Below are positions 1 through 59,687 of a stretch of 59,687 nt of DNA, piece after piece. This stretch comes from Acidimicrobiales bacterium (lineage in GTDB: Bacteria > Actinomycetota > Actinomycetes > Mycobacteriales > QHCE01), in the NCBI GenBank assembly GCA_003243955.1, contig QHCE01000002.1:1-59687 (forward strand). Reading direction: 5' to 3'. A program made the position numbers and the translations under genes. Each line of letters starts with the position of its first letter. The first letter of the stretch is position 1. The notes beneath the pieces were generated by a model. It worked only from the letters and a program-made list of their open reading frames with translations, had not been told where the DNA came from and did not search any database.

Positions 1-200
1 CTCCTATCTCTTGAGACATCACAGTGATCTCAGCGGCCAGTTGCTCGTCACGGACGGCCCGTTTAGACGCTGCCCGGTTTCGGGCGTCGTAGTAGGTGGA
101 AGGCGCGATCTTGCAGTCGTGCTCGGTGAGCACCCGGCAGATCGGCTCGACGCCGAACACCTGCTTGTGGTTGTCGATGAAATCGATGATCACGTGTCGC
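1..200 (-). pseudogene. IS3-family transposase OrfB, N-terminal part, truncated by the window edge
   Basis: Reverse strand reads VIIDFIDNHKQVFGVEPICRVLTEHDCKIAPSTYYDARNRAASKRAVRDEQLAAEI, typical IS3-type OrfB N-terminus. Confidence 0.75.
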
Positions 201-474
201 GGCGATCGAGCTCCACCGCGAAGAAAGTCGATGCCGCTTTCAGAATCTCGTTAGCACGCCTAAGTTCTCGATTCTCCGCCCGAAGTTTATGCATCTGCGC
301 CGACATGTCGATGCTCACACCGAGACGCTGCCCCAAGTCGACTTGACCCTTGCGGACCCAGCTACGCAACGTCTCGCAGACCCGACGCCGAGCGTACTCG
401 ACTCGAACTTCCGCGACCATCCGCACGGCACGCTCACGCAGCTCCGACGGGTACCTCTTCGGTGATCCTGACAT
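190..474 (-). mobile_element. IS3-family transposase OrfA (possibly internally shortened)
   Basis: PKRYPSELRERAVRMVAEVR...LRAENRELRRANEILKAASTFFAVELDR; the segment between EVR and TLRSWVR looks shorter than usual. Confidence 0.8.
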
Positions 475-601
475 GACTCCATCCTTCCCAAAGAACGAAG
501 TCTCCGGAAAAGCCGGGGTGAATCACACCAGGCAATCGAGGCTTCCCGAACTTTACGAATGTCGAACTAGCCTGTGAAGACGCCAGTGTTGCCGACAGCC
601 C

Positions 602-1639
602 TCAGACGGCGGCGGGATTGATGCGGGCGAAGGCTTCCTGGCGCTGGTAGGGGAAGTAGGGGTACGGCACGGTCTTGGTGCTTACGGCATCGAGTGTGGC
701 AATCTGGTCTGGGGTGAGTTGCCAGCCGATCGCGCCAAGGTTCTGGCGCAATTGCGTCTGGTTGCGGGCACCGAGGATGACCGAGGCCACAGTTGGCCTT
801 GTGAGCAGCCAGTTGATAGCGATCTGTGGAATAGTCTTGCCAGTCTCCTGCGCGATCTCGTCGAGGGCATCGACGACGTTGAACAGTAGTTCGTCGGCCA
901 CCGGAGGCCCGTAATCGGCGGTGTCGTGCAGTCGACTTTGCGGCGGTAGCGGTTGGCCGCGACGCACCTTGCCGGTAAGCCTTCCCCAACCGAGCGGGCT
1001 CCAGACGAGGGCGCCGACACCCTGATCGAGACCCAGCGGCATCAGCTCCCACTCATAGTCACGGCCTACCAGCGAGTAGTAAACCTGATGCGCCACATAG
1101 CGCGGATGGTGATGTTGTTCGGCGATCGACAGAGACTTCATCACCTGCCATCCTGAGAAGTTGGAGACTCCGATGTAGCGGACCTTACCCGCCTGCATGA
1201 GACCGTGGAGCGTTTCCAGCACCTCCTCGATGGGCGTGCCCGCGTCGAAGGCATGCAGTTGGAAAAGGTCGATGTAGTCGGTTCCGAGGCGGCGCAACGC
1301 CTCCTCACATGCCCTGATCAGATGTGCCCTGGATGAGCCGGCGTCGTTTGGCCCGTCGCCTGTCGGCAGGCTGGCTTTCGTGGACAGGATCACCTGGTCT
1401 CGGCGTCCTTTGACCGCCGCGCCGAGCACCTGCTCCGAGGCGCCGTCGGAGTAGACGTCGGCGGTGTCGAACATGGTCACACCGGCCTCAAGACAAATGT
1501 CCACGAGCCGACGCGCCTCCTCGGCGTCAGTATCGCCCCACGCGCTGAACAGTGGTCCCCGACCACCGAATGTACCCGCACCGAAACTCAACACGGGAAC
1601 CCTGAGCCCAGACGCTCCCAACCGCCGGTATTCCATCAC
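602..1639 (-). CDS. aldo/keto reductase
   Basis: 345 aa; MEYRRLGASGLRVPVLSFGAGTFGG, DTADVYSDGASEQVLG, YIDLFQLHAFD motifs. Confidence 0.93.
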   Translation of the reverse strand: MMEYRRLGASGLRVPVLSFGAGTFGGRGPLFSAWGDTDAEEARRLVDICLEAGVTMFDTADVYSDGASEQVLGAAVKGRRDQVILSTKASLPTGDGPNDAGSSRAHLIRACEEALRRLGTDYIDLFQLHAFDAGTPIEEVLETLHGLMQAGKVRYIGVSNFSGWQVMKSLSIAEQHHHPRYVAHQVYYSLVGRDYEWELMPLGLDQGVGALVWSPLGWGRLTGKVRRGQPLPPQSRLHDTADYGPPVADELLFNVVDALDEIAQETGKTIPQIAINWLLTRPTVASVILGARNQTQLRQNLGAIGWQLTPDQIATLDAVSTKTVPYPYFPYQRQEAFARINPAAV

Positions 1640-1719
1640 AGCCTCCAGCTAACGGTACTGTAATCTCATTAAGGTGACCGTAACAGACTGACAACCATTA
1701 AGGGAACTGGAGTCCTGTT

Positions 1720-2343
1720 ATGGGTAGTGGGCGTGTACAGCCGCGAGCTCTTCGGCCTGGGGGTCGCACGACACGAGTGCGGGCGCAAGTGCTCCAGGCG
1801 GCCGGTGATGTACTGGCCGAGCAAGGGTTCACCCACCTCGATCTCGCCGACGTCGCACGCAGGGCGGGGGTGGGCAAGACGACCGTCTACCGTCGTTGGG
1901 GAACGGTGGCCGGCCTCGTGGCCGACTTACTGATCGACATGGCCGAACAGTCGCTGCCGCGCACCGAAACCGGCATCCTACTAGACGACCTTAAGGCGAA
2001 CGCTCAACTTGTGCGGCGGACACTGGCTGACGCCCGGCAGGGTTCGCTGTTCAAATCGATCATCGCGGCGGCGATGTGCGACGCCCGCGCCGCGTCCGCA
2101 ATGCACGGTTTCTACGACACACGCATTGCTGAGTGGGTGCCCTGCGTACAACAGGCCATCGAACGTGGCGAGGTGCCACAAGGGACGGATACCCATAAGG
2201 TAATCCGCGCGGTGTCAGCTCCTCTCTACTACCATCTGTTAGTCACTGGTGACAGCATCGACGAAACCATGGCAGACCAAGCTGCCCAAGCTGCCGTGAT
2301 CGCAGCGCGCGCAGGCGTGTACATGCGACCCGGACACAGCTAG
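1720..2343 (+). CDS. TetR/AcrR family transcriptional regulator
   Basis: HTH segment LADVARRAGVGKTTVYRRWGTVAGLVADL; divergent from the AKR gene. Confidence 0.92.
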   Translation: MGSGRVQPRALRPGGRTTRVRAQVLQAAGDVLAEQGFTHLDLADVARRAGVGKTTVYRRWGTVAGLVADLLIDMAEQSLPRTETGILLDDLKANAQLVRRTLADARQGSLFKSIIAAAMCDARAASAMHGFYDTRIAEWVPCVQQAIERGEVPQGTDTHKVIRAVSAPLYYHLLVTGDSIDETMADQAAQAAVIAARAGVYMRPGHS

Positions 2344-2508
2344 CCACAGACCACGAACCCTTTCACGAAACCAGCCTGCAAGCTGTAACGTCCGCTCTCG
2401 CAGTAGAAATGGACACGCTGGCGAGAGCGCGCGTAATGCCGCAGCTCTTGTGGCTCAGCCGATCTTTGGTCAACTGCTGAGTGCTCGCGAACAACCCTCT
2501 AATTACGG

Positions 2509-2655
2509 CCTGACTCTTGCATCCTGGCGGCAACGAGATCATCAGGAATGTAGCCTAGGTGTCGGTCGTTCCATCCGTGCTGCCAGATTTCCGCGATTAC
2601 CTGAGGATCGTCGGGGCGTCCGGGACGCAACGTGACAGCATGATCAGGGATGGAC
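2509..2655 (-). pseudogene. GNAT-family acetyltransferase N-terminal fragment
   Basis: Reverse strand reads MSIPDHAVTLRPGRPDDPQVIAEIWQHGWNDRHLGYIPDDLVAARMQES, then loses the family; no full ORF. Confidence 0.6.
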
Positions 2656-2659
2656 ATCC

Positions 2660-3372
2660 GAGGATAGGTAGCAACCATGGTTGGCTGTTGGCCGCCGCAA
2701 TGAACTGGGTGGTACGAACCTACGGCGTGCGAGACTTCCCACGAGGGTTAGCGGGACCGTGACAAAGGGGGCGATGATAAACAACTCGCCGTACGCAGCT
2801 CGTTCGGCGAGTGGCGCGCCCAATACCGAGCCAATGGCACTGCCGATGAACAATGCGGCCACGAGCGAGGCGACGGTCATACCCCGGGCGGCTGGGACCA
2901 AAGTGGTAGCCCACGTCTACAGAGACGAGTGCATGAATGCCCAGCCGCCGCCGAGCAGGATCGCGGCCATGCCGATGTGATTACCGATTGGTTCACTGCG
3001 GCGATAACAAAACCGGTGCACATCATCATTCCTCCGGCGGTCAGCAGCGACCAGGCAGGACGCAGAGCGACCACCTTGAGGACGCGGGAGAAGGCCAGCG
3101 TGCCGATGCCGTAGATGTTCGGTCACCGCTCCCGCGCCAACCGAACTGAGGCCCCTGTGCTCGAGTGCGGGCACCAAGAAGGTGAAGCCGCCGAGCGACA
3201 CGGCGCCTTCCACCAGTCCCAGAGCCATGATCAGCCAACTCCAGCTAAGCCCGAACACCGCGGCCAAGCCGCTTGCCCGGTCGGCGAATGCTTTGTTCCC
3301 TGGCCGGTTCCGGCAACTTTGCACGGCGATAACGAGCGCGGCAGCTAACACCGCCGGCAGAGCGAACATCAA
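2660..3372 (-). pseudogene. MFS transporter remnant, multiply frameshifted
   Basis: Membrane-type peptides in different frames (MMFALPAVLAAALVIAVQS...LVPALEHRGLSSVGAGAV; GMTVASLVAALFIGSAIGSVLGAPLAERAAYGELFIIAPFVTVPL). Confidence 0.65.
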
Positions 3373-4853
3373 CCGCCAGCTGTTACGACCGGGATCTGCG
3401 GGGCTCGCTGGACCGACTCCGAAGCGTCCGCCTTCGCGGGAGCGGGCTTCGGCGTCGCGACCGTGGTGGACGCAGCGACGTAGCGAATTCCGAACGCGCT
3501 CAGCAGCGCGCTGACGATTAGCGCCATCACGGCAACGATCAGCGCGTACTGAAGGCCAGACAAGAATCCGCCGGACGCCACACCGCCTACAAGCAGGCCC
3601 ATCACCGCCACACCGATGAGTCCGCCCATCTGGCGGGATGCGTTCAGGACACCGGATCCTATGCCGGCATTGCCCGGGTCGACCGCTGACAGCATGGCGT
3701 TCGTGATGGCTGGCACCACTAGGCCGATACCGCCGCCCGCAACGAGGAACTGGACGACGATCGCCAAGTAAGAGCCCGAGCGGACAGCGGGCAGCATTGC
3801 GAGGTAGCCCGACGCGGCCAGGATGCTTCCGCTGATAAGAACGGCCCGCGCGCCGTAACGCTTCGTCAGCGGCCCGCAGGCGAGGTTCGCAATCATGATC
3901 GTCGCAGTCATCGGCAGGAACGCGAGTCCGGTGGCGAGCGGCGAGTAGTTCCAGCCCTTCTGGAAGAATAGGCTGAAGATGAAAATCAGGCCATAGAAGG
4001 AGAAATTTACCAGCACGCCAATTAGCGAGGCGGATGTGAACACCTTACGACTGAACAGCCTCAGTGGCAGCATCGGATCCGCACTGCGTTTCTCGACGAA
4101 GACGAACCCTACAAGCGCGGTAACGAATACCGCGACGCAGATCTCTACCAACGACGAAGACCACCCGATGCCATTGGCCTCGATGACAGCGGCCGTGAGG
4201 GCCCCCAGACCGACGATCGCCAACAGTTGCCCCGGAACATCGAAGGAACGGCGGCCCTGGCCGGGAGCACGAACGGGCGTGCGGGCGGCGCTGGTCTGGG
4301 TCAGCCAGATGCCGACCGCAGCGACCAGCACGTTAACGAAGAAGATCGACCGCCAGCCGAATTGGGAGATCAGCACGCCACCGACCACAGGGCCGAGGGC
4401 AAGCGCGAGACCACCGGCAGCGGCCCACAGACTCACGGCCTTGGTGCGCTCGGCCTGGTCCGGAAAAGTCTTGTTCACGATCGAGAGCGAGGATGGCACG
4501 ATCAGCGCAGCACCCACCCCCTGGGCGATCCGGAACACGATCAGAAGCATCAGTGTGTTGGACGCACCGCAGGCGAAGGAAGTGACGGCGAAGAGCGCGA
4601 ATCCGCCCTGGAAGATCCGCTTCGGCCCGAATCGGTCGCCCAGCGCGCCGGAGGTCAGCAGACAGGCGGCGAAGGTGAGAGTGTAGCCGTTGATCACCCA
4701 TTCCAGCCCGGAGAGGCTGGCACCGAAGTCTTGGCTCAGCGCATCCGTCGCCACGTTGACTACGCTGACATCGAGGATGACGACGACGAACCCGAGGCAG
4801 GCCGCGAGCAGTGTCAACTGTCGTTTCGAATCACGAGGTTCAGCTTGAGACAT
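3369..4853 (-). CDS. MFS transporter, DHA2-type drug efflux
   Basis: 494 aa, many TM segments; LDVSVVNVATDALSQDFGASLSGLEWVINGYTLTFA and SGALGDRFGPKRIFQGGF motifs. Confidence 0.93.
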   Translation of the reverse strand: MSQAEPRDSKRQLTLLAACLGFVVVILDVSVVNVATDALSQDFGASLSGLEWVINGYTLTFAACLLTSGALGDRFGPKRIFQGGFALFAVTSFACGASNTLMLLIVFRIAQGVGAALIVPSSLSIVNKTFPDQAERTKAVSLWAAAGGLALALGPVVGGVLISQFGWRSIFFVNVLVAAVGIWLTQTSAARTPVRAPGQGRRSFDVPGQLLAIVGLGALTAAVIEANGIGWSSSLVEICVAVFVTALVGFVFVEKRSADPMLPLRLFSRKVFTSASLIGVLVNFSFYGLIFIFSLFFQKGWNYSPLATGLAFLPMTATIMIANLACGPLTKRYGARAVLISGSILAASGYLAMLPAVRSGSYLAIVVQFLVAGGGIGLVVPAITNAMLSAVDPGNAGIGSGVLNASRQMGGLIGVAVMGLLVGGVASGGFLSGLQYALIVAVMALIVSALLSAFGIRYVAASTTVATPKPAPAKADASESVQRAPQIPVVTAGG

Positions 4854-5018
4854 ACTTACCTACTCCTGGATGTCCGATCGAGAGAAGACCCTGAGGCCGG
4901 CCCCGGTGTCCGGCCTCCCGCGCTGCTTGTTGATCTCGGGCTCGGTGGCCGAACACCTCAATCACGGCCGCGCACATAGTTGCGCGATCCGCTAGAGGAA
5001 CTGTTCGATGCGATTCGA

Positions 5019-5033
5019 ACACTAGGCTAGTGT
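5019..5033. promoter_or_regulatory. perfect inverted repeat, candidate operator for the adjacent ArsR-type regulator
   Basis: ACACTAG-G-CTAGTGT between the divergent MFS and ArsR genes. Confidence 0.45.
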
Positions 5034-5079
5034 ATGCATATCGTCGAACACTTAGCAAACCTTTGGCAGGGAGGTCACC

Positions 5080-5445
5080 ATGGCCACGGACTCTGAAGCT
5101 GTGACGCCGCGTCACCGTGGTGCACCGGAGAACACTCACCCTCGCGAGGTTTCGCTGGCCACAGCGCTCGCCGCACTGGCCGACCCGGTCCGTTTGACAC
5201 TGGTTCAGGAGCTGGCTCACAGCGCAGAGTGGGAGCGCTTCTGCGGCAGCTTCGACGTGCCGGTGCGTAAGGCCGCGCTCAGCCACCACTTCGCGGTGCT
5301 GCGCGCCGCCGGGTTGGTGGAACAGCGGGACGTCGGGCCCAAGCGGTACAACCGGCTGCGCCGGGCGGAGTTCGAGGAGTGTTTTCCTGGCCTGCTCGAA
5401 CTGGTCTTGCGGAAGCCAGGTGACGAACGTCGGGGCGTTACGTAA
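5080..5445 (+). CDS. ArsR-family winged-helix transcriptional regulator
   Basis: LATALAALADPVRLTLVQELAHS...KAALSHHFAVLRAAGLVEQRDVGPKRYNRLR. Confidence 0.88.
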   Translation: MATDSEAVTPRHRGAPENTHPREVSLATALAALADPVRLTLVQELAHSAEWERFCGSFDVPVRKAALSHHFAVLRAAGLVEQRDVGPKRYNRLRRAEFEECFPGLLELVLRKPGDERRGVT

Positions 5446-5666
5446 CTTAATTGACCGCCTGTCCGGGGCCTAATAAATCGGAAAAAGTCACGGATCAGGC
5501 AGATCGACGACGCCGGCCCGCTCACGCAGCAGCTTCGCGGTACCGGCGACAACCCCGCGATCCATGCTCGGCGATCCGTACGAGAGGGTAAGGCTGAAAG
5601 AGCCCCTTAAGGTCGACAGGTGCAGAACCACGCCGTAGTTGGCGCCGACGCGGTTAGCTACGGTTC

Positions 5667-6061
5667 GCAACTTCAAACGCCGCTCTACCCTTGCCGGCTA
5701 TTTGTATCGCTTCCCTTAGGCTTCAGCAAATACAACAAGTCGAGGCACGCAAATCTCAGGTGTCACTGTGGCAAGATTCCGGTCTTGTCTTTACAACCCA
5801 ACACGGTTCTCCTATCGAGCCCCGCAATTTCAATAGGTCTTTTCATGCTCGTTGCATGAAAGCTGACGTTCGCAGGATCAAAGTTCATGACGCTCGCAGG
5901 ACATGTGCCACTCTTCTAGCGGACCTCGATGTACATCCACGGTGATTATGCAGATTTTACGTCACGCTCAATTTGCGGTCACGATGGAGATTTACACACA
6001 GGTCTCGTCGGCATCTACCCGTGAGGCCCTTCGCAAGCTGGGAGACAGTCTCGATGCATGA
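5667..6061 (+). pseudogene. tyrosine-type site-specific integrase, C-terminal remnant with frameshift
   Basis: LPAICIASLRLQQIQQVEARKSQVSLWQDSGLVFTTQHGSPIEPRNFNRSF...VHDARRTCATLLADLDVHPR, continuing in another frame as VIMQILRHAQFAVTMEIYTQVSSASTREALRKLGDSLDA. Confidence 0.85.
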
Positions 6062-6121
6062 CTGCTGCTGTACTTGAGCAAAAGGCCGCCTCTTCAAGGG
6101 AAGAATTAGCCCTGTGAACTG

Positions 6122-6198
<77 letters not shown>

Positions 6199-6258
6199 CA
6201 ATCAGGCCAAAGCCTAGCAGGTGCTCGCGCTCAGCCGCAGGGCTGACCTCGTGCCCGA

Positions 6259-6813
6259 TCAGGCAGCGCGGCGATGCGGAGCGTTAGACGTTGAAGGGAA
6301 GGCTTGCGGGGATGAGGGCATATCTATTGGTGCGACCAGCCGAGGGCGGGGGCGCACAATGGAACGTACCAACCAAGCCTCAGCTCGTTGAAATGGCTCC
6401 TTGTCGCCGGCTGCAAGTAACCATCTGACTCGATCAGATGGCGCACCGCGCCGCTGCGCCGGAGCAGCCAACCACGCCACCACTTCACGTTGCACAACCG
6501 CGTCTATCGTGGTGGTGCGGGCGAGCTTCTCTACGAACTCCAGAGCCCGTTTTCGCTGCGATTGGTTCTCAGGGGGACTGTCCTGCCTAGCCACAACATC
6601 GACTTCGCTGGCTTTTCCCGCGTCGTCAGGGACTGGCTCTGCCGTCACGGTAGAACCATTACCTCGATCCAGCACCCGCATACTGGAGGCGTCTAACTCT
6701 TGCTGCGCCACGGTGACAGAGTCGCCTCTGGAGATCAGAGCCGGCACCAATGCCAGCAGGGCTACCCCGATCAGGATTGCGAACAGGACGGCTGACGGCA
6801 CACCAGATGGCAT
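6259..6813 (-). CDS. membrane-anchored protein, candidate GlpR/SepX-type divisome partner
   Basis: Single N-terminal TM (SAVLFAILIGVALLALVPALISRGDSV) and soluble tail; position after galU-moeA/glp-rimJ as in other actinobacteria. Confidence 0.5.
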   Translation of the reverse strand: MPSGVPSAVLFAILIGVALLALVPALISRGDSVTVAQQELDASSMRVLDRGNGSTVTAEPVPDDAGKASEVDVVARQDSPPENQSQRKRALEFVEKLARTTTIDAVVQREVVAWLAAPAQRRGAPSDRVRWLLAAGDKEPFQRAEAWLVRSIVRPRPRLVAPIDMPSSPQAFPSTSNAPHRRAA

Positions 6814-6881
6814 GGCGGCTTCCTCCCGACGCGGTTCTTCAGCGAGTGCTGCACGAGCCCTGACATTACGGCGTGAGGCGC

Positions 6882-7538
6882 TTACTCAGCGGCTGCCACG
6901 CCGAACCACCTTCGGCTAGGGTTCCGCTCGTCTGCGTTGCTTCGCCACTGCGCCAATACACCGTGCGGCGCGGCATCCTCAGCAGTGAGCGCGTAACCCA
7001 GATGGTCGCGCCACTCGCCGTCAATGTGCAAAAACCGCGAATGAAAACCCTCATAACGGAATCGCAGCTTCTCCACCACGCGGCGGCTAGCAACGTTCTC
7101 GGGGCGGATATTGACCTCGATGCGATGCAAGCCCGCCGTGAAGAAGCAGAAGTCGCACGCCAGCGCTAATGCGGTAGGCATGATGCCTCGTCCAGCAAGC
7201 CGCTCATCAAGCCAATAGCCAACAGTTGCGGAGAAGAATGCCCCACGCACAATGTTACCGACGGTAAGCTGGCCAGCGAATTTGTCGCGGTAACAGAGCA
7301 CAAACGGCATGACCTGACCAAGCCGCGCTGGACGGCGCTGCGCGCGCACCATCTGGCGAAACGCTCTCGGGCCGTGGCGCTGTTCCCATGATCCTAGAGC
7401 GGTGGCCTCCCACGGCTCGAGCCAGCTCTGGTTGGCTAGGCGCACCTCACGCCAAGCAGCCAGGTCACTACGCTCATGCGGTCGAAGCGTCACCTCCGCG
7501 TCGTTGAGGGTGACTGGCCAGTCGTGCTGTCGCTCCAT
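6882..7538 (-). CDS. GNAT-family ribosomal protein acetyltransferase (RimJ-like)
   Basis: VTLRPHERSDLAAWREVRLANQSWLEPWE...VGYWLDERLAGRGIMPTALALACDFCF. Confidence 0.9.
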   Translation of the reverse strand: MERQHDWPVTLNDAEVTLRPHERSDLAAWREVRLANQSWLEPWEATALGSWEQRHGPRAFRQMVRAQRRPARLGQVMPFVLCYRDKFAGQLTVGNIVRGAFFSATVGYWLDERLAGRGIMPTALALACDFCFFTAGLHRIEVNIRPENVASRRVVEKLRFRYEGFHSRFLHIDGEWRDHLGYALTAEDAAPHGVLAQWRSNADERNPSRRWFGVAAAE

Positions 7539-7541
7539 GTT

Positions 7542-8825
7542 TCACCTGTCCAGCTGCAGTACATCTACCACGGAGCCACGAGGGGCAAGAGTGATGTGGT
7601 CACCCAGCACCATAAGCCCGTTGGAGTTCATCAGCCCACGCAACAGCTGCTTACCGCCCGGTTGTGGCGTCACCGTGTAGCCACCGCCGCGCCGTGACCG
7701 CAGCACGGCTGGGCGAAACTCTCGAACGCCAGCCGAGGAAGTCAGCGATTCGGTGAGACTCGCCCGCACCGAGCGCCGAAAAACCGGATCCATGCCCGCC
7801 AGGCGCCGTAACACCGGCCGCACCAGTAGCTCAAATCCCACATACACCGCACCGGCATCTCCAGGTAGGCAAATCACTGGAGTCTGCTCACTTCCGATGC
7901 GGCCAAAACCCACCACGCCACCCGGCGAAACCGGAAGACGCCGAAATTCCACCTCCGGATACACCGGCGCGATCGCGTCGGCCAATCGTAGGCCGGTGAG
8001 CACCAACACATCGGCGCGCATGGCATTATCATCCAGCGCACTCTTCAACCGCTGCGGATCGTCGCCAATGGTATCGAGCCGAAATGCCTGCGCAAAGCTC
8101 TGCCGGGCCGCGGCCGTAAGGACGTAGGACGCGGCATCCACTACTCGGCCTGGAGTGCTGATCACTCCAGCATCGGCAAGCTCGTCACCAATGCCCAGCG
8201 TGATTACTCTCGGCCGAGGCCGCGCGGGCAGCGCGGCGAACCCCGCTAACGCCAACTGCCCAAGCAACGCCGGGGTAACTACCTCACCCTGTGCGGCGAG
8301 TGCCTCACCGGCCGCACACTCGGTACCGGCACGCACCACATTGAGTTCCGGCGCGCTCGGGCGTCGCACCTTTAACGTAACCACGCCTTGGTCGGTCCAG
8401 TCGGGGGGGATCACTGAATCGGCTCCGGCCGGCAGCGGCGCTCCAGCGGCGATCACAAAACACCCGCGCATGGGCAGGCGAATCGGATGCCAGGAAGCTA
8501 CTCCGATCTCACCAATCACTGACAACAACGCCGGTCGTTGCGGCGTAGCCGTCGCGACCTCCTCGGAGCAGACCGCATAACCAGCGATCTCGGCTACATC
8601 ATATGCCGGCATCGGACCCGAAGCGGTCAAGTCATCAGCCAGCACGCTGTCGATCGCGTCGAGCAACGGAAGCTGGAACGACCGCAGCGGTACTACACTC
8701 GTGAGTACCCCAGCCAGATACTCCGCCAGGTTTGGCTGCACACTTGCGGTCATACTCGCAACTTTCGGAAGTGAAGTTAGCCGGCTGGAATCCGCCGGTG
8801 TCGATCTCTTATTGTGCGCGCACAA
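7542..8825 (-). CDS. molybdopterin molybdotransferase MoeA / gephyrin-like Glp
   Basis: ASGPMPAYDVAEIAGYAV, GAPLPAGADSVIPPD, VCLPGDAGAVYVGFELLVRPVLRRLAG; true start may be internal (~MTASVQP). Confidence 0.88.
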   Translation of the reverse strand: MCAHNKRSTPADSSRLTSLPKVASMTASVQPNLAEYLAGVLTSVVPLRSFQLPLLDAIDSVLADDLTASGPMPAYDVAEIAGYAVCSEEVATATPQRPALLSVIGEIGVASWHPIRLPMRGCFVIAAGAPLPAGADSVIPPDWTDQGVVTLKVRRPSAPELNVVRAGTECAAGEALAAQGEVVTPALLGQLALAGFAALPARPRPRVITLGIGDELADAGVISTPGRVVDAASYVLTAAARQSFAQAFRLDTIGDDPQRLKSALDDNAMRADVLVLTGLRLADAIAPVYPEVEFRRLPVSPGGVVGFGRIGSEQTPVICLPGDAGAVYVGFELLVRPVLRRLAGMDPVFRRSVRASLTESLTSSAGVREFRPAVLRSRRGGGYTVTPQPGGKQLLRGLMNSNGLMVLGDHITLAPRGSVVDVLQLDR

Positions 8826-9717
8826 ACTCGCTCAGCCATGCACGAAACTCCGGACCAAGGTCATCACGTTCGACCGCAAGCTGCACCACGGCTTTGAGAT
8901 AGTCGCTTCGATCGCCCGTGTCATAACGACGACCGGTAAAGATCACACCATGCACCGGCATGCCATCATATAGGAGTCTGGCGATCGCGTCGGTGAGCTG
9001 AATCTCCCCGCCCGCGCCCGGTGGAGTGGCTCGAATCGCGTCGAAAACCTCAGGCGGCAGCACATAACGTCCGATAATGGCAAGGTTGCTGGGTGCCTGT
9101 TCGGCAGTAGGTTTTTCCACGAGCGCACTCACGTTGATGGCTGAATAACCATCGAAGGTTTCCCCGGTAGGAGTGGCGGCAACACAACCGTAGCGGTGAA
9201 TGTGCTCACTCGGGACCTCGATGAGGCCCAGCACCACGCCGCCGTAACGACGCTGCACGTCGAGCATCGCTGGAAGTAGCGGGTCACGCGGATCGATCAT
9301 GTCGTCGCCCAGCTGCACGGCGAACGACTCGCGGCCCACGTGGCGCTGTGCGCAGAGCACCGCATGACCCAGGCCACGCGGTTCGTCTTGGCGCACCGCA
9401 TGCATGGTAGCGAGCTCGGCAGAGTGGCGCACCGCATCCAGCCGCGCCTTGTCGCCCTTTGCTTCTAGCGCGGCTTCCAGCTCGGGGCGCCGATCGAAGT
9501 GGTCGAGTACCGAGTCTTGACCACGCCCGATTACCAGCAAAACGTCATCAAGCCCGGCGCGTGAAGCTTCCTCAACGATGTACTCCAACGCCGGCCTGTC
9601 CACCACAGGAAGCAGCACCTTGGGAATGGTTTTGGTGGCGGGCAAAAAGCGAGTCCCCAGGCCGGCTACCGGGATGACGACTTTGCTTACGGGCGTGTGA
9701 ACGGATGCATCTGCCAT
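8809..9717 (-). CDS. galU: UTP-glucose-1-phosphate uridylyltransferase
   Basis: VVIPVAGLGTRFLPATKTIPKVLLPVVDRPALEYIVEEA...GDDMIDPRDPLLPAM. Confidence 0.96.
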   Translation of the reverse strand: MADASVHTPVSKVVIPVAGLGTRFLPATKTIPKVLLPVVDRPALEYIVEEASRAGLDDVLLVIGRGQDSVLDHFDRRPELEAALEAKGDKARLDAVRHSAELATMHAVRQDEPRGLGHAVLCAQRHVGRESFAVQLGDDMIDPRDPLLPAMLDVQRRYGGVVLGLIEVPSEHIHRYGCVAATPTGETFDGYSAINVSALVEKPTAEQAPSNLAIIGRYVLPPEVFDAIRATPPGAGGEIQLTDAIARLLYDGMPVHGVIFTGRRYDTGDRSDYLKAVVQLAVERDDLGPEFRAWLSEFVRAQ

Positions 9718-9871
9718 GTCGGGCAGATTAGCTGGTCGAAGGTCTACCCTTTTCTCGGACTACCACCTTCATCGAGCCGGATTGATATGCGGCGTCCCTA
9801 CTTACCTGCTGTGGGGGCACAATCTGCTTCGATCAATCGGAAGAGCTTACGCCCACGGAAGAGACTACATA

Positions 9872-10492
9872 GACAGGATGGGTGTGACGATAACGATCGA
9901 TGAGCGTAAGCGGGCGCTCCGCGAGCAGTTACTGGCTACCCGGCGGGCAATGACCGAAGCCGAACGAATAAGCGCCCACCGGGCACTAAAAGCGCAGATC
10001 CGGTGGCTAGTGGAGCGCGAACAGCCCAAAGTCGTGGCCGCCTACCTGCCGATTGGCACCGAACCCGTTGCCCATCACGATGAACAGTCGCTACCGGAGC
10101 TACTGCTAAGTGCCGCAGCGAAGACTGGAGGGCTGGCGGTACTCCTACCAATCTGGAAGCCCGATAACGAGCTGGGATGGGCTTACTATCGAGGCCCCGA
10201 GTCGCTGCGGCTGACTTCCCGTGGGCTGCTGGAGCCTAGGCAACCCGCGCTTCCCCCCGACGAGATCGTTGCGGCTGACCTCATGCTGGTTCCTGCGCTC
10301 GCCGTAGATACGGTAGGAAACCGGTTGGGCCGAGGAGCCGGCTGCTACGACCGTGCACTGGGATACGCCCGTGCCCCGATTGCGGCACTGCTCTACGAGC
10401 ACGAACTCCTCGCCGAGGTGCCCGTCGCAGACCACGACATCGCGGTAGCTAGCGTGATCACTCCATCTGGTTGGCGCCCTCTGCGGAGCTGA
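9872..10492 (+). CDS. 5-formyltetrahydrofolate cyclo-ligase
   Basis: ERKRALREQLLATRRAMTEAER...LVPALAVDTVGNRLGRGAGCYDRALG; the supplied ORF extends to 9716, start uncertain. Confidence 0.88.
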   Translation, partial: DRMGVTITIDERKRALREQLLATRRAMTEAERISAHRALKAQIRWLVEREQPKVVAAYLPIGTEPVAHHDEQSLPELLLSAAAKTGGLAVLLPIWKPDNELGWAYYRGPESLRLTSRGLLEPRQPALPPDEIVAADLMLVPALAVDTVGNRLGRGAGCYDRALGYARAPIAALLYEHELLAEVPVADHDIAVASVITPSGWRPLRS

Positions 10493-10627
10493 GCCTATTG
10501 TTACTGAGTAACAGCTGGCAGTCAGCTGGCACTGTCTAGCCGCAAGTGCTCCCTAAACCGGTCGTTAGTGCACCGCACTCCGCTGCGAACGGTCCGTCGA
10601 TTTTGCAGTCTTACCAACGGAGGGTCT

Positions 10628-10972
10628 GTGCCCACTTACCAGTACGTCTGCACCAGCTGCGCCCAGCCACTGGAGGCTGTGCAGTCGTTCACTGATGCCC
10701 CACTCACGCAATGCCCGGCGTGTTCGGGAGTATTGCGCAAGGTCTTCAGTTCGGTGGGCGTGGTATTCAAGGGCTCTGGCTTTTACCGCAATGACTCACG
10801 TGAACCTAGCAAGAAAGCCGAAACAAAAGCGCCGGACAGCGGCGGCTCTGCCCCTAAAGAAGGATCAAAGGACGCCAAATCGCCAGAGGTCAAATCGGCA
10901 ACAGCTAAGGCAGAGACCAGCTCCGGCAACGCCAAGGCTCCAGTTAAGGCCGCGGCGAGCAGTTCGGCCTAA
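10628..10972 (+). CDS. FmdB-family zinc ribbon protein
   Basis: GTG start; VPTYQYVCTSCAQPLEAVQSFTDAPLTQCPACSGVLRKVFSSVGVVFKGSGFYRND, low-complexity K/A/S tail. Confidence 0.92.
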   Translation: MPTYQYVCTSCAQPLEAVQSFTDAPLTQCPACSGVLRKVFSSVGVVFKGSGFYRNDSREPSKKAETKAPDSGGSAPKEGSKDAKSPEVKSATAKAETSSGNAKAPVKAAASSSA

Positions 10973-11346
10973 CTTCATTTCACCAGTGCGGCGGCCGGTC
11001 TTCTAGCAGCCGCGCATCGTTGTCGCCGTCATTACCCCGCGCTACTCTCGTCGGGTCATCACGAATTTGGTCTGCGAGCACCTCAACGTCATCATTCATG
11101 GGCACTTCACGGTCGGCGTCAGCTGACTCAACACTCACAAATGAAAACGGTACCTGAACTCAAACGAGCCAACCGGCTCGGCTAACTCGAAAGGAAATTT
11201 TTAGGGGCTTGCTAAGAACAAGGAAGGCCACGCAGTGCGTAGCGAAGCTTTAGGCTTGCACTGGTTGGGGACGGGTAGAGCCGTTACGCTAAGCAGCCGT
11301 CCTCAATCAACAATTTGCTCAGTATGCGCGGGAGAGGTGAAGTGGC

Positions 11347-12144
11347 ATGGTCAACAGCCAGAGCTGGATTCCTCACGAGGTCGACGTAGAGCGGCCCAAT
11401 CCCGCACGAATGTATGACTACTACCTGGGTGGCGCACACAATTTCGCTGCTGACCGCGAGCTCGCCGAGCAAGCATTGGCTGTGCGCCCCGCTTTGGCGC
11501 GCTCCGCCCGGCTTAACCGCAGGTTCCTCAACCGGGTGGTGCGCTACAGCAGCGAGCTCGGTATCAACCAGTTCTTGGACCTAGGTTCAGGCATTCCGAC
11601 CGCGGGCAACGTGCATCACATCGCGCAGCAGCGCGACCCCACAGCGCGAATAGCCTACGTGGACAACGAATCGGTGGCCGTGGCGCACAGTACAGAGCTG
11701 TTGGCCGGCAACGACTACGCGACTATCACCAAGGCCGATCTCAAAGATGTCGAGACGGTGTTATCGGCGCCAGGCATCGCTGGTTTACTGGACTTTGATC
11801 AACCGATAGCGCTCCTCACGGTAGCTGTCATGCACTTCATTCCGGATAGCGAAGCTCCGTGGGAAATATTTCAGCGGTACCATTCTGCGCTGATGCCAGG
11901 CAGCCTATTAGCGCTTTCGCACTGCACGGTCGAGGGGCTTGCGCCGGAGTGGACCAAGGTAGCCGAGCTATATAAATCCAGCACGACCCCGGTGTATCCA
12001 CGCGACAAGGCCGAACTGGAGCGATTCTTCACCGGCTTACAGCTGGTGAAGCCCGGAATCGTGGATGCCATTGACTGGCACCCAGATGAAGGGGAGCAGG
12101 AGACTGAGCGCAGTGGGTTCTATGCCGCGGTGGCCCGGGTGTAG
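11347..12144 (+). CDS. SAM-dependent methyltransferase, DUF574-like
   Basis: VDVERPNPARMYDYYLGGAHNFAADRELAEQAL...FLDLGSGIPTAGNVHHIAQQ. Confidence 0.9.
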   Translation: MVNSQSWIPHEVDVERPNPARMYDYYLGGAHNFAADRELAEQALAVRPALARSARLNRRFLNRVVRYSSELGINQFLDLGSGIPTAGNVHHIAQQRDPTARIAYVDNESVAVAHSTELLAGNDYATITKADLKDVETVLSAPGIAGLLDFDQPIALLTVAVMHFIPDSEAPWEIFQRYHSALMPGSLLALSHCTVEGLAPEWTKVAELYKSSTTPVYPRDKAELERFFTGLQLVKPGIVDAIDWHPDEGEQETERSGFYAAVARV

Positions 12145-12203
12145 CTGCCACCAACCCGGCCGAAGTGGCACGTCCCGCCACGTAGTTAGGATCATCGGAG
12201 TAA

Positions 12204-12278
12204 GCCCTCGTAGCTCAGGGGAAGAGCATCGGTTTCCTAAACCGTGTGTCGCAGGTTCGAATCCTGCCGGGGGCACCA
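12204..12278 (+). tRNA. tRNA-Arg (anticodon CCT)
   Basis: gccctcgtagctcaggggaagagcatcggtttcctaaaccgtgtgtcgcaggttcgaatcctgccgggggcacca; acceptor stem pairs; loop TTCCTAA. Confidence 0.95.
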
Positions 12279-12507
12279 AAGTGGTCTTATTCGAACTACG
12301 GCCAGCCAGGAACGCCATGGGGTGGCTGTCTGGCGCACTCACCGTTCTGCACAAGATATGCGCGCCGGAGGACTCCAACTTTGTCCGGGTCATCCGCCAA
12401 TGGACACGACGGTGGACTCCTGGAGGTTAGAAACTGAGCGCTCCCTGGAGTGCTGCCTAGCGGACGGGAACCTCGGCGTGCCTAGGACGCGGGGGTAGAT
12501 CTGGAGC

Positions 12508-13350
12508 TCACTGGCTGATGGTGCTGTCCTGAGTGTGAGAAGAACGCAATATGTCGGCCACCGCTTCGAGCACCTGCGGCCATGCCGCCGACAACGGATC
12601 GATCAGACTTAAGTGGTCAGCCCCCGGCAAAATGCGCAGCTCAATGTCATCGCCGGCGGCTCGCGCGGCCACGGCGTAAGCGCGGCTCACCTCAACCGGA
12701 ACCGTGTCATCCAGATCGCCATGAACCAGGATGGTGTTAATTCCGGTCGGAATCAGACCCATTGGATCGGCAACGGCATACCGTTCCGGCTGGGTGTCCT
12801 TTGCGTCGCCGAGCAGTGAGCTGACCGCGTCCGAGCCCAGCCGCAGCCGTGCGGCAAGCTCCAAATCGCAGACGCCGGCCAACGAAACCACCCCTGCTAG
12901 CGGCATCGGCTTATCGCTCCGCCATCGACTACCGGGCGGCTGCCGGTGTCTCGCGGCGCCCCACAGCGCTAGATGGCCGCCCGCGGAGTGGCCGAGCAGC
13001 ACGAGACGATCACTATCGACCAGATCGCCGAAAAGGTGCGGGACGGCGTCTAGCCCTGCCGCAATATCGTCGAACGTACTCGGCCAGCCGTCGGCCGGCT
13101 GAACAACACGACGGTACTCGAGGGCACACACCGCGTACCCCTGTGTGGCCAGGGCCGCGCACATGGGTTTAGCGTGCGCGCGGTCATGCCTAGCTCGCCA
13201 GAAGCCACCGTGCAGCACGACCACAAGCGCGCGAGGGCCTACCGAGGCAGGAAGCCACAGATCGGCGACCTGGTCGGGATGCCGACCATAGCGAACGGTT
13301 CGGTCCGGGCTGTTGGCCGGCCGTCTCACCAGGTCATCCGGGTCTGCCAC
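12508..13350 (-). CDS. alpha/beta hydrolase with HGGxW motif, possible arylformamidase-type
   Basis: VRYGRHPDQVADLWLP...VVLHGGFWRARHDR...LGHSAGGHLALWGA...HGDLDDTVPV...GADHLSLIDP. Confidence 0.8.
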   Translation of the reverse strand: MADPDDLVRRPANSPDRTVRYGRHPDQVADLWLPASVGPRALVVVLHGGFWRARHDRAHAKPMCAALATQGYAVCALEYRRVVQPADGWPSTFDDIAAGLDAVPHLFGDLVDSDRLVLLGHSAGGHLALWGAARHRQPPGSRWRSDKPMPLAGVVSLAGVCDLELAARLRLGSDAVSSLLGDAKDTQPERYAVADPMGLIPTGINTILVHGDLDDTVPVEVSRAYAVAARAAGDDIELRILPGADHLSLIDPLSAAWPQVLEAVADILRSSHTQDSTISQ

Positions 13351-13468
13351 ATTTGGACCCTAGCAGCTGGCGCACCGCTCTTGTCGCAGTTGATTCGGGC
13401 ATTCGCCCGAGCTACGGCGGCTCGGGGAGTAACCTTTGGCTGATCGGCAGCTCGATCAGGAGAAGGCC

Positions 13469-14692
13469 ATGAAGTACGACATATTCTTCAGTTTTTCTCG
13501 GATGGAAATTGATGGTTATCTTCCGTCTGAGGCCGAGGTCTTCGGTAACCTCGTTGATCAAATCAAAGCTGCCGACGACTGTGGTTTCGAAACCGCATGG
13601 GTTGGCGAAGCGCACTTCGCGTTGCGCGAAGAACAGCGCAAAGACGTTCCTCTCCTACCCCACTTTCGTGGCGAGGTCTGTCTCAACACCGATATCCTGC
13701 AGCTTGCGCATTACGTGTATCCGCGCACTCGACGCATTCAGATGGGTTCGGCGATCCGCAATATTCTCTGCAACGGAGGGCCCATCGCGCATGCCGAAGC
13801 CATCCGGACCTTCCTTACGTTGCACGGCCTTACCGAGCAAGAGGGTCGTCTGATCCATATCGGGTTTGGAACTGGTCGCTTCGAATTCTCTAACGCCCCG
13901 TTTGGAGTCCGGCCACGCAACGCAATCGAGGAGGCCGCGTGGCCGGTCGTGCGAGGTCTCGCCATGAGACAAGGCGCTGAGATCTTTCTCCGACTGCTGC
14001 GCGGAGACGCCTTGTCATCCCAGGACATCGCTGCCCAACGGCTCAGCCGGCCCCAGTTCCGGACAGAGGAGGCCTGGCAGCACGTCCTGGCAGCGGGTGG
14101 GGAGGAAGGGCAGCCGATTCCGCCGTTCTGGACCTTCGATCGACTCAGGATCATTCCTGAGGAGGCTCCCCTGGAGTTGCTGCGTTTGACCTTGGGATCC
14201 CACGACCCGCAGTTGCAGAAGCTGGCGAACTGGTTCTATCCCGTGCGGGTCTTCAACCTGTCGGTCACGCCGCGCAAAGTGTTGGAGGAAACACATCAGC
14301 GGATGCGGGAGTGCTACCACCCGGCTGGCGGGCCCTGGCGTCGGGATTACCTTCCTCGCACGGTGATGGTGTTCGTCGAAGCCGATCCCGGGCTGACCCC
14401 TACCGAGCAGTCACACCGAGCGGAAGCCCGAGCGGAGGCAGCCATCCGGGCCTACCAGCACGCTATGGAAGGCACCATCGACGAAGAGAAGGTCGTTAAC
14501 GGCATGTCCAACGCGGTCTTTGGTAATCCCGAGCAGGTCGCCACCGAGATTGCCTCTCGATTCCACCCCGACGACCGAATTATGGCGTGGTTCGATTTCA
14601 ACGATAACGACAACGAACGGGTCATCCGAGGAATGCGTGCCTTCAAGGCTCATGTGGTTCCACTCCTGGAGCGCACCCATGCGGGCGGCTGA
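13469..14692 (+). CDS. luciferase-like flavin-dependent monooxygenase
   Basis: RBS aggaga before ATG 13469; FETAWVGEAHF, RRIQMGSAIRNILCNGGPIAHAEAIRTFLTLHGL...GRLIHIGFGTGR. Confidence 0.85.
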   Translation: MKYDIFFSFSRMEIDGYLPSEAEVFGNLVDQIKAADDCGFETAWVGEAHFALREEQRKDVPLLPHFRGEVCLNTDILQLAHYVYPRTRRIQMGSAIRNILCNGGPIAHAEAIRTFLTLHGLTEQEGRLIHIGFGTGRFEFSNAPFGVRPRNAIEEAAWPVVRGLAMRQGAEIFLRLLRGDALSSQDIAAQRLSRPQFRTEEAWQHVLAAGGEEGQPIPPFWTFDRLRIIPEEAPLELLRLTLGSHDPQLQKLANWFYPVRVFNLSVTPRKVLEETHQRMRECYHPAGGPWRRDYLPRTVMVFVEADPGLTPTEQSHRAEARAEAAIRAYQHAMEGTIDEEKVVNGMSNAVFGNPEQVATEIASRFHPDDRIMAWFDFNDNDNERVIRGMRAFKAHVVPLLERTHAGG

Positions 14693-16106
14693 ACCTCTTT
14701 CTTCTGACCAGCCGGCTCCTATCGTTGTGGTGGGTGCGGGCATGGTGGGGCCCGTCGTGGCCATCTACCTTGCCCGGCGCTTCGGCGGCGTCACCTTGCT
14801 GGAGCGCCAGAGCGCTCCAGCCCCAGCCGATCCTGTTCCAACCGGCCGGTCTCTCCATGTTGTTGTATCCGCGCGGGGATGGCACGCCCTTCGCGATCTG
14901 GGTGTGGAAGAACAGGTTCTTTCGATCAGCCTTCCGCTGCGGGGACGCCTCGAACACAGCCTGACCGGGAAGCTCACCGAGCAACCGTATAGCCGGCGGG
15001 GTCAGGAGATCTGGTGCGTCGAGCGGTCCCGCCTCAATCGCCTGTTGAGGGCCGCCGCGGTGGCCACTCCCGGTCTGCGGGTGCGTCATGATGCCCGCGT
15101 TCTCGCGGTGGAGCCTGATGTGCCCGCGGTTCTTGTCGAAGGCTTAGAAGGTATAGCCGGCATAGAGGGCACCACTGGCGTAGAAGGGCGGGCTCGCTTG
15201 ACATGCGAGCACGTGGTCGGTTGCGATGGCGCGTTCTCGCGAGTCCGAGAAGCGTTAACTGACCGCCACGATCGAGTTCAGATGAACACGCTCGGCCTGG
15301 GGTACAAGGAGATCCGCATTCCGGCCGGACCTGACGGAGGCTGGCCTCTCCCTCACCAGTTCTTCCACATTTGGCCACGAAACCGTTTGCTCTTTTCGGC
15401 GTTTCCCAATCCGGGGGGAGATTTCACGGGTTCACTGTTTTTGCCACTCCACGGCGACGACATCAGCTTCGAGACGATCCAGACCGACGGCGATGCCGTT
15501 GCTCTGTTTCAGCAGCTATTTCCCGACGTTGTCAGTCTTATACCTGACCTCGCTGAACAATACGAGAGCCACCCGGTGAACTCCATCGTCACGATGAGCT
15601 GTGATCGTTGGATATGGCGCGACACGGTCGCGTTGGTCGGCGACTCGGCGCACGCCATGGCCCCTTTCATGGGACAAGGCATGAATTGCGGTTTCGAGGA
15701 CGCGAGAATTCTCGACGAGTGTCTGGCTCGCGCCGGCGAGCCCGCTGATTGGGCGGGCGCCTTTGCCGAATATGAGAGTCTGCGCAAACCTCACGTCGAG
15801 GCCATCGCTGAAGTTTCCATCCAGCATTATCAGCACTTGGCATCGCCCACGACTACGGCTACCGCTCAGGACGTGTTGCGGCAACGCGTAACCGGGCGGC
15901 TTTATGACGTTTTTTCTACTAAATTCACCCCGCTGTATGAACGGTGCGCCTTCACCGAGGAGCCCTATGCGGAGGCGTTGCAGCAGCATCTGGCAACCGA
16001 GCGGCTTGTCGATGACGTGTTGATCGGGCGCGACGGCAATGCCTTGCTGGACATGTCGCGGAATGAGTTCGCCGATGTGGTCAACCGCTCCCGACCACGA
16101 ACATAG
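14679..16106 (+). CDS. FAD-dependent monooxygenase, kynurenine 3-monooxygenase-like
   Basis: APIVVVGAGMVGPVVAIYLARRFGGVTLLER; HQFFHIWPRNRLLFSAFPNPGGDFTGSLFLP; VALVGDSAHAMAPFMGQGMNCGFEDARIL; start inside the upstream gene. Confidence 0.85.
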   Translation: MRAAEPLSSDQPAPIVVVGAGMVGPVVAIYLARRFGGVTLLERQSAPAPADPVPTGRSLHVVVSARGWHALRDLGVEEQVLSISLPLRGRLEHSLTGKLTEQPYSRRGQEIWCVERSRLNRLLRAAAVATPGLRVRHDARVLAVEPDVPAVLVEGLEGIAGIEGTTGVEGRARLTCEHVVGCDGAFSRVREALTDRHDRVQMNTLGLGYKEIRIPAGPDGGWPLPHQFFHIWPRNRLLFSAFPNPGGDFTGSLFLPLHGDDISFETIQTDGDAVALFQQLFPDVVSLIPDLAEQYESHPVNSIVTMSCDRWIWRDTVALVGDSAHAMAPFMGQGMNCGFEDARILDECLARAGEPADWAGAFAEYESLRKPHVEAIAEVSIQHYQHLASPTTTATAQDVLRQRVTGRLYDVFSTKFTPLYERCAFTEEPYAEALQQHLATERLVDDVLIGRDGNALLDMSRNEFADVVNRSRPRT

Positions 16107-16110
16107 CTCT

Positions 16111-17028
16111 ATGGCAGAGAATGGGCCAATGGTAAAACGTACGTTATCTCTCGAAGAACTCACAGAGCCCATTACGCTCCACCTTCAATCGTTGGGAGCA
16201 TTTAAGGGAGCCGTGCAGATCATCGCTGATCCGGCCATTATATATCCACGGTTTATTCTTCCGGACAACCCGAAGTTTGAAGAACCTATTCTGGATACAC
16301 AGAATGGGCACGTTTACCTCACCTTTGCGGCGTCTTCCTTAGCGACTCCGCAGATCAGCCCAAACGATAGCGCCTTCCCTAGCGGCAAAGACTCCGTCTC
16401 CTTCATTCCCCAAGATATGTCGAGCACAGCCGACCATTCCTACAACGAACAGCCGGAGGGTAGGGACTGGATGACCGCTTACCTACCCGCAAACTCCAGC
16501 GTCATAGCAAATCTCCGAGAACCAGTAATGGCGTTCGTTGGCTTATTCGACAAGATAGACGTCTCATTGCTGGACGGCCAGCTCGGAATAAGCGGATCGT
16601 TTAAAGAAGCTGATGCCCGCGTTACCTGCGGCCTAATCTACGTCCGAGAAGTCCCGAGTGGCAGTATTCTGACGACAAGCACCGGCGACGCCCAAATCCA
16701 TGTGAGAAGTTTCTGCGGTCGCGGCAAACTCAACAGTGTCTCTGGGAACGTGCGCATAGACAGCGCTGATCCTGAGCCGCATGCTGATACAACCACGCCG
16801 ACTCTCCAGATAGCGACCATGACCGGGAACGTGACCTACACTCCGGCAAGCCGTGAGGCCGCCCGTAGGATCAGTGTCAGGCCCATGTACGTGACAGTTA
16901 ACGAGGAACAGCCGCCTCCTCGCCGGCGGTCGGCTCCGTCTATGCCGCATCCTGGCTCGACAGCGCCGCCCACCGGAACGGCCCAGCCTGATTCACGCAA
17001 GCCGCCTGGTCCCAGCCCGTACCAGTGA
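16111..17028 (+). CDS. hypothetical protein with DUF4097/putative-adhesin-like repeats
   Basis: ATG 5 nt after the preceding stop codon; GSILTTSTGDAQIHVRSFCGRGKLNSVSGNVRIDSADP resembles DUF4097 strand repeats. Confidence 0.65.
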   Translation: MAENGPMVKRTLSLEELTEPITLHLQSLGAFKGAVQIIADPAIIYPRFILPDNPKFEEPILDTQNGHVYLTFAASSLATPQISPNDSAFPSGKDSVSFIPQDMSSTADHSYNEQPEGRDWMTAYLPANSSVIANLREPVMAFVGLFDKIDVSLLDGQLGISGSFKEADARVTCGLIYVREVPSGSILTTSTGDAQIHVRSFCGRGKLNSVSGNVRIDSADPEPHADTTTPTLQIATMTGNVTYTPASREAARRISVRPMYVTVNEEQPPPRRRSAPSMPHPGSTAPPTGTAQPDSRKPPGPSPYQ

Positions 17029-17055
17029 CGCTGGACAAGCTGCCGTCTTCATGCG

Positions 17056-17850
17056 TCACGGTTTCTCGGGTCGGTTGTCGTCGTGCCCCCGCCCGCCATC
17101 TTGCTTCGCGCGTGATCGCGCCGCCAACAGCTCCGGGAAAAACCTCTTCGGCAACGTCTTATTGAGGTAGCCGGTCCCGGTTGTCCCGCCGGTCCCTCTG
17201 CTGGTACCGATCATTCGCTCTACCAGGCGCACATGGCGGCCACGCCAGAGCGCGAATGCCTCATCATGAGCGATCATCGCCTCGGACAACTCGAACAGTT
17301 CCTTATATCGTTGCCGTTGGTTAAACACATCTGTCAGCGCCTGGCAGCCACGGCGGGTGACCAGCTCCTGAAACGCGCTCCACATTGTAGGCTCGTGTCG
17401 CCGCCGCTCTAGTCGCAACGCATCTTCGGGGGACGTCTTGGTGAGCTTGACCCAGCCGCCGCCACCCAGGCCGGATAGCAGTTCAATCTCCCGAAACTGA
17501 ACCGAGTGGAACCCGCTCGCTGAGTTCAGCCGATCGCGGAACTCGAAGAAACCTTGGGAAGTCATGGTGTCCAGAATGTCGAATTGCGAGGTGAGCAGGT
17601 TTTCTACTGTCGCAACGCGCAGTAGGAGCCGAGCGGCGTCCGAGGGGTTTTCCTCCCACATGCGCGAACGTGCTGCTTCGAGCTCGTAGAGAATGAGCCG
17701 GAACCACAATTCGAAGGTTTGGTGTGTCGTGATGAACAACGGTTCGTCGTGAGCCGAACTGACAGGTTTCAGCAGGTCCAGCAGCTCACCGAGCCGTAGG
17801 TAACCCCGATACGTCACTTCAGCGCCCAACGATTCAGAATCGAGGCTCAT
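17056..17850 (-). CDS. tryptophan 2,3-dioxygenase
   Basis: VTYRGYLRLGELLDLLKPVSSAHDEPLFITTHQTFELWFRLILYEL...FREIELLSGLGG...GTGYLNKTLPKRFFPELL. Confidence 0.95.
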   Translation of the reverse strand: MSLDSESLGAEVTYRGYLRLGELLDLLKPVSSAHDEPLFITTHQTFELWFRLILYELEAARSRMWEENPSDAARLLLRVATVENLLTSQFDILDTMTSQGFFEFRDRLNSASGFHSVQFREIELLSGLGGGGWVKLTKTSPEDALRLERRRHEPTMWSAFQELVTRRGCQALTDVFNQRQRYKELFELSEAMIAHDEAFALWRGRHVRLVERMIGTSRGTGGTTGTGYLNKTLPKRFFPELLAARSRAKQDGGRGHDDNRPEKP

Positions 17851-17912
17851 CAGTGCTCTCCGAACCGCTAGGGGCGTCCCACTTGGTCTAGATTACTCCA
17901 AATAATTCCCCC

Positions 17913-18904
17913 ATAAAGCACGTTCCAAGTGATCTGTTTCAACGTGCGCCGTTTGATTCCTTCTGGCTCACTGCGAGTTACTCAGTTCCCTCGCAGCAGT
18001 ACCTGCAAACCGAGGTCGAGAACGTACTGAGTGCGCTAGGCACGTTGGCGGAGCATTTCGAATCGGGCGCGGTGTTGACACTGGATGCGGAGTGGATCCA
18101 AGAGCAGAACCGACGGGTACTTGCCGGTCTCAACTTTGACGAACACGTCACGCCTGGGGAATACACCACGACGCCGCTTGTGGTGGGAACTTACCGCGGC
18201 GCGCCGCCCGAAGACATCCCACTACTGGTAAACAAATTGCTCCGTTGGCTGGATGAACTCACCACACCTGAAGAAGGGCAGCCCGAGAACCTGCGGTTCT
18301 TTCAGGCGTTCCTCGCCGCCACTCTGGGCCACCTCTATCTCGCATGGATCCACCCATTCGGCGACGGGAACGGCAGGACGGCACGGTTACTGGAGTGCGC
18401 GATCTTGACTCGATCCGGGCTTGTACCGTGGTGTCGACAAACCTGTTGTCTGATCACTACAACCGCACGCGCGGGGAGTATTACCGTCGGCTCAATGCGG
18501 CATCACAATCCGGCGCTGTATTGGGCTTCCTGCACTATGCCGCGGTTGGATTCATCGACCAACTACACGAGCAGATCGAAGGCGTCCAGGCTCAACAAGT
18601 GCGGGTTTCGTGGATCAACTATGTGCACGAGAGGTTCGCCGGCCAACCCAACGCAGAGCCGGCTACGCGCCAACGCCAGAGGCTCTTCGCACTCGACCCA
18701 GCCGGCAGCCCGCTTGACTCGCTGCGCAGGCTCACCCCTGAACTGGCCGAACGCTACGCAGGCAAGGGAAGTAAAACGATTAGCCGCGACGTAAACAAAC
18801 TGGTCGAACTTGGACTTGCCGAGAAGACCAGCGATCGCGCACTCCGGCCGCGAATGGAGCTGATCGAGGCATTCATCCCCGGCCGGTCAGGCGCGGCGGA
18901 GTGA
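17913..18904 (+). pseudogene. Fic-domain protein, frameshifted and apparently lacking its N-terminus
   Basis: HLYLAWIHPFGDGNGRTARLLECAILTRSGLVPW in frame 18045, continuing as VSTNLLSDHYNRTRGEYYRRLNAASQSG in frame 18344; break near 18430. Confidence 0.8.
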
Positions 18905-19000
18905 ACGGACATAGCAACCTTGGGCTGCCCGGTTCGTAACGATTGATCCGCATCGAAACGATCCCATCGTACATCGAGAATCAGCGAGACGTGAGGGAAT

Positions 19001-20473
19001 ATGAGCGCGACGGCCAACTGGTATCCAAATCCTGAAAATCCAACTCAGTGGCGCTACTGGAATGGATTCGCATGGACCCAGCACCGGGCTCCACGGGTGC
19101 CTCCCTTGGTTCCCGCAGCCATTCCAGCTCCTGCCGTAGCTCCAGTCACCGTGGTGACTCCGGCCGACTCGCAGCATGTGGCCGATAGATCCCACGATCA
19201 GCCGGAAGCATCCACGTCCGTCCCGGTGACGGCGGCGCCTAAAGTTCCGCTCTTCGGTGCCCGTGCCCTCGCCAAGGAATCGGTCGCCGAGATCGCAAAA
19301 CTTCGCGACGACATGAATCGGCTGGGCATGCTCGACATCATCGAACTTGAGCAGGAAAAGAAGAGGCTCACAGCCGCGGTCGAAGAGCAGCGTGTGACCT
19401 TGGATCAAGAAGCTGTCGAGCTCGGTAAACGTCTGGGTGAGCTCCGCAAACAGGTCCTTGTCACCGAAGAGACCGCCGTCCTCCAGGAAGCCGGTATCTA
19501 CGAGTACCGGCACCCCTTGAGCGATTCGATCGCCTATCGAGTAGAGCTTGCGAAGCTACAGGACAAGATCAAAACAATGGCACGCAAGAATGGCGGTGCC
19601 ATTCAGACGGCACAGGACTGGACCGTCAACGGATCTCAGGTCCAGGGCCGCAAAATGCTCAACGACTTTTCCAAGCTCATGCTGCGGGCATACAACGCCG
19701 AAGCGGACAACCTGGTGCGTGGACTGAAACCTTACAAACTCCAATCCGCCGAAGAACGGCTCGACAAGGTCGCCACCACCATTGCCAAGTTGGGCACCAC
19801 CATGAGCATTGGTATCTCGCTTCCCTATCACCAATTACGCCTATGGGAACTCGCTCTGACCGCGGACTTCCAGGAAAAACTGGCAGAGGAAAAGGATCGG
19901 GAACGCGAGGAGCGGGCGCGGCTGCGCGAGGAACGCAAAGTTCAGCAAGAGATCGAGCGAGAATGCGAGCGGCTAGAAAAGGAGCGGCAGCACTACGTCA
20001 ACGCGCTGCGCGGCTTGACCGACGAACAGGCGAGGAAGCGTCTGGAGGATGGACTCAGAAAGGTCGAGAAATCTATCGATGACGTGGACTATCGGGCGGC
20101 GAACATCCGCGCCGGCTACGTCTACGTGATCTCCAATGTCGGCGCATTCGGCGATCGCATGATCAAGGTCGGCATGACCCGCCGTCTCGAACCCATGGAA
20201 CGTGTCCGGGAACTTGGCGACGCATCCGTGCCGTTTAAGTTTGACGTGCACGCTTTGTTTTTCTCCGCCGACGCGGTCGGCATCGAAACCGAGATGCACA
20301 AGCGTCTCGCCGATCGCAGAGTGAACCGCGTCAATCTCCGACGGGAGTTCTTCCATGCCACCCCAGGTGAGGCCCGCAGCCACCTCAGTCAGCTGGCCGG
20401 GGAGCTCCTGACCTTCGAGGAGCAGCCCGAGGCCATCGAGTACCACCAGAGCATGAACGCTTCTCTAGCCTGA
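19001..20473 (+). CDS. DUF2510 + DUF4041-like coiled coil + C-terminal T5orf172/GIY-YIG-like protein
   Basis: N-term TANWYPNPENPTQWRYWNGFAWTQH; Glu/Arg-rich coiled coil; C-term GYVYVISNVGAFGDRMIKVGMTRRLEPMERVRELGDASVPFKFDVHALFFSADAVGIETEMHKRLADRRVN. Confidence 0.82.
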   Translation: MSATANWYPNPENPTQWRYWNGFAWTQHRAPRVPPLVPAAIPAPAVAPVTVVTPADSQHVADRSHDQPEASTSVPVTAAPKVPLFGARALAKESVAEIAKLRDDMNRLGMLDIIELEQEKKRLTAAVEEQRVTLDQEAVELGKRLGELRKQVLVTEETAVLQEAGIYEYRHPLSDSIAYRVELAKLQDKIKTMARKNGGAIQTAQDWTVNGSQVQGRKMLNDFSKLMLRAYNAEADNLVRGLKPYKLQSAEERLDKVATTIAKLGTTMSIGISLPYHQLRLWELALTADFQEKLAEEKDREREERARLREERKVQQEIERECERLEKERQHYVNALRGLTDEQARKRLEDGLRKVEKSIDDVDYRAANIRAGYVYVISNVGAFGDRMIKVGMTRRLEPMERVRELGDASVPFKFDVHALFFSADAVGIETEMHKRLADRRVNRVNLRREFFHATPGEARSHLSQLAGELLTFEEQPEAIEYHQSMNASLA

Positions 20474-20474
20474 G

Positions 20475-20548
20475 CGGAGTCCATCGGCGTGCGGTTCAAG
20501 CGACGCTGCGCCGTAGTGCCTCGTAGGCGTAGCGGCTGAGGTTAGCTC
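20475..20548. repeat. duplicated hsdR 3' end, left copy
   Basis: 53 bp (20483-20535) identical to 22193-22245, plus shared flanks with 1-nt and 7-nt indels. Confidence 0.93.
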
Positions 20549-20561
20549 CACCCGAGAAAAC

Positions 20562-21188
20562 TTGGGCTCCATGGAAGTTACATGTAGTGTAGTTTTCGTG
20601 CAGCCTCGAGGGTTAGATCTTCTTTACGATGTCGCCGAGCCACAGGGGGGGTACTTCACTACACGCTTGGCGGCCACAACCGGAGTCTCCACCCGACTTC
20701 TCACCCATTACGCCGCTGCTGGAGACATCAAGCGAGTTGCGCACGGAGTGTATCGGCTAGAGCGGTTTCCAGCGCATCGTTTCGGTGACATGATCGCCGC
20801 GACCCTGTGGGCCGGTCCGGGTAGCGCGATCAGTCACGACAGCGCATTGACGGTATATGAACTCGCCGGGGCGATGCCGGCGGTCATTCACATCACCGTG
20901 CCTCATCGGTTCCGAGGCAGACGCCCTGGAACCGTCATCCACCAGCAAGCCCTCACACCACGCGAGGTCACCGTATGGGACGACGTACCGGTTACTGTCA
21001 TCGAGCGGACCATCGTCGACGTTGCCACCGGCATTGACCCCTCACTTGCCGCCGAAGCCGTGCAGCAGGCTCAGCAGCAAGGCCTGACCACCCGTGAGCG
21101 GCTCATCGCCTACGCTGACGCGCACCCGGACCACGCCGCGTTGCGCCGCATGCTCGAGCTTGACAAGGCTCGACTCAGGGCGGTGTAA
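20562..21188 (+). CDS. AbiEi-like antitoxin of a type IV toxin-antitoxin system
   Basis: GYFTTRLAATTGVSTRLLTHYAAAGDIKRVAHGVYRLERFP...ISHDSALTVYELAGAMPAVIHITVP; start codon uncertain. Confidence 0.87.
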   Translation: MGSMEVTCSVVFVQPRGLDLLYDVAEPQGGYFTTRLAATTGVSTRLLTHYAAAGDIKRVAHGVYRLERFPAHRFGDMIAATLWAGPGSAISHDSALTVYELAGAMPAVIHITVPHRFRGRRPGTVIHQQALTPREVTVWDDVPVTVIERTIVDVATGIDPSLAAEAVQQAQQQGLTTRERLIAYADAHPDHAALRRMLELDKARLRAV

Positions 21189-21190
21189 AT

Positions 21191-22108
21191 ATGACAAGTC
21201 GATATCTGAAGCCGCAGGCACTGCGCAAAGCGCTAGAAGATCGTCTCAAGACCTACAGCCGCGAATCTGGCCTGCCCTTGGATCGGCTCCGCAAAGAGGC
21301 CGCCTTCCAACGTCTGCTCGCCCGAATCGCCGCAGTCGCCCCAACTGGCAGCTGGGCTCTCAAAGGCGGCCAAGCTATGATCGCCCGCAGCGGCAACCAT
21401 GCCCGAGCTACAGCTGATGCCGACGCAACCTGGCGAGCCGCAACCGTCCAGCTCCAGGCAACCCTGGCTGCCGCCGCAGCGCTCAACCTCGATGACCATT
21501 TTCAGTTCCTCATCGCCCCACCAACCAGTATGCGCGGCGAAGGGCCTGACGGCGCCGTCCGATTCGGCGTCCAAGCCCGCCTCGCCGGTCGGCTGTTCGA
21601 ACCGCTGCGCCTTGACATCAACCTGGCCCCGGACGACCCCAGACCCATCGAGCAGTTGTCGTTGCGCAACTTCTTCGACTTTCTTGAACTGCCCACTGTC
21701 GTCGTCCCGGCAATCAGCCCTGGGCAGCAACTCGCTGAAAAACTCCACGCCTACACCCGCGACTACGGCCTACACGAAAACACGAGAGCTAAAGATCTCT
21801 ACGACATGCTTCTCATAGCCGCCGATTTGACGATTCCCACTCTCGGTGACCTCGTCGACGCCTGTGCAACGACTTTTGCACTCCGCGAGACCCCATGGCC
21901 TCCGCAACGTCTCAACCCACCACCGCTTACCTGGATCGGACCGTGGGCCGGCTTCGTCCGTGACTACGGCACCAGATTCTTGACCCTCGACAGTGCATAT
22001 CAAGCACTCACCGCGTTCTGGCGGCCAGCACTCAGCTTCACAGAACCCGCCGACAGCAGCTGGGATAGCACTACTTGGACCTGGTCCTCTTCCGGCCATG
22101 TCGGCTGA
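21191..22108 (+). CDS. AbiEii/AbiGii-like nucleotidyltransferase toxin
   Basis: Adjacent to AbiEi; GSWALKGGQAMIARSGNHARATADADATWRA nucleotidyltransferase segment; GQQLAEKLHAYTR...RAKDLYDMLL. Confidence 0.88.
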   Translation: MTSRYLKPQALRKALEDRLKTYSRESGLPLDRLRKEAAFQRLLARIAAVAPTGSWALKGGQAMIARSGNHARATADADATWRAATVQLQATLAAAAALNLDDHFQFLIAPPTSMRGEGPDGAVRFGVQARLAGRLFEPLRLDINLAPDDPRPIEQLSLRNFFDFLELPTVVVPAISPGQQLAEKLHAYTRDYGLHENTRAKDLYDMLLIAADLTIPTLGDLVDACATTFALRETPWPPQRLNPPPLTWIGPWAGFVRDYGTRFLTLDSAYQALTAFWRPALSFTEPADSSWDSTTWTWSSSGHVG

Positions 22109-22185
22109 ACTTCCACCGGGCGAGGTTAAGAGAACTGCAGATGCCGTACTGCAAGCGCAAGGGAACCACCACCTGGCACTGGCGC

Positions 22186-22265
22186 CGGAGTCATCGGCGT
22201 GCGGTTCAAGCGACGCTGCGCCGTAGTGCCTCGTAGGCGTAGCGGCGGGCGGCTGAGGTTAGCTC
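22186..22265. repeat. duplicated hsdR 3' end, right copy (within hsdR and its downstream flank)
   Basis: See 20475-20548. Confidence 0.93.
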
Positions 22266-25200
22266 AGATTTGAAGACGTCGTCGTCGCTGAACCGCTGCA
22301 GGACTACGGTGTTGTCCTCAATTCGTGCGATCAGTTTGTCCTCGAACACGCCGTCGAAGACGTGCCCGAAGTCCTCCTCGTTGTTGGCAAACGCCGCCGC
22401 TTTCACCTTTGGAGCAGTCATTGCGTCGCGTGCGGAATTTACGACCAGGTCGCCGTCGCCGAGGTTGACGCCGAACTTCTCGTTGAGCCCTTCGATCAGC
22501 TCCGACAGGGGCACCTGGCCTGGCTCGGTGCGGCTACCAGCGCCGTCACCGGTGAATCCGGGCAGCAGCTGCTCGCCCTGCGGCGTGAGACGCACGTCGT
22601 GCTCGCCGGTGCGGGTGATGCGCAGGTGGGTGAGGTCGACCTGCCCGAGGTCGACGCCGGGGTCTTCACGCCGCGGCAGTCGATTGAGTAGGTGGCGCCC
22701 GTAGAGGTAGAGCCGTTCCAGCTCGGGATCGACGTAGGGAACGACCTGAGACAAGAAGCCATACATGCGGGTGTAGTCCCGCAGCGCGGAGCGGAACTCC
22801 TCTGCCGCGTCCGAATCGTCGTCCATCAGCGCCGCGAAGCGGTCCCGAGCCGGATCGGTGAAGCGGTAAAGATCAGCGTGGGCGCGCTGCCACTGCGCAT
22901 CAGTGATCGCGCTCTGCTCAGCATGCAGGTAGGCGGCTACGAAAGCGTCCATCTCGGAATCGATGAGCAGCGCCGAGTCCATCACCGCCCGCTGTGCGGC
23001 GTAGAGCAGGTTGGGGTCGGTCGGAGCAGCGATCGCACTCTCGTAGAACGGTGCGAACGCGTCCTTGATCTCCTCGGCCTCATTGGCGAAGTCGATCACG
23101 AACAGGTCTTCCTGGCTTTTGCGCGGATGGGTCCGGTTGAGTCGTGAGAGAGTCTGCACGGCGGCAACACCCTCCAGCTTCTTGTCCACGTACATCGTGG
23201 TGAGCAGCGGCTGATCGAACCCGGTCTGATATTTGTCAGCTACCACGAGAATTCGATACTCAGGCTGTGGGTTCGCCGCGGCGGATGGATCGTCGGCTTT
23301 GGTGTAACCGAACTTCTGGGGTAGCGCGGATTCGCTGAAGCCGTTGATGCCCGGCTCGGTGACCTTGTCTTCGGGGTTCCTATCGACTTCCAGCTCGCCG
23401 GAGAACGCCACCAGCACGCCGCAGTCGTGGTAGCCGCGGACCTGCGCGTATGCCTTGATCTTGCGGTACAGCTTCACGGCGTGCTCGCGAGAGCGGGTAA
23501 CGACCAGCGCCTTCGCGCGACCGTCGAGTTTGGCCGCAACTTTGTCATGGAAGTGTTCAACGATGATCTCGGCCCGTTGTTCAAGGCTAGCTGGGCTGAG
23601 CACCGCGAACCGCGCGAGCTGCGCGCTGGCCTTGCGTTCGTCGACTTCCCGGTCATCGGGGTTCCCATTGGCAAGCTTCCAGTACGTCTTGTAGGTGACA
23701 TAGTTGCGCAGCACGTCGAGGATGAAGCCCTCATCGATGGCTTGGCGCATCGAGTAGATGTGGAATGCCTGAAGGTTTCCGGTAACCGGATGGGGTGTAC
23801 CGAACAGCTCCAGCGTTTTCGCTTTCGGTGTTGCGGTGAACGCGAAGTACGACAGCGTGTCGTGCTTGCCTCTGGCGAGCGCGGAGGCGGTGAGCAGGTC
23901 GTCGTTGTCAGTAATGTCGTCGGTGCCGAGCTTGAGCAGTACTTTTTTCAGCGCCGCCGACGATTCGCCGGATTGCGAGGAGTGCGCCTCGTCCACGATG
24001 AGCGCGAACTTTTTACCGCGCAGGTCGGTTACTTTGTCCAGGACGTGCGGAAAGGTCTGTAGCGTGACGATGAGAATCTTGGTGGTTTCTCCGGACAGCG
24101 CCTCGGCGACTTGATCGGACTTCGATCCCTCCGACTTCTCGCTGATCTTGCGCACAACACCGGAGCGATGCTCGAACTGGTAGATGGTGTCTTGTAGCTG
24201 CCGGTCCAGCACGGACCGGTCGGTGATCACGATGACCTTGTTGAATACCGGCTCGTTCTCCGCGCTATGCAGGTTGGACAACCGGTGCGCGAGCCACGCA
24301 ATGGTGTTGGACTTGCCGGAGCCCGCCGAGTGCTGGATGAGGTAGTTGTGTCCGGAGCCATGGTGTGCCGCGTGCTCGGTGAGCGCGCAGACAGCGTGCC
24401 ACTGGTGGAAACGCGGGAAGATCGTCGGCCGTTCGTGCACGTTTTTCCTGCCGCCCGCTCTGCCACTGGAGCTGGCATCGGGGACCTTCTCCACGTGCAG
24501 GAACCGCCGGGTCAGGTCGAGCCACGCTTCGGGCTGCCACACTTGCTCCCACAGGTAGGAGGTGCGATAGCCGTCGTCGTGGGCGGCCGGGTTTCCGGCG
24601 CCACCGTCGATGCCGGGGCCGCTGGATCCGGTGTTGAACGGAAGAAAGCGCGTCTTCTCGCCGGCGAGCCGGGTGGTGATGAACACGAGCTCCGGATCGA
24701 CCGCGAAGTGCACCAGTGTTCGGCGCGCGAACAGTAGCTCGCGTGGGTCACGATCACGGCGGTACTGGGCTTTGGCATGCTCGACGGTCTGGTCGGTGAG
24801 CGGGTTTTTCAGTTCGGCGGTGGCCACGGGGATGCCGTTGATGAAGAGCGCGAGGTCGAGGGATTTATCCGGGGCTTTGGTCGAATACCGCAGCTGACGG
24901 GTGACCGATAGTCGATTGTGGCGGTACTGCACCAGCGCGTCGTCGGCAAGTGTGTGCGCGGGGCTAAAGTAGACCAGCCGGATCAACACGCCCCGATCTT
25001 TTACTCCGTGCCGCAGCACATCGAGTACGCCACGGGCGTCGATCTCCCGCGCGAGGTGCTGTTGGAACCTTCGCTGAGTGGCGGCCTGATCACCGCCGTC
25101 GAAGTGCACCAGCTGCTTCCATTGCTCAATTTGGGTGGCACCGATGAACGTGAACAGCTGATCGGTGTCGAGCCCAAGTTTCCGGTCGTATCCGTCGGGC

Positions 25201-25277
25201 AACCCCTGGTGCCAGCCCGAGCCGAGCAACACCCGCTCGATCGCGTCTTCGAACGCGATCTCTTTGTGCACGCTCAC
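22206..25277 (-). CDS. hsdR: type I restriction endonuclease subunit R
   Basis: 1023 aa; YSTKAPDKSLDLALFINGIPVATAELKNPLT; HSAGSGKSNTIAWLAHRL Walker A; LIVDEAHSSQSG. Confidence 0.96.
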   Translation of the reverse strand: MSVHKEIAFEDAIERVLLGSGWHQGLPDGYDRKLGLDTDQLFTFIGATQIEQWKQLVHFDGGDQAATQRRFQQHLAREIDARGVLDVLRHGVKDRGVLIRLVYFSPAHTLADDALVQYRHNRLSVTRQLRYSTKAPDKSLDLALFINGIPVATAELKNPLTDQTVEHAKAQYRRDRDPRELLFARRTLVHFAVDPELVFITTRLAGEKTRFLPFNTGSSGPGIDGGAGNPAAHDDGYRTSYLWEQVWQPEAWLDLTRRFLHVEKVPDASSSGRAGGRKNVHERPTIFPRFHQWHAVCALTEHAAHHGSGHNYLIQHSAGSGKSNTIAWLAHRLSNLHSAENEPVFNKVIVITDRSVLDRQLQDTIYQFEHRSGVVRKISEKSEGSKSDQVAEALSGETTKILIVTLQTFPHVLDKVTDLRGKKFALIVDEAHSSQSGESSAALKKVLLKLGTDDITDNDDLLTASALARGKHDTLSYFAFTATPKAKTLELFGTPHPVTGNLQAFHIYSMRQAIDEGFILDVLRNYVTYKTYWKLANGNPDDREVDERKASAQLARFAVLSPASLEQRAEIIVEHFHDKVAAKLDGRAKALVVTRSREHAVKLYRKIKAYAQVRGYHDCGVLVAFSGELEVDRNPEDKVTEPGINGFSESALPQKFGYTKADDPSAAANPQPEYRILVVADKYQTGFDQPLLTTMYVDKKLEGVAAVQTLSRLNRTHPRKSQEDLFVIDFANEAEEIKDAFAPFYESAIAAPTDPNLLYAAQRAVMDSALLIDSEMDAFVAAYLHAEQSAITDAQWQRAHADLYRFTDPARDRFAALMDDDSDAAEEFRSALRDYTRMYGFLSQVVPYVDPELERLYLYGRHLLNRLPRREDPGVDLGQVDLTHLRITRTGEHDVRLTPQGEQLLPGFTGDGAGSRTEPGQVPLSELIEGLNEKFGVNLGDGDLVVNSARDAMTAPKVKAAAFANNEEDFGHVFDGVFEDKLIARIEDNTVVLQRFSDDDVFKSELTSAARRYAYEALRRSVA

Positions 25278-25343
25278 GGCGTAAGCCCCCCTGTGTCGTC
25301 GGCGTGGCAGCTCTTGGCGAAACCAGGACAGCCATTCCCCGGC

Positions 25344-25847
25344 CTACCCAGTGCGATCAGCACCCCGGTCTCCGACAGTACGCGGCTCCCGACGGTATCG
25401 GGAAACCTGACGGTCGAGTGCTCGGTACACGGCATCACGATCTAGGTCGCGTTGGTCAAGGAGGAAGGAGTCTTGATCGGTCACCTCAATGTCATAGGGC
25501 GCCGTTGAGCTAGACGGAAAGTCGCGGATGTTCTGGGTAACGATCACGTCGGCTCGGCCTCGAACGGCGGCCGCGAGGACGTGTCGGTCCTTTAGATCGT
25601 TAGTCATAGCACTTGTGAGCGATCTGTACCCTGTGACAATGGCGCCAGGGAAATGCTTGGCCATCTGCCCAATGCGGTAATCGACCCCGGTCTCCGTTAC
25701 ACGATGCTCTAGCAGGTTTCGGCGCAGCTCATCGAGGATGTCCTGTGACCACAGCGGCTGGAATAGGCCCTCTTCCGCAACGGTCAGCAGCGTGTCACAA
25801 AGCAGAGGTTTGAACAGCACACATGTATCGAGGAGCGCTCGAAACAT
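25344..25847 (-). CDS. PIN-domain protein, candidate VapC-like toxin
   Basis: MFRALLDTCVLFKPLLCDTLL...WSQDILDELRRNL...DLKDRHVLAAAVRGRADVIVTQNIRDFP. Confidence 0.82.
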   Translation of the reverse strand: MFRALLDTCVLFKPLLCDTLLTVAEEGLFQPLWSQDILDELRRNLLEHRVTETGVDYRIGQMAKHFPGAIVTGYRSLTSAMTNDLKDRHVLAAAVRGRADVIVTQNIRDFPSSSTAPYDIEVTDQDSFLLDQRDLDRDAVYRALDRQVSRYRREPRTVGDRGADRTG

Positions 25848-26335
25848 CAGCCTGCGGCTTCCGAATGGTCCGGCAGCCGCTTGGTTACCGCGTCTTCGGA
25901 GAGGTCGTAAAGCCCGGCTTCTTCGGATGCTCGCACCATCTCGTCGAGGCCAGCCGCGCGGGCGCGATGAGCTCGTGCTTGGTAGGCGAGCAGATCGCGT
26001 AGTCGGACCCGACGATGCCGGCCGGGTTTGTCGAAGGGAATCTCGCCGGCCTCCAGCAACCGGACCAGGGTGGGGCGAGAGATCCCTAATAGGTCGGCGG
26101 CCTGGCTCGTGGTCAACACGGTGTGCCGGGGGGCGACAGTTATCGCCAACCCCTGCGAGAGCACGGCGGCGACATCCTTCAGAACCTCGTACAGTTCCTC
26201 TGGAAGCTCGATATGTGTGCCGTCGGCAGCCACGAGTGCCGGGCGACCCGGCACCGTCAGTGCCGCCAACAGATTGGCCATCCGCCGCCCCGACTCGGCG
26301 GGCATAACGGTTCGCTCAGTCAGGGTTGCGTCCAT
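25847..26335 (-). CDS. helix-turn-helix (excisionase-like) protein, candidate antitoxin of the PIN protein
   Basis: TVLTTSQAADLLGISRPTLVRLLEAGEIPFDKPGRHRRVRLRDLLAYQ; abuts the PIN gene. Confidence 0.82.
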   Translation of the reverse strand: MDATLTERTVMPAESGRRMANLLAALTVPGRPALVAADGTHIELPEELYEVLKDVAAVLSQGLAITVAPRHTVLTTSQAADLLGISRPTLVRLLEAGEIPFDKPGRHRRVRLRDLLAYQARAHRARAAGLDEMVRASEEAGLYDLSEDAVTKRLPDHSEAAG

Positions 26336-26438
26336 GTATCAACAGTACGATTAAAACGAACAAAACGAAAGAGATTTATCGGAATCCGTCCGCGAGCGCA
26401 TTGGAGCACCGGGACCATCTGGAACGTAGGAACCGCTA

Positions 26439-27704
26439 CTAGACCTCGATTCCCTGCGCCGTCGTGACATCAATCTGCCCAGTGACAGCTGCCGTGATCA
26501 GCGCTTGGCGGCGCTCGGCGAGGAGCTCTGCACTTTTCGAGAGACGTTCGCGCGTCTCTCGAGTCCAGTCACACCACTTTTGGATATGACCGACAAATTT
26601 TTCCTGTTCCGCCAGAGAGACGTGTGGAATTCGAATCTCGCGTATGTCTTCAGCCCTGAGTTTTATCGTTTGACCTGACTGTCCCCGTAAGAGGAGGTCA
26701 ATTTGACCTCGAACCGACTGGCTAGCCAAGAAAAACCTCACTGCTTCAGCCCGCCACCCTTCTGAGAGTGTCAGCCGATAAAGAAGGTCGCTAAGTAGTA
26801 AGCGTCGCCCATTCGTCTTAGCAGTAGCTGCCACACCGACATTGGACGAAGAACCACTTCCGCGCGTCATCAATAAGTCTCCGTCATTAATTCGATAGCG
26901 TAGATCTGGATTTTGCCCGACCGGCAACCGTTTATGCTCACGAGGCTTAAAGATCCCTGCGCTTACCGAACTTGTCTTTAGAACTCCCCACTCATCAGAG
27001 TCTGCTTCCTCGTCGTAGCATTGTGGACTCCACCCCTGTTCAAGGCGTACGACTACGTGACGAAGGGGGATTTCATCTGTCCGTCTCGCAAGCAGGGATA
27101 CTTCACTCGCTAGTGTGATCGAGAACCGCTCAACTATCAGCGCTTCCTGACGCATTCTGCGGACGTGTACTTGACTCATTCGTCCCGTCTCGGCGTCGAG
27201 GAAGTCGGCGATGCGCCGCTGCTCGTCGAGTGGCGGCAGAAGTGCTGGGATTTTTCGAAACTCTTCGAACGGTAAGTCCCATTGGTTTGGGCGAATCCCC
27301 TTGGATACTGCCCGATACATGTGAATGTAAGGACGTGACCGCAGCAAATAGTGCGCAAAGCGTGGGTACAGTTCGTTGGTTAAACTGCAGACGAAGTAAG
27401 CAGGGCTGACAATTCCTTCAGCCTCAGAGACAGCAAGTGATCCTTGCCACGTCTTCATCTTGTTAAGAACAAGATCTCCTGGACGGACATACCTATAGGT
27501 GCTCAGATCTTCACTCGGCTTGTTGAAGTTGTCGTTGCGGCTTCCTTTAGGTACGACCCCGTAATCTCGGTAGACCGAGAGCAGTTCAGACTCTGGGCGG
27601 TTAGTTATGTCTCGTCGCCTGAGTAAAGTCCATAAGGGGCGTCTGCCCCAGTGAGATGGGGCAGCTTCGAGTGGTCTTGCATCAATCGAATATGCCGCAC
27701 TCAC
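26439..27704 (-). CDS. hsdS: type I restriction-modification specificity subunit S
   Basis: Between hsdM and hsdR; two target-recognition halves; IPALLPPLDEQRRIADFLDAETGRM and IRIPHVSLAEQEKFVGHIQ. Confidence 0.92.
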   Translation of the reverse strand: MSAAYSIDARPLEAAPSHWGRRPLWTLLRRRDITNRPESELLSVYRDYGVVPKGSRNDNFNKPSEDLSTYRYVRPGDLVLNKMKTWQGSLAVSEAEGIVSPAYFVCSLTNELYPRFAHYLLRSRPYIHMYRAVSKGIRPNQWDLPFEEFRKIPALLPPLDEQRRIADFLDAETGRMSQVHVRRMRQEALIVERFSITLASEVSLLARRTDEIPLRHVVVRLEQGWSPQCYDEEADSDEWGVLKTSSVSAGIFKPREHKRLPVGQNPDLRYRINDGDLLMTRGSGSSSNVGVAATAKTNGRRLLLSDLLYRLTLSEGWRAEAVRFFLASQSVRGQIDLLLRGQSGQTIKLRAEDIREIRIPHVSLAEQEKFVGHIQKWCDWTRETRERLSKSAELLAERRQALITAAVTGQIDVTTAQGIEV

Positions 27705-29677
27705 TCCGTCACCTCTGACAGCAGCCGTTGGATCTCGGACTCGAGCTGCTTCAGCTCGGCGTCGATTTCGGCGAGCGGTCGGGGCGGGGTGTAGACGTAG
27801 AAGTGCCGGGTGAAGGGGATCTCGTACCCGATCTTGGTCTTGTCGTGTTCCACCCAGGCATCGGGTACGTGCGGCAGCACCTCGCGCTGCAGGTACTCGT
27901 CGATGTCTTCACCCAATGGCACGTTTTCGTTGTCCCGCAGGTCCGGATCGGGCAGCGGGTTGCCAGAGCGGTCCGTCTGCGGCTCACCCTCCGGATCACT
28001 CACCGACACCGCCGCCCACAGTGCCTTGTCCACCGCTGCGGGCAACTTGCCCAGACCGGCGAGTGCGTCAGCGAGCGTTCCACGGAACGCGGCTCTACTG
28101 AACGACGGTGGCTGCCCGGCCAGCGGACGCAGCGCGTCCAGCAGCTTCTCTCGTGCCTCGTACTTAGCCAACGGCTTCGTCGCCGAAAGCTCCGCGAGCA
28201 CCTCGTCGGTGACCTCGAACCGCAGCCGCAGCGGCCGCTCCACCGTGATCCGCTGGTAGCCGAATTCGATGGTGGGAAAGACCTTCACCGTGGCGTGCCG
28301 CGGATGTTCCGGATCAGCGGCGGCGGTCAGCGCCTCCCCGTACAGCGCGGTCAGCTCGGCGATCTTGTCGTCAGGAATGAACTTCCGCTTGTCTCCCAGC
28401 GACTTGCGCATCTTCGCCCAGCGCCCCCGGACGTCCAGCAGGATCACCTTGCCCTGGTGTGCGGCGTCCTTGCGATTCGTGAGGATCCAGAAGTACGTCG
28501 AAATCCCGGTGTTGTAGAAGAGCTGGTCGGGCAGCGCGACGACAGCCTCCAGCCAATCGTTCTCCAGGATCCAGCGGCGAATCTCCGACTCCCCAGACCC
28601 GGCGGCGCCGGTGAACAGCGGGGAACCGTTGAAGACGATCGCGATGCGGCTGCCGCCCTCGTCGGTGCGTTTCATGTGGGAGATCATGTGCTGCAGGAAC
28701 AGCAGCGAACCGTCGTTGATCCGCGGCAGCCCCGCGCCGAATCGACCGGCATGCTTGAGCGCGGCTTCCCGCTCCACGTCGTCCTTAACTTTCTTCCACT
28801 CCACACCGAACGGCGGATTGGCCAGCAGGTAGTGAAACCGCACCCCGGCATGCTTATCGTGACCGAACGAGTTGCCGAACTTGATGTTGTCGGCGTCCTC
28901 GCCTTTGATCATCAGGTCAGACTTGCAGATGGCATACGACTCCGGGTTGAGCTCCTGGCCGTACACCTTCACCGTCGCATGCGGGTTGTGTTCGAGAATG
29001 AACTCCTCAGCCGCGGTAAGCATGCCGCCGGTTCCGCAGGCCGGATCGAGCACGGTCTTCACCACACCGGGGGTGACCAAGTCCTCGGTGTCTGGCGCGA
29101 GCAGCAAGTTCACCATCAGCTTGATGACCTCACGGGGCGTGAAATGCTCACCGGCGGTTTCGTTCGATTCTTCCGAGAACCTGCGAATCAACTCCTCGAA
29201 CAGATACCCCATCTGGTGGTTGTCCACCACCTCGGGCCGCAGGTCGATCTCAGCGAACTTGCTGCCCACCTGGTAGACGAGCCCGGCGTTGTCGAGTCTA
29301 CCTAGCTGACTGCCGAACTCGTAGGACTCGAAGATCTCCTGCGCATTGCGTGAAAACCCACCAACGTAGGCGGCCAGGTTACGGGCAACGTTGTCTTGGT
29401 CGCGGACCGATGCCTGAAAGTCGAGCCGGCTGGTGTTGTAGAAGCTCAGCTTCGCCGCGCGCTTGAGCGTCACGTCCATGTGGTGAATGCCCTGGCGCTC
29501 TCGTTTCGCCTTCTCCTGCAGCACGACCTCGCGCGTCGGAGCGAGCACGCAGTCCAAGCGGCGCAGTACGGTGAACGGCAGGATGACTTTGCCGTATTCC
29601 GACCGCTTATAGTCGCCGCGCAGTAGGTCTGCAACAGACCAGATGAAGCTGGCAAGTTCCTGATGCTTACTACTCAT
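27701..29677 (-). CDS. hsdM: type I restriction-modification methyltransferase subunit M
   Basis: DPACGTGGMLTAAEEFI, LLANPPFGVEWK (NPPF); overlaps hsdS start by 4 nt. Confidence 0.96.
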   Translation of the reverse strand: MSSKHQELASFIWSVADLLRGDYKRSEYGKVILPFTVLRRLDCVLAPTREVVLQEKAKRERQGIHHMDVTLKRAAKLSFYNTSRLDFQASVRDQDNVARNLAAYVGGFSRNAQEIFESYEFGSQLGRLDNAGLVYQVGSKFAEIDLRPEVVDNHQMGYLFEELIRRFSEESNETAGEHFTPREVIKLMVNLLLAPDTEDLVTPGVVKTVLDPACGTGGMLTAAEEFILEHNPHATVKVYGQELNPESYAICKSDLMIKGEDADNIKFGNSFGHDKHAGVRFHYLLANPPFGVEWKKVKDDVEREAALKHAGRFGAGLPRINDGSLLFLQHMISHMKRTDEGGSRIAIVFNGSPLFTGAAGSGESEIRRWILENDWLEAVVALPDQLFYNTGISTYFWILTNRKDAAHQGKVILLDVRGRWAKMRKSLGDKRKFIPDDKIAELTALYGEALTAAADPEHPRHATVKVFPTIEFGYQRITVERPLRLRFEVTDEVLAELSATKPLAKYEAREKLLDALRPLAGQPPSFSRAAFRGTLADALAGLGKLPAAVDKALWAAVSVSDPEGEPQTDRSGNPLPDPDLRDNENVPLGEDIDEYLQREVLPHVPDAWVEHDKTKIGYEIPFTRHFYVYTPPRPLAEIDAELKQLESEIQRLLSEVTE

Positions 29678-29958
29678 GCTCGGGCTCTCACGTTCGTTAT
29701 TGTCGTCCAGTCAACCCGCGTTACCTGTCGCTGCTCAACGTGTCTATGTTGTGTCTTTACCCATCCAAGTCCTTGGCAGATACTAGAGCGCCTACCGCGA
29801 GCCTGCGGGAGTGCGGTCGAGTCAGCTCCTGGCCGAACTCCCCGCGGCTCGACCGCATGGTCTGAGCGGATCACGTCGTATCGCAGTTCGTAGCTCAGCT
29901 ACGGTGCAGCGTACTTCTACTGGTACCTATTCCCGCTCCGGAGGGCTAGACTGCTGCT

Positions 29959-30306
29959 ATGACTTCCGCAGTGCCTCCGTCCGCAGTGCCTCCGCAGACC
30001 CTAGGCGTTATCGAAGCGCGTGAGCGCCTTCCTCAGATCTTGGAGGAGTTTCGCCGCGGTTCCCAGGCTCCGGTTTTTATCGGTTCTCACCGCCGCACCG
30101 AAGCTGTGATAATCCCGGTCGACAGCTATCAGCGGCAAGATTTTGCGGGAAGAGCTAAGGCATTAACCTCGGCACTCGGTTCCCTTCGAGCTGAAGGGCT
30201 CACTCCCTCCTCAGCTCTGGCCGCGATCATGACACAGTGGACTCGTGGCGAAATCTCCGATGAGGAGATGGAACAACACGTTGATGCGCTCTATGGAGCG
30301 CGATGA
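29959..30306 (+). CDS. Fic antitoxin: Phd/YefM-like N-terminus with VbhA-like C-terminus
   Basis: QTLGVIEARERLPQILEEFRRG...VIIPVDSY then ALGSLRAEGLTPSSALAAIMTQWTRGEISDEEMEQHVDALYG (SLRAEG fits [S/T]xxxE[G/N]). Confidence 0.75.
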   Translation: MTSAVPPSAVPPQTLGVIEARERLPQILEEFRRGSQAPVFIGSHRRTEAVIIPVDSYQRQDFAGRAKALTSALGSLRAEGLTPSSALAAIMTQWTRGEISDEEMEQHVDALYGAR

Positions 30307-30881
30307 CCATCGATCCATATACCGATCCCGCAACTGGAGTATTGCATAACAAGCTAGGCCTTACAGATGCAGATAACTTAAGCCAAGCGGAGACCGGCCT
30401 GAGCCTCAAGGCCATAGCACTGCTTAGTCGAAATCCCTTACCCGGCAGCTACGATCTCGAACACCTACAGGCTTTTCATCGCCACATTTTCGGCAAAATC
30501 TATCCGTGGACTGGCGAGATCCGGACCGTGGCCATCGCCAAGCTCGACCTATACTGCCTGCCGCAGTACATAGTGGGATACGCCACCGACCTGTTCGGCA
30601 AACTTGCTAACGCCGACAACTACCTGCGCGAGTTGGGACGCGAAACATTCCTTGATCGGCTCACGTACTACGTCGCTGAGGTATACGCCGTTCATCCGTT
30701 TCGTGAGGGAAATAGTCGCACTTTGCGTGCTTTCTTCGCCCAGCTCGCCCAACATGCCGGCTGGGAACTGAACTGGGGCAGCCTCAATCAGCAGCGGAGC
30801 TTCGCGGCGTTAGCCGCTACGCTGCGCGGTGAAACCAAGCTACTGGCGGAGCTACTCGATGACTGCCTGGAGTCGGCTTGA
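30303..30881 (+). CDS. Fic/DOC-family protein (putative AMP transferase toxin)
   Basis: LQAFHRHIFGKIYPWTGEIRTVAIAK...VHPFREGNSRTLRAFFAQLA; ATGA overlap with the antitoxin. Confidence 0.92.
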   Translation: MTIDPYTDPATGVLHNKLGLTDADNLSQAETGLSLKAIALLSRNPLPGSYDLEHLQAFHRHIFGKIYPWTGEIRTVAIAKLDLYCLPQYIVGYATDLFGKLANADNYLRELGRETFLDRLTYYVAEVYAVHPFREGNSRTLRAFFAQLAQHAGWELNWGSLNQQRSFAALAATLRGETKLLAELLDDCLESA

Positions 30882-31008
30882 GCCACGCCGCCCAACATCT
30901 TGGCACTGTCACGCTCTCTGGCTACTTCACCACGCCGCCTCATGTCATCAACTAATGTGGGCGAAACGCATTTTGCATCCGTCCTTTCCCGAGTTCAATA
31001 TTCGATAA

Positions 31009-31565
31009 TGAACAACACTCAACTGATAAGCGTCTCTAAGCGGCTTTCGCTGTATTTGCGGCACGCGCCGGAGCGCATCGGCCTGACCTTGAGTCCCGAT
31101 GGCTGGGTCACGGTGGAGGAGCTGCTTGCGGCGCTGGCCCGACACAACCTGGCCTTGACGCGGGCAGAGCTCGACGAGGTTGTGGACGGCAACGATAAAC
31201 AACGGTTCGCTTTCGACGCGACTGGCAACCGGATCCGCGCTAATCAAGGGCACAGTGTGCCCGTGGATCTCGACCTGCCGATAGCAGTGCCGCCTGCCGT
31301 GCTCTACCACGGCACAGTCGAGAAGTTCCTCGGCGCCATCTGGCGTGAGGGACTACGGCCTATGCGGCGGCGGCATGTTCATCTTTCCGCCACAGCACAG
31401 ACCGCTACTTCGGTGGGCGCCCGTCGTGGCCCACCTGTGGTGCTGCGGGTAGATTCGGCGGCGATGGCCGCGGCAAGACACCAATTCCGGGTTAGCGCCA
31501 ATGGTGTATGGCTGGTCACGCACGTACCGCCGCATTATCTGTCGGCATGGAACCCAAGCATCTAA
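31009..31565 (+). CDS. kptA: RNA 2'-phosphotransferase, Tpt1/KptA family
   Basis: LISVSKRLSLYLRHAPERIGLTLSPDGWVTVEELLAAL...YHGTVEKFLGAIWREGLRPMRRRHVHLSAT; supplied ORF extends to 30900. Confidence 0.92.
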
Positions 31566-31630
31566 CCTCCGCCGCCGCAAAATAACCAGGTCTAAATAGT
31601 GGAAGCCTGAAGAGTATGCCATCTCGAAGA

Positions 31631-31966
31631 ATGATGAAATCCAAGATCCACCGAGCATCAGTGACGGGATCTGAACTGCACTACGTAGGTTCGATCACCA
31701 TAGATGCTGAGCTCATGAAGCGTGCTGACATCCTTGACAACGAGCAGGTGCATGTGCTTGACATAGATAACGGCCAGCGATTTGAAACGTATGCCATTTC
31801 AGGACCGAGCGGGCAAATATGCGTCAATGGCGCTGCCGCGAGACTTGTTCAACCTGGCGACCGAGTCATCGTACTGACGTACGCCGACTATAACGAGCTT
31901 GAACTCGCGACCTACGAGCCACTCATCGTGCACGTCGACGACGACAACAAGCCCCTAGCGCCATAG
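31631..31966 (+). CDS. panD: aspartate 1-decarboxylase
   Basis: [45 protein letters not shown]...[30 protein letters not shown]. Confidence 0.95.
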
Positions 31967-31988
31967 ACAACACAAGCAGATTTCCCAC

Positions 31989-33047
31989 TTACAGCAGTGC
32001 CAGCCCAGCGATGCCGAGAATGTAGAGCGCAAGAACCGCGATCGAGTCCACGCCCATGCGTAGAATCTGCCGCCGCGGCCGAAAGACCAGCCCCGCCATG
32101 TAGATGATGGTAAGTAGAGCACCCAGCGCCGTCAGGTAAATATCGCTGCTGTGGGCCAGTGGCAGCACGGACGAGCCGGATAGCACGGTGGCAAGCAAGA
32201 ACAGAACCGGCAGGAAGGCGTTTCCGCCGAAGATGTCGCTGACAGCAAGCTGATAGTCACCAAACCGGGCCGAGGTGAGCCCGGTTGAAATCTCTGGGAG
32301 CGAGGTAGCCACAGCGAGCACGGTGGCGCCAAACAGCACGCCCGATAGACCAATCCGTCCAAACAACTCCTCACCGCTGCGCTCAATCGCCACACCGGCG
32401 GCCAGAGTGGCCAGCGCCGCCACGGCAAAAATGGTTACCGCGCGGCTAGTGCTCACGCCTTTACGGGTTGCCTCCTTCTCCTTTTCCTTTTTCGAGTGCC
32501 CACGCGGGTGTTCCTGGCCGCCCGGAGCATCCCCGTTGCTGTGCCACGGTAGGCCACGCGCAGCCCGGCGGACAAGCATTAAGCCGATTCCCCACAAGAC
32601 AGCGATGAGTAACACGCCTGGTGTGAGCCGCGCAAAAATCAACGATTCCGGTAGCTGGGTTGACATCACCACGACAAGAAGCACCGCAACGACGAGTGCT
32701 CCTTCTAGTAACAGGACCAATGAGGCGGCAAGATAGGTCAGCGGCCGTCGGGGTCTCACGCCGAAGGCGTCTAGAACTACCAGGACAACGGTCTGAATCG
32801 CGATGCCGCCCAGGATGTTCCCTACCGCAACATCGAGCTCATGTGCCAGCGCCGCGCTGGAAACGATCGCGATCTCGGGAAGGTTAGTTGCCACCGCCAG
32901 TAAAATGGCCCCACCTAACGCAGATCCCAAGCGAAGCCGCTCAGCGATCACATCCGTGGTGTTTGACAGTTTGACTCCAGCAAACCAAATCACGACCGCC
33001 GAAGCCAAGAAAATTCCTAGCAAAAGCCAAGACGCCAACGATGCCAC
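31989..33047 (-). CDS. sodium/calcium exchanger family membrane protein
   Basis: Two related halves (AVATNLPEIAIVSSAALAHELDVAVGNILGGIA / AVATSLPEISTGLTSARFGDYQLAVSDIFGGNAF). Confidence 0.85.
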   Translation of the reverse strand: MASLASWLLLGIFLASAVVIWFAGVKLSNTTDVIAERLRLGSALGGAILLAVATNLPEIAIVSSAALAHELDVAVGNILGGIAIQTVVLVVLDAFGVRPRRPLTYLAASLVLLLEGALVVAVLLVVVMSTQLPESLIFARLTPGVLLIAVLWGIGLMLVRRAARGLPWHSNGDAPGGQEHPRGHSKKEKEKEATRKGVSTSRAVTIFAVAALATLAAGVAIERSGEELFGRIGLSGVLFGATVLAVATSLPEISTGLTSARFGDYQLAVSDIFGGNAFLPVLFLLATVLSGSSVLPLAHSSDIYLTALGALLTIIYMAGLVFRPRRQILRMGVDSIAVLALYILGIAGLALL

Positions 33048-33069
33048 CAGGGACTCCTAAATACACTTG

Positions 33070-33561
33070 TTATCGATCAGACTTAGGCCAGACATAGGGC
33101 AAGTCGGAGGGGCCGTCAAAGAATTTGCCATACCACTCAGTATCCTTGCGCAGCAGCGCCGACCGATGGCTACGGTGTAGACCCTCGTTGCCGAGCCAGG
33201 GTGGAAGCTCCCCGGCAATAAGTAGCTTTGACTGTTGGCGGATGCCGTTGATGCCACGGCGCTCGGCGATCTCCCGAATAAGACTCGCGGCACACGTATC
33301 GGCTCGCCCGCCCGCCAACCACGTGGCGCATATGTGGAGTCCATAACAGACCAGCGCTTCTTCGTAACCAGCCCACATCAGCACCGCCGGATGATGGCGC
33401 CATCCGTAGCCGGAAACTGTAAGCCCACGAAGTACTTGTAGCACCTCAACTCGCTGCTTGCCCAGCCTGTGTGGATCAAGGACCGCGGCGGTGGCAGCGA
33501 AGTCCGCGTACGGCAGAAAAGTTTGCATCAGTTCCACCTCGATCCATATCCTATGCACCAC
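33070..33561 (-). CDS. MSMEG_6728-like / pyrimidine-dimer excision-like protein
   Basis: MQTFLPYADFAATAAVLDPHRLGKQRVEVLQVLRGL...WRHHPAVLMWAGYEEALVCY; start likely near 33528. Confidence 0.7.
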   Translation of the reverse strand: MVHRIWIEVELMQTFLPYADFAATAAVLDPHRLGKQRVEVLQVLRGLTVSGYGWRHHPAVLMWAGYEEALVCYGLHICATWLAGGRADTCAASLIREIAERRGINGIRQQSKLLIAGELPPWLGNEGLHRSHRSALLRKDTEWYGKFFDGPSDLPYVWPKSDR

Positions 33562-33654
33562 GCGGCGTCTCAGTAACTACCCCATCGGCATACGTTTACC
33601 CGGAGGCTGAGCGGAAACTGGACACCTATTGATGAGCAATCGCGAGGGGGCACC

Positions 33655-34101
33655 GTGATCGAGGTCAGTCGAACCGTAGCAACTACCGCCGAGCGAGTCT
33701 TTGCGGTACTCGCCGACGGCTGGTCCTATGCCGGATGGGTAGTCGGGGCCTCCCACATTCGTCAAGTAGAGGATGGCTGGCCGGCGGTGAATACCTGCAT
33801 TCACCACAATGTAGGACCGTGGCCACTACAAGTGAAAGATGTGACAAGAGTCCGCGCTATTGATCCGGGACGAATGTTGGAGCTTGAGGCGCGGGTGTGG
33901 CCGTTTGGAGCTGCCCGGGTTCGGCTCACTCTCAATCCGGTTGGGCAAGATGCTACCGAAGTTTGCATGGCTGAAGCGCTTAGCTCAGGTACTGGCCAGT
34001 TGATTCCGGAAGTCGTGCAGGGGTTGATACTGCGGCCGCGCAATATAGAGTCGCTGCGCCGGCTCGGTGACATCGCTGTACATCGAGAAGCCGAGCGTTA
34101 G
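33655..34101 (+). CDS. SRPBCC (START-like) family protein
   Basis: IEVSRTVATTAERVFAVLADGWSYAGWVVGASHIRQVEDGWP. Confidence 0.8.
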   Translation: MIEVSRTVATTAERVFAVLADGWSYAGWVVGASHIRQVEDGWPAVNTCIHHNVGPWPLQVKDVTRVRAIDPGRMLELEARVWPFGAARVRLTLNPVGQDATEVCMAEALSSGTGQLIPEVVQGLILRPRNIESLRRLGDIAVHREAER

Positions 34102-34167
34102 CTCGTAAACTCGCTTCTAGATGTGTCAATGTTCCAGCTGGCCAGAGCGAAAAGCAGACGTAGGAAA

Positions 34168-35049
34168 CTAAGCGTTGTCATAACCCGGCGCGTGGCGCGG
34201 GCTACTGGCGCTACGTGCTCCCTCTGAGTCCTCGGAATCCTCGGTGCCTTCCACGAACAAGTCCAGCGAGCTACCCGCGATACGACGTACCGCATCGCGC
34301 ATTTGGCGAATCTCAGCCTTGATGCGGTCGTGCTTGTCCTGGGATCCCGCCATTTCCCTGGCCATCGCTTCGCGCTGCTGCTCAGCATCAGATCGCGACT
34401 TCGCCAACAACGCATCGGCTTCCTCGCTAGCACGTCGGCGCAGCTCCTTGGATTCCCGATCAGCTTTCTCTCGCACCTCAGCGGCGTATTGCTCGGCCTC
34501 GATGCGGGCTCGCTCGGCACGAACCTCCACCTCTTTGCGCCGCCGATCCGCTTGCGACTCCGCATCACGTTGCAGCTTCTCCGCTTGCTCGCGTGCATCC
34601 TTTACCAACTGGTGCGCCGCTTTGGTCTGACCGGCCAGGTCTTTCTCCAGAGCGGCCCTACGCTCGGCCTCGGCTTTCTCGATCTGCCCACGATGCTCTG
34701 CAAGTTCTCGATCCGCACGTTGCCGCGCTTCAGCAACCTCGTCGTCAAGCAGCGAAAGAATGCGCTCAACGCGAGCACCTAGATGGCGATATGACGGCTC
34801 CTCCCCAACAACAGGGACGGAGGAGCCGCGCGTAGCTTCTTTGTCAAATTTGCGTAGTTTGCTGTTCAGCGACTCGTTTCGGCTGAACAGCTCATCACGA
34901 TGCTTGGCCAGCGCGATGAGCTCGGCTTCGATAACAGCGACGAAACGGTCTACCTGCTTGCGGTCATAACCCCGCATCACTTGATCGAACGTGGGCTGTG
35001 ACGTCTGATTCTTAAACGACACGAAATGGTCGCCACCGTCAATGGACAT
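34168..35049 (-). CDS. DivIVA-domain coiled-coil protein
   Basis: QTSQPTFDQVMRGYDRKQVDRFVAVIEAELIAL followed by a long charged coiled coil. Confidence 0.82.
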   Translation of the reverse strand: MSIDGGDHFVSFKNQTSQPTFDQVMRGYDRKQVDRFVAVIEAELIALAKHRDELFSRNESLNSKLRKFDKEATRGSSVPVVGEEPSYRHLGARVERILSLLDDEVAEARQRADRELAEHRGQIEKAEAERRAALEKDLAGQTKAAHQLVKDAREQAEKLQRDAESQADRRRKEVEVRAERARIEAEQYAAEVREKADRESKELRRRASEEADALLAKSRSDAEQQREAMAREMAGSQDKHDRIKAEIRQMRDAVRRIAGSSLDLFVEGTEDSEDSEGARSASSPRHAPGYDNA

Positions 35050-35178
35050 GGATCATATCCTGCATCGTTCAGCGGAGAAGTGCACTAGGTATGGCAGATT
35101 AGAGTGAAAGGTCCTTTATGCACCTCATGCAAACGTTGCTCAGGGTGTCCACCGTTGAGCCTATTTATTGGTGCGAAA

Positions 35179-35655
35179 TCAGCTCTCCACGGTCATGGCT
35201 TGAAACATCCAGTGCTGCTGCTCGAGCCCCTGGGTGGCAGCGATGAGTAGATCCTGCGTGACCGGATCCGCTTCATCTGTCTGCTCAACGTAGTCTCGGA
35301 ACCGGTACACCACCATCAGCAGCAGTGCGGCGATGCTTTCGGCAACCAATTCAGCCTGCAAATATCCAGAGTCCAGCTGCGGAGTCTGCACTGAATCGGC
35401 CAGTGTCTTGACCCGGCCATCCGGACTAATCCCCAGCGCCGCGGCCCGCTCGGCTACTACGTCGGCGTGTTCTCGCGCCAGAGTCACAACTTCGTCAAGC
35501 TGTAGATGCAACGAACGAAACGTCGGACCAGTAACATTCCAATGAGCCTGCTTAGCCTGCAACGAAACGTCCACTAAATCTACCAACGCCGCCTGCAGCA
35601 CGTTGGCCACGATCTCCCGATCGCCTCCGGTGATAGCGCTGTCTATGGTGACCAT
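35179..35655 (-). CDS. Dps-family ferritin-like DNA protection protein
   Basis: VANVLQAALVDLVDVSLQAKQAHWNVTGPTFRSLHLQLDEVV; start probably internal to the supplied ORF. Confidence 0.88.
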   Translation of the reverse strand: MVTIDSAITGGDREIVANVLQAALVDLVDVSLQAKQAHWNVTGPTFRSLHLQLDEVVTLAREHADVVAERAAALGISPDGRVKTLADSVQTPQLDSGYLQAELVAESIAALLLMVVYRFRDYVEQTDEADPVTQDLLIAATQGLEQQHWMFQAMTVES

Positions 35656-35777
35656 TCCATCCCCTCCATCTCGGATCCGTAGAAATACCCGGTCCAACGT
35701 ACAATACCCACTTCCTAGTTGGAGAAACTTTGCAGCGGAAGTAATGTCAAATCCCCGCCCTTGAGCAAGGAACTTTT

Positions 35778-35969
35778 ATGGCTGTGCACAATCAATCGTG
35801 GTTTCGGCAGGAGCGATACGCACTGCTCATCGTCCTTGCCGTACTCGCCTCGGTGATGTTGTTGTTGGCTCTTGCCCAGCGCAACGACGCCGGCAATAAG
35901 ATAATCTCAACGCCAGGACAAACCAGCTCACCCACCGACGGCACCACGACTAGCCTTCAGTCCAGCTAG
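35778..35969 (+). CDS. small single-TM hypothetical protein
   Basis: 63 aa; RYALLIVLAVLASVMLLLALAQ. Confidence 0.5.
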   Translation: MAVHNQSWFRQERYALLIVLAVLASVMLLLALAQRNDAGNKIISTPGQTSSPTDGTTTSLQSS

Positions 35970-35982
35970 CCGGCACGCTAAC

Positions 35983-37167
35983 TCAGCCTGCTCGCAGCTG
36001 CTGCCATGCCCTATGCCAGTCCGGATACGCTACGCAGGCTTCGTTACGCCCGTCTACACATCGGCGCTGCGGCGCAGTGGCGATCCAGACGCTGCGATAG
36101 TAGCTCTCGTCGATTGCGTGATACGCCTGACAGAAGTTCTTATCCACGGTGTTCGCGCAGGCGCCGGGCACTGCTGGTGCTTGCCCGTAGTACTCCGAAA
36201 TCTGCGCATTGATCTTCGCGTCCAGCACATGATCCATCCAGCGGTACATGCAAGAGGGATGCTTGGCGCCGCGGAGCAGCATCCAGGTATCGGAGCTGCC
36301 GACCGTGCCTGAGTCTGGTAGCACCGTCTGCACCTTTGTGCCCCGTGCCTGCATCAGCGAGGTCACTGCCTGATTTGCCAGCCCAATCACCGAACTGCCA
36401 TCCTCGAATGCTCGCACCTGTTCTGTGTAGTCGCTCCAATACAGGTTGGTGATCTGTTGCGCTACCCGCATTTGCTCGATCACAGCAGAAAACTGCTCCC
36501 GGTTCAGCGCATAGGGATTGCCGATTTTCAGCTCAGGCTTCGTGGTGCGCAACGCAAGTGCGGCAGCGGCCAGCGAAGCTGCGTCGTCACGGATCATCAC
36601 TTTCTGGCGGTACGACGAGTCGGCGGCAAAAAGCGGCGCAAGGGAAACCGGCGCGGCCTTTACCTGATCCGAACGCCACGTGAGGAGAGAGGCGCTGCGC
36701 CCCAGCGGAGCACCGTAAGCGTGACCCTCAAACGAGTTCCACGGCTGCATGCGTAGACCTGGAACCACATCACGGTAATTTTTGACCAGCTCAGTATTGA
36801 TCGGTTCGGCCGAGCCGTTGTTTATCAGCTCACCGGAAAGCTCACCGGGCGCGGATACGCCATCGTAGGCATTGCTGTCGATCAGATCGCGCATCTGCTC
36901 AGAAGAGGTGACCGTCTTGACACTGACCTTGCAGCCAGTACGCTGCTCGAATGGCCGCACCCAGTCCACACTGGAGTCAGTAGAACCATTCTCCACTAAG
37001 CCGGGCCATGCAATGAGATTGAGACTACCCTCCGCGTCACCAAGCGAGCTCGCAATTCCCGACGTGGTTTCGCTACTACCGCAGCCGGCAAGCAAACTTA
37101 CGGTAAGCACCCCTGCGGCTACGCCCGCGGCGAGGCGAAATCGATTCCGCAAGCTAGCGATGGTCAC
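35983..37167 (-). CDS. ABC transporter substrate-binding lipoprotein
   Basis: Lipobox LTVSLLAGCGSSETTSG; LNLIAWPGLVENGSTDSSVDWVRPFEQRTGCKVSVKTV. Confidence 0.88.
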   Translation of the reverse strand: MTIASLRNRFRLAAGVAAGVLTVSLLAGCGSSETTSGIASSLGDAEGSLNLIAWPGLVENGSTDSSVDWVRPFEQRTGCKVSVKTVTSSEQMRDLIDSNAYDGVSAPGELSGELINNGSAEPINTELVKNYRDVVPGLRMQPWNSFEGHAYGAPLGRSASLLTWRSDQVKAAPVSLAPLFAADSSYRQKVMIRDDAASLAAAALALRTTKPELKIGNPYALNREQFSAVIEQMRVAQQITNLYWSDYTEQVRAFEDGSSVIGLANQAVTSLMQARGTKVQTVLPDSGTVGSSDTWMLLRGAKHPSCMYRWMDHVLDAKINAQISEYYGQAPAVPGACANTVDKNFCQAYHAIDESYYRSVWIATAPQRRCVDGRNEACVAYPDWHRAWQQLRAG

Positions 37168-37246
37168 AATGGGAGATTATGAAGTATCACTACTCGTAAC
37201 CGTGTAACCAGCCAGGCTTTTCGCTCTCATTTCAAAAAGGTAAACA

Positions 37247-38098
37247 GTGTCCCTATCTAATACAACGGCGAGCCCGCTGGTAGTGGCCGCGCGATTTCGC
37301 GGACCGCACCACTCCGGCAATGGCGGATACACCGCCGGCGCGCTCGCGCAACGACTCCTACAGCTATCCGGCACGGCAGGTGTCTGTGGCCAGGCGGTCA
37401 CGGTCACCCTTGCGCTTCCGCCACCACTGGATACTCCGCTGCCGCTTACCGTGCCGTCACCGACGCAGCTACAGGCCCACACCGCTGACGGACGGCTCGT
37501 AGCCGAAGCTCAACTGGCTGATGCCAGCGCGGCTCTTAAAGCCGCCCCTGGTCCAGTGAGCCTGCGGGTCGCTACGACGAGCAGTGCACAGTACCGAGGG
37601 CGAAGTGATCACCCATTTCCCTATTGCTTCGCTTGTGGCACCGCGCGCGAGCCGGCAGATGCGCTGTGCTTGTTTGCTGGACCGGTTCCCGGCCGCGATG
37701 CCACAGTGGCTGCCCCGTGGATGCCGTATCCCAACTTCAGTCAAGCAGCCATGCCACCTGGGCTGGGGGATGGCACCGCGGAGCCAGCCGAAAACTCCGC
37801 GTCCCACAACAATGACAACGTTGCGATACCGGCAGTGTGGGCCGCGTTGGATTGCCCTGGCGCCTGGGCAACTGACTTTGATTACGGGCGACCCATTGTG
37901 TTGGGGCGGATCACCGCGGCGATCTACCACGATCTCACGGTGGGGCAGGAGTACGTAGCGGTCGGCCACTGTCGAGGCAAGCAAGGACGAAAAGCCTTTA
38001 CTGCCACCGCCGTGTATGACGCCAACAATCAACTGATGGCCGGAGCCGTTGCGCTGTGGATAGCGGTCAATCCAGCAACCTTCGCCGGCCTTAGCTAA
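37247..38098 (+). CDS. hypothetical protein, thioesterase/hotdog-like
   Basis: FRGPHHSGNGGYTAGALAQRL...FPYCFACGTAREP. Confidence 0.6.
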   Translation: MSLSNTTASPLVVAARFRGPHHSGNGGYTAGALAQRLLQLSGTAGVCGQAVTVTLALPPPLDTPLPLTVPSPTQLQAHTADGRLVAEAQLADASAALKAAPGPVSLRVATTSSAQYRGRSDHPFPYCFACGTAREPADALCLFAGPVPGRDATVAAPWMPYPNFSQAAMPPGLGDGTAEPAENSASHNNDNVAIPAVWAALDCPGAWATDFDYGRPIVLGRITAAIYHDLTVGQEYVAVGHCRGKQGRKAFTATAVYDANNQLMAGAVALWIAVNPATFAGLS

Positions 38099-38145
38099 CG
38101 ACTTGACCAGCAGACCCTCCCGACGAACGGGGAAAGAGGCAAGCT

Positions 38146-39105
38146 CTAGCGGTGCGGACGGATGCCCCAGCTCCCTGTCCACCGCTGGCCGGGCTGTAAC
38201 ACGATCAAGCTCTCTCGACTGTTAAACGCATCTGGCGGGCAGGTCATGGGCTCGATCGCCACCACCTCACCGGAACGGCCAGTCACGCCCGCGCCGGTGT
38301 ACACCTGCAACCAGCCAAACGCCGAGTCTTGCCATACCTCGACGCCGCGCGAGCCGTCCGGCAGTGCAAGCCGGGAGCGAGCAATACCATCGGCGCCGTG
38401 CCGCACACCAGTGAACGTGGTATCCAGCGCAAGCTCGGCGACCGGAGTCAGCGAGCGGAAGTCGTACTCTGTCTCAGCCACTTGAACTCTGCTGATCGGC
38501 CGTTTTTGCTCATCAACGAGAAGTCGCCAGGTTACCGGCAGCTGCAGCATTAGACCGTCAAGCCGAACGCCAGGAACACCCACATAAGGATGCGCGCCAA
38601 GGCCGAACGGACAGGGCTTGTCACCTACGTTGGTCACGACATGCGTAGCTCGCAATCCATCAGATGACACATGCCACATAGTGGATAGCTTCAGCGGCCA
38701 TGGATATCCGGGCTGCGGAGCTAGCAGACAGCTCAGGGTCACGGCGTCATCTCGGCGCTGGGAGCACTGCCACGGCAGCCATCGAGACAGGCCGTGGATG
38801 GCGTTGTGCAGCTCGGGTTCAGAGTGCGGCAGCGAAAAGGAGTCACCACGAAAGTTGTAATCGCCGCCCGCGAGTCGATCGGGCCATGGCGCAAGGACCT
38901 GCCCAGCTGCCGCCGGTGGTAGCTGGTGCTCAGAGTAACCGGCGAGCAGTGCCTCACCACCGAACTCGTAACTACGGACTCCACCACCCAGCTGCACCAA
39001 CGTGGCCCGATGGTCGCCTGAGCTGATGCTCCACTGCTCCCCTGATGGGTAGGGCCAATCACCACCTACGCTGACCCGTTTTTGTCCAGACCACCGCACC
39101 GCCAT
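38146..39105 (-). CDS. aldose 1-epimerase family protein
   Basis: GAHPYVGVPGVRLDGLMLQLPVTWRLLVDEQKRP; LHNAIHGLSRWLPWQ. Confidence 0.9.
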   Translation of the reverse strand: MAVRWSGQKRVSVGGDWPYPSGEQWSISSGDHRATLVQLGGGVRSYEFGGEALLAGYSEHQLPPAAAGQVLAPWPDRLAGGDYNFRGDSFSLPHSEPELHNAIHGLSRWLPWQCSQRRDDAVTLSCLLAPQPGYPWPLKLSTMWHVSSDGLRATHVVTNVGDKPCPFGLGAHPYVGVPGVRLDGLMLQLPVTWRLLVDEQKRPISRVQVAETEYDFRSLTPVAELALDTTFTGVRHGADGIARSRLALPDGSRGVEVWQDSAFGWLQVYTGAGVTGRSGEVVAIEPMTCPPDAFNSRESLIVLQPGQRWTGSWGIRPHR

Positions 39106-39163
39106 GCATTACTCCTTAGAGGCCGACCACACGACCCTACCGACGCTGTAGTTTTGTCTATTG

Positions 39164-41239
39164 CTACTCGGCAACACTGGCTGAGGCAATGCGGTGTAGC
39201 GCAAGCGTGTGGCTAGTCTCGTTGCGCTCATCTTCGGCTCGCAGATAACCCGCTCCTACCGCAAGCGGTCGCACAAGCCTGCACTGCAGCGCGCCTTGGG
39301 CATCAATGAACCGGACCCATAGCCGCTGCTTGTCGGCGATACAGGCGTAAATTAAACCCAAGGTAGCTTCGCTGCCAGCGCCAAGGTCAGTATCTATTGC
39401 GCCGCTGCTATCCCTATCTGTGTTGCCGATGCGGGAAACCCGCTGCAGAATTCGGCGCCGCTCCTCGCCAGAATGTACCCGCGTAATTGCCTCCTGTGCG
39501 TCGCGCTGCAGTTGTTCGGAAGTGCAAGGAGGCGCCGGCCGTTTCTGCTCAATAGGCAAGGCACCGATCGCTCGCCGGCGGGTCGGAGCGCTGAGAACTA
39601 GCGCGCCGGAGGCATCTTCTTCGGCGGCGGCATATCCGGCCGATCTCAATGTTGACACTAGTGTTGCTGCTGCGATATGTGCGATGAGCACGGCCGGGGC
39701 TAACCGGCGGAGCCGCAGCTGCGCACAGCGCGGGTCGGCAAGGAGAGCGGCAATCAAAGATTCGTCAGCGCTGTGCAGATAGGCCGAGGCGCCTCCTATT
39801 CGCAAGCCACCGTGCCGACGGGCAGCGTCGTCAATGAGATAACTCAATGCCTGCGGAGTGCCGGTTGCGGAGTGAGTAGCAAAAAATCGGTGCAGATCGT
39901 CCCGGCTCCAGCCCGAGTCCAGTGCCCTACGCAAACTGTCGGCGGTGACACGATACACCGTGGCGGCACCGGCTGATTCCATGGTCGCCAACAGCGCAAT
40001 GTCATGGGCCAGCTCGTTGGTGAGTGGACCAGGTGCAATCACTGTGAGGTCCGCCTGGACCAGGACATGATCGACAGGTTCCGGTAGCAGTTTGCTGAGC
40101 ACGTCAGCCGAATCTTCACCGCTCAGCAGTGCGCGCCCAAAGCTGGTCAGTCCGTAGTGGTTAGGTGTTCTGCTATTCATGCCGAGTATCCCGAGCGTGG
40201 CAGCTTCGATGAGCACAGCCTGCACGATGGGTGTCTGCAGCCCATCAGGGGCGAGCTCAGCTGCCGCGATTCGCACCGGAGCTCGCCAGGTAAGTAGTTC
40301 CAACACCGCCGCTGGCGTGGTGACTGCAACAGTTGGGAGATCCGCGAAACAGGCGAGCAACTGCTCACGCAGCCACGGTGCCTCGGCACGAGTGAGTTCC
40401 GCGCTCAACGGGGCAATGCGTCGAGCGCGTTCGTCGCTGCGCTCAACAAAGCTCGGCTGGCGGCGCATGCTCAGCCATGCTCGGGCCAGCGTTGTCCAGC
40501 GTTGTCCAGGAGAGTCCGTTCGCCAGTGGTCGAAAACCGCGGTTGGTAGCCAGCTCTCGACCTCGCCGGCGGCGTCGATGCCCAGCAGTCCAGCGGCGTA
40601 ACAGAGCTCCAGCAGCACAGCAGCGATCTCGGCATCGATGCTTGCGCTCTTAGCTATACGAGACAGCTCGCGAGCGGAAACGCCGCCGGCGCGCAGTTGC
40701 TGGACTGGTTGCTGCGCGCAGGCGGTCAACAGTTGTTCGGCCAGCCGGATAAGTTCTGCTGCTGAGCCTGCTCCCGCATGATCTAGCGCGGCTGCATCAA
40801 TAACGGTGATTGGCAAGGCTGGGAGGCGCGGCGGAAGTGAGGGGCGCCGCGCAGCGAGCGGCTGCAGGAACTCGTTCTCCAACCTTCCGGCGACGAAGAG
40901 AGTGTCCCCTTTCGACCACGCCAAGGCCAGCCGCTGCAACGTGGTGTAAGCGCTACGGAGGGTCGCCGCGTCTGGTTCAGCTTGCAAGATTCTGGTCAGC
41001 TGCTGCCGCGGCTCGTCGTCGGTGGTGTGCAGCACGCTCAGTAGCACGAGCGTAACGTAATCCAGCTGGAGCGTGGCAAGGTCCAACGAGTTGCGGCTAG
41101 CAGCCCGGGCCGCTAAGGCGTCGAAATCCGGTGGCGGCGGATTCATCAGATCGGGGCGGGCAGTGAGCAGCGCTGACAGCGCTGGCTCGTCAAGCTCACG
41201 CAAGAATTGGGCGAACTCGGACGTGTCGGCGATAGTCAT
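39164..41239 (-). CDS. helicase-associated protein similar to mycobacterial Rv0862c (XPB partner-like)
   Basis: 691 aa; FAQFLRELDEPALSALLTARPDLMNPPPPDFDALAARAASR...DHVLVQADLTVIAPGPL. Confidence 0.85.
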   Translation of the reverse strand: MTIADTSEFAQFLRELDEPALSALLTARPDLMNPPPPDFDALAARAASRNSLDLATLQLDYVTLVLLSVLHTTDDEPRQQLTRILQAEPDAATLRSAYTTLQRLALAWSKGDTLFVAGRLENEFLQPLAARRPSLPPRLPALPITVIDAAALDHAGAGSAAELIRLAEQLLTACAQQPVQQLRAGGVSARELSRIAKSASIDAEIAAVLLELCYAAGLLGIDAAGEVESWLPTAVFDHWRTDSPGQRWTTLARAWLSMRRQPSFVERSDERARRIAPLSAELTRAEAPWLREQLLACFADLPTVAVTTPAAVLELLTWRAPVRIAAAELAPDGLQTPIVQAVLIEAATLGILGMNSRTPNHYGLTSFGRALLSGEDSADVLSKLLPEPVDHVLVQADLTVIAPGPLTNELAHDIALLATMESAGAATVYRVTADSLRRALDSGWSRDDLHRFFATHSATGTPQALSYLIDDAARRHGGLRIGGASAYLHSADESLIAALLADPRCAQLRLRRLAPAVLIAHIAAATLVSTLRSAGYAAAEEDASGALVLSAPTRRRAIGALPIEQKRPAPPCTSEQLQRDAQEAITRVHSGEERRRILQRVSRIGNTDRDSSGAIDTDLGAGSEATLGLIYACIADKQRLWVRFIDAQGALQCRLVRPLAVGAGYLRAEDERNETSHTLALHRIASASVAE

Positions 41240-41356
41240 CCCTACAACGCTATCCGACTTGCCAACGGAGAAATTCTTGGAGAGGCTTAGAGGGTGTTTA
41301 TAGTGTTCGGTGATACTGGGAGCTCTAGCATTTCGGGTCTAATCAAAGGAGCGGTG

Positions 41357-41575
41357 ATGGGTGCACAGCGGGACTCGCGACCGGAAACTACAACGGTGGG
41401 CATCCAGGGCGGCAAACTACAGGTTTCAGAGTTGCTCGGCGAGTTTCAGGGGGCAAGTAGTCCATTCGGCGACATACGCTTTCCGCTGCCACCCCATGAG
41501 CTTCGTGAACCTGGCGTCAAACTTCCTATGCCAACTGCTTCCGCCCATGAAACTGCGCAGCTGACTGAGCAGCGG
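41357..41575 (+). CDS. small hypothetical protein
   Basis: ATG after aaagga; divergent from the Rv0862c-like gene. Confidence 0.5.
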
Positions 41576-41695
41576 TGACGGACGAAGCCAAGCCATCCCA
41601 GCTACTATATTTAAGGCGCCCGCTTATCTACTGTAGTGCGTGCTGAAGCAACACCGAGTAGACCAGAAACATCATCAAGAAAGACGAGTTGCAAC

Positions 41696-42082
41696 GTGCC
41701 CACAGGCAAGGTCAAGTGGTATGACACCGACAAAGGTTTCGGCTTCCTGTCTCGAGACGACGGCGGCGATGTTTTCGTGCACCGCGGAGCACTGCCGTCC
41801 GGCGTTGACGAGCTCAATGTGGGCGCCCGAGTGGAATTCGGCATAGTAACCGGACGCAAAGGCGATCAAGCGTTGTCCGTGCGGGTACTGGATCCCATCC
41901 CATCCTTGAGTACAGCGCACCGCCGTCCCACCGATGAGCTACACGGCCTCATCGAGGACACGATCAAAGTGCTCGAGGCAAAGATCCAGCCAGATTTACG
42001 CCGGGGTCGATATCCGGATCGAAAAGTCGCTAGCAAACTCGCCGAGATGGTTCATGCAATCGCCCGCGAGCTAGAAGGCTAG
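41696..42082 (+). CDS. cold-shock domain protein
   Basis: GTG start; [48 protein letters not shown]. Confidence 0.93.
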
Positions 42083-42086
42083 AGCG

Positions 42087-42222
42087 CCTGCCAAAAAGCC
42101 CCTGCCGGCACCATGCGTGTGCGGGGGCACCCACACACGGGCGTTCGCCTTGCCTATGCCCGGCGTAGCTTGCGAGCCGGCAATGGGTATGGCGTAGGCG
42201 GCGGCTCCTGCGGCCTTGGCAG
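42087..42222 (-). repeat. ~136-bp structured intergenic element, copy 1
   Basis: Reverse complement ctgccaaggccgcaggagccgccgc...gccggcaggggctttttggcagg closely matches 47727-47863; terminal CTGCCAA/TTGGCAG pairing. Confidence 0.85.
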
Positions 42223-42253
42223 AAACCAATGGAGCAGGCGCTTTAAGGTCAAT

Positions 42254-43606
42254 TTACAATTCAGGCGTTCGCTGAGCCACAGTCCACAGCCGTAGAGCGG
42301 CAACTGCCGCAGCTCCCACGCATATCGCGGCAAGGCTCAGCCCCCAGTGTCCGGCAAGTGGAATGAGGCCAACGGCGCCGCCAAATACCCAAGCTAGCTG
42401 GAGCAGCGTTTCAGAGCGCCCAAACGCGCTGGCCCGATAACCTTCGTCGGCGCCCTGCGCAATCACCGCGTCCACACCCAATTTGCACAGCCCACTCGAC
42501 AGTGCGGTGATAAACGCCAGGCCGATCGCAGCCGGCAAACTGTAGGTCGCGGCAGCACCGGCACAAGCTAGCGTCGCCGCCAGCGCCGCTGCGACATGCA
42601 GTCGCAGCGGGTGACGAAGTTTGAGCCTGGTCCCCACTACAGTCGCGACTAGCGAGCCCAGCCCTAACGCACCCACAACAGCGCCTAAAGCTACTGCCGC
42701 CGGTGGGCCAAGATTGTCCTCGCGAGTACGGAACGCGAAGTACAGCGTCAAAAACCCATAGAGTGCGCGCAGCGCACTAGTGGCAACCAAAGCAGTCCAG
42801 ATCTCCGTACTGAACAGCCTTACGCTGGTCTTATGGCCGGGGAACTGGAGCATGCGCGGCAACGCCTCGGGGCGTTGCGAGTCCGCTCGCGGGGGTAGCC
42901 GAAGTGCTGAAATCATGCCTACAACGAACACTACCGCCGCGCCGCGGAGCGCCCATTCCACACCAAAATGCGCAAGCAGAACAGCCGCACCGCCAGCGAT
43001 AGCACCCGCGATCATGCCGGCCAGGGACCCTCGCGCATTGGCCTCCACCAACGTCAGGCGCTCGGGTAAAAGCCGGGGTACAGCGGCACTGCGAGCTACA
43101 CCATATGCTCGGGAGAGCACGAGCACCCCGAACGCGGCCGGATACAAAATCCAACTATGCAGCTGGCTGGCGATCAGCCATGCCAGGAATGCCCGGGCGA
43201 GCATGGTAGTGGCCAGCGCGTACCTGCGGCCGTGCCGAAAACGGTCCAGAATCGGCCCCACCGCGGGCGCTAGCAGCGCAAACGGCGCCATGGTGATCAG
43301 GAGATACAGGCCCACCTGCAGCCGGGCCTCACCCACAGGAACGTTGAAGAAAATGGTTCCGGCAAGTGCAACCGCAATCGCGGCATCACCTGCTACCGAC
43401 GCCGCATGTAGATCGATCAGGCGGTGCATGCCGGTTTGGCCCGCACCGTCGGCGTTTCGGGCTTTGATTACCCGTTCCCAGCCCCTTCGGCAGGCCTTAA
43501 CGGCTTTTCGTCCGAAGCGGCGTGCGCCGCGCAGCCGCTTGACAGGCACCGTGGGCGGCGCGGTCGGGCTGCTGCCCTGTGTAGAGTCGTCGATCATCGT
43601 GTCCAT
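42254..43606 (-). CDS. MFS-type membrane protein (Rv0876c-like)
   Basis: 450 aa multi-TM; DLHAASVAGDAAIAVALAGTIFFNVPVGEARLQVGLYLLITMAPFALLAPAVGPILDRFRHGRR. Confidence 0.88.
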   Translation of the reverse strand: MDTMIDDSTQGSSPTAPPTVPVKRLRGARRFGRKAVKACRRGWERVIKARNADGAGQTGMHRLIDLHAASVAGDAAIAVALAGTIFFNVPVGEARLQVGLYLLITMAPFALLAPAVGPILDRFRHGRRYALATTMLARAFLAWLIASQLHSWILYPAAFGVLVLSRAYGVARSAAVPRLLPERLTLVEANARGSLAGMIAGAIAGGAAVLLAHFGVEWALRGAAVVFVVGMISALRLPPRADSQRPEALPRMLQFPGHKTSVRLFSTEIWTALVATSALRALYGFLTLYFAFRTREDNLGPPAAVALGAVVGALGLGSLVATVVGTRLKLRHPLRLHVAAALAATLACAGAAATYSLPAAIGLAFITALSSGLCKLGVDAVIAQGADEGYRASAFGRSETLLQLAWVFGGAVGLIPLAGHWGLSLAAICVGAAAVAALRLWTVAQRTPEL

Positions 43607-43719
43607 GGCTGCCGCAACTTTAAGAGGTCGTGCTCCCGTTGAAATCCCTCCATCGCCCTGCTGCCCCTATGCCGCGGGTGTGGTTCTGTGAAAATGCGCA
43701 CAAAGGGGCGGGGCAGCGC

Positions 43720-44484
43720 ATGAAGAGGATGGTAGGAAAAAATACCCTGGTGAGTATTGACCTCCCGGCGCAGCCTGCCCGGTCCGCAGCGATTCGTCTC
43801 GACGCGACGTGTGCGCAAGCCGCCGATCTTGCCCGAGCGGCTCTCGTAGCCGTGGTGGGAGAAGCTTGTGTGGGTGAACATTTACAGGCGGTGGGGATCG
43901 CAGAGCGCCTTGTCGAGCATCGATTTGCGGCATTCCAGCCGGGGTACGTTGCCTGGTATTGGTCGGTGACGACCGCGCGGGCGCCGCGCGGTAAGCAGGT
44001 GACCGTCTGCGATGTGGCGTTACTGCCGGCAGAGCAGGCGCTACTAGCTCCTGCGTGGGTGCCGTGGAGCAGGCGGCTGCGACCAGGCGATGTGGGCGTG
44101 GGGGATCTACTGCCAGCTGCGGCCGATGATGAGCGGCTCGCGCCATCATTCCTGCTTCCCGAAGACGTCCCGCTTTCCGACGATAATCTTCCAAACCCCG
44201 ATGAACAAGTGGGCAAGATCCCAGGCGTAGGCCGACCTCGTGTGATGAGCGTGCTGGGCAGAGAACAAGCCGCGCAGCGCTGGTATGACTCCGATGCGGG
44301 CCCGGAAGCCCAACTAGCCAAAGCTACTCGCGAACGCTGCGGCACCTGCGGATTCTACGTACAGCTATCCGGTTCACTAGGTGCCGCGTTTGGGGCGTGC
44401 GCCAATTTGTACGCTCCCGATGACGGTAGAATCGTCAGCGCCGACCACGGTTGTGGTGCCCATTCGGAGGCAGTCGCGGTGTGA
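43720..44484 (+). CDS. DUF3027 family protein
   Basis: AADLARAALVAVVGEACVGEHL...VAWYWSVTTARAPRGKQVTVCDVALLPAEQALLAPAWVPWSRRLRPGDVGVGDLLP; C-terminal CGTCGFY zinc ribbon-like; exact start uncertain. Confidence 0.9.
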   Translation: MKRMVGKNTLVSIDLPAQPARSAAIRLDATCAQAADLARAALVAVVGEACVGEHLQAVGIAERLVEHRFAAFQPGYVAWYWSVTTARAPRGKQVTVCDVALLPAEQALLAPAWVPWSRRLRPGDVGVGDLLPAAADDERLAPSFLLPEDVPLSDDNLPNPDEQVGKIPGVGRPRVMSVLGREQAAQRWYDSDAGPEAQLAKATRERCGTCGFYVQLSGSLGAAFGACANLYAPDDGRIVSADHGCGAHSEAVAV

Positions 44485-44512
44485 TGCGCGAGCGGCACGT
44501 GGCTGTGGAGCG

Positions 44513-44758
44513 CTACTTGGGCCGTTGAGTCGCTCGCGTGATGCGTTTAGCGCCTAATGTACCCAGAATGCCGATCAATATGCCGCTATAGGCCGTGCCC
44601 AGCCACCATGTGCGTCCATGTTCGCCGAGCCAGTCCTGCCCAAACAGCGTGAGCGCGGCAGCGGCAAGCACCCAGATCAATGTGCCGACGAGGCTCACCC
44701 CTACTAGGTTGAGCTCCAGCGGGGGAGGTGGAAGTTGGGTGCGTGGCGTGTGCGGCAT
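44513..44758 (-). CDS. DUF2530 family membrane protein
   Basis: LELNLVGVSLVGTLIWVLAAAALTLFGQDWLGEHGRTWWLGTAYSGILIGILGTLGAKR. Confidence 0.8.
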   Translation of the reverse strand: MPHTPRTQLPPPPLELNLVGVSLVGTLIWVLAAAALTLFGQDWLGEHGRTWWLGTAYSGILIGILGTLGAKRITRATQRPK

Positions 44759-44836
44759 GGGCTCACGTTAGCCGATATCGTGGCACACTATTCGACGATA
44801 GGTCCGTAAAGCTTCCCGAGGTATCGGAGATGGCAG

Positions 44837-45445
44837 TTGGCCAGCGTGGTGCTTCCTGTGGGGCACGTCTTGGGCCCGTTCTTCACCGATGAGCACGCCG
44901 AGATTCCAGAATCCGTCGATATTCGGCTCGGCGAGGAACTGATCTCCATTCCCTCGGGCGCCTACGCGGTTTGGGCGGCCGCACACGGCGAGCCTGGGGT
45001 AGACAGCGGGATGCCGCGGGCCGCAACGATCGCCGCCGCGGCGCAGCTGGTCGATGAGCCGGATCGGTGGTTTGACCAACTCACCGCGCGGAGCCTGTTG
45101 GTCGAACTGCCCGACACTCCCCAGGCGCGACAGCGTTTTGCCCGTTCGCATCGGGTGCTGCCGCTGGCCCTGGGCCTGGGGAATTCGGCGGAACATCCGG
45201 ATCGGTTTATAGTGGGAATGGTGGGTGCTCCAGCGGTTACGCTGCCCGCTTCGGCGTTTTTGGCCTGGATGTTTGGCCATCGCTACCCCAGTTTGTGGCA
45301 GACGTGCGAGAATGTAGTGAATACGACACAGCTCATGATTGGTGCGGAAGTGGATCCAGCCGCCGTACTGGCAGACGTGATCACGCTCCTATCACCGCTG
45401 CTGGTCCACGGATGCGCGTGCCTAGATCGGAGGACCGATGGTTGA
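44837..45445 (+). CDS. uncharacterised family, paralog A of three
   Basis: PVGHVLGPFFT...SGAYAVWAAAHG...FARSHRVLPLALGLGNSAEHPDRFIVGMVGAP...SLW shared with 46163 and 46936 ORFs. Confidence 0.85.
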   Translation: MASVVLPVGHVLGPFFTDEHAEIPESVDIRLGEELISIPSGAYAVWAAAHGEPGVDSGMPRAATIAAAAQLVDEPDRWFDQLTARSLLVELPDTPQARQRFARSHRVLPLALGLGNSAEHPDRFIVGMVGAPAVTLPASAFLAWMFGHRYPSLWQTCENVVNTTQLMIGAEVDPAAVLADVITLLSPLLVHGCACLDRRTDG

Positions 45446-46163
45446 GGAAGCCCTCCCGGTGGCTGAGGGAGCGCCCCCGGTGCGGCCGGCACGCTCCTTG
45501 TGGCTGCACCGATTGCTGTATTCGTTTGTTCCTGCTGCCGGCTCCGCCGGTGCGGTGGGCGGGGCGATAGGGGGCGCTTATGGAGGCATCGCGGGCGCCG
45601 CATTGGGCATGACCATAGGCGTTATGGGCAGTATTGGACTATACGCCGCAATAAGAGCATACAAAGACCATAAAGAGCACACGGAGCATCTAGTAGAGCT
45701 TCACAAGCAGTTCCCTAACGACCCCGAAGGTTTACACGCTGCGGTGAAAGCGGAGCGGGGGAAACACCGCCTCCAGAGGGTGCTGGGCACCGGAATTGTG
45801 GCCGGGGCAATGGGGATAACCGGTATCGGTGTCCCAGCCATGACGGCGCTGCCCGCGCTCGCAGTGGGCGCTGCGGCGCTAGGCGCAGCCTACCTGGCTA
45901 CTCGGGCATTCCTCGCGGGCAAAAACCGCTTGACCGATCCCAAACACCTCCGGAATGCCGAGGCCGGAGGGGTTCCGGAGGCAGATCCCGAAGAGGCTCC
46001 GGACAATTCCGATCAACCACGGGTAAATCAGCCGTTTGCGGCAAGGTTTAGCGATAGGGAGGTAATCCCTCCTCCCAGCGCTCATACGCAGCCCAGCCCT
46101 CAATATCCATCTTTACCTGCCGGTATGCAGCGGCCCGTTTCAGCTGCGCATGGCCGCGGTTGA
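45438..46163 (+). CDS. glycine-rich membrane protein with proline-rich C-terminus
   Basis: AGSAGAVGGAIGGAYGGIAGAALGMTIGVMGSIGLYAAI and GTGIVAGAMGITGIGVPAMTALPALAVGAAALGAAYLATRAF; overlaps neighbours at both ends. Confidence 0.85.
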   Translation: MVEEALPVAEGAPPVRPARSLWLHRLLYSFVPAAGSAGAVGGAIGGAYGGIAGAALGMTIGVMGSIGLYAAIRAYKDHKEHTEHLVELHKQFPNDPEGLHAAVKAERGKHRLQRVLGTGIVAGAMGITGIGVPAMTALPALAVGAAALGAAYLATRAFLAGKNRLTDPKHLRNAEAGGVPEADPEEAPDNSDQPRVNQPFAARFSDREVIPPPSAHTQPSPQYPSLPAGMQRPVSAAHGRG

Positions 46164-46786
46164 TGGCCTTTCCTGTGGTTGCTCCGTTGGTTCCGATTGG
46201 CCAGTTTATTGGCACCATGTTTGCTGGTCCTGTGCCTGCCTCTAACACTGCTGGCCAGGCGCAAAGCTGGGGCTACGGGGTTAGGCTCGGAACGGAGCTG
46301 GAAGACCTGAACGAGTCGGAATTCGGCATCTGGGCGCTCTCGCACGGCACCGGAAACGATAAGGTGAACACCGCATCGCGGGGCGCCGTAGAAAAGCTTG
46401 CCAGACAGTTGGACATTGCCGATGCGCAGCATAGTACCGATGCCTTGCTGCAGCGTGGCCTGCTGGCGCGGGTGCTCCCGGTGGCGGCGCAGGCTCGCGG
46501 ATTCGCCCAACATCACCAGCTCATGCCACTGGGCATGGGGCTAGGTAACAGCGCCAGCGCGTTGGGGGCATTCACCATTGGTCAGCCAGGGTTTCCTCGA
46601 GCAACAGTGAGCGCGGTCATTTTCGATGTCTGGGCATTCAGCGCACAGGGCGCTTCGCTCTGGCAAGCGTGCGAGAAAACCGCGGATTGGGGGGAGGAAC
46701 TCACCCCGGAGAGTCTCGCGCTACTGGTGCTGCAAGCGTTGCCGGTGCTGCTGGCCACCGACGCGGCCTACATAGACGTGTGCTGA
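46163..46786 (+). CDS. uncharacterised family, paralog C of three
   Basis: PIGQFIGTMFAG...ESEFGIWALSHG...FAQHHQLMPLGMGLGNSASALGAFTIGQPGFP...SLWQAC. Confidence 0.85.
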   Translation: MAFPVVAPLVPIGQFIGTMFAGPVPASNTAGQAQSWGYGVRLGTELEDLNESEFGIWALSHGTGNDKVNTASRGAVEKLARQLDIADAQHSTDALLQRGLLARVLPVAAQARGFAQHHQLMPLGMGLGNSASALGAFTIGQPGFPRATVSAVIFDVWAFSAQGASLWQACEKTADWGEELTPESLALLVLQALPVLLATDAAYIDVC

Positions 46787-46935
46787 GCAAGTTCTGCCAG
46801 ACAAGTACTGTCCAGTATAGGAAACTGCGACCCCGTAGAATCTCAGCACAAATCGCCGGGTGTTCTTGCCCATCGTATAGTGCATTCGAGTAGGCTCAGC
46901 AGAATATGTAGTTGCGCTTATAGGAGGTCGGCAAC

Positions 46936-47583
46936 GTGGTTGCTCTAGTTGTGCCGGTTGGGCATTTTGCCGGCCCCATGCACACGTCCACCGAGGCTGA
47001 GGTTCCAGAATCGTTTGAGGTTCGGTTCCGTGACGGTGTGTTTTCGCTGTCTGCCGAGGAATACGCGGTGTGGGCGGTCTCGCATGGTGATCCGGAAAAA
47101 GTCTCCAAGCAGCCGCAGTCGCGCCCGGTGGTTGAAGGCGCCGCCAAGGCGGCGGGTGTGGACGAGCCCGGCCCGATCTTTGATTCGCTGATCGACGATG
47201 GCTTACTGGTCTCGGTGATGCCTACCGGTAAATCGAGCCAAACGTTCGCTGAGCAGCATCAGATGGTGCCGTTGGCGCTGGGTCTGGGTAACAGTGCGCA
47301 GAACCCGGCCGAGTTCCAAATTGGGTTGCCCAACGCCCCCAGGGTTTCAGTGGGTTATGACGTTTACCATATGTGGCTGTTCTGCCACCGGCAGCCCACT
47401 TTGTGGGAAGCGATCACCACCATCGCCAAGGAAGCCGAGGAAGCCAACACCGAAGAGCCCAACGCTGAAGGTGAGGAGAAAGTTGAGCTGGTCTCCGATC
47501 CGGATGTCCTCCTCAAGGCGCTACTAGCGGCACTACCGGTGTTGATCTCCACTAGCTGCGTATTCATAGACCGCAGGCCGTAG
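46936..47583 (+). CDS. uncharacterised family, paralog D of three
   Basis: PVGHFAGPMHTSTEAEVPESFEVRF...AEEYAVWAVSHG...FAEQHQMVPLALGLGNSAQNPAEFQIGLPNAP...TLWEA. Confidence 0.88.
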   Translation: MVALVVPVGHFAGPMHTSTEAEVPESFEVRFRDGVFSLSAEEYAVWAVSHGDPEKVSKQPQSRPVVEGAAKAAGVDEPGPIFDSLIDDGLLVSVMPTGKSSQTFAEQHQMVPLALGLGNSAQNPAEFQIGLPNAPRVSVGYDVYHMWLFCHRQPTLWEAITTIAKEAEEANTEEPNAEGEEKVELVSDPDVLLKALLAALPVLISTSCVFIDRRP

Positions 47584-47726
47584 CAGAGGAATGTGTTTTA
47601 GTTAGCGCTTAAGTAAGCTCCATACCTCTCAAAGGTCTGGTATTTTCGCCTGGCTTAGCTCTTACACCTTAGAGGCTCCGCCGCTGAGCCGATTGTCGCG
47701 ATCTAACTCGATCAGCAAACGTGCAT

Positions 47727-47863
47727 CTGCCAAGGCCGCAGGAGCCGCCGCGTGCGCTCTACCTATGCCCGACTTGCAAGCTGCGTCGGGCGCAGGCAAG
47801 GCGACTGCCCGGGTGGCGGGTGCCCCGCCGCTAGCACAGCGCCGGCAGGGACTTTTTGGCGGG
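47727..47863 (+). repeat. ~137-bp structured intergenic element, copy 2
   Basis: ctgccaaggccgcaggagccgccgc...gccggcagggactttttggcggg; homologous to the reverse complement of 42087-42222. Confidence 0.85.
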
Positions 47864-47931
47864 CCCTCTTATGCGTGTGCCAAATTTTCTAACCCGTAGT
47901 TTGGCGTGCCGATTCGTGGCAAGCTAACCAG

Positions 47932-48723
47932 ATGTCCAATACCCCCCTTCAAGTACAGCAAGTCGACACTAATCGTTTTACCGCAGAGCTTGACGAAGAC
48001 TGGTCCTTTGGCGAGCGGATCAACGGCGGATACCTACAAAGTGTCGCCGCCAACGCCGCTTGTCAAACAGCGTTACACGATGATCCGATCGCTGTAACTA
48101 CAGATTTCCTCATCGCCGCGCAAGGTGGTGCGGCTGAGCTCATCACTGAGCCGCTTCGCTTTGGCAACAGCATCGACGTCATCCGAGTCATTCTGCGACA
48201 AAACGGTCGGGCCGTACTGGTCTCTTCGGTGGTGGTGGGAGCCCTGGACGGAAAACCAGCAGATATGGATATGTCCGTCAGCGCCGACGTGCCATCGCCT
48301 GGCCTCTGCACCCGAATAGAGAGCGACACCCTACCTGGCCGAATTCTGCCGCTGATGGATCGAGTGGAGATTCGGCTAGCTCCAGAATCTATGCCACTGC
48401 TGCGAGGGCAGGCAGATGGAAGTTTCGCGCTTCGCGGCTGGGCGAGAATGACGGGTGAATCCGAGCTCGATGCTTTTGCGTGCTTGGCTATCGCCGATGC
48501 ATTTCCTCCCGTCACGTTCACGCTTGGGCGGCACAGTTGCGCGCCTAGCGTGCAGCTAAGCACCTATCTGCGCGCCAAACCGGTGCCGGGCTGGCTGCGA
48601 GGTGAGCTACGTGGCCGTGTACTCGGCGGCGGATGGTTCGACCAAGACTGCACGGTTCGAGACACTGCCGGAAACGTGATTGCGCAATCCCACCAGTTAG
48701 TACGCGTACCTCGACGTAATTAA
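47932..48723 (+). CDS. acyl-CoA thioesterase-like family protein
   Basis: FTAELDEDWSFGERINGGYLQSVAANAACQTA; WARMTGESELDAFACLAIADAFPPVTF. Confidence 0.85.
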   Translation: MSNTPLQVQQVDTNRFTAELDEDWSFGERINGGYLQSVAANAACQTALHDDPIAVTTDFLIAAQGGAAELITEPLRFGNSIDVIRVILRQNGRAVLVSSVVVGALDGKPADMDMSVSADVPSPGLCTRIESDTLPGRILPLMDRVEIRLAPESMPLLRGQADGSFALRGWARMTGESELDAFACLAIADAFPPVTFTLGRHSCAPSVQLSTYLRAKPVPGWLRGELRGRVLGGGWFDQDCTVRDTAGNVIAQSHQLVRVPRRN

Positions 48724-49646
48724 TCGTTAGCACGGCCGAACAGGATGTCATCCCAGGTGGGGAGGTTACTACTTGCTGCCTTGCGTGAAGTCGGTGGGCC
48801 TAGCCCAAGTGCTGATGCCGTGGCCTGACTCGACCGAGGTCGATCTCGCGCAACGGCCGGCTGTTGCTGCGGCTGGCGCGGCACCGCGGCAGGTGCTGAG
48901 GGCTTGGCGACATCTCGGCTGCGCCGCAGCACCGAAAGCGCTGGAACCACTGGTTCTTCGTGTGGATCGACCTCTTGATCGTCGTGGAATGCGCGGCTTG
49001 CGGCCACGTGGGGCCGCCCACGCACTTGACCATCTTGGACTTCACGCTGCGTCGGTCTGATTTGAGGCGCATCGTCCTCAGAGCTCAGCGGCGGGTCACA
49101 TAGGAAATGCGCCATGTCATCAATGGGCCGGACATGCTTGCGAGGCTTATCCAAATCCCAGAGCGCTCGTGCGGCGGCACGCCCTGATTGCCACTCCGCT
49201 ACGACGCGCCAGCTACCGTTATCCCGACGATAGGCGTCCCACGCTACCGTGTCCGGTTGGACGCCATGTTCAGTCAGCCGCTTGCGGGCAAGTTCTCCAA
49301 AGTTTTCACCAGGCGTGTTCGCGGAGCAGTTACGCTGCGCAAATTCGACAATTGCTGCCCGTTCTTGTAGCACGGGGCCCGCGAAACGGAGCACTTTCTC
49401 CACCGGGACGTTGGCCAGCCGGGCTACTTCAGCTACCGGATCGCCCGCTCTGATGCGGGCTTGGATGTCCCGAGGAGTCAACGAAGCTTCCACCTCGAAT
49501 CCGAGCTTGCTCGCGACGCCCCGCTCGTGCCGTACCGCTGAGAGCAGGGAATCGTCAAGCTTGAGAAACAGCATTCGACCCACTTCATCAGTGAGGATGA
49601 GCGATTGGCCATCTTCTGCGAGCGCGATGAACCGCACTGGGCGCAT
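48720..49646 (-). CDS. sepH: septation protein SepH (DUF3071)
   Basis: MRPVRFIALAEDGQSLILTDEVGRMLFLKLDDSL...LTPRDIQARIRAGDPVAEVARLANVPVEKVLRFAGPVLQERA. Confidence 0.92.
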   Translation of the reverse strand: MRPVRFIALAEDGQSLILTDEVGRMLFLKLDDSLLSAVRHERGVASKLGFEVEASLTPRDIQARIRAGDPVAEVARLANVPVEKVLRFAGPVLQERAAIVEFAQRNCSANTPGENFGELARKRLTEHGVQPDTVAWDAYRRDNGSWRVVAEWQSGRAAARALWDLDKPRKHVRPIDDMAHFLCDPPLSSEDDAPQIRPTQREVQDGQVRGRPHVAASRAFHDDQEVDPHEEPVVPALSVLRRSRDVAKPSAPAAVPRQPQQQPAVARDRPRSSQATASALGLGPPTSRKAASSNLPTWDDILFGRAND

Positions 49647-49683
49647 CGCGCACCTCCCACTTGAGCTGATCGGCCGACCGACG

Positions 49684-49766
49684 GTGTCGCTAATAAACGG
49701 TGCCACTAATAAACGGGGTCGCTAATAAACAGTGCTACTGATAACAGAGCCACTGATTAACAGGGG
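49684..49766. repeat. ~16-bp-period degenerate tandem array upstream of sepH
   Basis: Five units: gtcgctaataaacggt gccactaataaacgggg tcgctaataaacagt gctactgataacaga gccactgattaacagg. Confidence 0.8.
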
Positions 49767-49974
49767 CCCTGGTAGACAATGCTGCGTGTCCTCTGCTCAC
49801 CTTACAGCCGCAATGCGGATTCGGGCTAGCACCACACGGGGTAAGCCGAGATTGCGGTCCAGGCCACCGTTCTCGAGCCGTCGACTTTGGAAGACTTTTC
49901 AAAAACTCAGAGAACTGTATATCTATAAATTACGAGTTGGCTGTGGTGTGCTAGTTCACATCAAAGGGGGCATC

Positions 49975-51416
<1,442 letters not shown>

Positions 51417-51474
51417 CTAGGCGTTGAACAAACGCCCCTAATGCGGCTGCGGACGCCACGTGTTCCGCCACGGT

Positions 51475-52602
51475 TTAGTGATGCTCAATGCCGCCCCAAC
51501 CAGTTACCTCGGCAGGCTTACGCGGTCCGGGACCGATGTAGCGCGCTCCTGGGCGAATCAAACGGCCAGTGCGCTTCTGCTCCAGAATATGAGCACTCCA
51601 TCCAGCGGTGCGTGCACAGGTGAACATAGCGGTGAACATATGGGCGGGAATCTGGGCGAAATCGAGCACTACCGCCGACCAAAACTCCACGTTGGTCGCG
51701 ATCACTCGATCAGGCTTGCGTTCGCGAAGCTCGGCGATCGCGGCTTCTTCCAGCGCTATCGCTACCTCATAGCGGTGCGAGCCCAGCTGTTTGGCGGCCT
51801 TGCGCAGCACTCGAGCGCGAGGATCTTCGGCACGGTAGATCCGGTGGCCAAAGCCCATCAGGCGTTTGCCGCTGTCGAGTAGCGCACGCACCCAGGCGCG
51901 GGCGTCGCCGAGCTCGGCGACCTCATCGAGCATCGCCAGTACCCGCGATGGTGCGCCACCATGCAACGGACCAGACATCGACCCGATGGCTGAGGAGATG
52001 CATGCCGCCGGGTCAGCGCCGGTGCTGGCCGCGACTCGTGCGGTAAATGTGGATGCGTTCAGACCATGCTCAGCAGCCGAAATCAGGTAGGCGTCCACAG
52101 CCGCTACATGCTTAGGGTCGGGTTCGCCGCGCCAGCGGACCATAAACCGTTCGACAATGGTGCGGGCTTCATCTATTCGTACCTGTGGAACCGCGGGCAG
52201 ACCAGTGCCGCGCGCCGACTGCGCCACAAAGGACATCGTGTTCACCGAGATGCGGGCCAGGTCCGTACGGGCCTGCTCGTCGCTGATGTCAATGAGCTGG
52301 CCCAGCCCCCAATACGGGGTGAGCATAGCAACGGCGCTTTGCACATCAACCCGAATGTCGCCGGAGTGCACGGGAAGCGGAAACGGCTCGGCCGGAGGTA
52401 GACCTGGGCCGAACGCCCCATCGACGAGCAAGCCCCAAACGTTTCCGAACGACACATGGCCAACAAGATCTTCAATGTCGACTCCACGATAGCGCAGCGC
52501 GCCACCCGCCCTATCCGGTTCGGCAATTTCGGTCTCGAAACCGATAACCCCTTCTAGCCCAGGACGGAGCTCATCGGCAGGGGCAGCGGGTGCTGGGGAC
52601 AT
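51475..52602 (-). CDS. citrate synthase family protein (citrate synthase 2)
   Basis: LRYRGVDIEDLVGHVSFGNVWGLLVDG...HGLNASTFTARVAASTGAD...MSGPLHGGAPSRVL...FGHRIYRAEDPRARVL. Confidence 0.95.
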   Translation of the reverse strand: MSPAPAAPADELRPGLEGVIGFETEIAEPDRAGGALRYRGVDIEDLVGHVSFGNVWGLLVDGAFGPGLPPAEPFPLPVHSGDIRVDVQSAVAMLTPYWGLGQLIDISDEQARTDLARISVNTMSFVAQSARGTGLPAVPQVRIDEARTIVERFMVRWRGEPDPKHVAAVDAYLISAAEHGLNASTFTARVAASTGADPAACISSAIGSMSGPLHGGAPSRVLAMLDEVAELGDARAWVRALLDSGKRLMGFGHRIYRAEDPRARVLRKAAKQLGSHRYEVAIALEEAAIAELRERKPDRVIATNVEFWSAVVLDFAQIPAHMFTAMFTCARTAGWSAHILEQKRTGRLIRPGARYIGPGPRKPAEVTGWGGIEHH

Positions 52603-52765
52603 TGACTATCTCCTCGGTGGGGGCGTCGGTGGCGATCGCACATCGTTTTATTGGACAACTGGCGAGTAACTTACTGATCCTCGTGCAGCTGGCGATAGCT
52701 AAGGTGCTGGTCTAGCCCGCAAAATTTGCATAATGTGACGAAATAGGCACACCGAAGGTGAACAT

Positions 52766-53431
52766 ATGGATCCAAAGCTGGGAAATTTGCGTCGGAGTTA
52801 TTCGGGCTCACCGCTGCGACGCGCAGAGCTAGCACCCGATTGGCTGGCTCAATTTCGGCGCTGGCTAGATGCCGCGCTGCTTCACGAAACAGTGGCTGAG
52901 CCCAACGCGATGGTCCTGGCAACAGTTTCAGCCGCCGCCGCACCCAGCACTCGCACCGTGCTACTGAAAGCTGTTGACGAGCGAGGGCTGGTGTTTTTCA
53001 CCCACTACACCTCCAGGAAGGGGCGCGACATTGCGCAACGACCCGCGGTGAGCTTGCTGTTTTTATGGCAATCACTTGCCCGCCAAGTGATTGTTTCCGG
53101 TGACGCCGTGCCGGTTTCGGCCGCGGAATCCGATGAGTACTTCGCAAGCCGTCCATACGGATCGCAGGTCGGGGCCTGGGCCAGCGTCCAGTCGCAGCTG
53201 CTGAGCTCGCGTGCAGAGCTAGAGCAAGCCACGACGAGTATGCGCAAGCGTTTCCCGGCCGGCAGCTTGGTGCCTCGACCACCTCATTGGGGAGGGATCC
53301 GCGTTACACCTAAAACGGTGGAGTTCTGGCAAGGCCATACCGACCGATTGCATGATCGGCTGCGCTACCGATTGCAGGGACAAGCAGAAGGGACAGAAGG
53401 GAAATGGGTCATCGAACGCCTTGCGCCTTGA
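52766..53431 (+). CDS. pdxH: pyridoxamine 5'-phosphate oxidase
   Basis: EPNAMVLATVSAAAAPSTRTVLLKAVDERGLVFFTHYTSRKGRDIAQRPAVSLLFLW...FWQGHTDRLHDRLRYR. Confidence 0.95.
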   Translation: MDPKLGNLRRSYSGSPLRRAELAPDWLAQFRRWLDAALLHETVAEPNAMVLATVSAAAAPSTRTVLLKAVDERGLVFFTHYTSRKGRDIAQRPAVSLLFLWQSLARQVIVSGDAVPVSAAESDEYFASRPYGSQVGAWASVQSQLLSSRAELEQATTSMRKRFPAGSLVPRPPHWGGIRVTPKTVEFWQGHTDRLHDRLRYRLQGQAEGTEGKWVIERLAP

Positions 53432-53495
53432 GTCGCGCCAGCGTCTGTTCTCAGCACAATTTTTCGGATAACGATGCGGAGTAGGCTTAGACCTC

Positions 53496-55151
53496 ATGTC
53501 GTGTTTAATTGTCCAGTCGGACAAAACCTTGCTGCTGGAGATCGAGCATCCACAAGCTCATGAGTGCCGTTTGGCCATTGCGCCATTCGCCGAATTAGAA
53601 CGCGCGCCAGAGCATGTGCATACGTATCGAGTGACGCCACTGGGGCTGTGGAACGCCCGTGCGGTTGGGCATGACGCGGAGCAAGTTGTGGATGCGCTGG
53701 TGCGCTACTCACGCTATCCGGTGCCGCACGCACTACTGGTAGACGTCGCAGAGACTATGGATCGCTACGGCCGGCTACAAATCCTCAACCATCCCAACCA
53801 TGGTTTAGTGCTACACGCTTCCGATCGTGCGGTGGGAGTGGAGGTTGCCAAGTCCAAAAAGCTCGAGGGAATGCTGGGCGATCGGATCGACGACGACACC
53901 ATAGCGGTGCATCCCAGCGAGCGCGGTCGGCTCAAGCAATCGCTGCTGAAGCTGGGCTGGCCTGCCGAAGATCTCGCCGGATACGTGGACGGGGAAGCCC
54001 ACGCCATTACGCTCGCGCAAGACACCTGGCAACTGCGGGACTACCAGCGAGATGCGGCTGAAAGTTTTTGGGCAGGTGGTTCTGGCGTGATAGTGCTGCC
54101 ATGCGGGGCAGGCAAAACCATGGTTGGCGCCGCGGCCATGGCCCACGCGCAAGCCACAACGCTGATCTTGGTCACCAACACTGTTGCTGGTCACCAGTGG
54201 CGGAGCGAGCTGCTCGCGCGCACCTCGCTCACCGATGAAGAGATCGGTGAGTACTCCGGCGAGCGCAAAGAGGTCCGGCCAATCACCATCGCTACGTACC
54301 AGGTAATGACCGCGCGGCGAAGTGGGGCCTATCGGCACCTCGAGCTGTTTAACGCCCGCGACTGGGGTTTGATTATTTATGATGAGGTGCATCTGCTGCC
54401 GGCGCCGATCTTTCGGCTCACCGCGGATTTGCAATCGCGACGCCGACTCGGCCTGACCGCAACCTTGGTGCGAGAAGACGGCCGGGAATCCGATGTATTT
54501 TCCCTGATCGGCCCCAAGCGTTACGACGTGCCGTGGAAGGATATCGAAGCGCAAGGTTGGATCGCGCCAGCCCAGTGCGTGGAAGTTCGCGTCACACTCA
54601 CCGACGGCGAGCGTATGGCTTACGCGGTAGCCGAAACCGAGGCTCGCTACAAGATGTGCTCAACCGCGGCCACCAAGCTGCCCGTGGTGCGCAAAATCGT
54701 GGAGCGGCATACTGGGGAGCCAACTTTGGTCATTGGCGCCTACCTCGACCAGCTCGACGCGCTGGGTGAATACCTTGAAGCTCCGATCCTGCAAGGTTCT
54801 ACGTCCACTAAAGAGCGCGAGCAGCTCTTCGACGCCTTCCGCACCGGGAAGCTTCCAGTGCTTGTGGTGTCGAAGGTCGCCAACTTCTCGATTGATCTGC
54901 CCGAAGCGGCCGTGGCGATTCAGGTTTCTGGAACGTTCGGTTCCCGCCAAGAGGAGGCGCAGCGGCTGGGGCGAGTACTACGGCCCAAACACGACGGCCG
55001 GCAAGCGCACTTCTACAGCGTGGTCTCCCGCGACACCGTCGATGCTGATTTCGCCGCCCACCGGCAACGTTTCCTGGCTGAGCAGGGCTACGCCTACACC
55101 ATCATCGACGCCGACGACTTACTCGGCCCAGCGGTTCCTGAGGTTGAGTAG
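53496..55151 (+). CDS. XPB/ERCC3-type DNA repair helicase
   Basis: WQLRDYQRDAAESFWAGGSGVIVLPCGAGKTMVGAAAM...IIYDEVHLLPAPIFRLTADLQSRRRLGLTATLVREDGRE. Confidence 0.96.
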   Translation: MSCLIVQSDKTLLLEIEHPQAHECRLAIAPFAELERAPEHVHTYRVTPLGLWNARAVGHDAEQVVDALVRYSRYPVPHALLVDVAETMDRYGRLQILNHPNHGLVLHASDRAVGVEVAKSKKLEGMLGDRIDDDTIAVHPSERGRLKQSLLKLGWPAEDLAGYVDGEAHAITLAQDTWQLRDYQRDAAESFWAGGSGVIVLPCGAGKTMVGAAAMAHAQATTLILVTNTVAGHQWRSELLARTSLTDEEIGEYSGERKEVRPITIATYQVMTARRSGAYRHLELFNARDWGLIIYDEVHLLPAPIFRLTADLQSRRRLGLTATLVREDGRESDVFSLIGPKRYDVPWKDIEAQGWIAPAQCVEVRVTLTDGERMAYAVAETEARYKMCSTAATKLPVVRKIVERHTGEPTLVIGAYLDQLDALGEYLEAPILQGSTSTKEREQLFDAFRTGKLPVLVVSKVANFSIDLPEAAVAIQVSGTFGSRQEEAQRLGRVLRPKHDGRQAHFYSVVSRDTVDADFAAHRQRFLAEQGYAYTIIDADDLLGPAVPEVE

Positions 55152-55203
55152 CCCAGTGTCAACAACCCCGAAACAGACGCGAGGAACAGTCAGGAAGTGC
55201 TCA

Positions 55204-55581
55204 TCAGAGTTCATCCAATGCTCTCAGCATGCGTTTGAGTGCCATCTGACGGTAGGAGGCGTCTAGCAGCTCGGCGACCTCCGCCCAGTCCACAGCGGCA
55301 ACGGTGAAGTCCAGCGCAAGCCAACCGGCAGCACCAAAATACGGCGGCGAATAGAAGCGCTGGTCACTCAGCAGCGCCTCAGAGTCAGTTGCATCAGGCT
55401 TGAATACCATCGCATAGGGATGCTCGTCGTTCCCGACAAAAAGCGCAAAGAGCTTCTTCCCGGCCTGAAACGTTGGCCGACCCCATGCTTCGATTTCTAC
55501 CGACTCAGGAAAGGCCAGGCACAATTTACGTAGCTGCGCAAGGTAGGGATCGTCGTCGCTGTACATCCGTGGGTGTGGCAT
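55204..55581 (-). CDS. MmcQ/YjbR family protein
   Basis: CLAFPESVEIEAWGRPTFQAGKKLFALFVGND. Confidence 0.88.
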   Translation of the reverse strand: MPHPRMYSDDDPYLAQLRKLCLAFPESVEIEAWGRPTFQAGKKLFALFVGNDEHPYAMVFKPDATDSEALLSDQRFYSPPYFGAAGWLALDFTVAAVDWAEVAELLDASYRQMALKRMLRALDEL

Positions 55582-55641
55582 AACGATAGGCTAGCAACCC
55601 ACGCATATTACATGCCCTGGTCAACGATTTGTGTTGCCAGC

Positions 55642-57384
55642 TCAGACTGCCGTGAGCGGGCTGCGCACGTCGGCAGCGCCCAGTCGGGCGGCGTCGGCGG
55701 TGCGGTCGTCGGGCATTCGCTGCGATTCTCGCTCCGCGGCTACCCGAGCCTGATAATGGGCGATCTCCGCCCGTCGAGCCGCCTTATTCCAGCCCAGAAC
55801 CGGGGCAAGCAGCGAGGCCGCGTGCTCGGCGGAGTCTAGCCCGCGATGCGCGGTCTCCATCGAGATGCGAGTGCGGCGCGTGAGTACATCATCCAGATGC
55901 AGCGCCCCTTCGGACGTGACCGCGTACACAATTTCGGCGGCCACATATTCAGGGGCGCCAGCGACTGGTTGACCAAGCTCGGGATCAGCGTCGATCATTC
56001 GCAGTAACTCCACCGACAAAGAGCCGTATCGCTCTAGTAGATGCTCCACAACGCCGACCGATACGCCGTGCCGCACCGCGGTATCGGCACGCTGATTCCA
56101 GGCCAGACGAAAACCATCCGCTCCGAGAAGCGGAACGTCTCGCGTGCGACTAGGCCGGACATCTCTAAGTCGACGCACGGCCAGATCCACCACGTCGGCA
56201 GCCATAACCCGATAGGTGGTGAACTTGCCGCCAGCAACCAACATCAAGCCCAGCATGGGTTCCACCGCGGCGTGCTCACGGGAGAGTTTGCTGGTCACAT
56301 CGGACTCACCGGACAACAACGGACGAAGCCCGGCGTACACGCCCTCAATATCTTCAGGCTTGAGCGGCCGCTCCAACACTGTGTTGAGCTGGCCGAGAAT
56401 GTAGTTGATATCCACGCTGGATGCGGCTGGGTGCGCTCGATCAAGGTCCCAGTCAGTATCAGTGGTACCAATGATCCAGTGGCCCCCCCAATCGATTACG
56501 AACAGCACCGACGTGGCCGTGCGCAGAATCAACCCGCTGTCGCCGTTGATGGTGCTCCGTGGTACCACCAGGTGAACGCCTTTGCTGGCGCGCACACGCA
56601 GTCCTCGGGTACTGCCCAGCATCTCCGAAATATCATCGCTCCACACCCCGGTTGCCGCTATCACCGTGCGGGCCGAAACCGAAAACTCTTCCCCAGTCTC
56701 AGCGTCGCGTACCCGTACGCCTACGACCTCACGAGCGTCGCGCACCACATCAATGACACGGGCGCTCGGCACGATCGCCGCGCCGTAGGATGCAGCGGTG
56801 CGAGCCAAAGTCACCACAAAACGAGCATCGTCTACTTGAGCGTCGAAGTACCGAATCGCCCCAATCAAAGCATCGCGCCGCAGCCCAGGAAATAGCCGTC
56901 GCGCTTGGCGACGAGACAGGTGCCGATGCCGGGGTAGACCACGGTTGGTGCCAAAAATGCTGCCTAAGGCGTCATACAGCGCCACGCCGGCGCCGTAATA
57001 AGGCCGCTGCCACCATCGATGGGTTAGCGGTAACAGAAATTGCGTTGGACGAACCAAGTGCGGCGCTAGCGACGTCAACAACAAACCGCGTTCATGAAGT
57101 GCCTCGCGCACTAGGCCGAAATCCCACTGCTCCAGATAGCGAAGGCCCCCGTGGATCAGCTTGCTGGAGCGGCTCGAGGTGCCAGCGGCAAGATCACTTC
57201 CTTCGATCAGCGCCACCGAGAGTCCGCGGCTGGCAGCATCTAACGCAGTACCGGCTCCTGTGACACCACCACCCACAACCACCACATCGAAGGTTTCGCA
57301 ACGTAACCGGTGCACATCACGTGCTCGCCGTGCCGGACCTAATTGGCTGGCGGTGAACCGGGAAACTTTCGGGTCTCGGTACAT
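55642..57384 (-). CDS. glpD: glycerol-3-phosphate dehydrogenase/oxidase
   Basis: FDVVVVGGGVTGAGTALDAASRGLSVALIEGSDLAAGTSSRSSKLIHGGLRYLEQWDFGLVREAL. Confidence 0.95.
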   Translation of the reverse strand: MYRDPKVSRFTASQLGPARRARDVHRLRCETFDVVVVGGGVTGAGTALDAASRGLSVALIEGSDLAAGTSSRSSKLIHGGLRYLEQWDFGLVREALHERGLLLTSLAPHLVRPTQFLLPLTHRWWQRPYYGAGVALYDALGSIFGTNRGLPRHRHLSRRQARRLFPGLRRDALIGAIRYFDAQVDDARFVVTLARTAASYGAAIVPSARVIDVVRDAREVVGVRVRDAETGEEFSVSARTVIAATGVWSDDISEMLGSTRGLRVRASKGVHLVVPRSTINGDSGLILRTATSVLFVIDWGGHWIIGTTDTDWDLDRAHPAASSVDINYILGQLNTVLERPLKPEDIEGVYAGLRPLLSGESDVTSKLSREHAAVEPMLGLMLVAGGKFTTYRVMAADVVDLAVRRLRDVRPSRTRDVPLLGADGFRLAWNQRADTAVRHGVSVGVVEHLLERYGSLSVELLRMIDADPELGQPVAGAPEYVAAEIVYAVTSEGALHLDDVLTRRTRISMETAHRGLDSAEHAASLLAPVLGWNKAARRAEIAHYQARVAAERESQRMPDDRTADAARLGAADVRSPLTAV

Positions 57385-57423
57385 GTGTGCAACGTTACGG
57401 TAGCTAGATTCGGTACGTTGCGC

Positions 57424-58398
57424 CTACTGGCGGTGGCGGGACTGATATTGCGGATCTACCACCGACACCGGTTGATTCCACAGGCTGTAGCCAAATAGCA
57501 CAGCCCCCGAGGCCACTCCAGCAATCAACAATGTTTCCAATGCCAACCGCGCCGCACCAGCGTTGTCTCCGGTCAAAGCGTCCGGGCGAAACACATAAGC
57601 TGCCAGAGCAAAGCATGGTCCGGCAACACCTACAGCTATCGACTCCCCAAGCCTGCAGCTCGCGGACTTAGCATGCCAAGCAAGCCAACCACCAATGACG
57701 GCCGGACCCAAAATAGCCACAACCGTCATCAAACTCGCCGTGACACCATGCAGGGTCTGATCGATCGGCGTGGCTCCGCTGCCCGGTCCGCCCACTAAGA
57801 CTGAACCGATAGGGACCGTCTGGCCTACGTGGTCTCTCCAACTCACTACTACTGACAGTAAACCTAGCAACCAAATCCATCCAATGTGCCACCAAACCGA
57901 GCGGACTAGGACAGGAATGCTCAGTACAATTGCGGCGGCCAGCCCACCTAACAGCGCACCAACAGGCATGCTTGCACCAATGTCTATGCCCGCTGGAATT
58001 GCGCGGGAAGATTGCGCTCCGGCGGCTAGAGCGACAACTAGCGGCACGGTGAAAAGCACTGTGACCGCCGGTGGAACAATCGCTGTGAGATACTCCAACC
58101 GATTCGTTGGAGGGCCGCCGCGAGCCAGTAGTCGGCGCGACAGCAACGCGCCAATCAGCACCGAGCTCGCCGTGTACCACACCTGGGCAGTGATGCTTGG
58201 AGTCCATGCCTGCGCCCGCTCGGCGCAAAAGCAGCCGTTCCAGTCGATAGTGCCGAGCAACCGACCGAAAAGCACCTGGAGTAGCGCGGCGACCACAGCG
58301 ATTCCAGCGGCCACGAGACCCACTGGGCGGCGGCGTGGCACGTCGGGAAGCCCGAGAGCGGACTTGCCAGAGAGATTGGTAGCCATGGTGAGCCTCAA
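57424..58398 (-). CDS. multi-TM hypothetical membrane protein
   Basis: 324 aa with several hydrophobic segments (VGLVAAGIAVVAALLQVLFGRLLG; VTVLFTVPLVVALAAGAQ). Confidence 0.65.
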   Translation of the reverse strand: MRLTMATNLSGKSALGLPDVPRRRPVGLVAAGIAVVAALLQVLFGRLLGTIDWNGCFCAERAQAWTPSITAQVWYTASSVLIGALLSRRLLARGGPPTNRLEYLTAIVPPAVTVLFTVPLVVALAAGAQSSRAIPAGIDIGASMPVGALLGGLAAAIVLSIPVLVRSVWWHIGWIWLLGLLSVVVSWRDHVGQTVPIGSVLVGGPGSGATPIDQTLHGVTASLMTVVAILGPAVIGGWLAWHAKSASCRLGESIAVGVAGPCFALAAYVFRPDALTGDNAGAARLALETLLIAGVASGAVLFGYSLWNQPVSVVDPQYQSRHRQ

Positions 58399-58546
58399 AC
58401 TAACGCATGCAGGGGTTGGCCTGCACTAAACAGCTCAAAATGCAGCTCAATGTCAGCGCGATGGTGCGGCATCTAACCTCTGCTTCGAGACCTGTAATCC
58501 ACATGTTCACTGGGTACTATTGAAACCTTTGGGTTGCACCAGGCAT

Positions 58547-58581
58547 GCCAATGGGGACGGAAAGCATCCGTCCCCATTGGC
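58547..58581. terminator. strong hairpin downstream of groEL
   Basis: gccaatggggacgga-aagca-tccgtccccattggc, 15-bp perfect stem. Confidence 0.85.
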
Positions 58582-58610
58582 GAAATAACTATGCCTTAAC
58601 TACTGTTGCC

Positions 58611-59687
58611 TTAGAAGTCCATGCCGCCCATGTCGGGAGCACCACCGGCGCCAGCGCCGGCTTTTTCCTTCTCTGGCTTGTCGGCCACCACAGCGCTGGT
58701 CGTCAAGAACAGCGCTGCGATTGACGCAGCGTTTTGCAGCGCGGACCGGGTAACCTTGGCCGGGTCGATGATGCCGACTTTGATCATGTCGACATATTCA
58801 CCGGTTGCGGCATCAAGCCCTTGCCCGATCGGCAGCGAACGTACTCGCTCAACCACAACGCCGCCTTCAAGGCCGGAGTTCACCGCGATCTGCTTAAGCG
58901 GCGCCTCCAACGCAACCTTGACGATTCGGGCGCCAGTAGCCTCATCACCAGTAAGGTCGAGCTTGTCGAAAGCAGTAACCGAAGCCTGTAGCAGCGCAAC
59001 GCCACCACCGGCAACAATGCCCTCTTCGACAGCGGCCTTAGCGTTACGCACAGCATCTTCGATGCGGTGCTTGCGCTCCTTTAGCTCAACCTCGGTAGCA
59101 GCACCGACCTTGATCACCGCAACACCGCCGGCAAGCTTGGCCAGACGCTCCTGCAGCTTCTCTTTGTCGTAGTCGGAGTCGGAGTTCTCGATCTCGGCGC
59201 GGATCTGGTTTACTCGGCCAGCAATCTGGTCAGAGCTACCTTCACCATCCACGATCGTGGTCTCGTCCTTGGTCACAACGATCTTGCGAGCACGACCGAG
59301 CAAGTCGAGCGTAGCGCTCTCTAACTTCAAGCCGACCTCCTCGCTGATGACCTGGCCGCCAGTGAGGATCGCGATGTCGCCCAGCATTGCCTTGCGGCGA
59401 TCGCCAAAGCCTGGAGCCTTTACCGCAACGGACTTGAAGGTGCCACGAATCTTGTTCACGACCAACGTGGCGAGTGCCTCACCCTCGACATCCTCGGCAA
59501 TGATCGCCAGCGACTTACCCGACTGCATGACCTTCTCCAGCAAGGGCAGCAGGTCTTTGACCGCGCTGATCTTCCCGTTGAGGATCATGATGTAAGGATC
59601 GTCGAGCACGGATTCCATGCGCTCGGTATCGGTAGTGAAGTACGGCGAGATGTAACCCTTGTCAAAGCGCATACCCTCGGTGAGCTC
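58611..59687 (-). CDS. groEL: 60 kDa chaperonin GroEL (N-terminus outside window)
   Basis: [74 protein letters not shown]...[11 protein letters not shown]. Confidence 0.98.

Follow-up and report, generated by a model that had tools for sequence, protein, structure and literature searches.

Two similar elements lie in opposite orientations within the window, the 59,687-nt stretch of contig QHCE01000002.1 (Acidimicrobiales bacterium) analysed here. The first copy occupies 42079..42246 of the minus strand and is matched by the covariance model R1 at 42080-42244 (68.2 bits, E=6e-16). Its core (42102..42222, minus strand), delimited in the sequence by CTGCC and GGCAG on the 5' and 3' sides of P1, is enclosed by a 5' outer arm, TTAAAGCGCCTGCTCCA (42230..42246, minus strand), that pairs partially with a 3' outer arm, TTTGGCAGGCGCTCTAG (42079..42095, minus strand). 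The 3' arm includes the stop codon (42080-42082) of a convergent cold-shock-domain gene on the plus strand (41696..42082, or 41636-42082 in a longer call), assigned from its Pfam CSD match (E=9e-18) and gene context.

The core of the second copy, again from CTGCC to GGCAG, lies at 47727..47848 of the plus strand, with an R1 match at 47705-47870 (57 bits, E=1e-12), and is followed by a 3' outer arm region, GGACTTTTTGGCGGGCCCTCTTA (47849..47871, plus strand). The 5' outer arm of this copy has moved away from the core. The displaced arm, CTTAGAGGCTCCGCC (47668..47683, plus strand), resembles the arms of other copies and carries a motif as in copy L074; it is separated from the core by a 43-nt segment (47684..47726, plus strand) also found in copies on contigs C38 and C7. 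Within the core, an AA bulge (CTGCC-AA-GGC; 47732..47733, plus strand) precedes a tandem-G.A step, whose 5' strand GGAGCC (47741..47746, plus strand) pairs with the 3' strand GGCGAC (47800..47805, plus strand).

The initial annotation had aligned the reverse complement of 42087-42222 end to end with 47727-47863. We confirm that this similarity is real: 109 of 137 positions are identical with one gap, the first 25 nt are the same in both copies, and the other conserved blocks it named are present. The boundaries were drawn too narrowly, excluding the outer arms, and the true extents are approximately 42079-42246 and 47668-47871. The run of five T at the end of the pair belongs to an arm, which in many copies reads AAAAAG/CTTTTT, and is not a terminator U-tract. 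The GGGTGCCCC hairpin is present as described, but it is an optional module, carried by about a quarter of the copies, rather than a constant feature.

Many further copies of the element exist in this genome. The covariance model detects about 66 in 2.42 Mb (E<=0.1), and 46 places match at E<=1e-3, well above what chance would give. Searching for the 25-mer with up to three mismatches gives 56 matches, versus 0 for the reversed control, and the 25-nt core is exact in 30 copies. At this density a spacing of 5.5 kb between two copies is to be expected; the 5.5-kb block that the pair had been thought to flank reflects coincidental spacing, and a composite element between the two copies is rejected. 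The long inverted repeats at 33.7 kb and 52.3 kb of the window are not members of the family.

Each copy forms a single long irregular hairpin, in which the outer arms carry an apex that has both the AA bulge and a tandem G.A step. P1 occurs as CTGCC/GGCAG, CTGGC/GCCAG or CGC/GCG. The AA bulge is the most conserved non-paired feature, retained in nearly all copies and present phylum-wide as GCAAGGC; unpaired CAAGGC and AACGCMGC likewise persist across the phylum. The strands of the tandem-G.A step are swapped (GGCGAC/GGAGCC) in copies L028+, L077 and L079. The outer arms have different letters at each locus of this genome and pair nonetheless. Variation affects the two sides of each of the 18 arm pairs, and double-change cells number 169, 378 and 313 in three sequence sets versus 91, 126 and 88 in shuffles (0/500 in each). 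Compensatory arm changes are also seen at conserved sites (L091/L129 and L123/L134). Across the family, double changes keep the arms paired. Of the outcomes that would have refuted the initial annotation (an Rfam hit, a lack of further copies, a lack of covariation), none was obtained.

The placement of the copies is non-random. In this genome, the 3' end of strand A falls between -8 and +6 nt of an antiparallel stop codon in 28 of 62 copies. Other genera show the same contact between the element's 3' end, on the CTGCC strand, and an antiparallel gene's stop codon; among 46 copies from them, the gene to the right could be called for 45 and runs antiparallel in 38. For co-directional gaps the counts are 49 versus 18 overall (p=2e-4), and in the main type of co-directional gap neither neighbour transcribes the CTGCC strand. 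Divergent gaps hold 2 of the 62 copies in this genome and convergent gaps 14. Several copies are intra-operonic, located between rpsS and rplV or between rpoA and rplQ, or after rplK, rpsR, pyrH, ispF and ftsQ. The same gene and orientation recur in distant genomes, 3' of carD in four and in rpoA-rplQ in two. A sense orientation downstream of a gene had been proposed for both copies of the window. Read in the CTGCC sense, the 42-kb copy does lie 3' of the MFS gene; at its opposite end, however, it contacts the convergent cold-shock stop at 42082. In general most copies are reversed, and antiparallel stop contact is the rule.

Of the genomes searched with the covariance model, 72 of 395 in the class and 23 of 297 in the phylum contain relatives. 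Almost every relative read retains the AA-bulge motif, and many sit within MITE-like palindromes. In genomes G274, G444 and G462 these are full palindromes with near-identical copies, and G156 carries tandem arrays of the element. Cores resemble one another within a genome but vary from genus to genus, with CTGCC in the genome studied and CTGGC in the Frankiales MAGs. The sister genus G001 has no copies: two intra-operonic gaps are 88-122 nt longer here than in G001, which has no hairpin there, so that the copies are insertions relative to the sister genus. Insertion of the core into pre-existing terminator hairpins is disfavoured, because G001 has no comparable hairpin at these two sites and plain hairpins are rare in the genome studied.

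Searches for an enzyme and for insertion marks gave the following results. No Y1_Tnp domain (PF01797) was found in eight genomes with or without the repeat, with positive controls, and RAYT mobilisation is therefore rejected. This genome has no DDE_3 domain, and IS630-type mobilisation in it is rejected; a search of G444 and G462 for autonomous copies of 1-2 kb whose ends match was negative. The ends of the copies in this genome, which the initial annotation had proposed to inspect, show no convincing target-site duplication of 2-8 nt, with no excess over three-base matches in 3-4 of 41. No plasmid match was obtained for the element, and no plasmid or phage match for a relative; such an origin is rejected.

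The comparison with Rfam returned no family at the gathering score; what scores below it is weak and at the level of chance, and consists largely of eukaryotic microRNA models. What the element shares with Rfam families such as actinobacterial ncRNAs and ribozymes is a conserved hairpin with internal loops. The string GCAAGGCCG, which we took to resemble twister-sister ribozymes, has no such Rfam match even at E<=10. No earlier description was found by theme or by sequence string in literature largely outside subscription journals, and the family appears not to have been described before.

Among the nearest known counterparts are the REP/BIME repeats of enterobacteria and pseudomonads, which are associated with RAYT transposases: they and the present family both comprise many palindromic intergenic copies at 3' ends and inside operons, are rare in divergent gaps (2 of 62 here) and are expected to fold in mRNA. 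REP elements are defined in PMC3733652 as short palindromes of 20-40 nt with a GTAG or CGTC tag. The present unit differs in its length of about 105-165 nt, in having no constant GTAG/CGTC tag beside its stem, in the absence of a Y1/RAYT transposase from the eight genomes tested, and in the constant orientation that it takes at stop codons and its locus-specific arms.

ERIC (IRU) repeats of enterobacteria are imperfect palindromes of about 127 nt, with transcribed intergenic positions and optional internal modules. The family is similar by description in all three respects, but its arms differ at each locus and it belongs to a different phylum. Integron attC sites, also compared by description, are structured sites 3' of a stop codon; they combine conserved outer core sites with an integrase-linked cassette array, whereas the present family conserves its apex and varies at its outer ends.

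On the origin of the arm covariation, a mutational account is plausible, although we hold it to be the less probable one. Template switching in quasi-palindromes, a documented process (PMC8794818), rewrites one arm from the other, and any old palindromic insertion would then seem to covary. In agreement with this, off-consensus letters are common to both arms of individual copies in G444 and G462, and the tandem G.A has been turned into perfect pairs in L031, L047 and L082. Such correction would erase the AA bulge and the tandem G.A, yet both remain unpaired phylum-wide, and stop-codon placement and orientation are left unexplained. The process concerns the cause of the covariation, could account for part of it, and is compatible with the interpretation we prefer below.

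It is less likely that the element is a conserved, non-mobile cis-acting RNA, selected at particular genes for regulation or processing of mRNA 3' ends, with an apex that binds a protein or nuclease. The fixed-orientation stop-codon contact in many genera, the recurring sites at carD and rpoA-rplQ and the phylum-wide unpaired apex would fit this proposal. The patchy distribution of the family, absent from G001 and from the majority of class and phylum genomes, speaks against it, as do cores that are similar within genomes and differ between genera, and the near-identical copies and tandem arrays of some genomes.

Rather improbable, in our judgement, is a family of ordinary IS-derived MITE remnants with IS5- or IS630-like ends, TNA or TA targets and no role of their own. 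The palindromes that contain the relatives in G274, G444, G462 and G073 do have terminal inverted repeats, and TNA- or CTAG-like sequence flanks them. Direct TNA repeats adjoin about 6 of 10 G274 copies, as judged by eye, other genera show CTAGTG/CTAGGG element ends, and TAG is enriched among the stop codons at contacts (16/28 vs 54/162, p=0.02). In G444 and G462 the terminal inverted repeats are conserved between copies, unlike in this genome, where copies have neither conserved ends nor target duplications and DDE_3 is absent. Across the family, ends vary by genus and locus while the apex is conserved, the opposite of a transposase-bound MITE.

A bidirectional intrinsic terminator, in which the long hairpin halts RNA polymerase between genes, is very unlikely: the scarcity of copies in divergent gaps, their presence in convergent ones and the small number of further strong plain hairpins in the sampled genome would suit it, but ribosomal-protein and rpoA operons contain copies, the arms are not followed by a U-tract, and termination does not need a conserved apex. 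Of the earlier candidates, the dispersed repeat at 3' ends, with structural covariation, stands and the terminator is weakened.

On balance, and with modest confidence, we interpret the copies as non-autonomous, REP/MITE-like hairpin repeats distributed across actinobacteria, with a putative RNA-level 3'-end role at stop codons. The functional unit would be the folded apex, in which the GC-AA-GGC bulge faces GCC-GC and is followed by the GGAG/CGAC tandem-G.A step; the outer arms would need only to pair, and their letters would therefore drift by locus. Copies may have spread through a putative enzyme and been retained directly at stop codons. As the CTGCC strand is antisense to the gene it abuts, the upstream mRNA would contain the other strand, folded into a long hairpin starting from the stop codon. 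This hairpin most likely acts in a REP-like manner, forming a barrier at the 3' end or between cistrons that would protect the upstream message and tune expression across the gap, and would not be a strong terminator. The negative enzyme and target-site searches weigh against this interpretation, as do the strict stop-codon contact and the recurrence at carD and rpoA, which suggest a role under selection at certain genes more than selfish spread. More tentatively, these hairpins may form an undescribed actinobacteria-wide class whose folded RNA or single-stranded DNA is recognised by a putative dedicated factor; whether placed or retained there, its members would sit in a single orientation precisely at stop codons and share mRNA 3'-end control of genes such as carD, rpoA and those for ribosomal proteins.

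If correct, this interpretation would extend REP-like 3'-end repeats to actinobacteria, in a form without RAYT, with arms specific to each locus and an irregular conserved apex. Because copies follow a rule of orientation at stop codons, a mechanism can be tested, be it insertion in a set orientation or selection acting on mRNA ends, and the family would offer a clean natural case for telling selection from template switching as a source of hairpin covariation.

When the window's copy at 42087-42222 (-) is read as its reverse complement, only one gap is needed to align it with the copy at 47727-47863 (+); 109 of 137 positions agree, and the two do not differ over the first 25 nt, as described in the initial annotation. 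The pair is a fragment of a larger repeat set. Across the 91 contigs (2.42 Mb) of this genome, blastn finds the element in 46 places (E<=1e-3) and a covariance model gives 66 matches (E<=0.1). The 25-mer of the core has 56 matches when three mismatches are allowed, including 30 without any (reversed control, 0). A spacing of 5.5 kb between two copies is what this density predicts, so nothing marks out the block that they enclose, contrary to what the initial annotation implied. Three similar plus-strand genes of ~205 aa each lie within window 44837-47583 (44837-45445, 46160-46786, and 46936-47583), next to a 241-aa gene; none of the four has a Pfam match. At the contig end, the Rfam ALIL pseudoknot, a frameshift signal of the IS3 type (RF01497, 53.8 bits, window 101-229, minus strand), identifies an IS3-family element.

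Read along strand A (the strand reading CTGCC), the hairpin begins with outer arms of ~18–20 bp, inside which lies a small internal loop, often gcat/gga. Further inward are P1 (CTGCC/GGCAG, with the compensating variants CTGGC/GCCAG and CGC/GCG), an AA bulge, a GGC/GCC pairing, and an internal loop, CGCA/GAGAAC, replaced in about a quarter of copies by an extra hairpin module (CTGCCCGGGTGCGGGTGCCCCGCACAAGCACAGC). These are followed by a GGAGCC/GGCGAC helix with a tandem G.A step, a GCC/AA loop, and a variable apical hairpin (CTAC..GTAG, GTAC..GTAC, or GTGC..GCAC). The strands of the G.A helix are swapped in L028+, L077, and L079, supporting its register; an alternative register, CGCC/GGCG, is possible and is preferred by energy folding. 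In three copies (window 47684-47726, L016, and L068), a 43-nt segment directly 5' of the core, CTGAGCCGATTGTCG.GATCTA.CTCGATCA.CGAACGTG, possibly a second small repeat, pushes the usual 5' arm away. A plain perfect hairpin without the core, TGCCAATGGGGAC..GTCCCCATTGGC, is found at window 58546-58582 and resembles the arms of some copies.

Among 43 copies of this genome, double changes occur at every one of the 18 arm pairs, and each whole-structure measure exceeds the slid controls as well as 500 of 500 shuffles. Other genera (47 distinct sequences) and the wider class and phylum (34) repeat the pairing signal, in two alignments that were fitted to the covariance model and are hence biased in its favor. 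When matched to each other, the two arms of one copy score 11.7 on average, versus 4.9 for arms swapped between copies, and exceed the 95% point in 34 of 54 cases. At conserved sites in related genomes, one C-G to T-A change spans both arms at nusB/bldD (L091/L129; names read from translated flanks), and two double changes occur at L123/L134. Template switching at quasi-palindromes is described in PMC8794818 as able to copy one arm into the other, giving covariation without selection, and the identical off-consensus letters in both arms of single copies in G444 and G462 are as it predicts. For this reason, arm covariation is not taken here as sufficient evidence of function. Such correction should remove the AA bulge and the G.A step, yet both are kept across the phylum, and this speaks more strongly for a selected fold.

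No Rfam family matches the element. A core-pattern scan of 84,980 species genomes yielded hits with the core, GCAAGGCGACGAGAACG, and pairing arms, counted as true relatives, from three Frankiales MAGs alone (BP_195, BP_197, and LS_FP_2_bin.126); the remaining hits, without the second half, look like chance. The covariance models reach further: R1 detects 37 copies in G156 and 45 in G274. With R2, built from other genera, matches appear in at least 72 of the 395 class genomes and at least 23 of the 297 phylum genomes; the true numbers may be higher, as only a few candidates per genome were scored. Among 34 top-scoring hits, a set chosen by score and not at random, pattern counts give CAAGGC/T on the 5' side in 30 and AACGNNG on the 3' side in 32. 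The sister-genus genome G001, the only other one examined of the window's taxonomic family, has no copies.

Mobile or amplifying forms are suggested by tandem arrays of a related hairpin in G156 and by copies in G274 and G444/G462 that are almost identical and have longer palindromic ends (CTAGGGTGTGTCTCCC in G444/G462). About six of ten G274 copies lie between direct TNA repeats, as judged by eye. The G156 arrays (e.g. L253) consist of ~110-nt units of this hairpin, starting at a TGA stop codon. Palindromes of only 41–93 nt with the same AGGGTGTGTCTCCC ends, in G462:C1 and G444, are probably internal deletions without the core. Against mobility, Y1 transposase is absent from all eight genomes searched, DDE_3 and target duplications from this genome, and an autonomous pair with matching ends from G444/G462. 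The main rival is that the element is a conserved cis-acting RNA.

Genes of this genome were called with a home-made caller (coding fraction 0.78). Of 62 copies, each read along strand A, 27 are '<- E <-', 14 '-> E <-', 14 '-> E ->' (a class with gene starts partly misplaced by the caller), and 2 '<- E ->'; all gaps of the genome give 99/44/106/42. The strand-A 3' end lies -8 to +6 nt from the stop codon of an antiparallel gene in 28 copies; the opposite side shows such a contact in 6. For 46 independent copies from other genera, whose genes were called by a separately trained caller, the counts are 22/11/4/3 and the right-hand gene is antiparallel in 38 of 45, its stop mostly at -19 to +8 nt, or at +26 if ~28 nt are added by a MITE-like end. 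Pooled, the co-directional orientations number 49 versus 18 (p=2e-4). The mRNA of the abutting gene thus carries the strand opposite CTGCC, from its stop codon on.

Abutting genes, with short names derived from Pfam domains, include rpsS, rpoA, rplK, rpsR, pnp, carD, ispF, ftsH, ftsQ, pyrH, uvrB, gpsA, hemD, a ribosome-hibernation factor, a Crp-like regulator, and the cold-shock gene of the window. Compared with G001, where neither gap holds a comparable hairpin, the rpsS–rplV gap is 88 nt longer and the rpoA–rplQ gap 122 nt longer, so the element is inserted, arms included, relative to the sister genus. The rpoA–rplQ gap carries it in this genome and G428 and lacks it in G001, G156, and G274. 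Downstream of carD, with one orientation throughout, it is present in this genome (as a degenerate copy scoring 36.8 bits), two Frankiales MAGs, and G310, of another family; this recurrence reflects either the great age of some sites or a preference for certain gene ends. A terminator is less likely, since several abutting genes precede a normally co-transcribed neighbor and strong termination there would be costly.

The reading we favor is a non-autonomous hairpin repeat that is REP-like and related to MITEs. In E. coli, REPs lying near stop codons are reported to influence both mRNA stability and translation. By analogy with the role proposed for REPs, the element, with its folded apex as the conserved part and placed at the mRNA 3' end at the stop codon, may have a 3'-end or intercistronic role.

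Follow-up and report, generated by a model that had tools for sequence, protein, structure and literature searches.

The window, the whole stretch of 59,687 nt analysed here, contains a cluster of four genes that we call A, B, C, and D (Table 1). The first-pass annotation had delimited these open reading frames (ORFs), and their positions, the overlap of 8 nt between A and B, that of 1 nt between B and C (4 nt if C starts at its TTG), and the gap of 149 nt (about 150 in that annotation) between C and D were all confirmed. The TTG start of A has a GGAG 7 nt upstream, and the profile of the protein family modelled below matches this gene over positions 44846-45427. The start of D is preceded by AGGAGG, a strong ribosome-binding site of its own, and consensus scans for promoters and terminators gave nothing above chance. 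The inclusion of D in one operon with A-B-C is therefore unproven.

Table 1. Features of the locus, with positions in the window.
Feature	Position	Strand	Description	Basis
Gene A	44837..45445	+	Family member, predicted tandem PqqD/RRE-like winged helix; 202 aa; TTG start	ORF, alignment to C and D
Gene B	45438..46163	+	241 aa; ATG start; two hydrophobic hairpin modules rich in Gly and Ala, a charged linker, and a Pro-rich tail	ORF, composition rule
B hairpin module 1 (about residues 12-78)	45471..45671	+	Strong glycine zipper	
B hairpin module 2 (about residues 108-166)	45759..45935	+	Without zipper motif	
Gene C	46160 (TTG) or 46163 (ATG)..46786	+	Family member; 207-208 aa; start overlaps the stop of B	
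Gene D	46936..47583	+	Family member; 215 aa; GTG start; best conserved copy	ORF, AlphaFold2
Acyl-CoA thioesterase	47932..48723	+	Conserved neighbour of D, context only	Pfam 4HBT_3/4HBT_3C, synteny in L030

The locus had been described as apparently inserted into a conserved actinobacterial core, and the comparison with a metagenome-assembled genome (MAG) of the sister genus contradicts a recent insertion. The order DUF3027, A-type copy, D, thioesterase, SepH, SerC is common to both genomes, with other genes lying between the A-type copy and D in the sister MAG, and D is 72% identical to its counterpart there. Since the neighbourhood of D is syntenic in the sister genus, the locus is old. As for the flanks named in the same annotation, the thioesterase and SepH are present as described, and the DUF2530 assignment falls just below the Pfam cut-off (24.3 versus 25.5 bits).

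Homology among A, C, and D extends along the full length of the proteins, with identities of 32-40% that are far beyond chance (A-C: 32%, E 6e-24; C-D: 34%, E 1e-32; A-D: 38-40%), which bears out their description as divergent paralogues with shared motifs. Three further copies are found in the source genome (2.42 Mb in 91 contigs, 94.8% complete), on contigs C6, C10, and C11. The failure to recognise a family for these proteins also agrees with our sequence searches, which gave no characterised match: there was none for A, C, and D in Pfam at E 1 or in NCBIfam, none for the family in Pfam at E 10 (PqqD profile included), and no usable one for the family profile among PDB chains. Designed PPR chains that came up in the PDB search were discarded, as their match is confined to a short repeat-like stretch. 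The isoelectric point is between 4.1 and 6.5 in 65 of 67 family members, the two exceptions being at 7.3 and 9.0. A, C, and D are members of a family not described before, whose proteins are small, soluble, and for the most part acidic.

An AlphaFold2 model of D, made from an alignment of eight sequences (mean pLDDT 88.5, pTM 0.83), shows two successive strand-then-helix units. In the first half, strands at 4-8, 27-31, and 34-38 are followed by helices at 40-48, 63-72, and 78-88; the second half is similar, with an extra strand. The predicted fold is that of two fused winged-helix units with the topology of PqqD and of the RiPP recognition element (RRE). Three strands and then three helices is the order given in the strict definition of an RRE, a type of fold known for peptide binding (PMC12710340). 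The two halves also resemble each other in sequence: an internal repeat occurs once in each, as PVGHxxG in one half and PLxxGLGN in the other, and these motifs align with each other when the halves are compared with hhalign (P 8.8e-6). One of the 40 column-shuffled controls, a degenerate one, scored 128.8, above the real score, so the case for a repeat rests jointly on the P value, the register of the alignment, and the predicted topology. Profile comparison with 11 PqqD sequences gave P 1.7e-4 for the first half of the family (score 24.6, best shuffle 12.9) and P 0.007 for the second. A Foldseek search of the PDB with the model of D placed first the RiPP-biosynthetic oxidase ThcOx (E 3.5e-4), which begins with RRE-type domains, followed by methyltransferases of Rickettsia (PKMT, from E 1.1e-3) and, lower, McbBCD (E 0.36); the TM-scores of these matches are low, so they point to a type of fold only.

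The order of strands and helices and the weak similarity to PqqD profiles could mean that these are true RREs of a RiPP pathway, in which a modifying enzyme would receive from them either B or some cryptic peptide. We regard this as highly improbable. Beside the copies examined we saw neither a modifying enzyme nor a precursor-like gene, and the family is for this reason not filed as a RiPP RRE; B itself, at the length given in Table 1, is membrane-like. The family also differs from RRE/PqqD proteins (PF05402) in having two units fused.

Gene B encodes two Gly/Ala-rich hydrophobic segments, a charged linker, and a proline-rich tail, as the first-pass annotation had read it, and the composition rule finds a charged stretch after each segment. 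Folded alone by AlphaFold2, B is predicted as all-helical with low confidence (pLDDT 63). Its first module has nine glycine-zipper motifs against 1.1 in shuffled sequences, and the partner encoded beside the C6 copy has five against 1.2. We rejected the idea that hairpins in general carry zippers, because the giant proteins described below have 47 where 38 are expected. Homology of B to the hairpins of these giants was also discarded: the matches are marginal and, being driven by composition, are not to be trusted.

A low-complexity protein, hydrophobic or helical, is encoded at -8 to +3 nt after A in the window, after the C11 and C6 copies, after those on C5 and C71 of the sister genus, and after one copy in the genome G005. 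By the fixed rule, B has two hairpin modules; the partners of C6, C11, G001-C5, and G005 have one; and that of G001-C71 has none. A looser rule finds a second hydrophobic segment in the C11 partner, placing two segments beside one family gene. No gene of this kind is seen next to the singletons D and C10. The association with a hydrophobic Gly/Ala-rich protein, noted initially in the window, thus recurs at other loci of the source genome, in the sister genus, in a more distant genus, and, with giant proteins, elsewhere. The C11 copy and its partner are flanked by two small coiled-coil-type proteins with RLDGIDG-like repeats (L007:3036-3347, 6605-6940).

Searched across the order, the family is present in 52 of 399 genomes, and Kribbella, from another order, also carries it. 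A phylum-wide draw returned the source genome only; few candidates were scored per genome, so this draw was insensitive. Plasmid and phage collections contained no match. The relatives often have the family as quartets, sets of four paralogues whose positions form separate clades within families. Tandem sets that keep position-specific clades support the view that different and non-interchangeable paralogues act together. The number of family genes is exactly four at each of the eight discovery loci where the giant protein beside the quartet is full. Quartet and giant are convergent, their ends less than about 100 nt apart in seven of the eight loci and about 1.5 kb apart in G018. In G005, several single family copies come after XRE-type regulator genes, unlike the giant-linked quartets (L045, L094, L096).

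The giants encoded beside quartets are 3,336-10,929 aa long, lengths that refer to full ORFs; gene calling in these high-GC genomes also gave antisense shadow ORFs. The longest is one uninterrupted ORF of 10,929 codons (G012:C1:7470184-7502973; L081, L082, L038); loci of related genomes near type VII secretion (T7SS) genes have further ORFs of 3,300-7,100 codons, and G059 has an open frame of 20,955 codons. Pfam scans of two giants place WXG100_2 at their start, a genome search does so for several others, and in G003a one ORF encodes the WXG100_2 start and an adjacent one the giant body. The first-pass annotation of the window had not anticipated a link to type VII secretion. In the lineages f3 and f12, the giant sits between the quartet and the T7SS gene EccB, and the assembled quartets are 13-40 kb from EccB; Kribbella soli has two family copies about 6 kb from it. 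This position at a T7SS locus is found in f3, f12, and Kribbella and is absent from the source genome, its sister, and the f16 genomes G038 and G047 (without EccB). Pairs of family genes lie near a group of MoxR, DUF58-like, and transglutaminase-like genes in Kribbella and possibly in G616 (L052:2155-6319, L178:13100-15310), the group having been assigned by eye except for the MoxR of Kribbella.

In the source genome we found no giant alongside the family copies. EccB is also missing, so classical export is not available there. This genome encodes a 1,487-aa protein with FHA and FtsK/SpoIIIE ATPase domains (G000:C70, L098:7267-11730). It recalls the FHA-bearing ATPase of the T7SSd of Actinomycetota (PMC11217815) and may belong to a T7SSd-like or other minimal WXG100 system.

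Tandem winged-helix proteins could also be transcription factors that bind DNA and regulate nearby genes, as the predicted topology and the G005 copies placed after XRE-type regulator genes might suggest. This is very unlikely, because the mostly acidic isoelectric points argue against DNA binding, what profile similarity there is points to PqqD, a type that binds peptides, and four adjacent regulators per giant would be an odd arrangement.

In the family-linked giants, hydrophobic segments rich in Gly and Ala occur in clusters, with a charged stretch after every segment; we detected them as hairpins with a composition-based rule. The largest cluster comprises three or four hairpins in 16 of 18 family-linked giants (for one of which, G049, the locus was inferred across a contig break) and zero or one in 11 control giants that have no family genes beside them (Mann-Whitney P 2.7e-6, uncorrected for ancestry). 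The rule finds three hairpins each in G035 and G012, where a fourth can be recognised by eye. G035 also has, between positions 1 and 2 of its quartet, a 231-aa gene on the opposite strand that looks, by eye only, like an immunity protein (L036:7242-7937). Applied to eight new quartet-bearing loci of f16, the rule, fixed beforehand, found four hairpins in seven and three in one. C-terminal profiles made from f3 or f12 giants match family-linked giants and none of the controls. In the window, two family genes, A and C, overlap the two-hairpin gene B. At the pair-type loci of f14-f16 a hairpin partner is often not to be seen, and the two hairpins of the G044-C62 pair locus are far apart. Because the loci are related by descent, the agreement in number rests on few independent lineages (f3, f12, and f16). 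The counts suggest one family protein per hairpin, with A and C for the two hairpins of B and D as a separately conserved copy.

From these analyses, we give about even chances to the family being dedicated cytosolic chaperones or neutralisers of membrane hairpins, with one protein per Gly/Ala-rich hairpin of the partner. Each family protein would bind, in the cytosol, one hydrophobic hairpin and the charged stretch that follows it, so that the hairpin stays soluble and does not enter the membrane of the producing cell before it is exported or assembled. The client in many relatives would be a giant WXG100-type T7SS substrate, each of whose four hairpins would have a different family protein; in the window it would be B, whose two hairpins would be served by the products of the overlapping genes A and C, with D as a conserved extra copy outside this pairing. 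The family proteins probably keep the hairpins of their partners in check inside the cell; export of B, and any toxicity, are putative. Counting against the chaperone reading are the shared descent of the loci, the f14-f16 pairs that show no hairpin partner, D and C10, which show none either, the mismatched partners of C11 and G001-C71, the distant hairpins of G044-C62, and the lack of EccB in the source genome.

This lack of EccB speaks for B staying in the cell's membrane as a scaffold, with A, C, and D bound to its cytosolic charged helices in a hetero-oligomeric peripheral complex that has no chaperone role, an idea close to that of the first-pass annotation. The overlapping genes, a hydrophobic B with charged stretches, and the position-specific paralogues are as expected for such a complex, which we nevertheless consider rather unlikely given that the partners in relatives are giant WXG100-type, i.e., likely secreted, proteins.

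The giants and B might alternatively be membrane-active toxins that the family only neutralises, with no help in export. The family adjoins WXG100-type giants, a class known to include toxins, and ExiAB, discussed below, has been described as immunity (PMC12744356). This reading partly overlaps with that of chaperones. Sets of four are nevertheless conserved by position, and the linked giants share a C-terminal domain that is conserved, not variable. Immunity genes usually vary with the toxin, and pure immunity seems unlikely to us.

The closest parallel to the proposed chaperones is ExiA/ExiB (DUF5085), the partners of the T7SSb toxin EsxX in Staphylococcus aureus, which sequester its glycine zipper (PMC12744356). 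They are soluble paralogues with an internally duplicated fold, like the family, and are encoded beside a type VII substrate, as the quartets of the relatives probably are; they hold a glycine-rich membrane segment in the cytosol (PMC12744356), as we propose for the family. We rejected membership of the family in DUF5085, as there is no Pfam match and the predicted fold is a duplicated winged helix, whereas that of ExiAB is a duplicated SHS2 (GyrI-like) fold. ExiAB is moreover a pair for one zipper, while the family, which is actinobacterial, would have up to four proteins for four hairpins. The Eag chaperones of type VI secretion are likewise dedicated to transmembrane segments of effectors (PMC7773334), the role proposed here, but in a different secretion system and phylum and with no sequence relation seen (no Pfam match). 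EspG (PF14011) of mycobacterial ESX systems is, as proposed for the family, a small cytosolic partner of particular substrates near a T7SS; homology to it was rejected, since PF14011 matched neither A, C, and D in the Pfam scan (E 1) nor any protein in 15 family-bearing genomes, and EspG is not among the top Foldseek matches. The giants we tested start with WXG100_2 and adjoin T7SS genes, as do WXG100_2 giants and polymorphic toxins (PF25547; PMC3482391); those linked to the family stand apart as a class by their clustered hairpins and common C-terminal domains, unseen in the 11 controls. No paper that connects PqqD to type VII secretion came up in a literature search of partial coverage.

At somewhat less than even chances, we place a more specific proposal: a modular one-protein-per-hairpin chaperone system of duplicated RRE-like proteins for actinobacterial membrane-hairpin proteins, whose clients include type VII substrates of 3,000-11,000 residues, with each of four hairpins assigned to a different paralogue. 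The window would be its minimal stand-alone form, two chaperones and one two-hairpin client, without a classical secretion apparatus. Outside EspG-PE/PPE and EsxX-ExiAB, it is largely open how giant type VII substrates with hydrophobic segments are kept soluble before export and how the producer spares its own membrane. Relative to the known dedicated partners of hydrophobic segments, what would be new here is a different fold and a testable counting rule: four ordered paralogues and four hairpins make a countable code that can be tested directly. The proposal would give a likely function to an unannotated protein family and a handle on giant actinobacterial proteins that have few recognisable domains.
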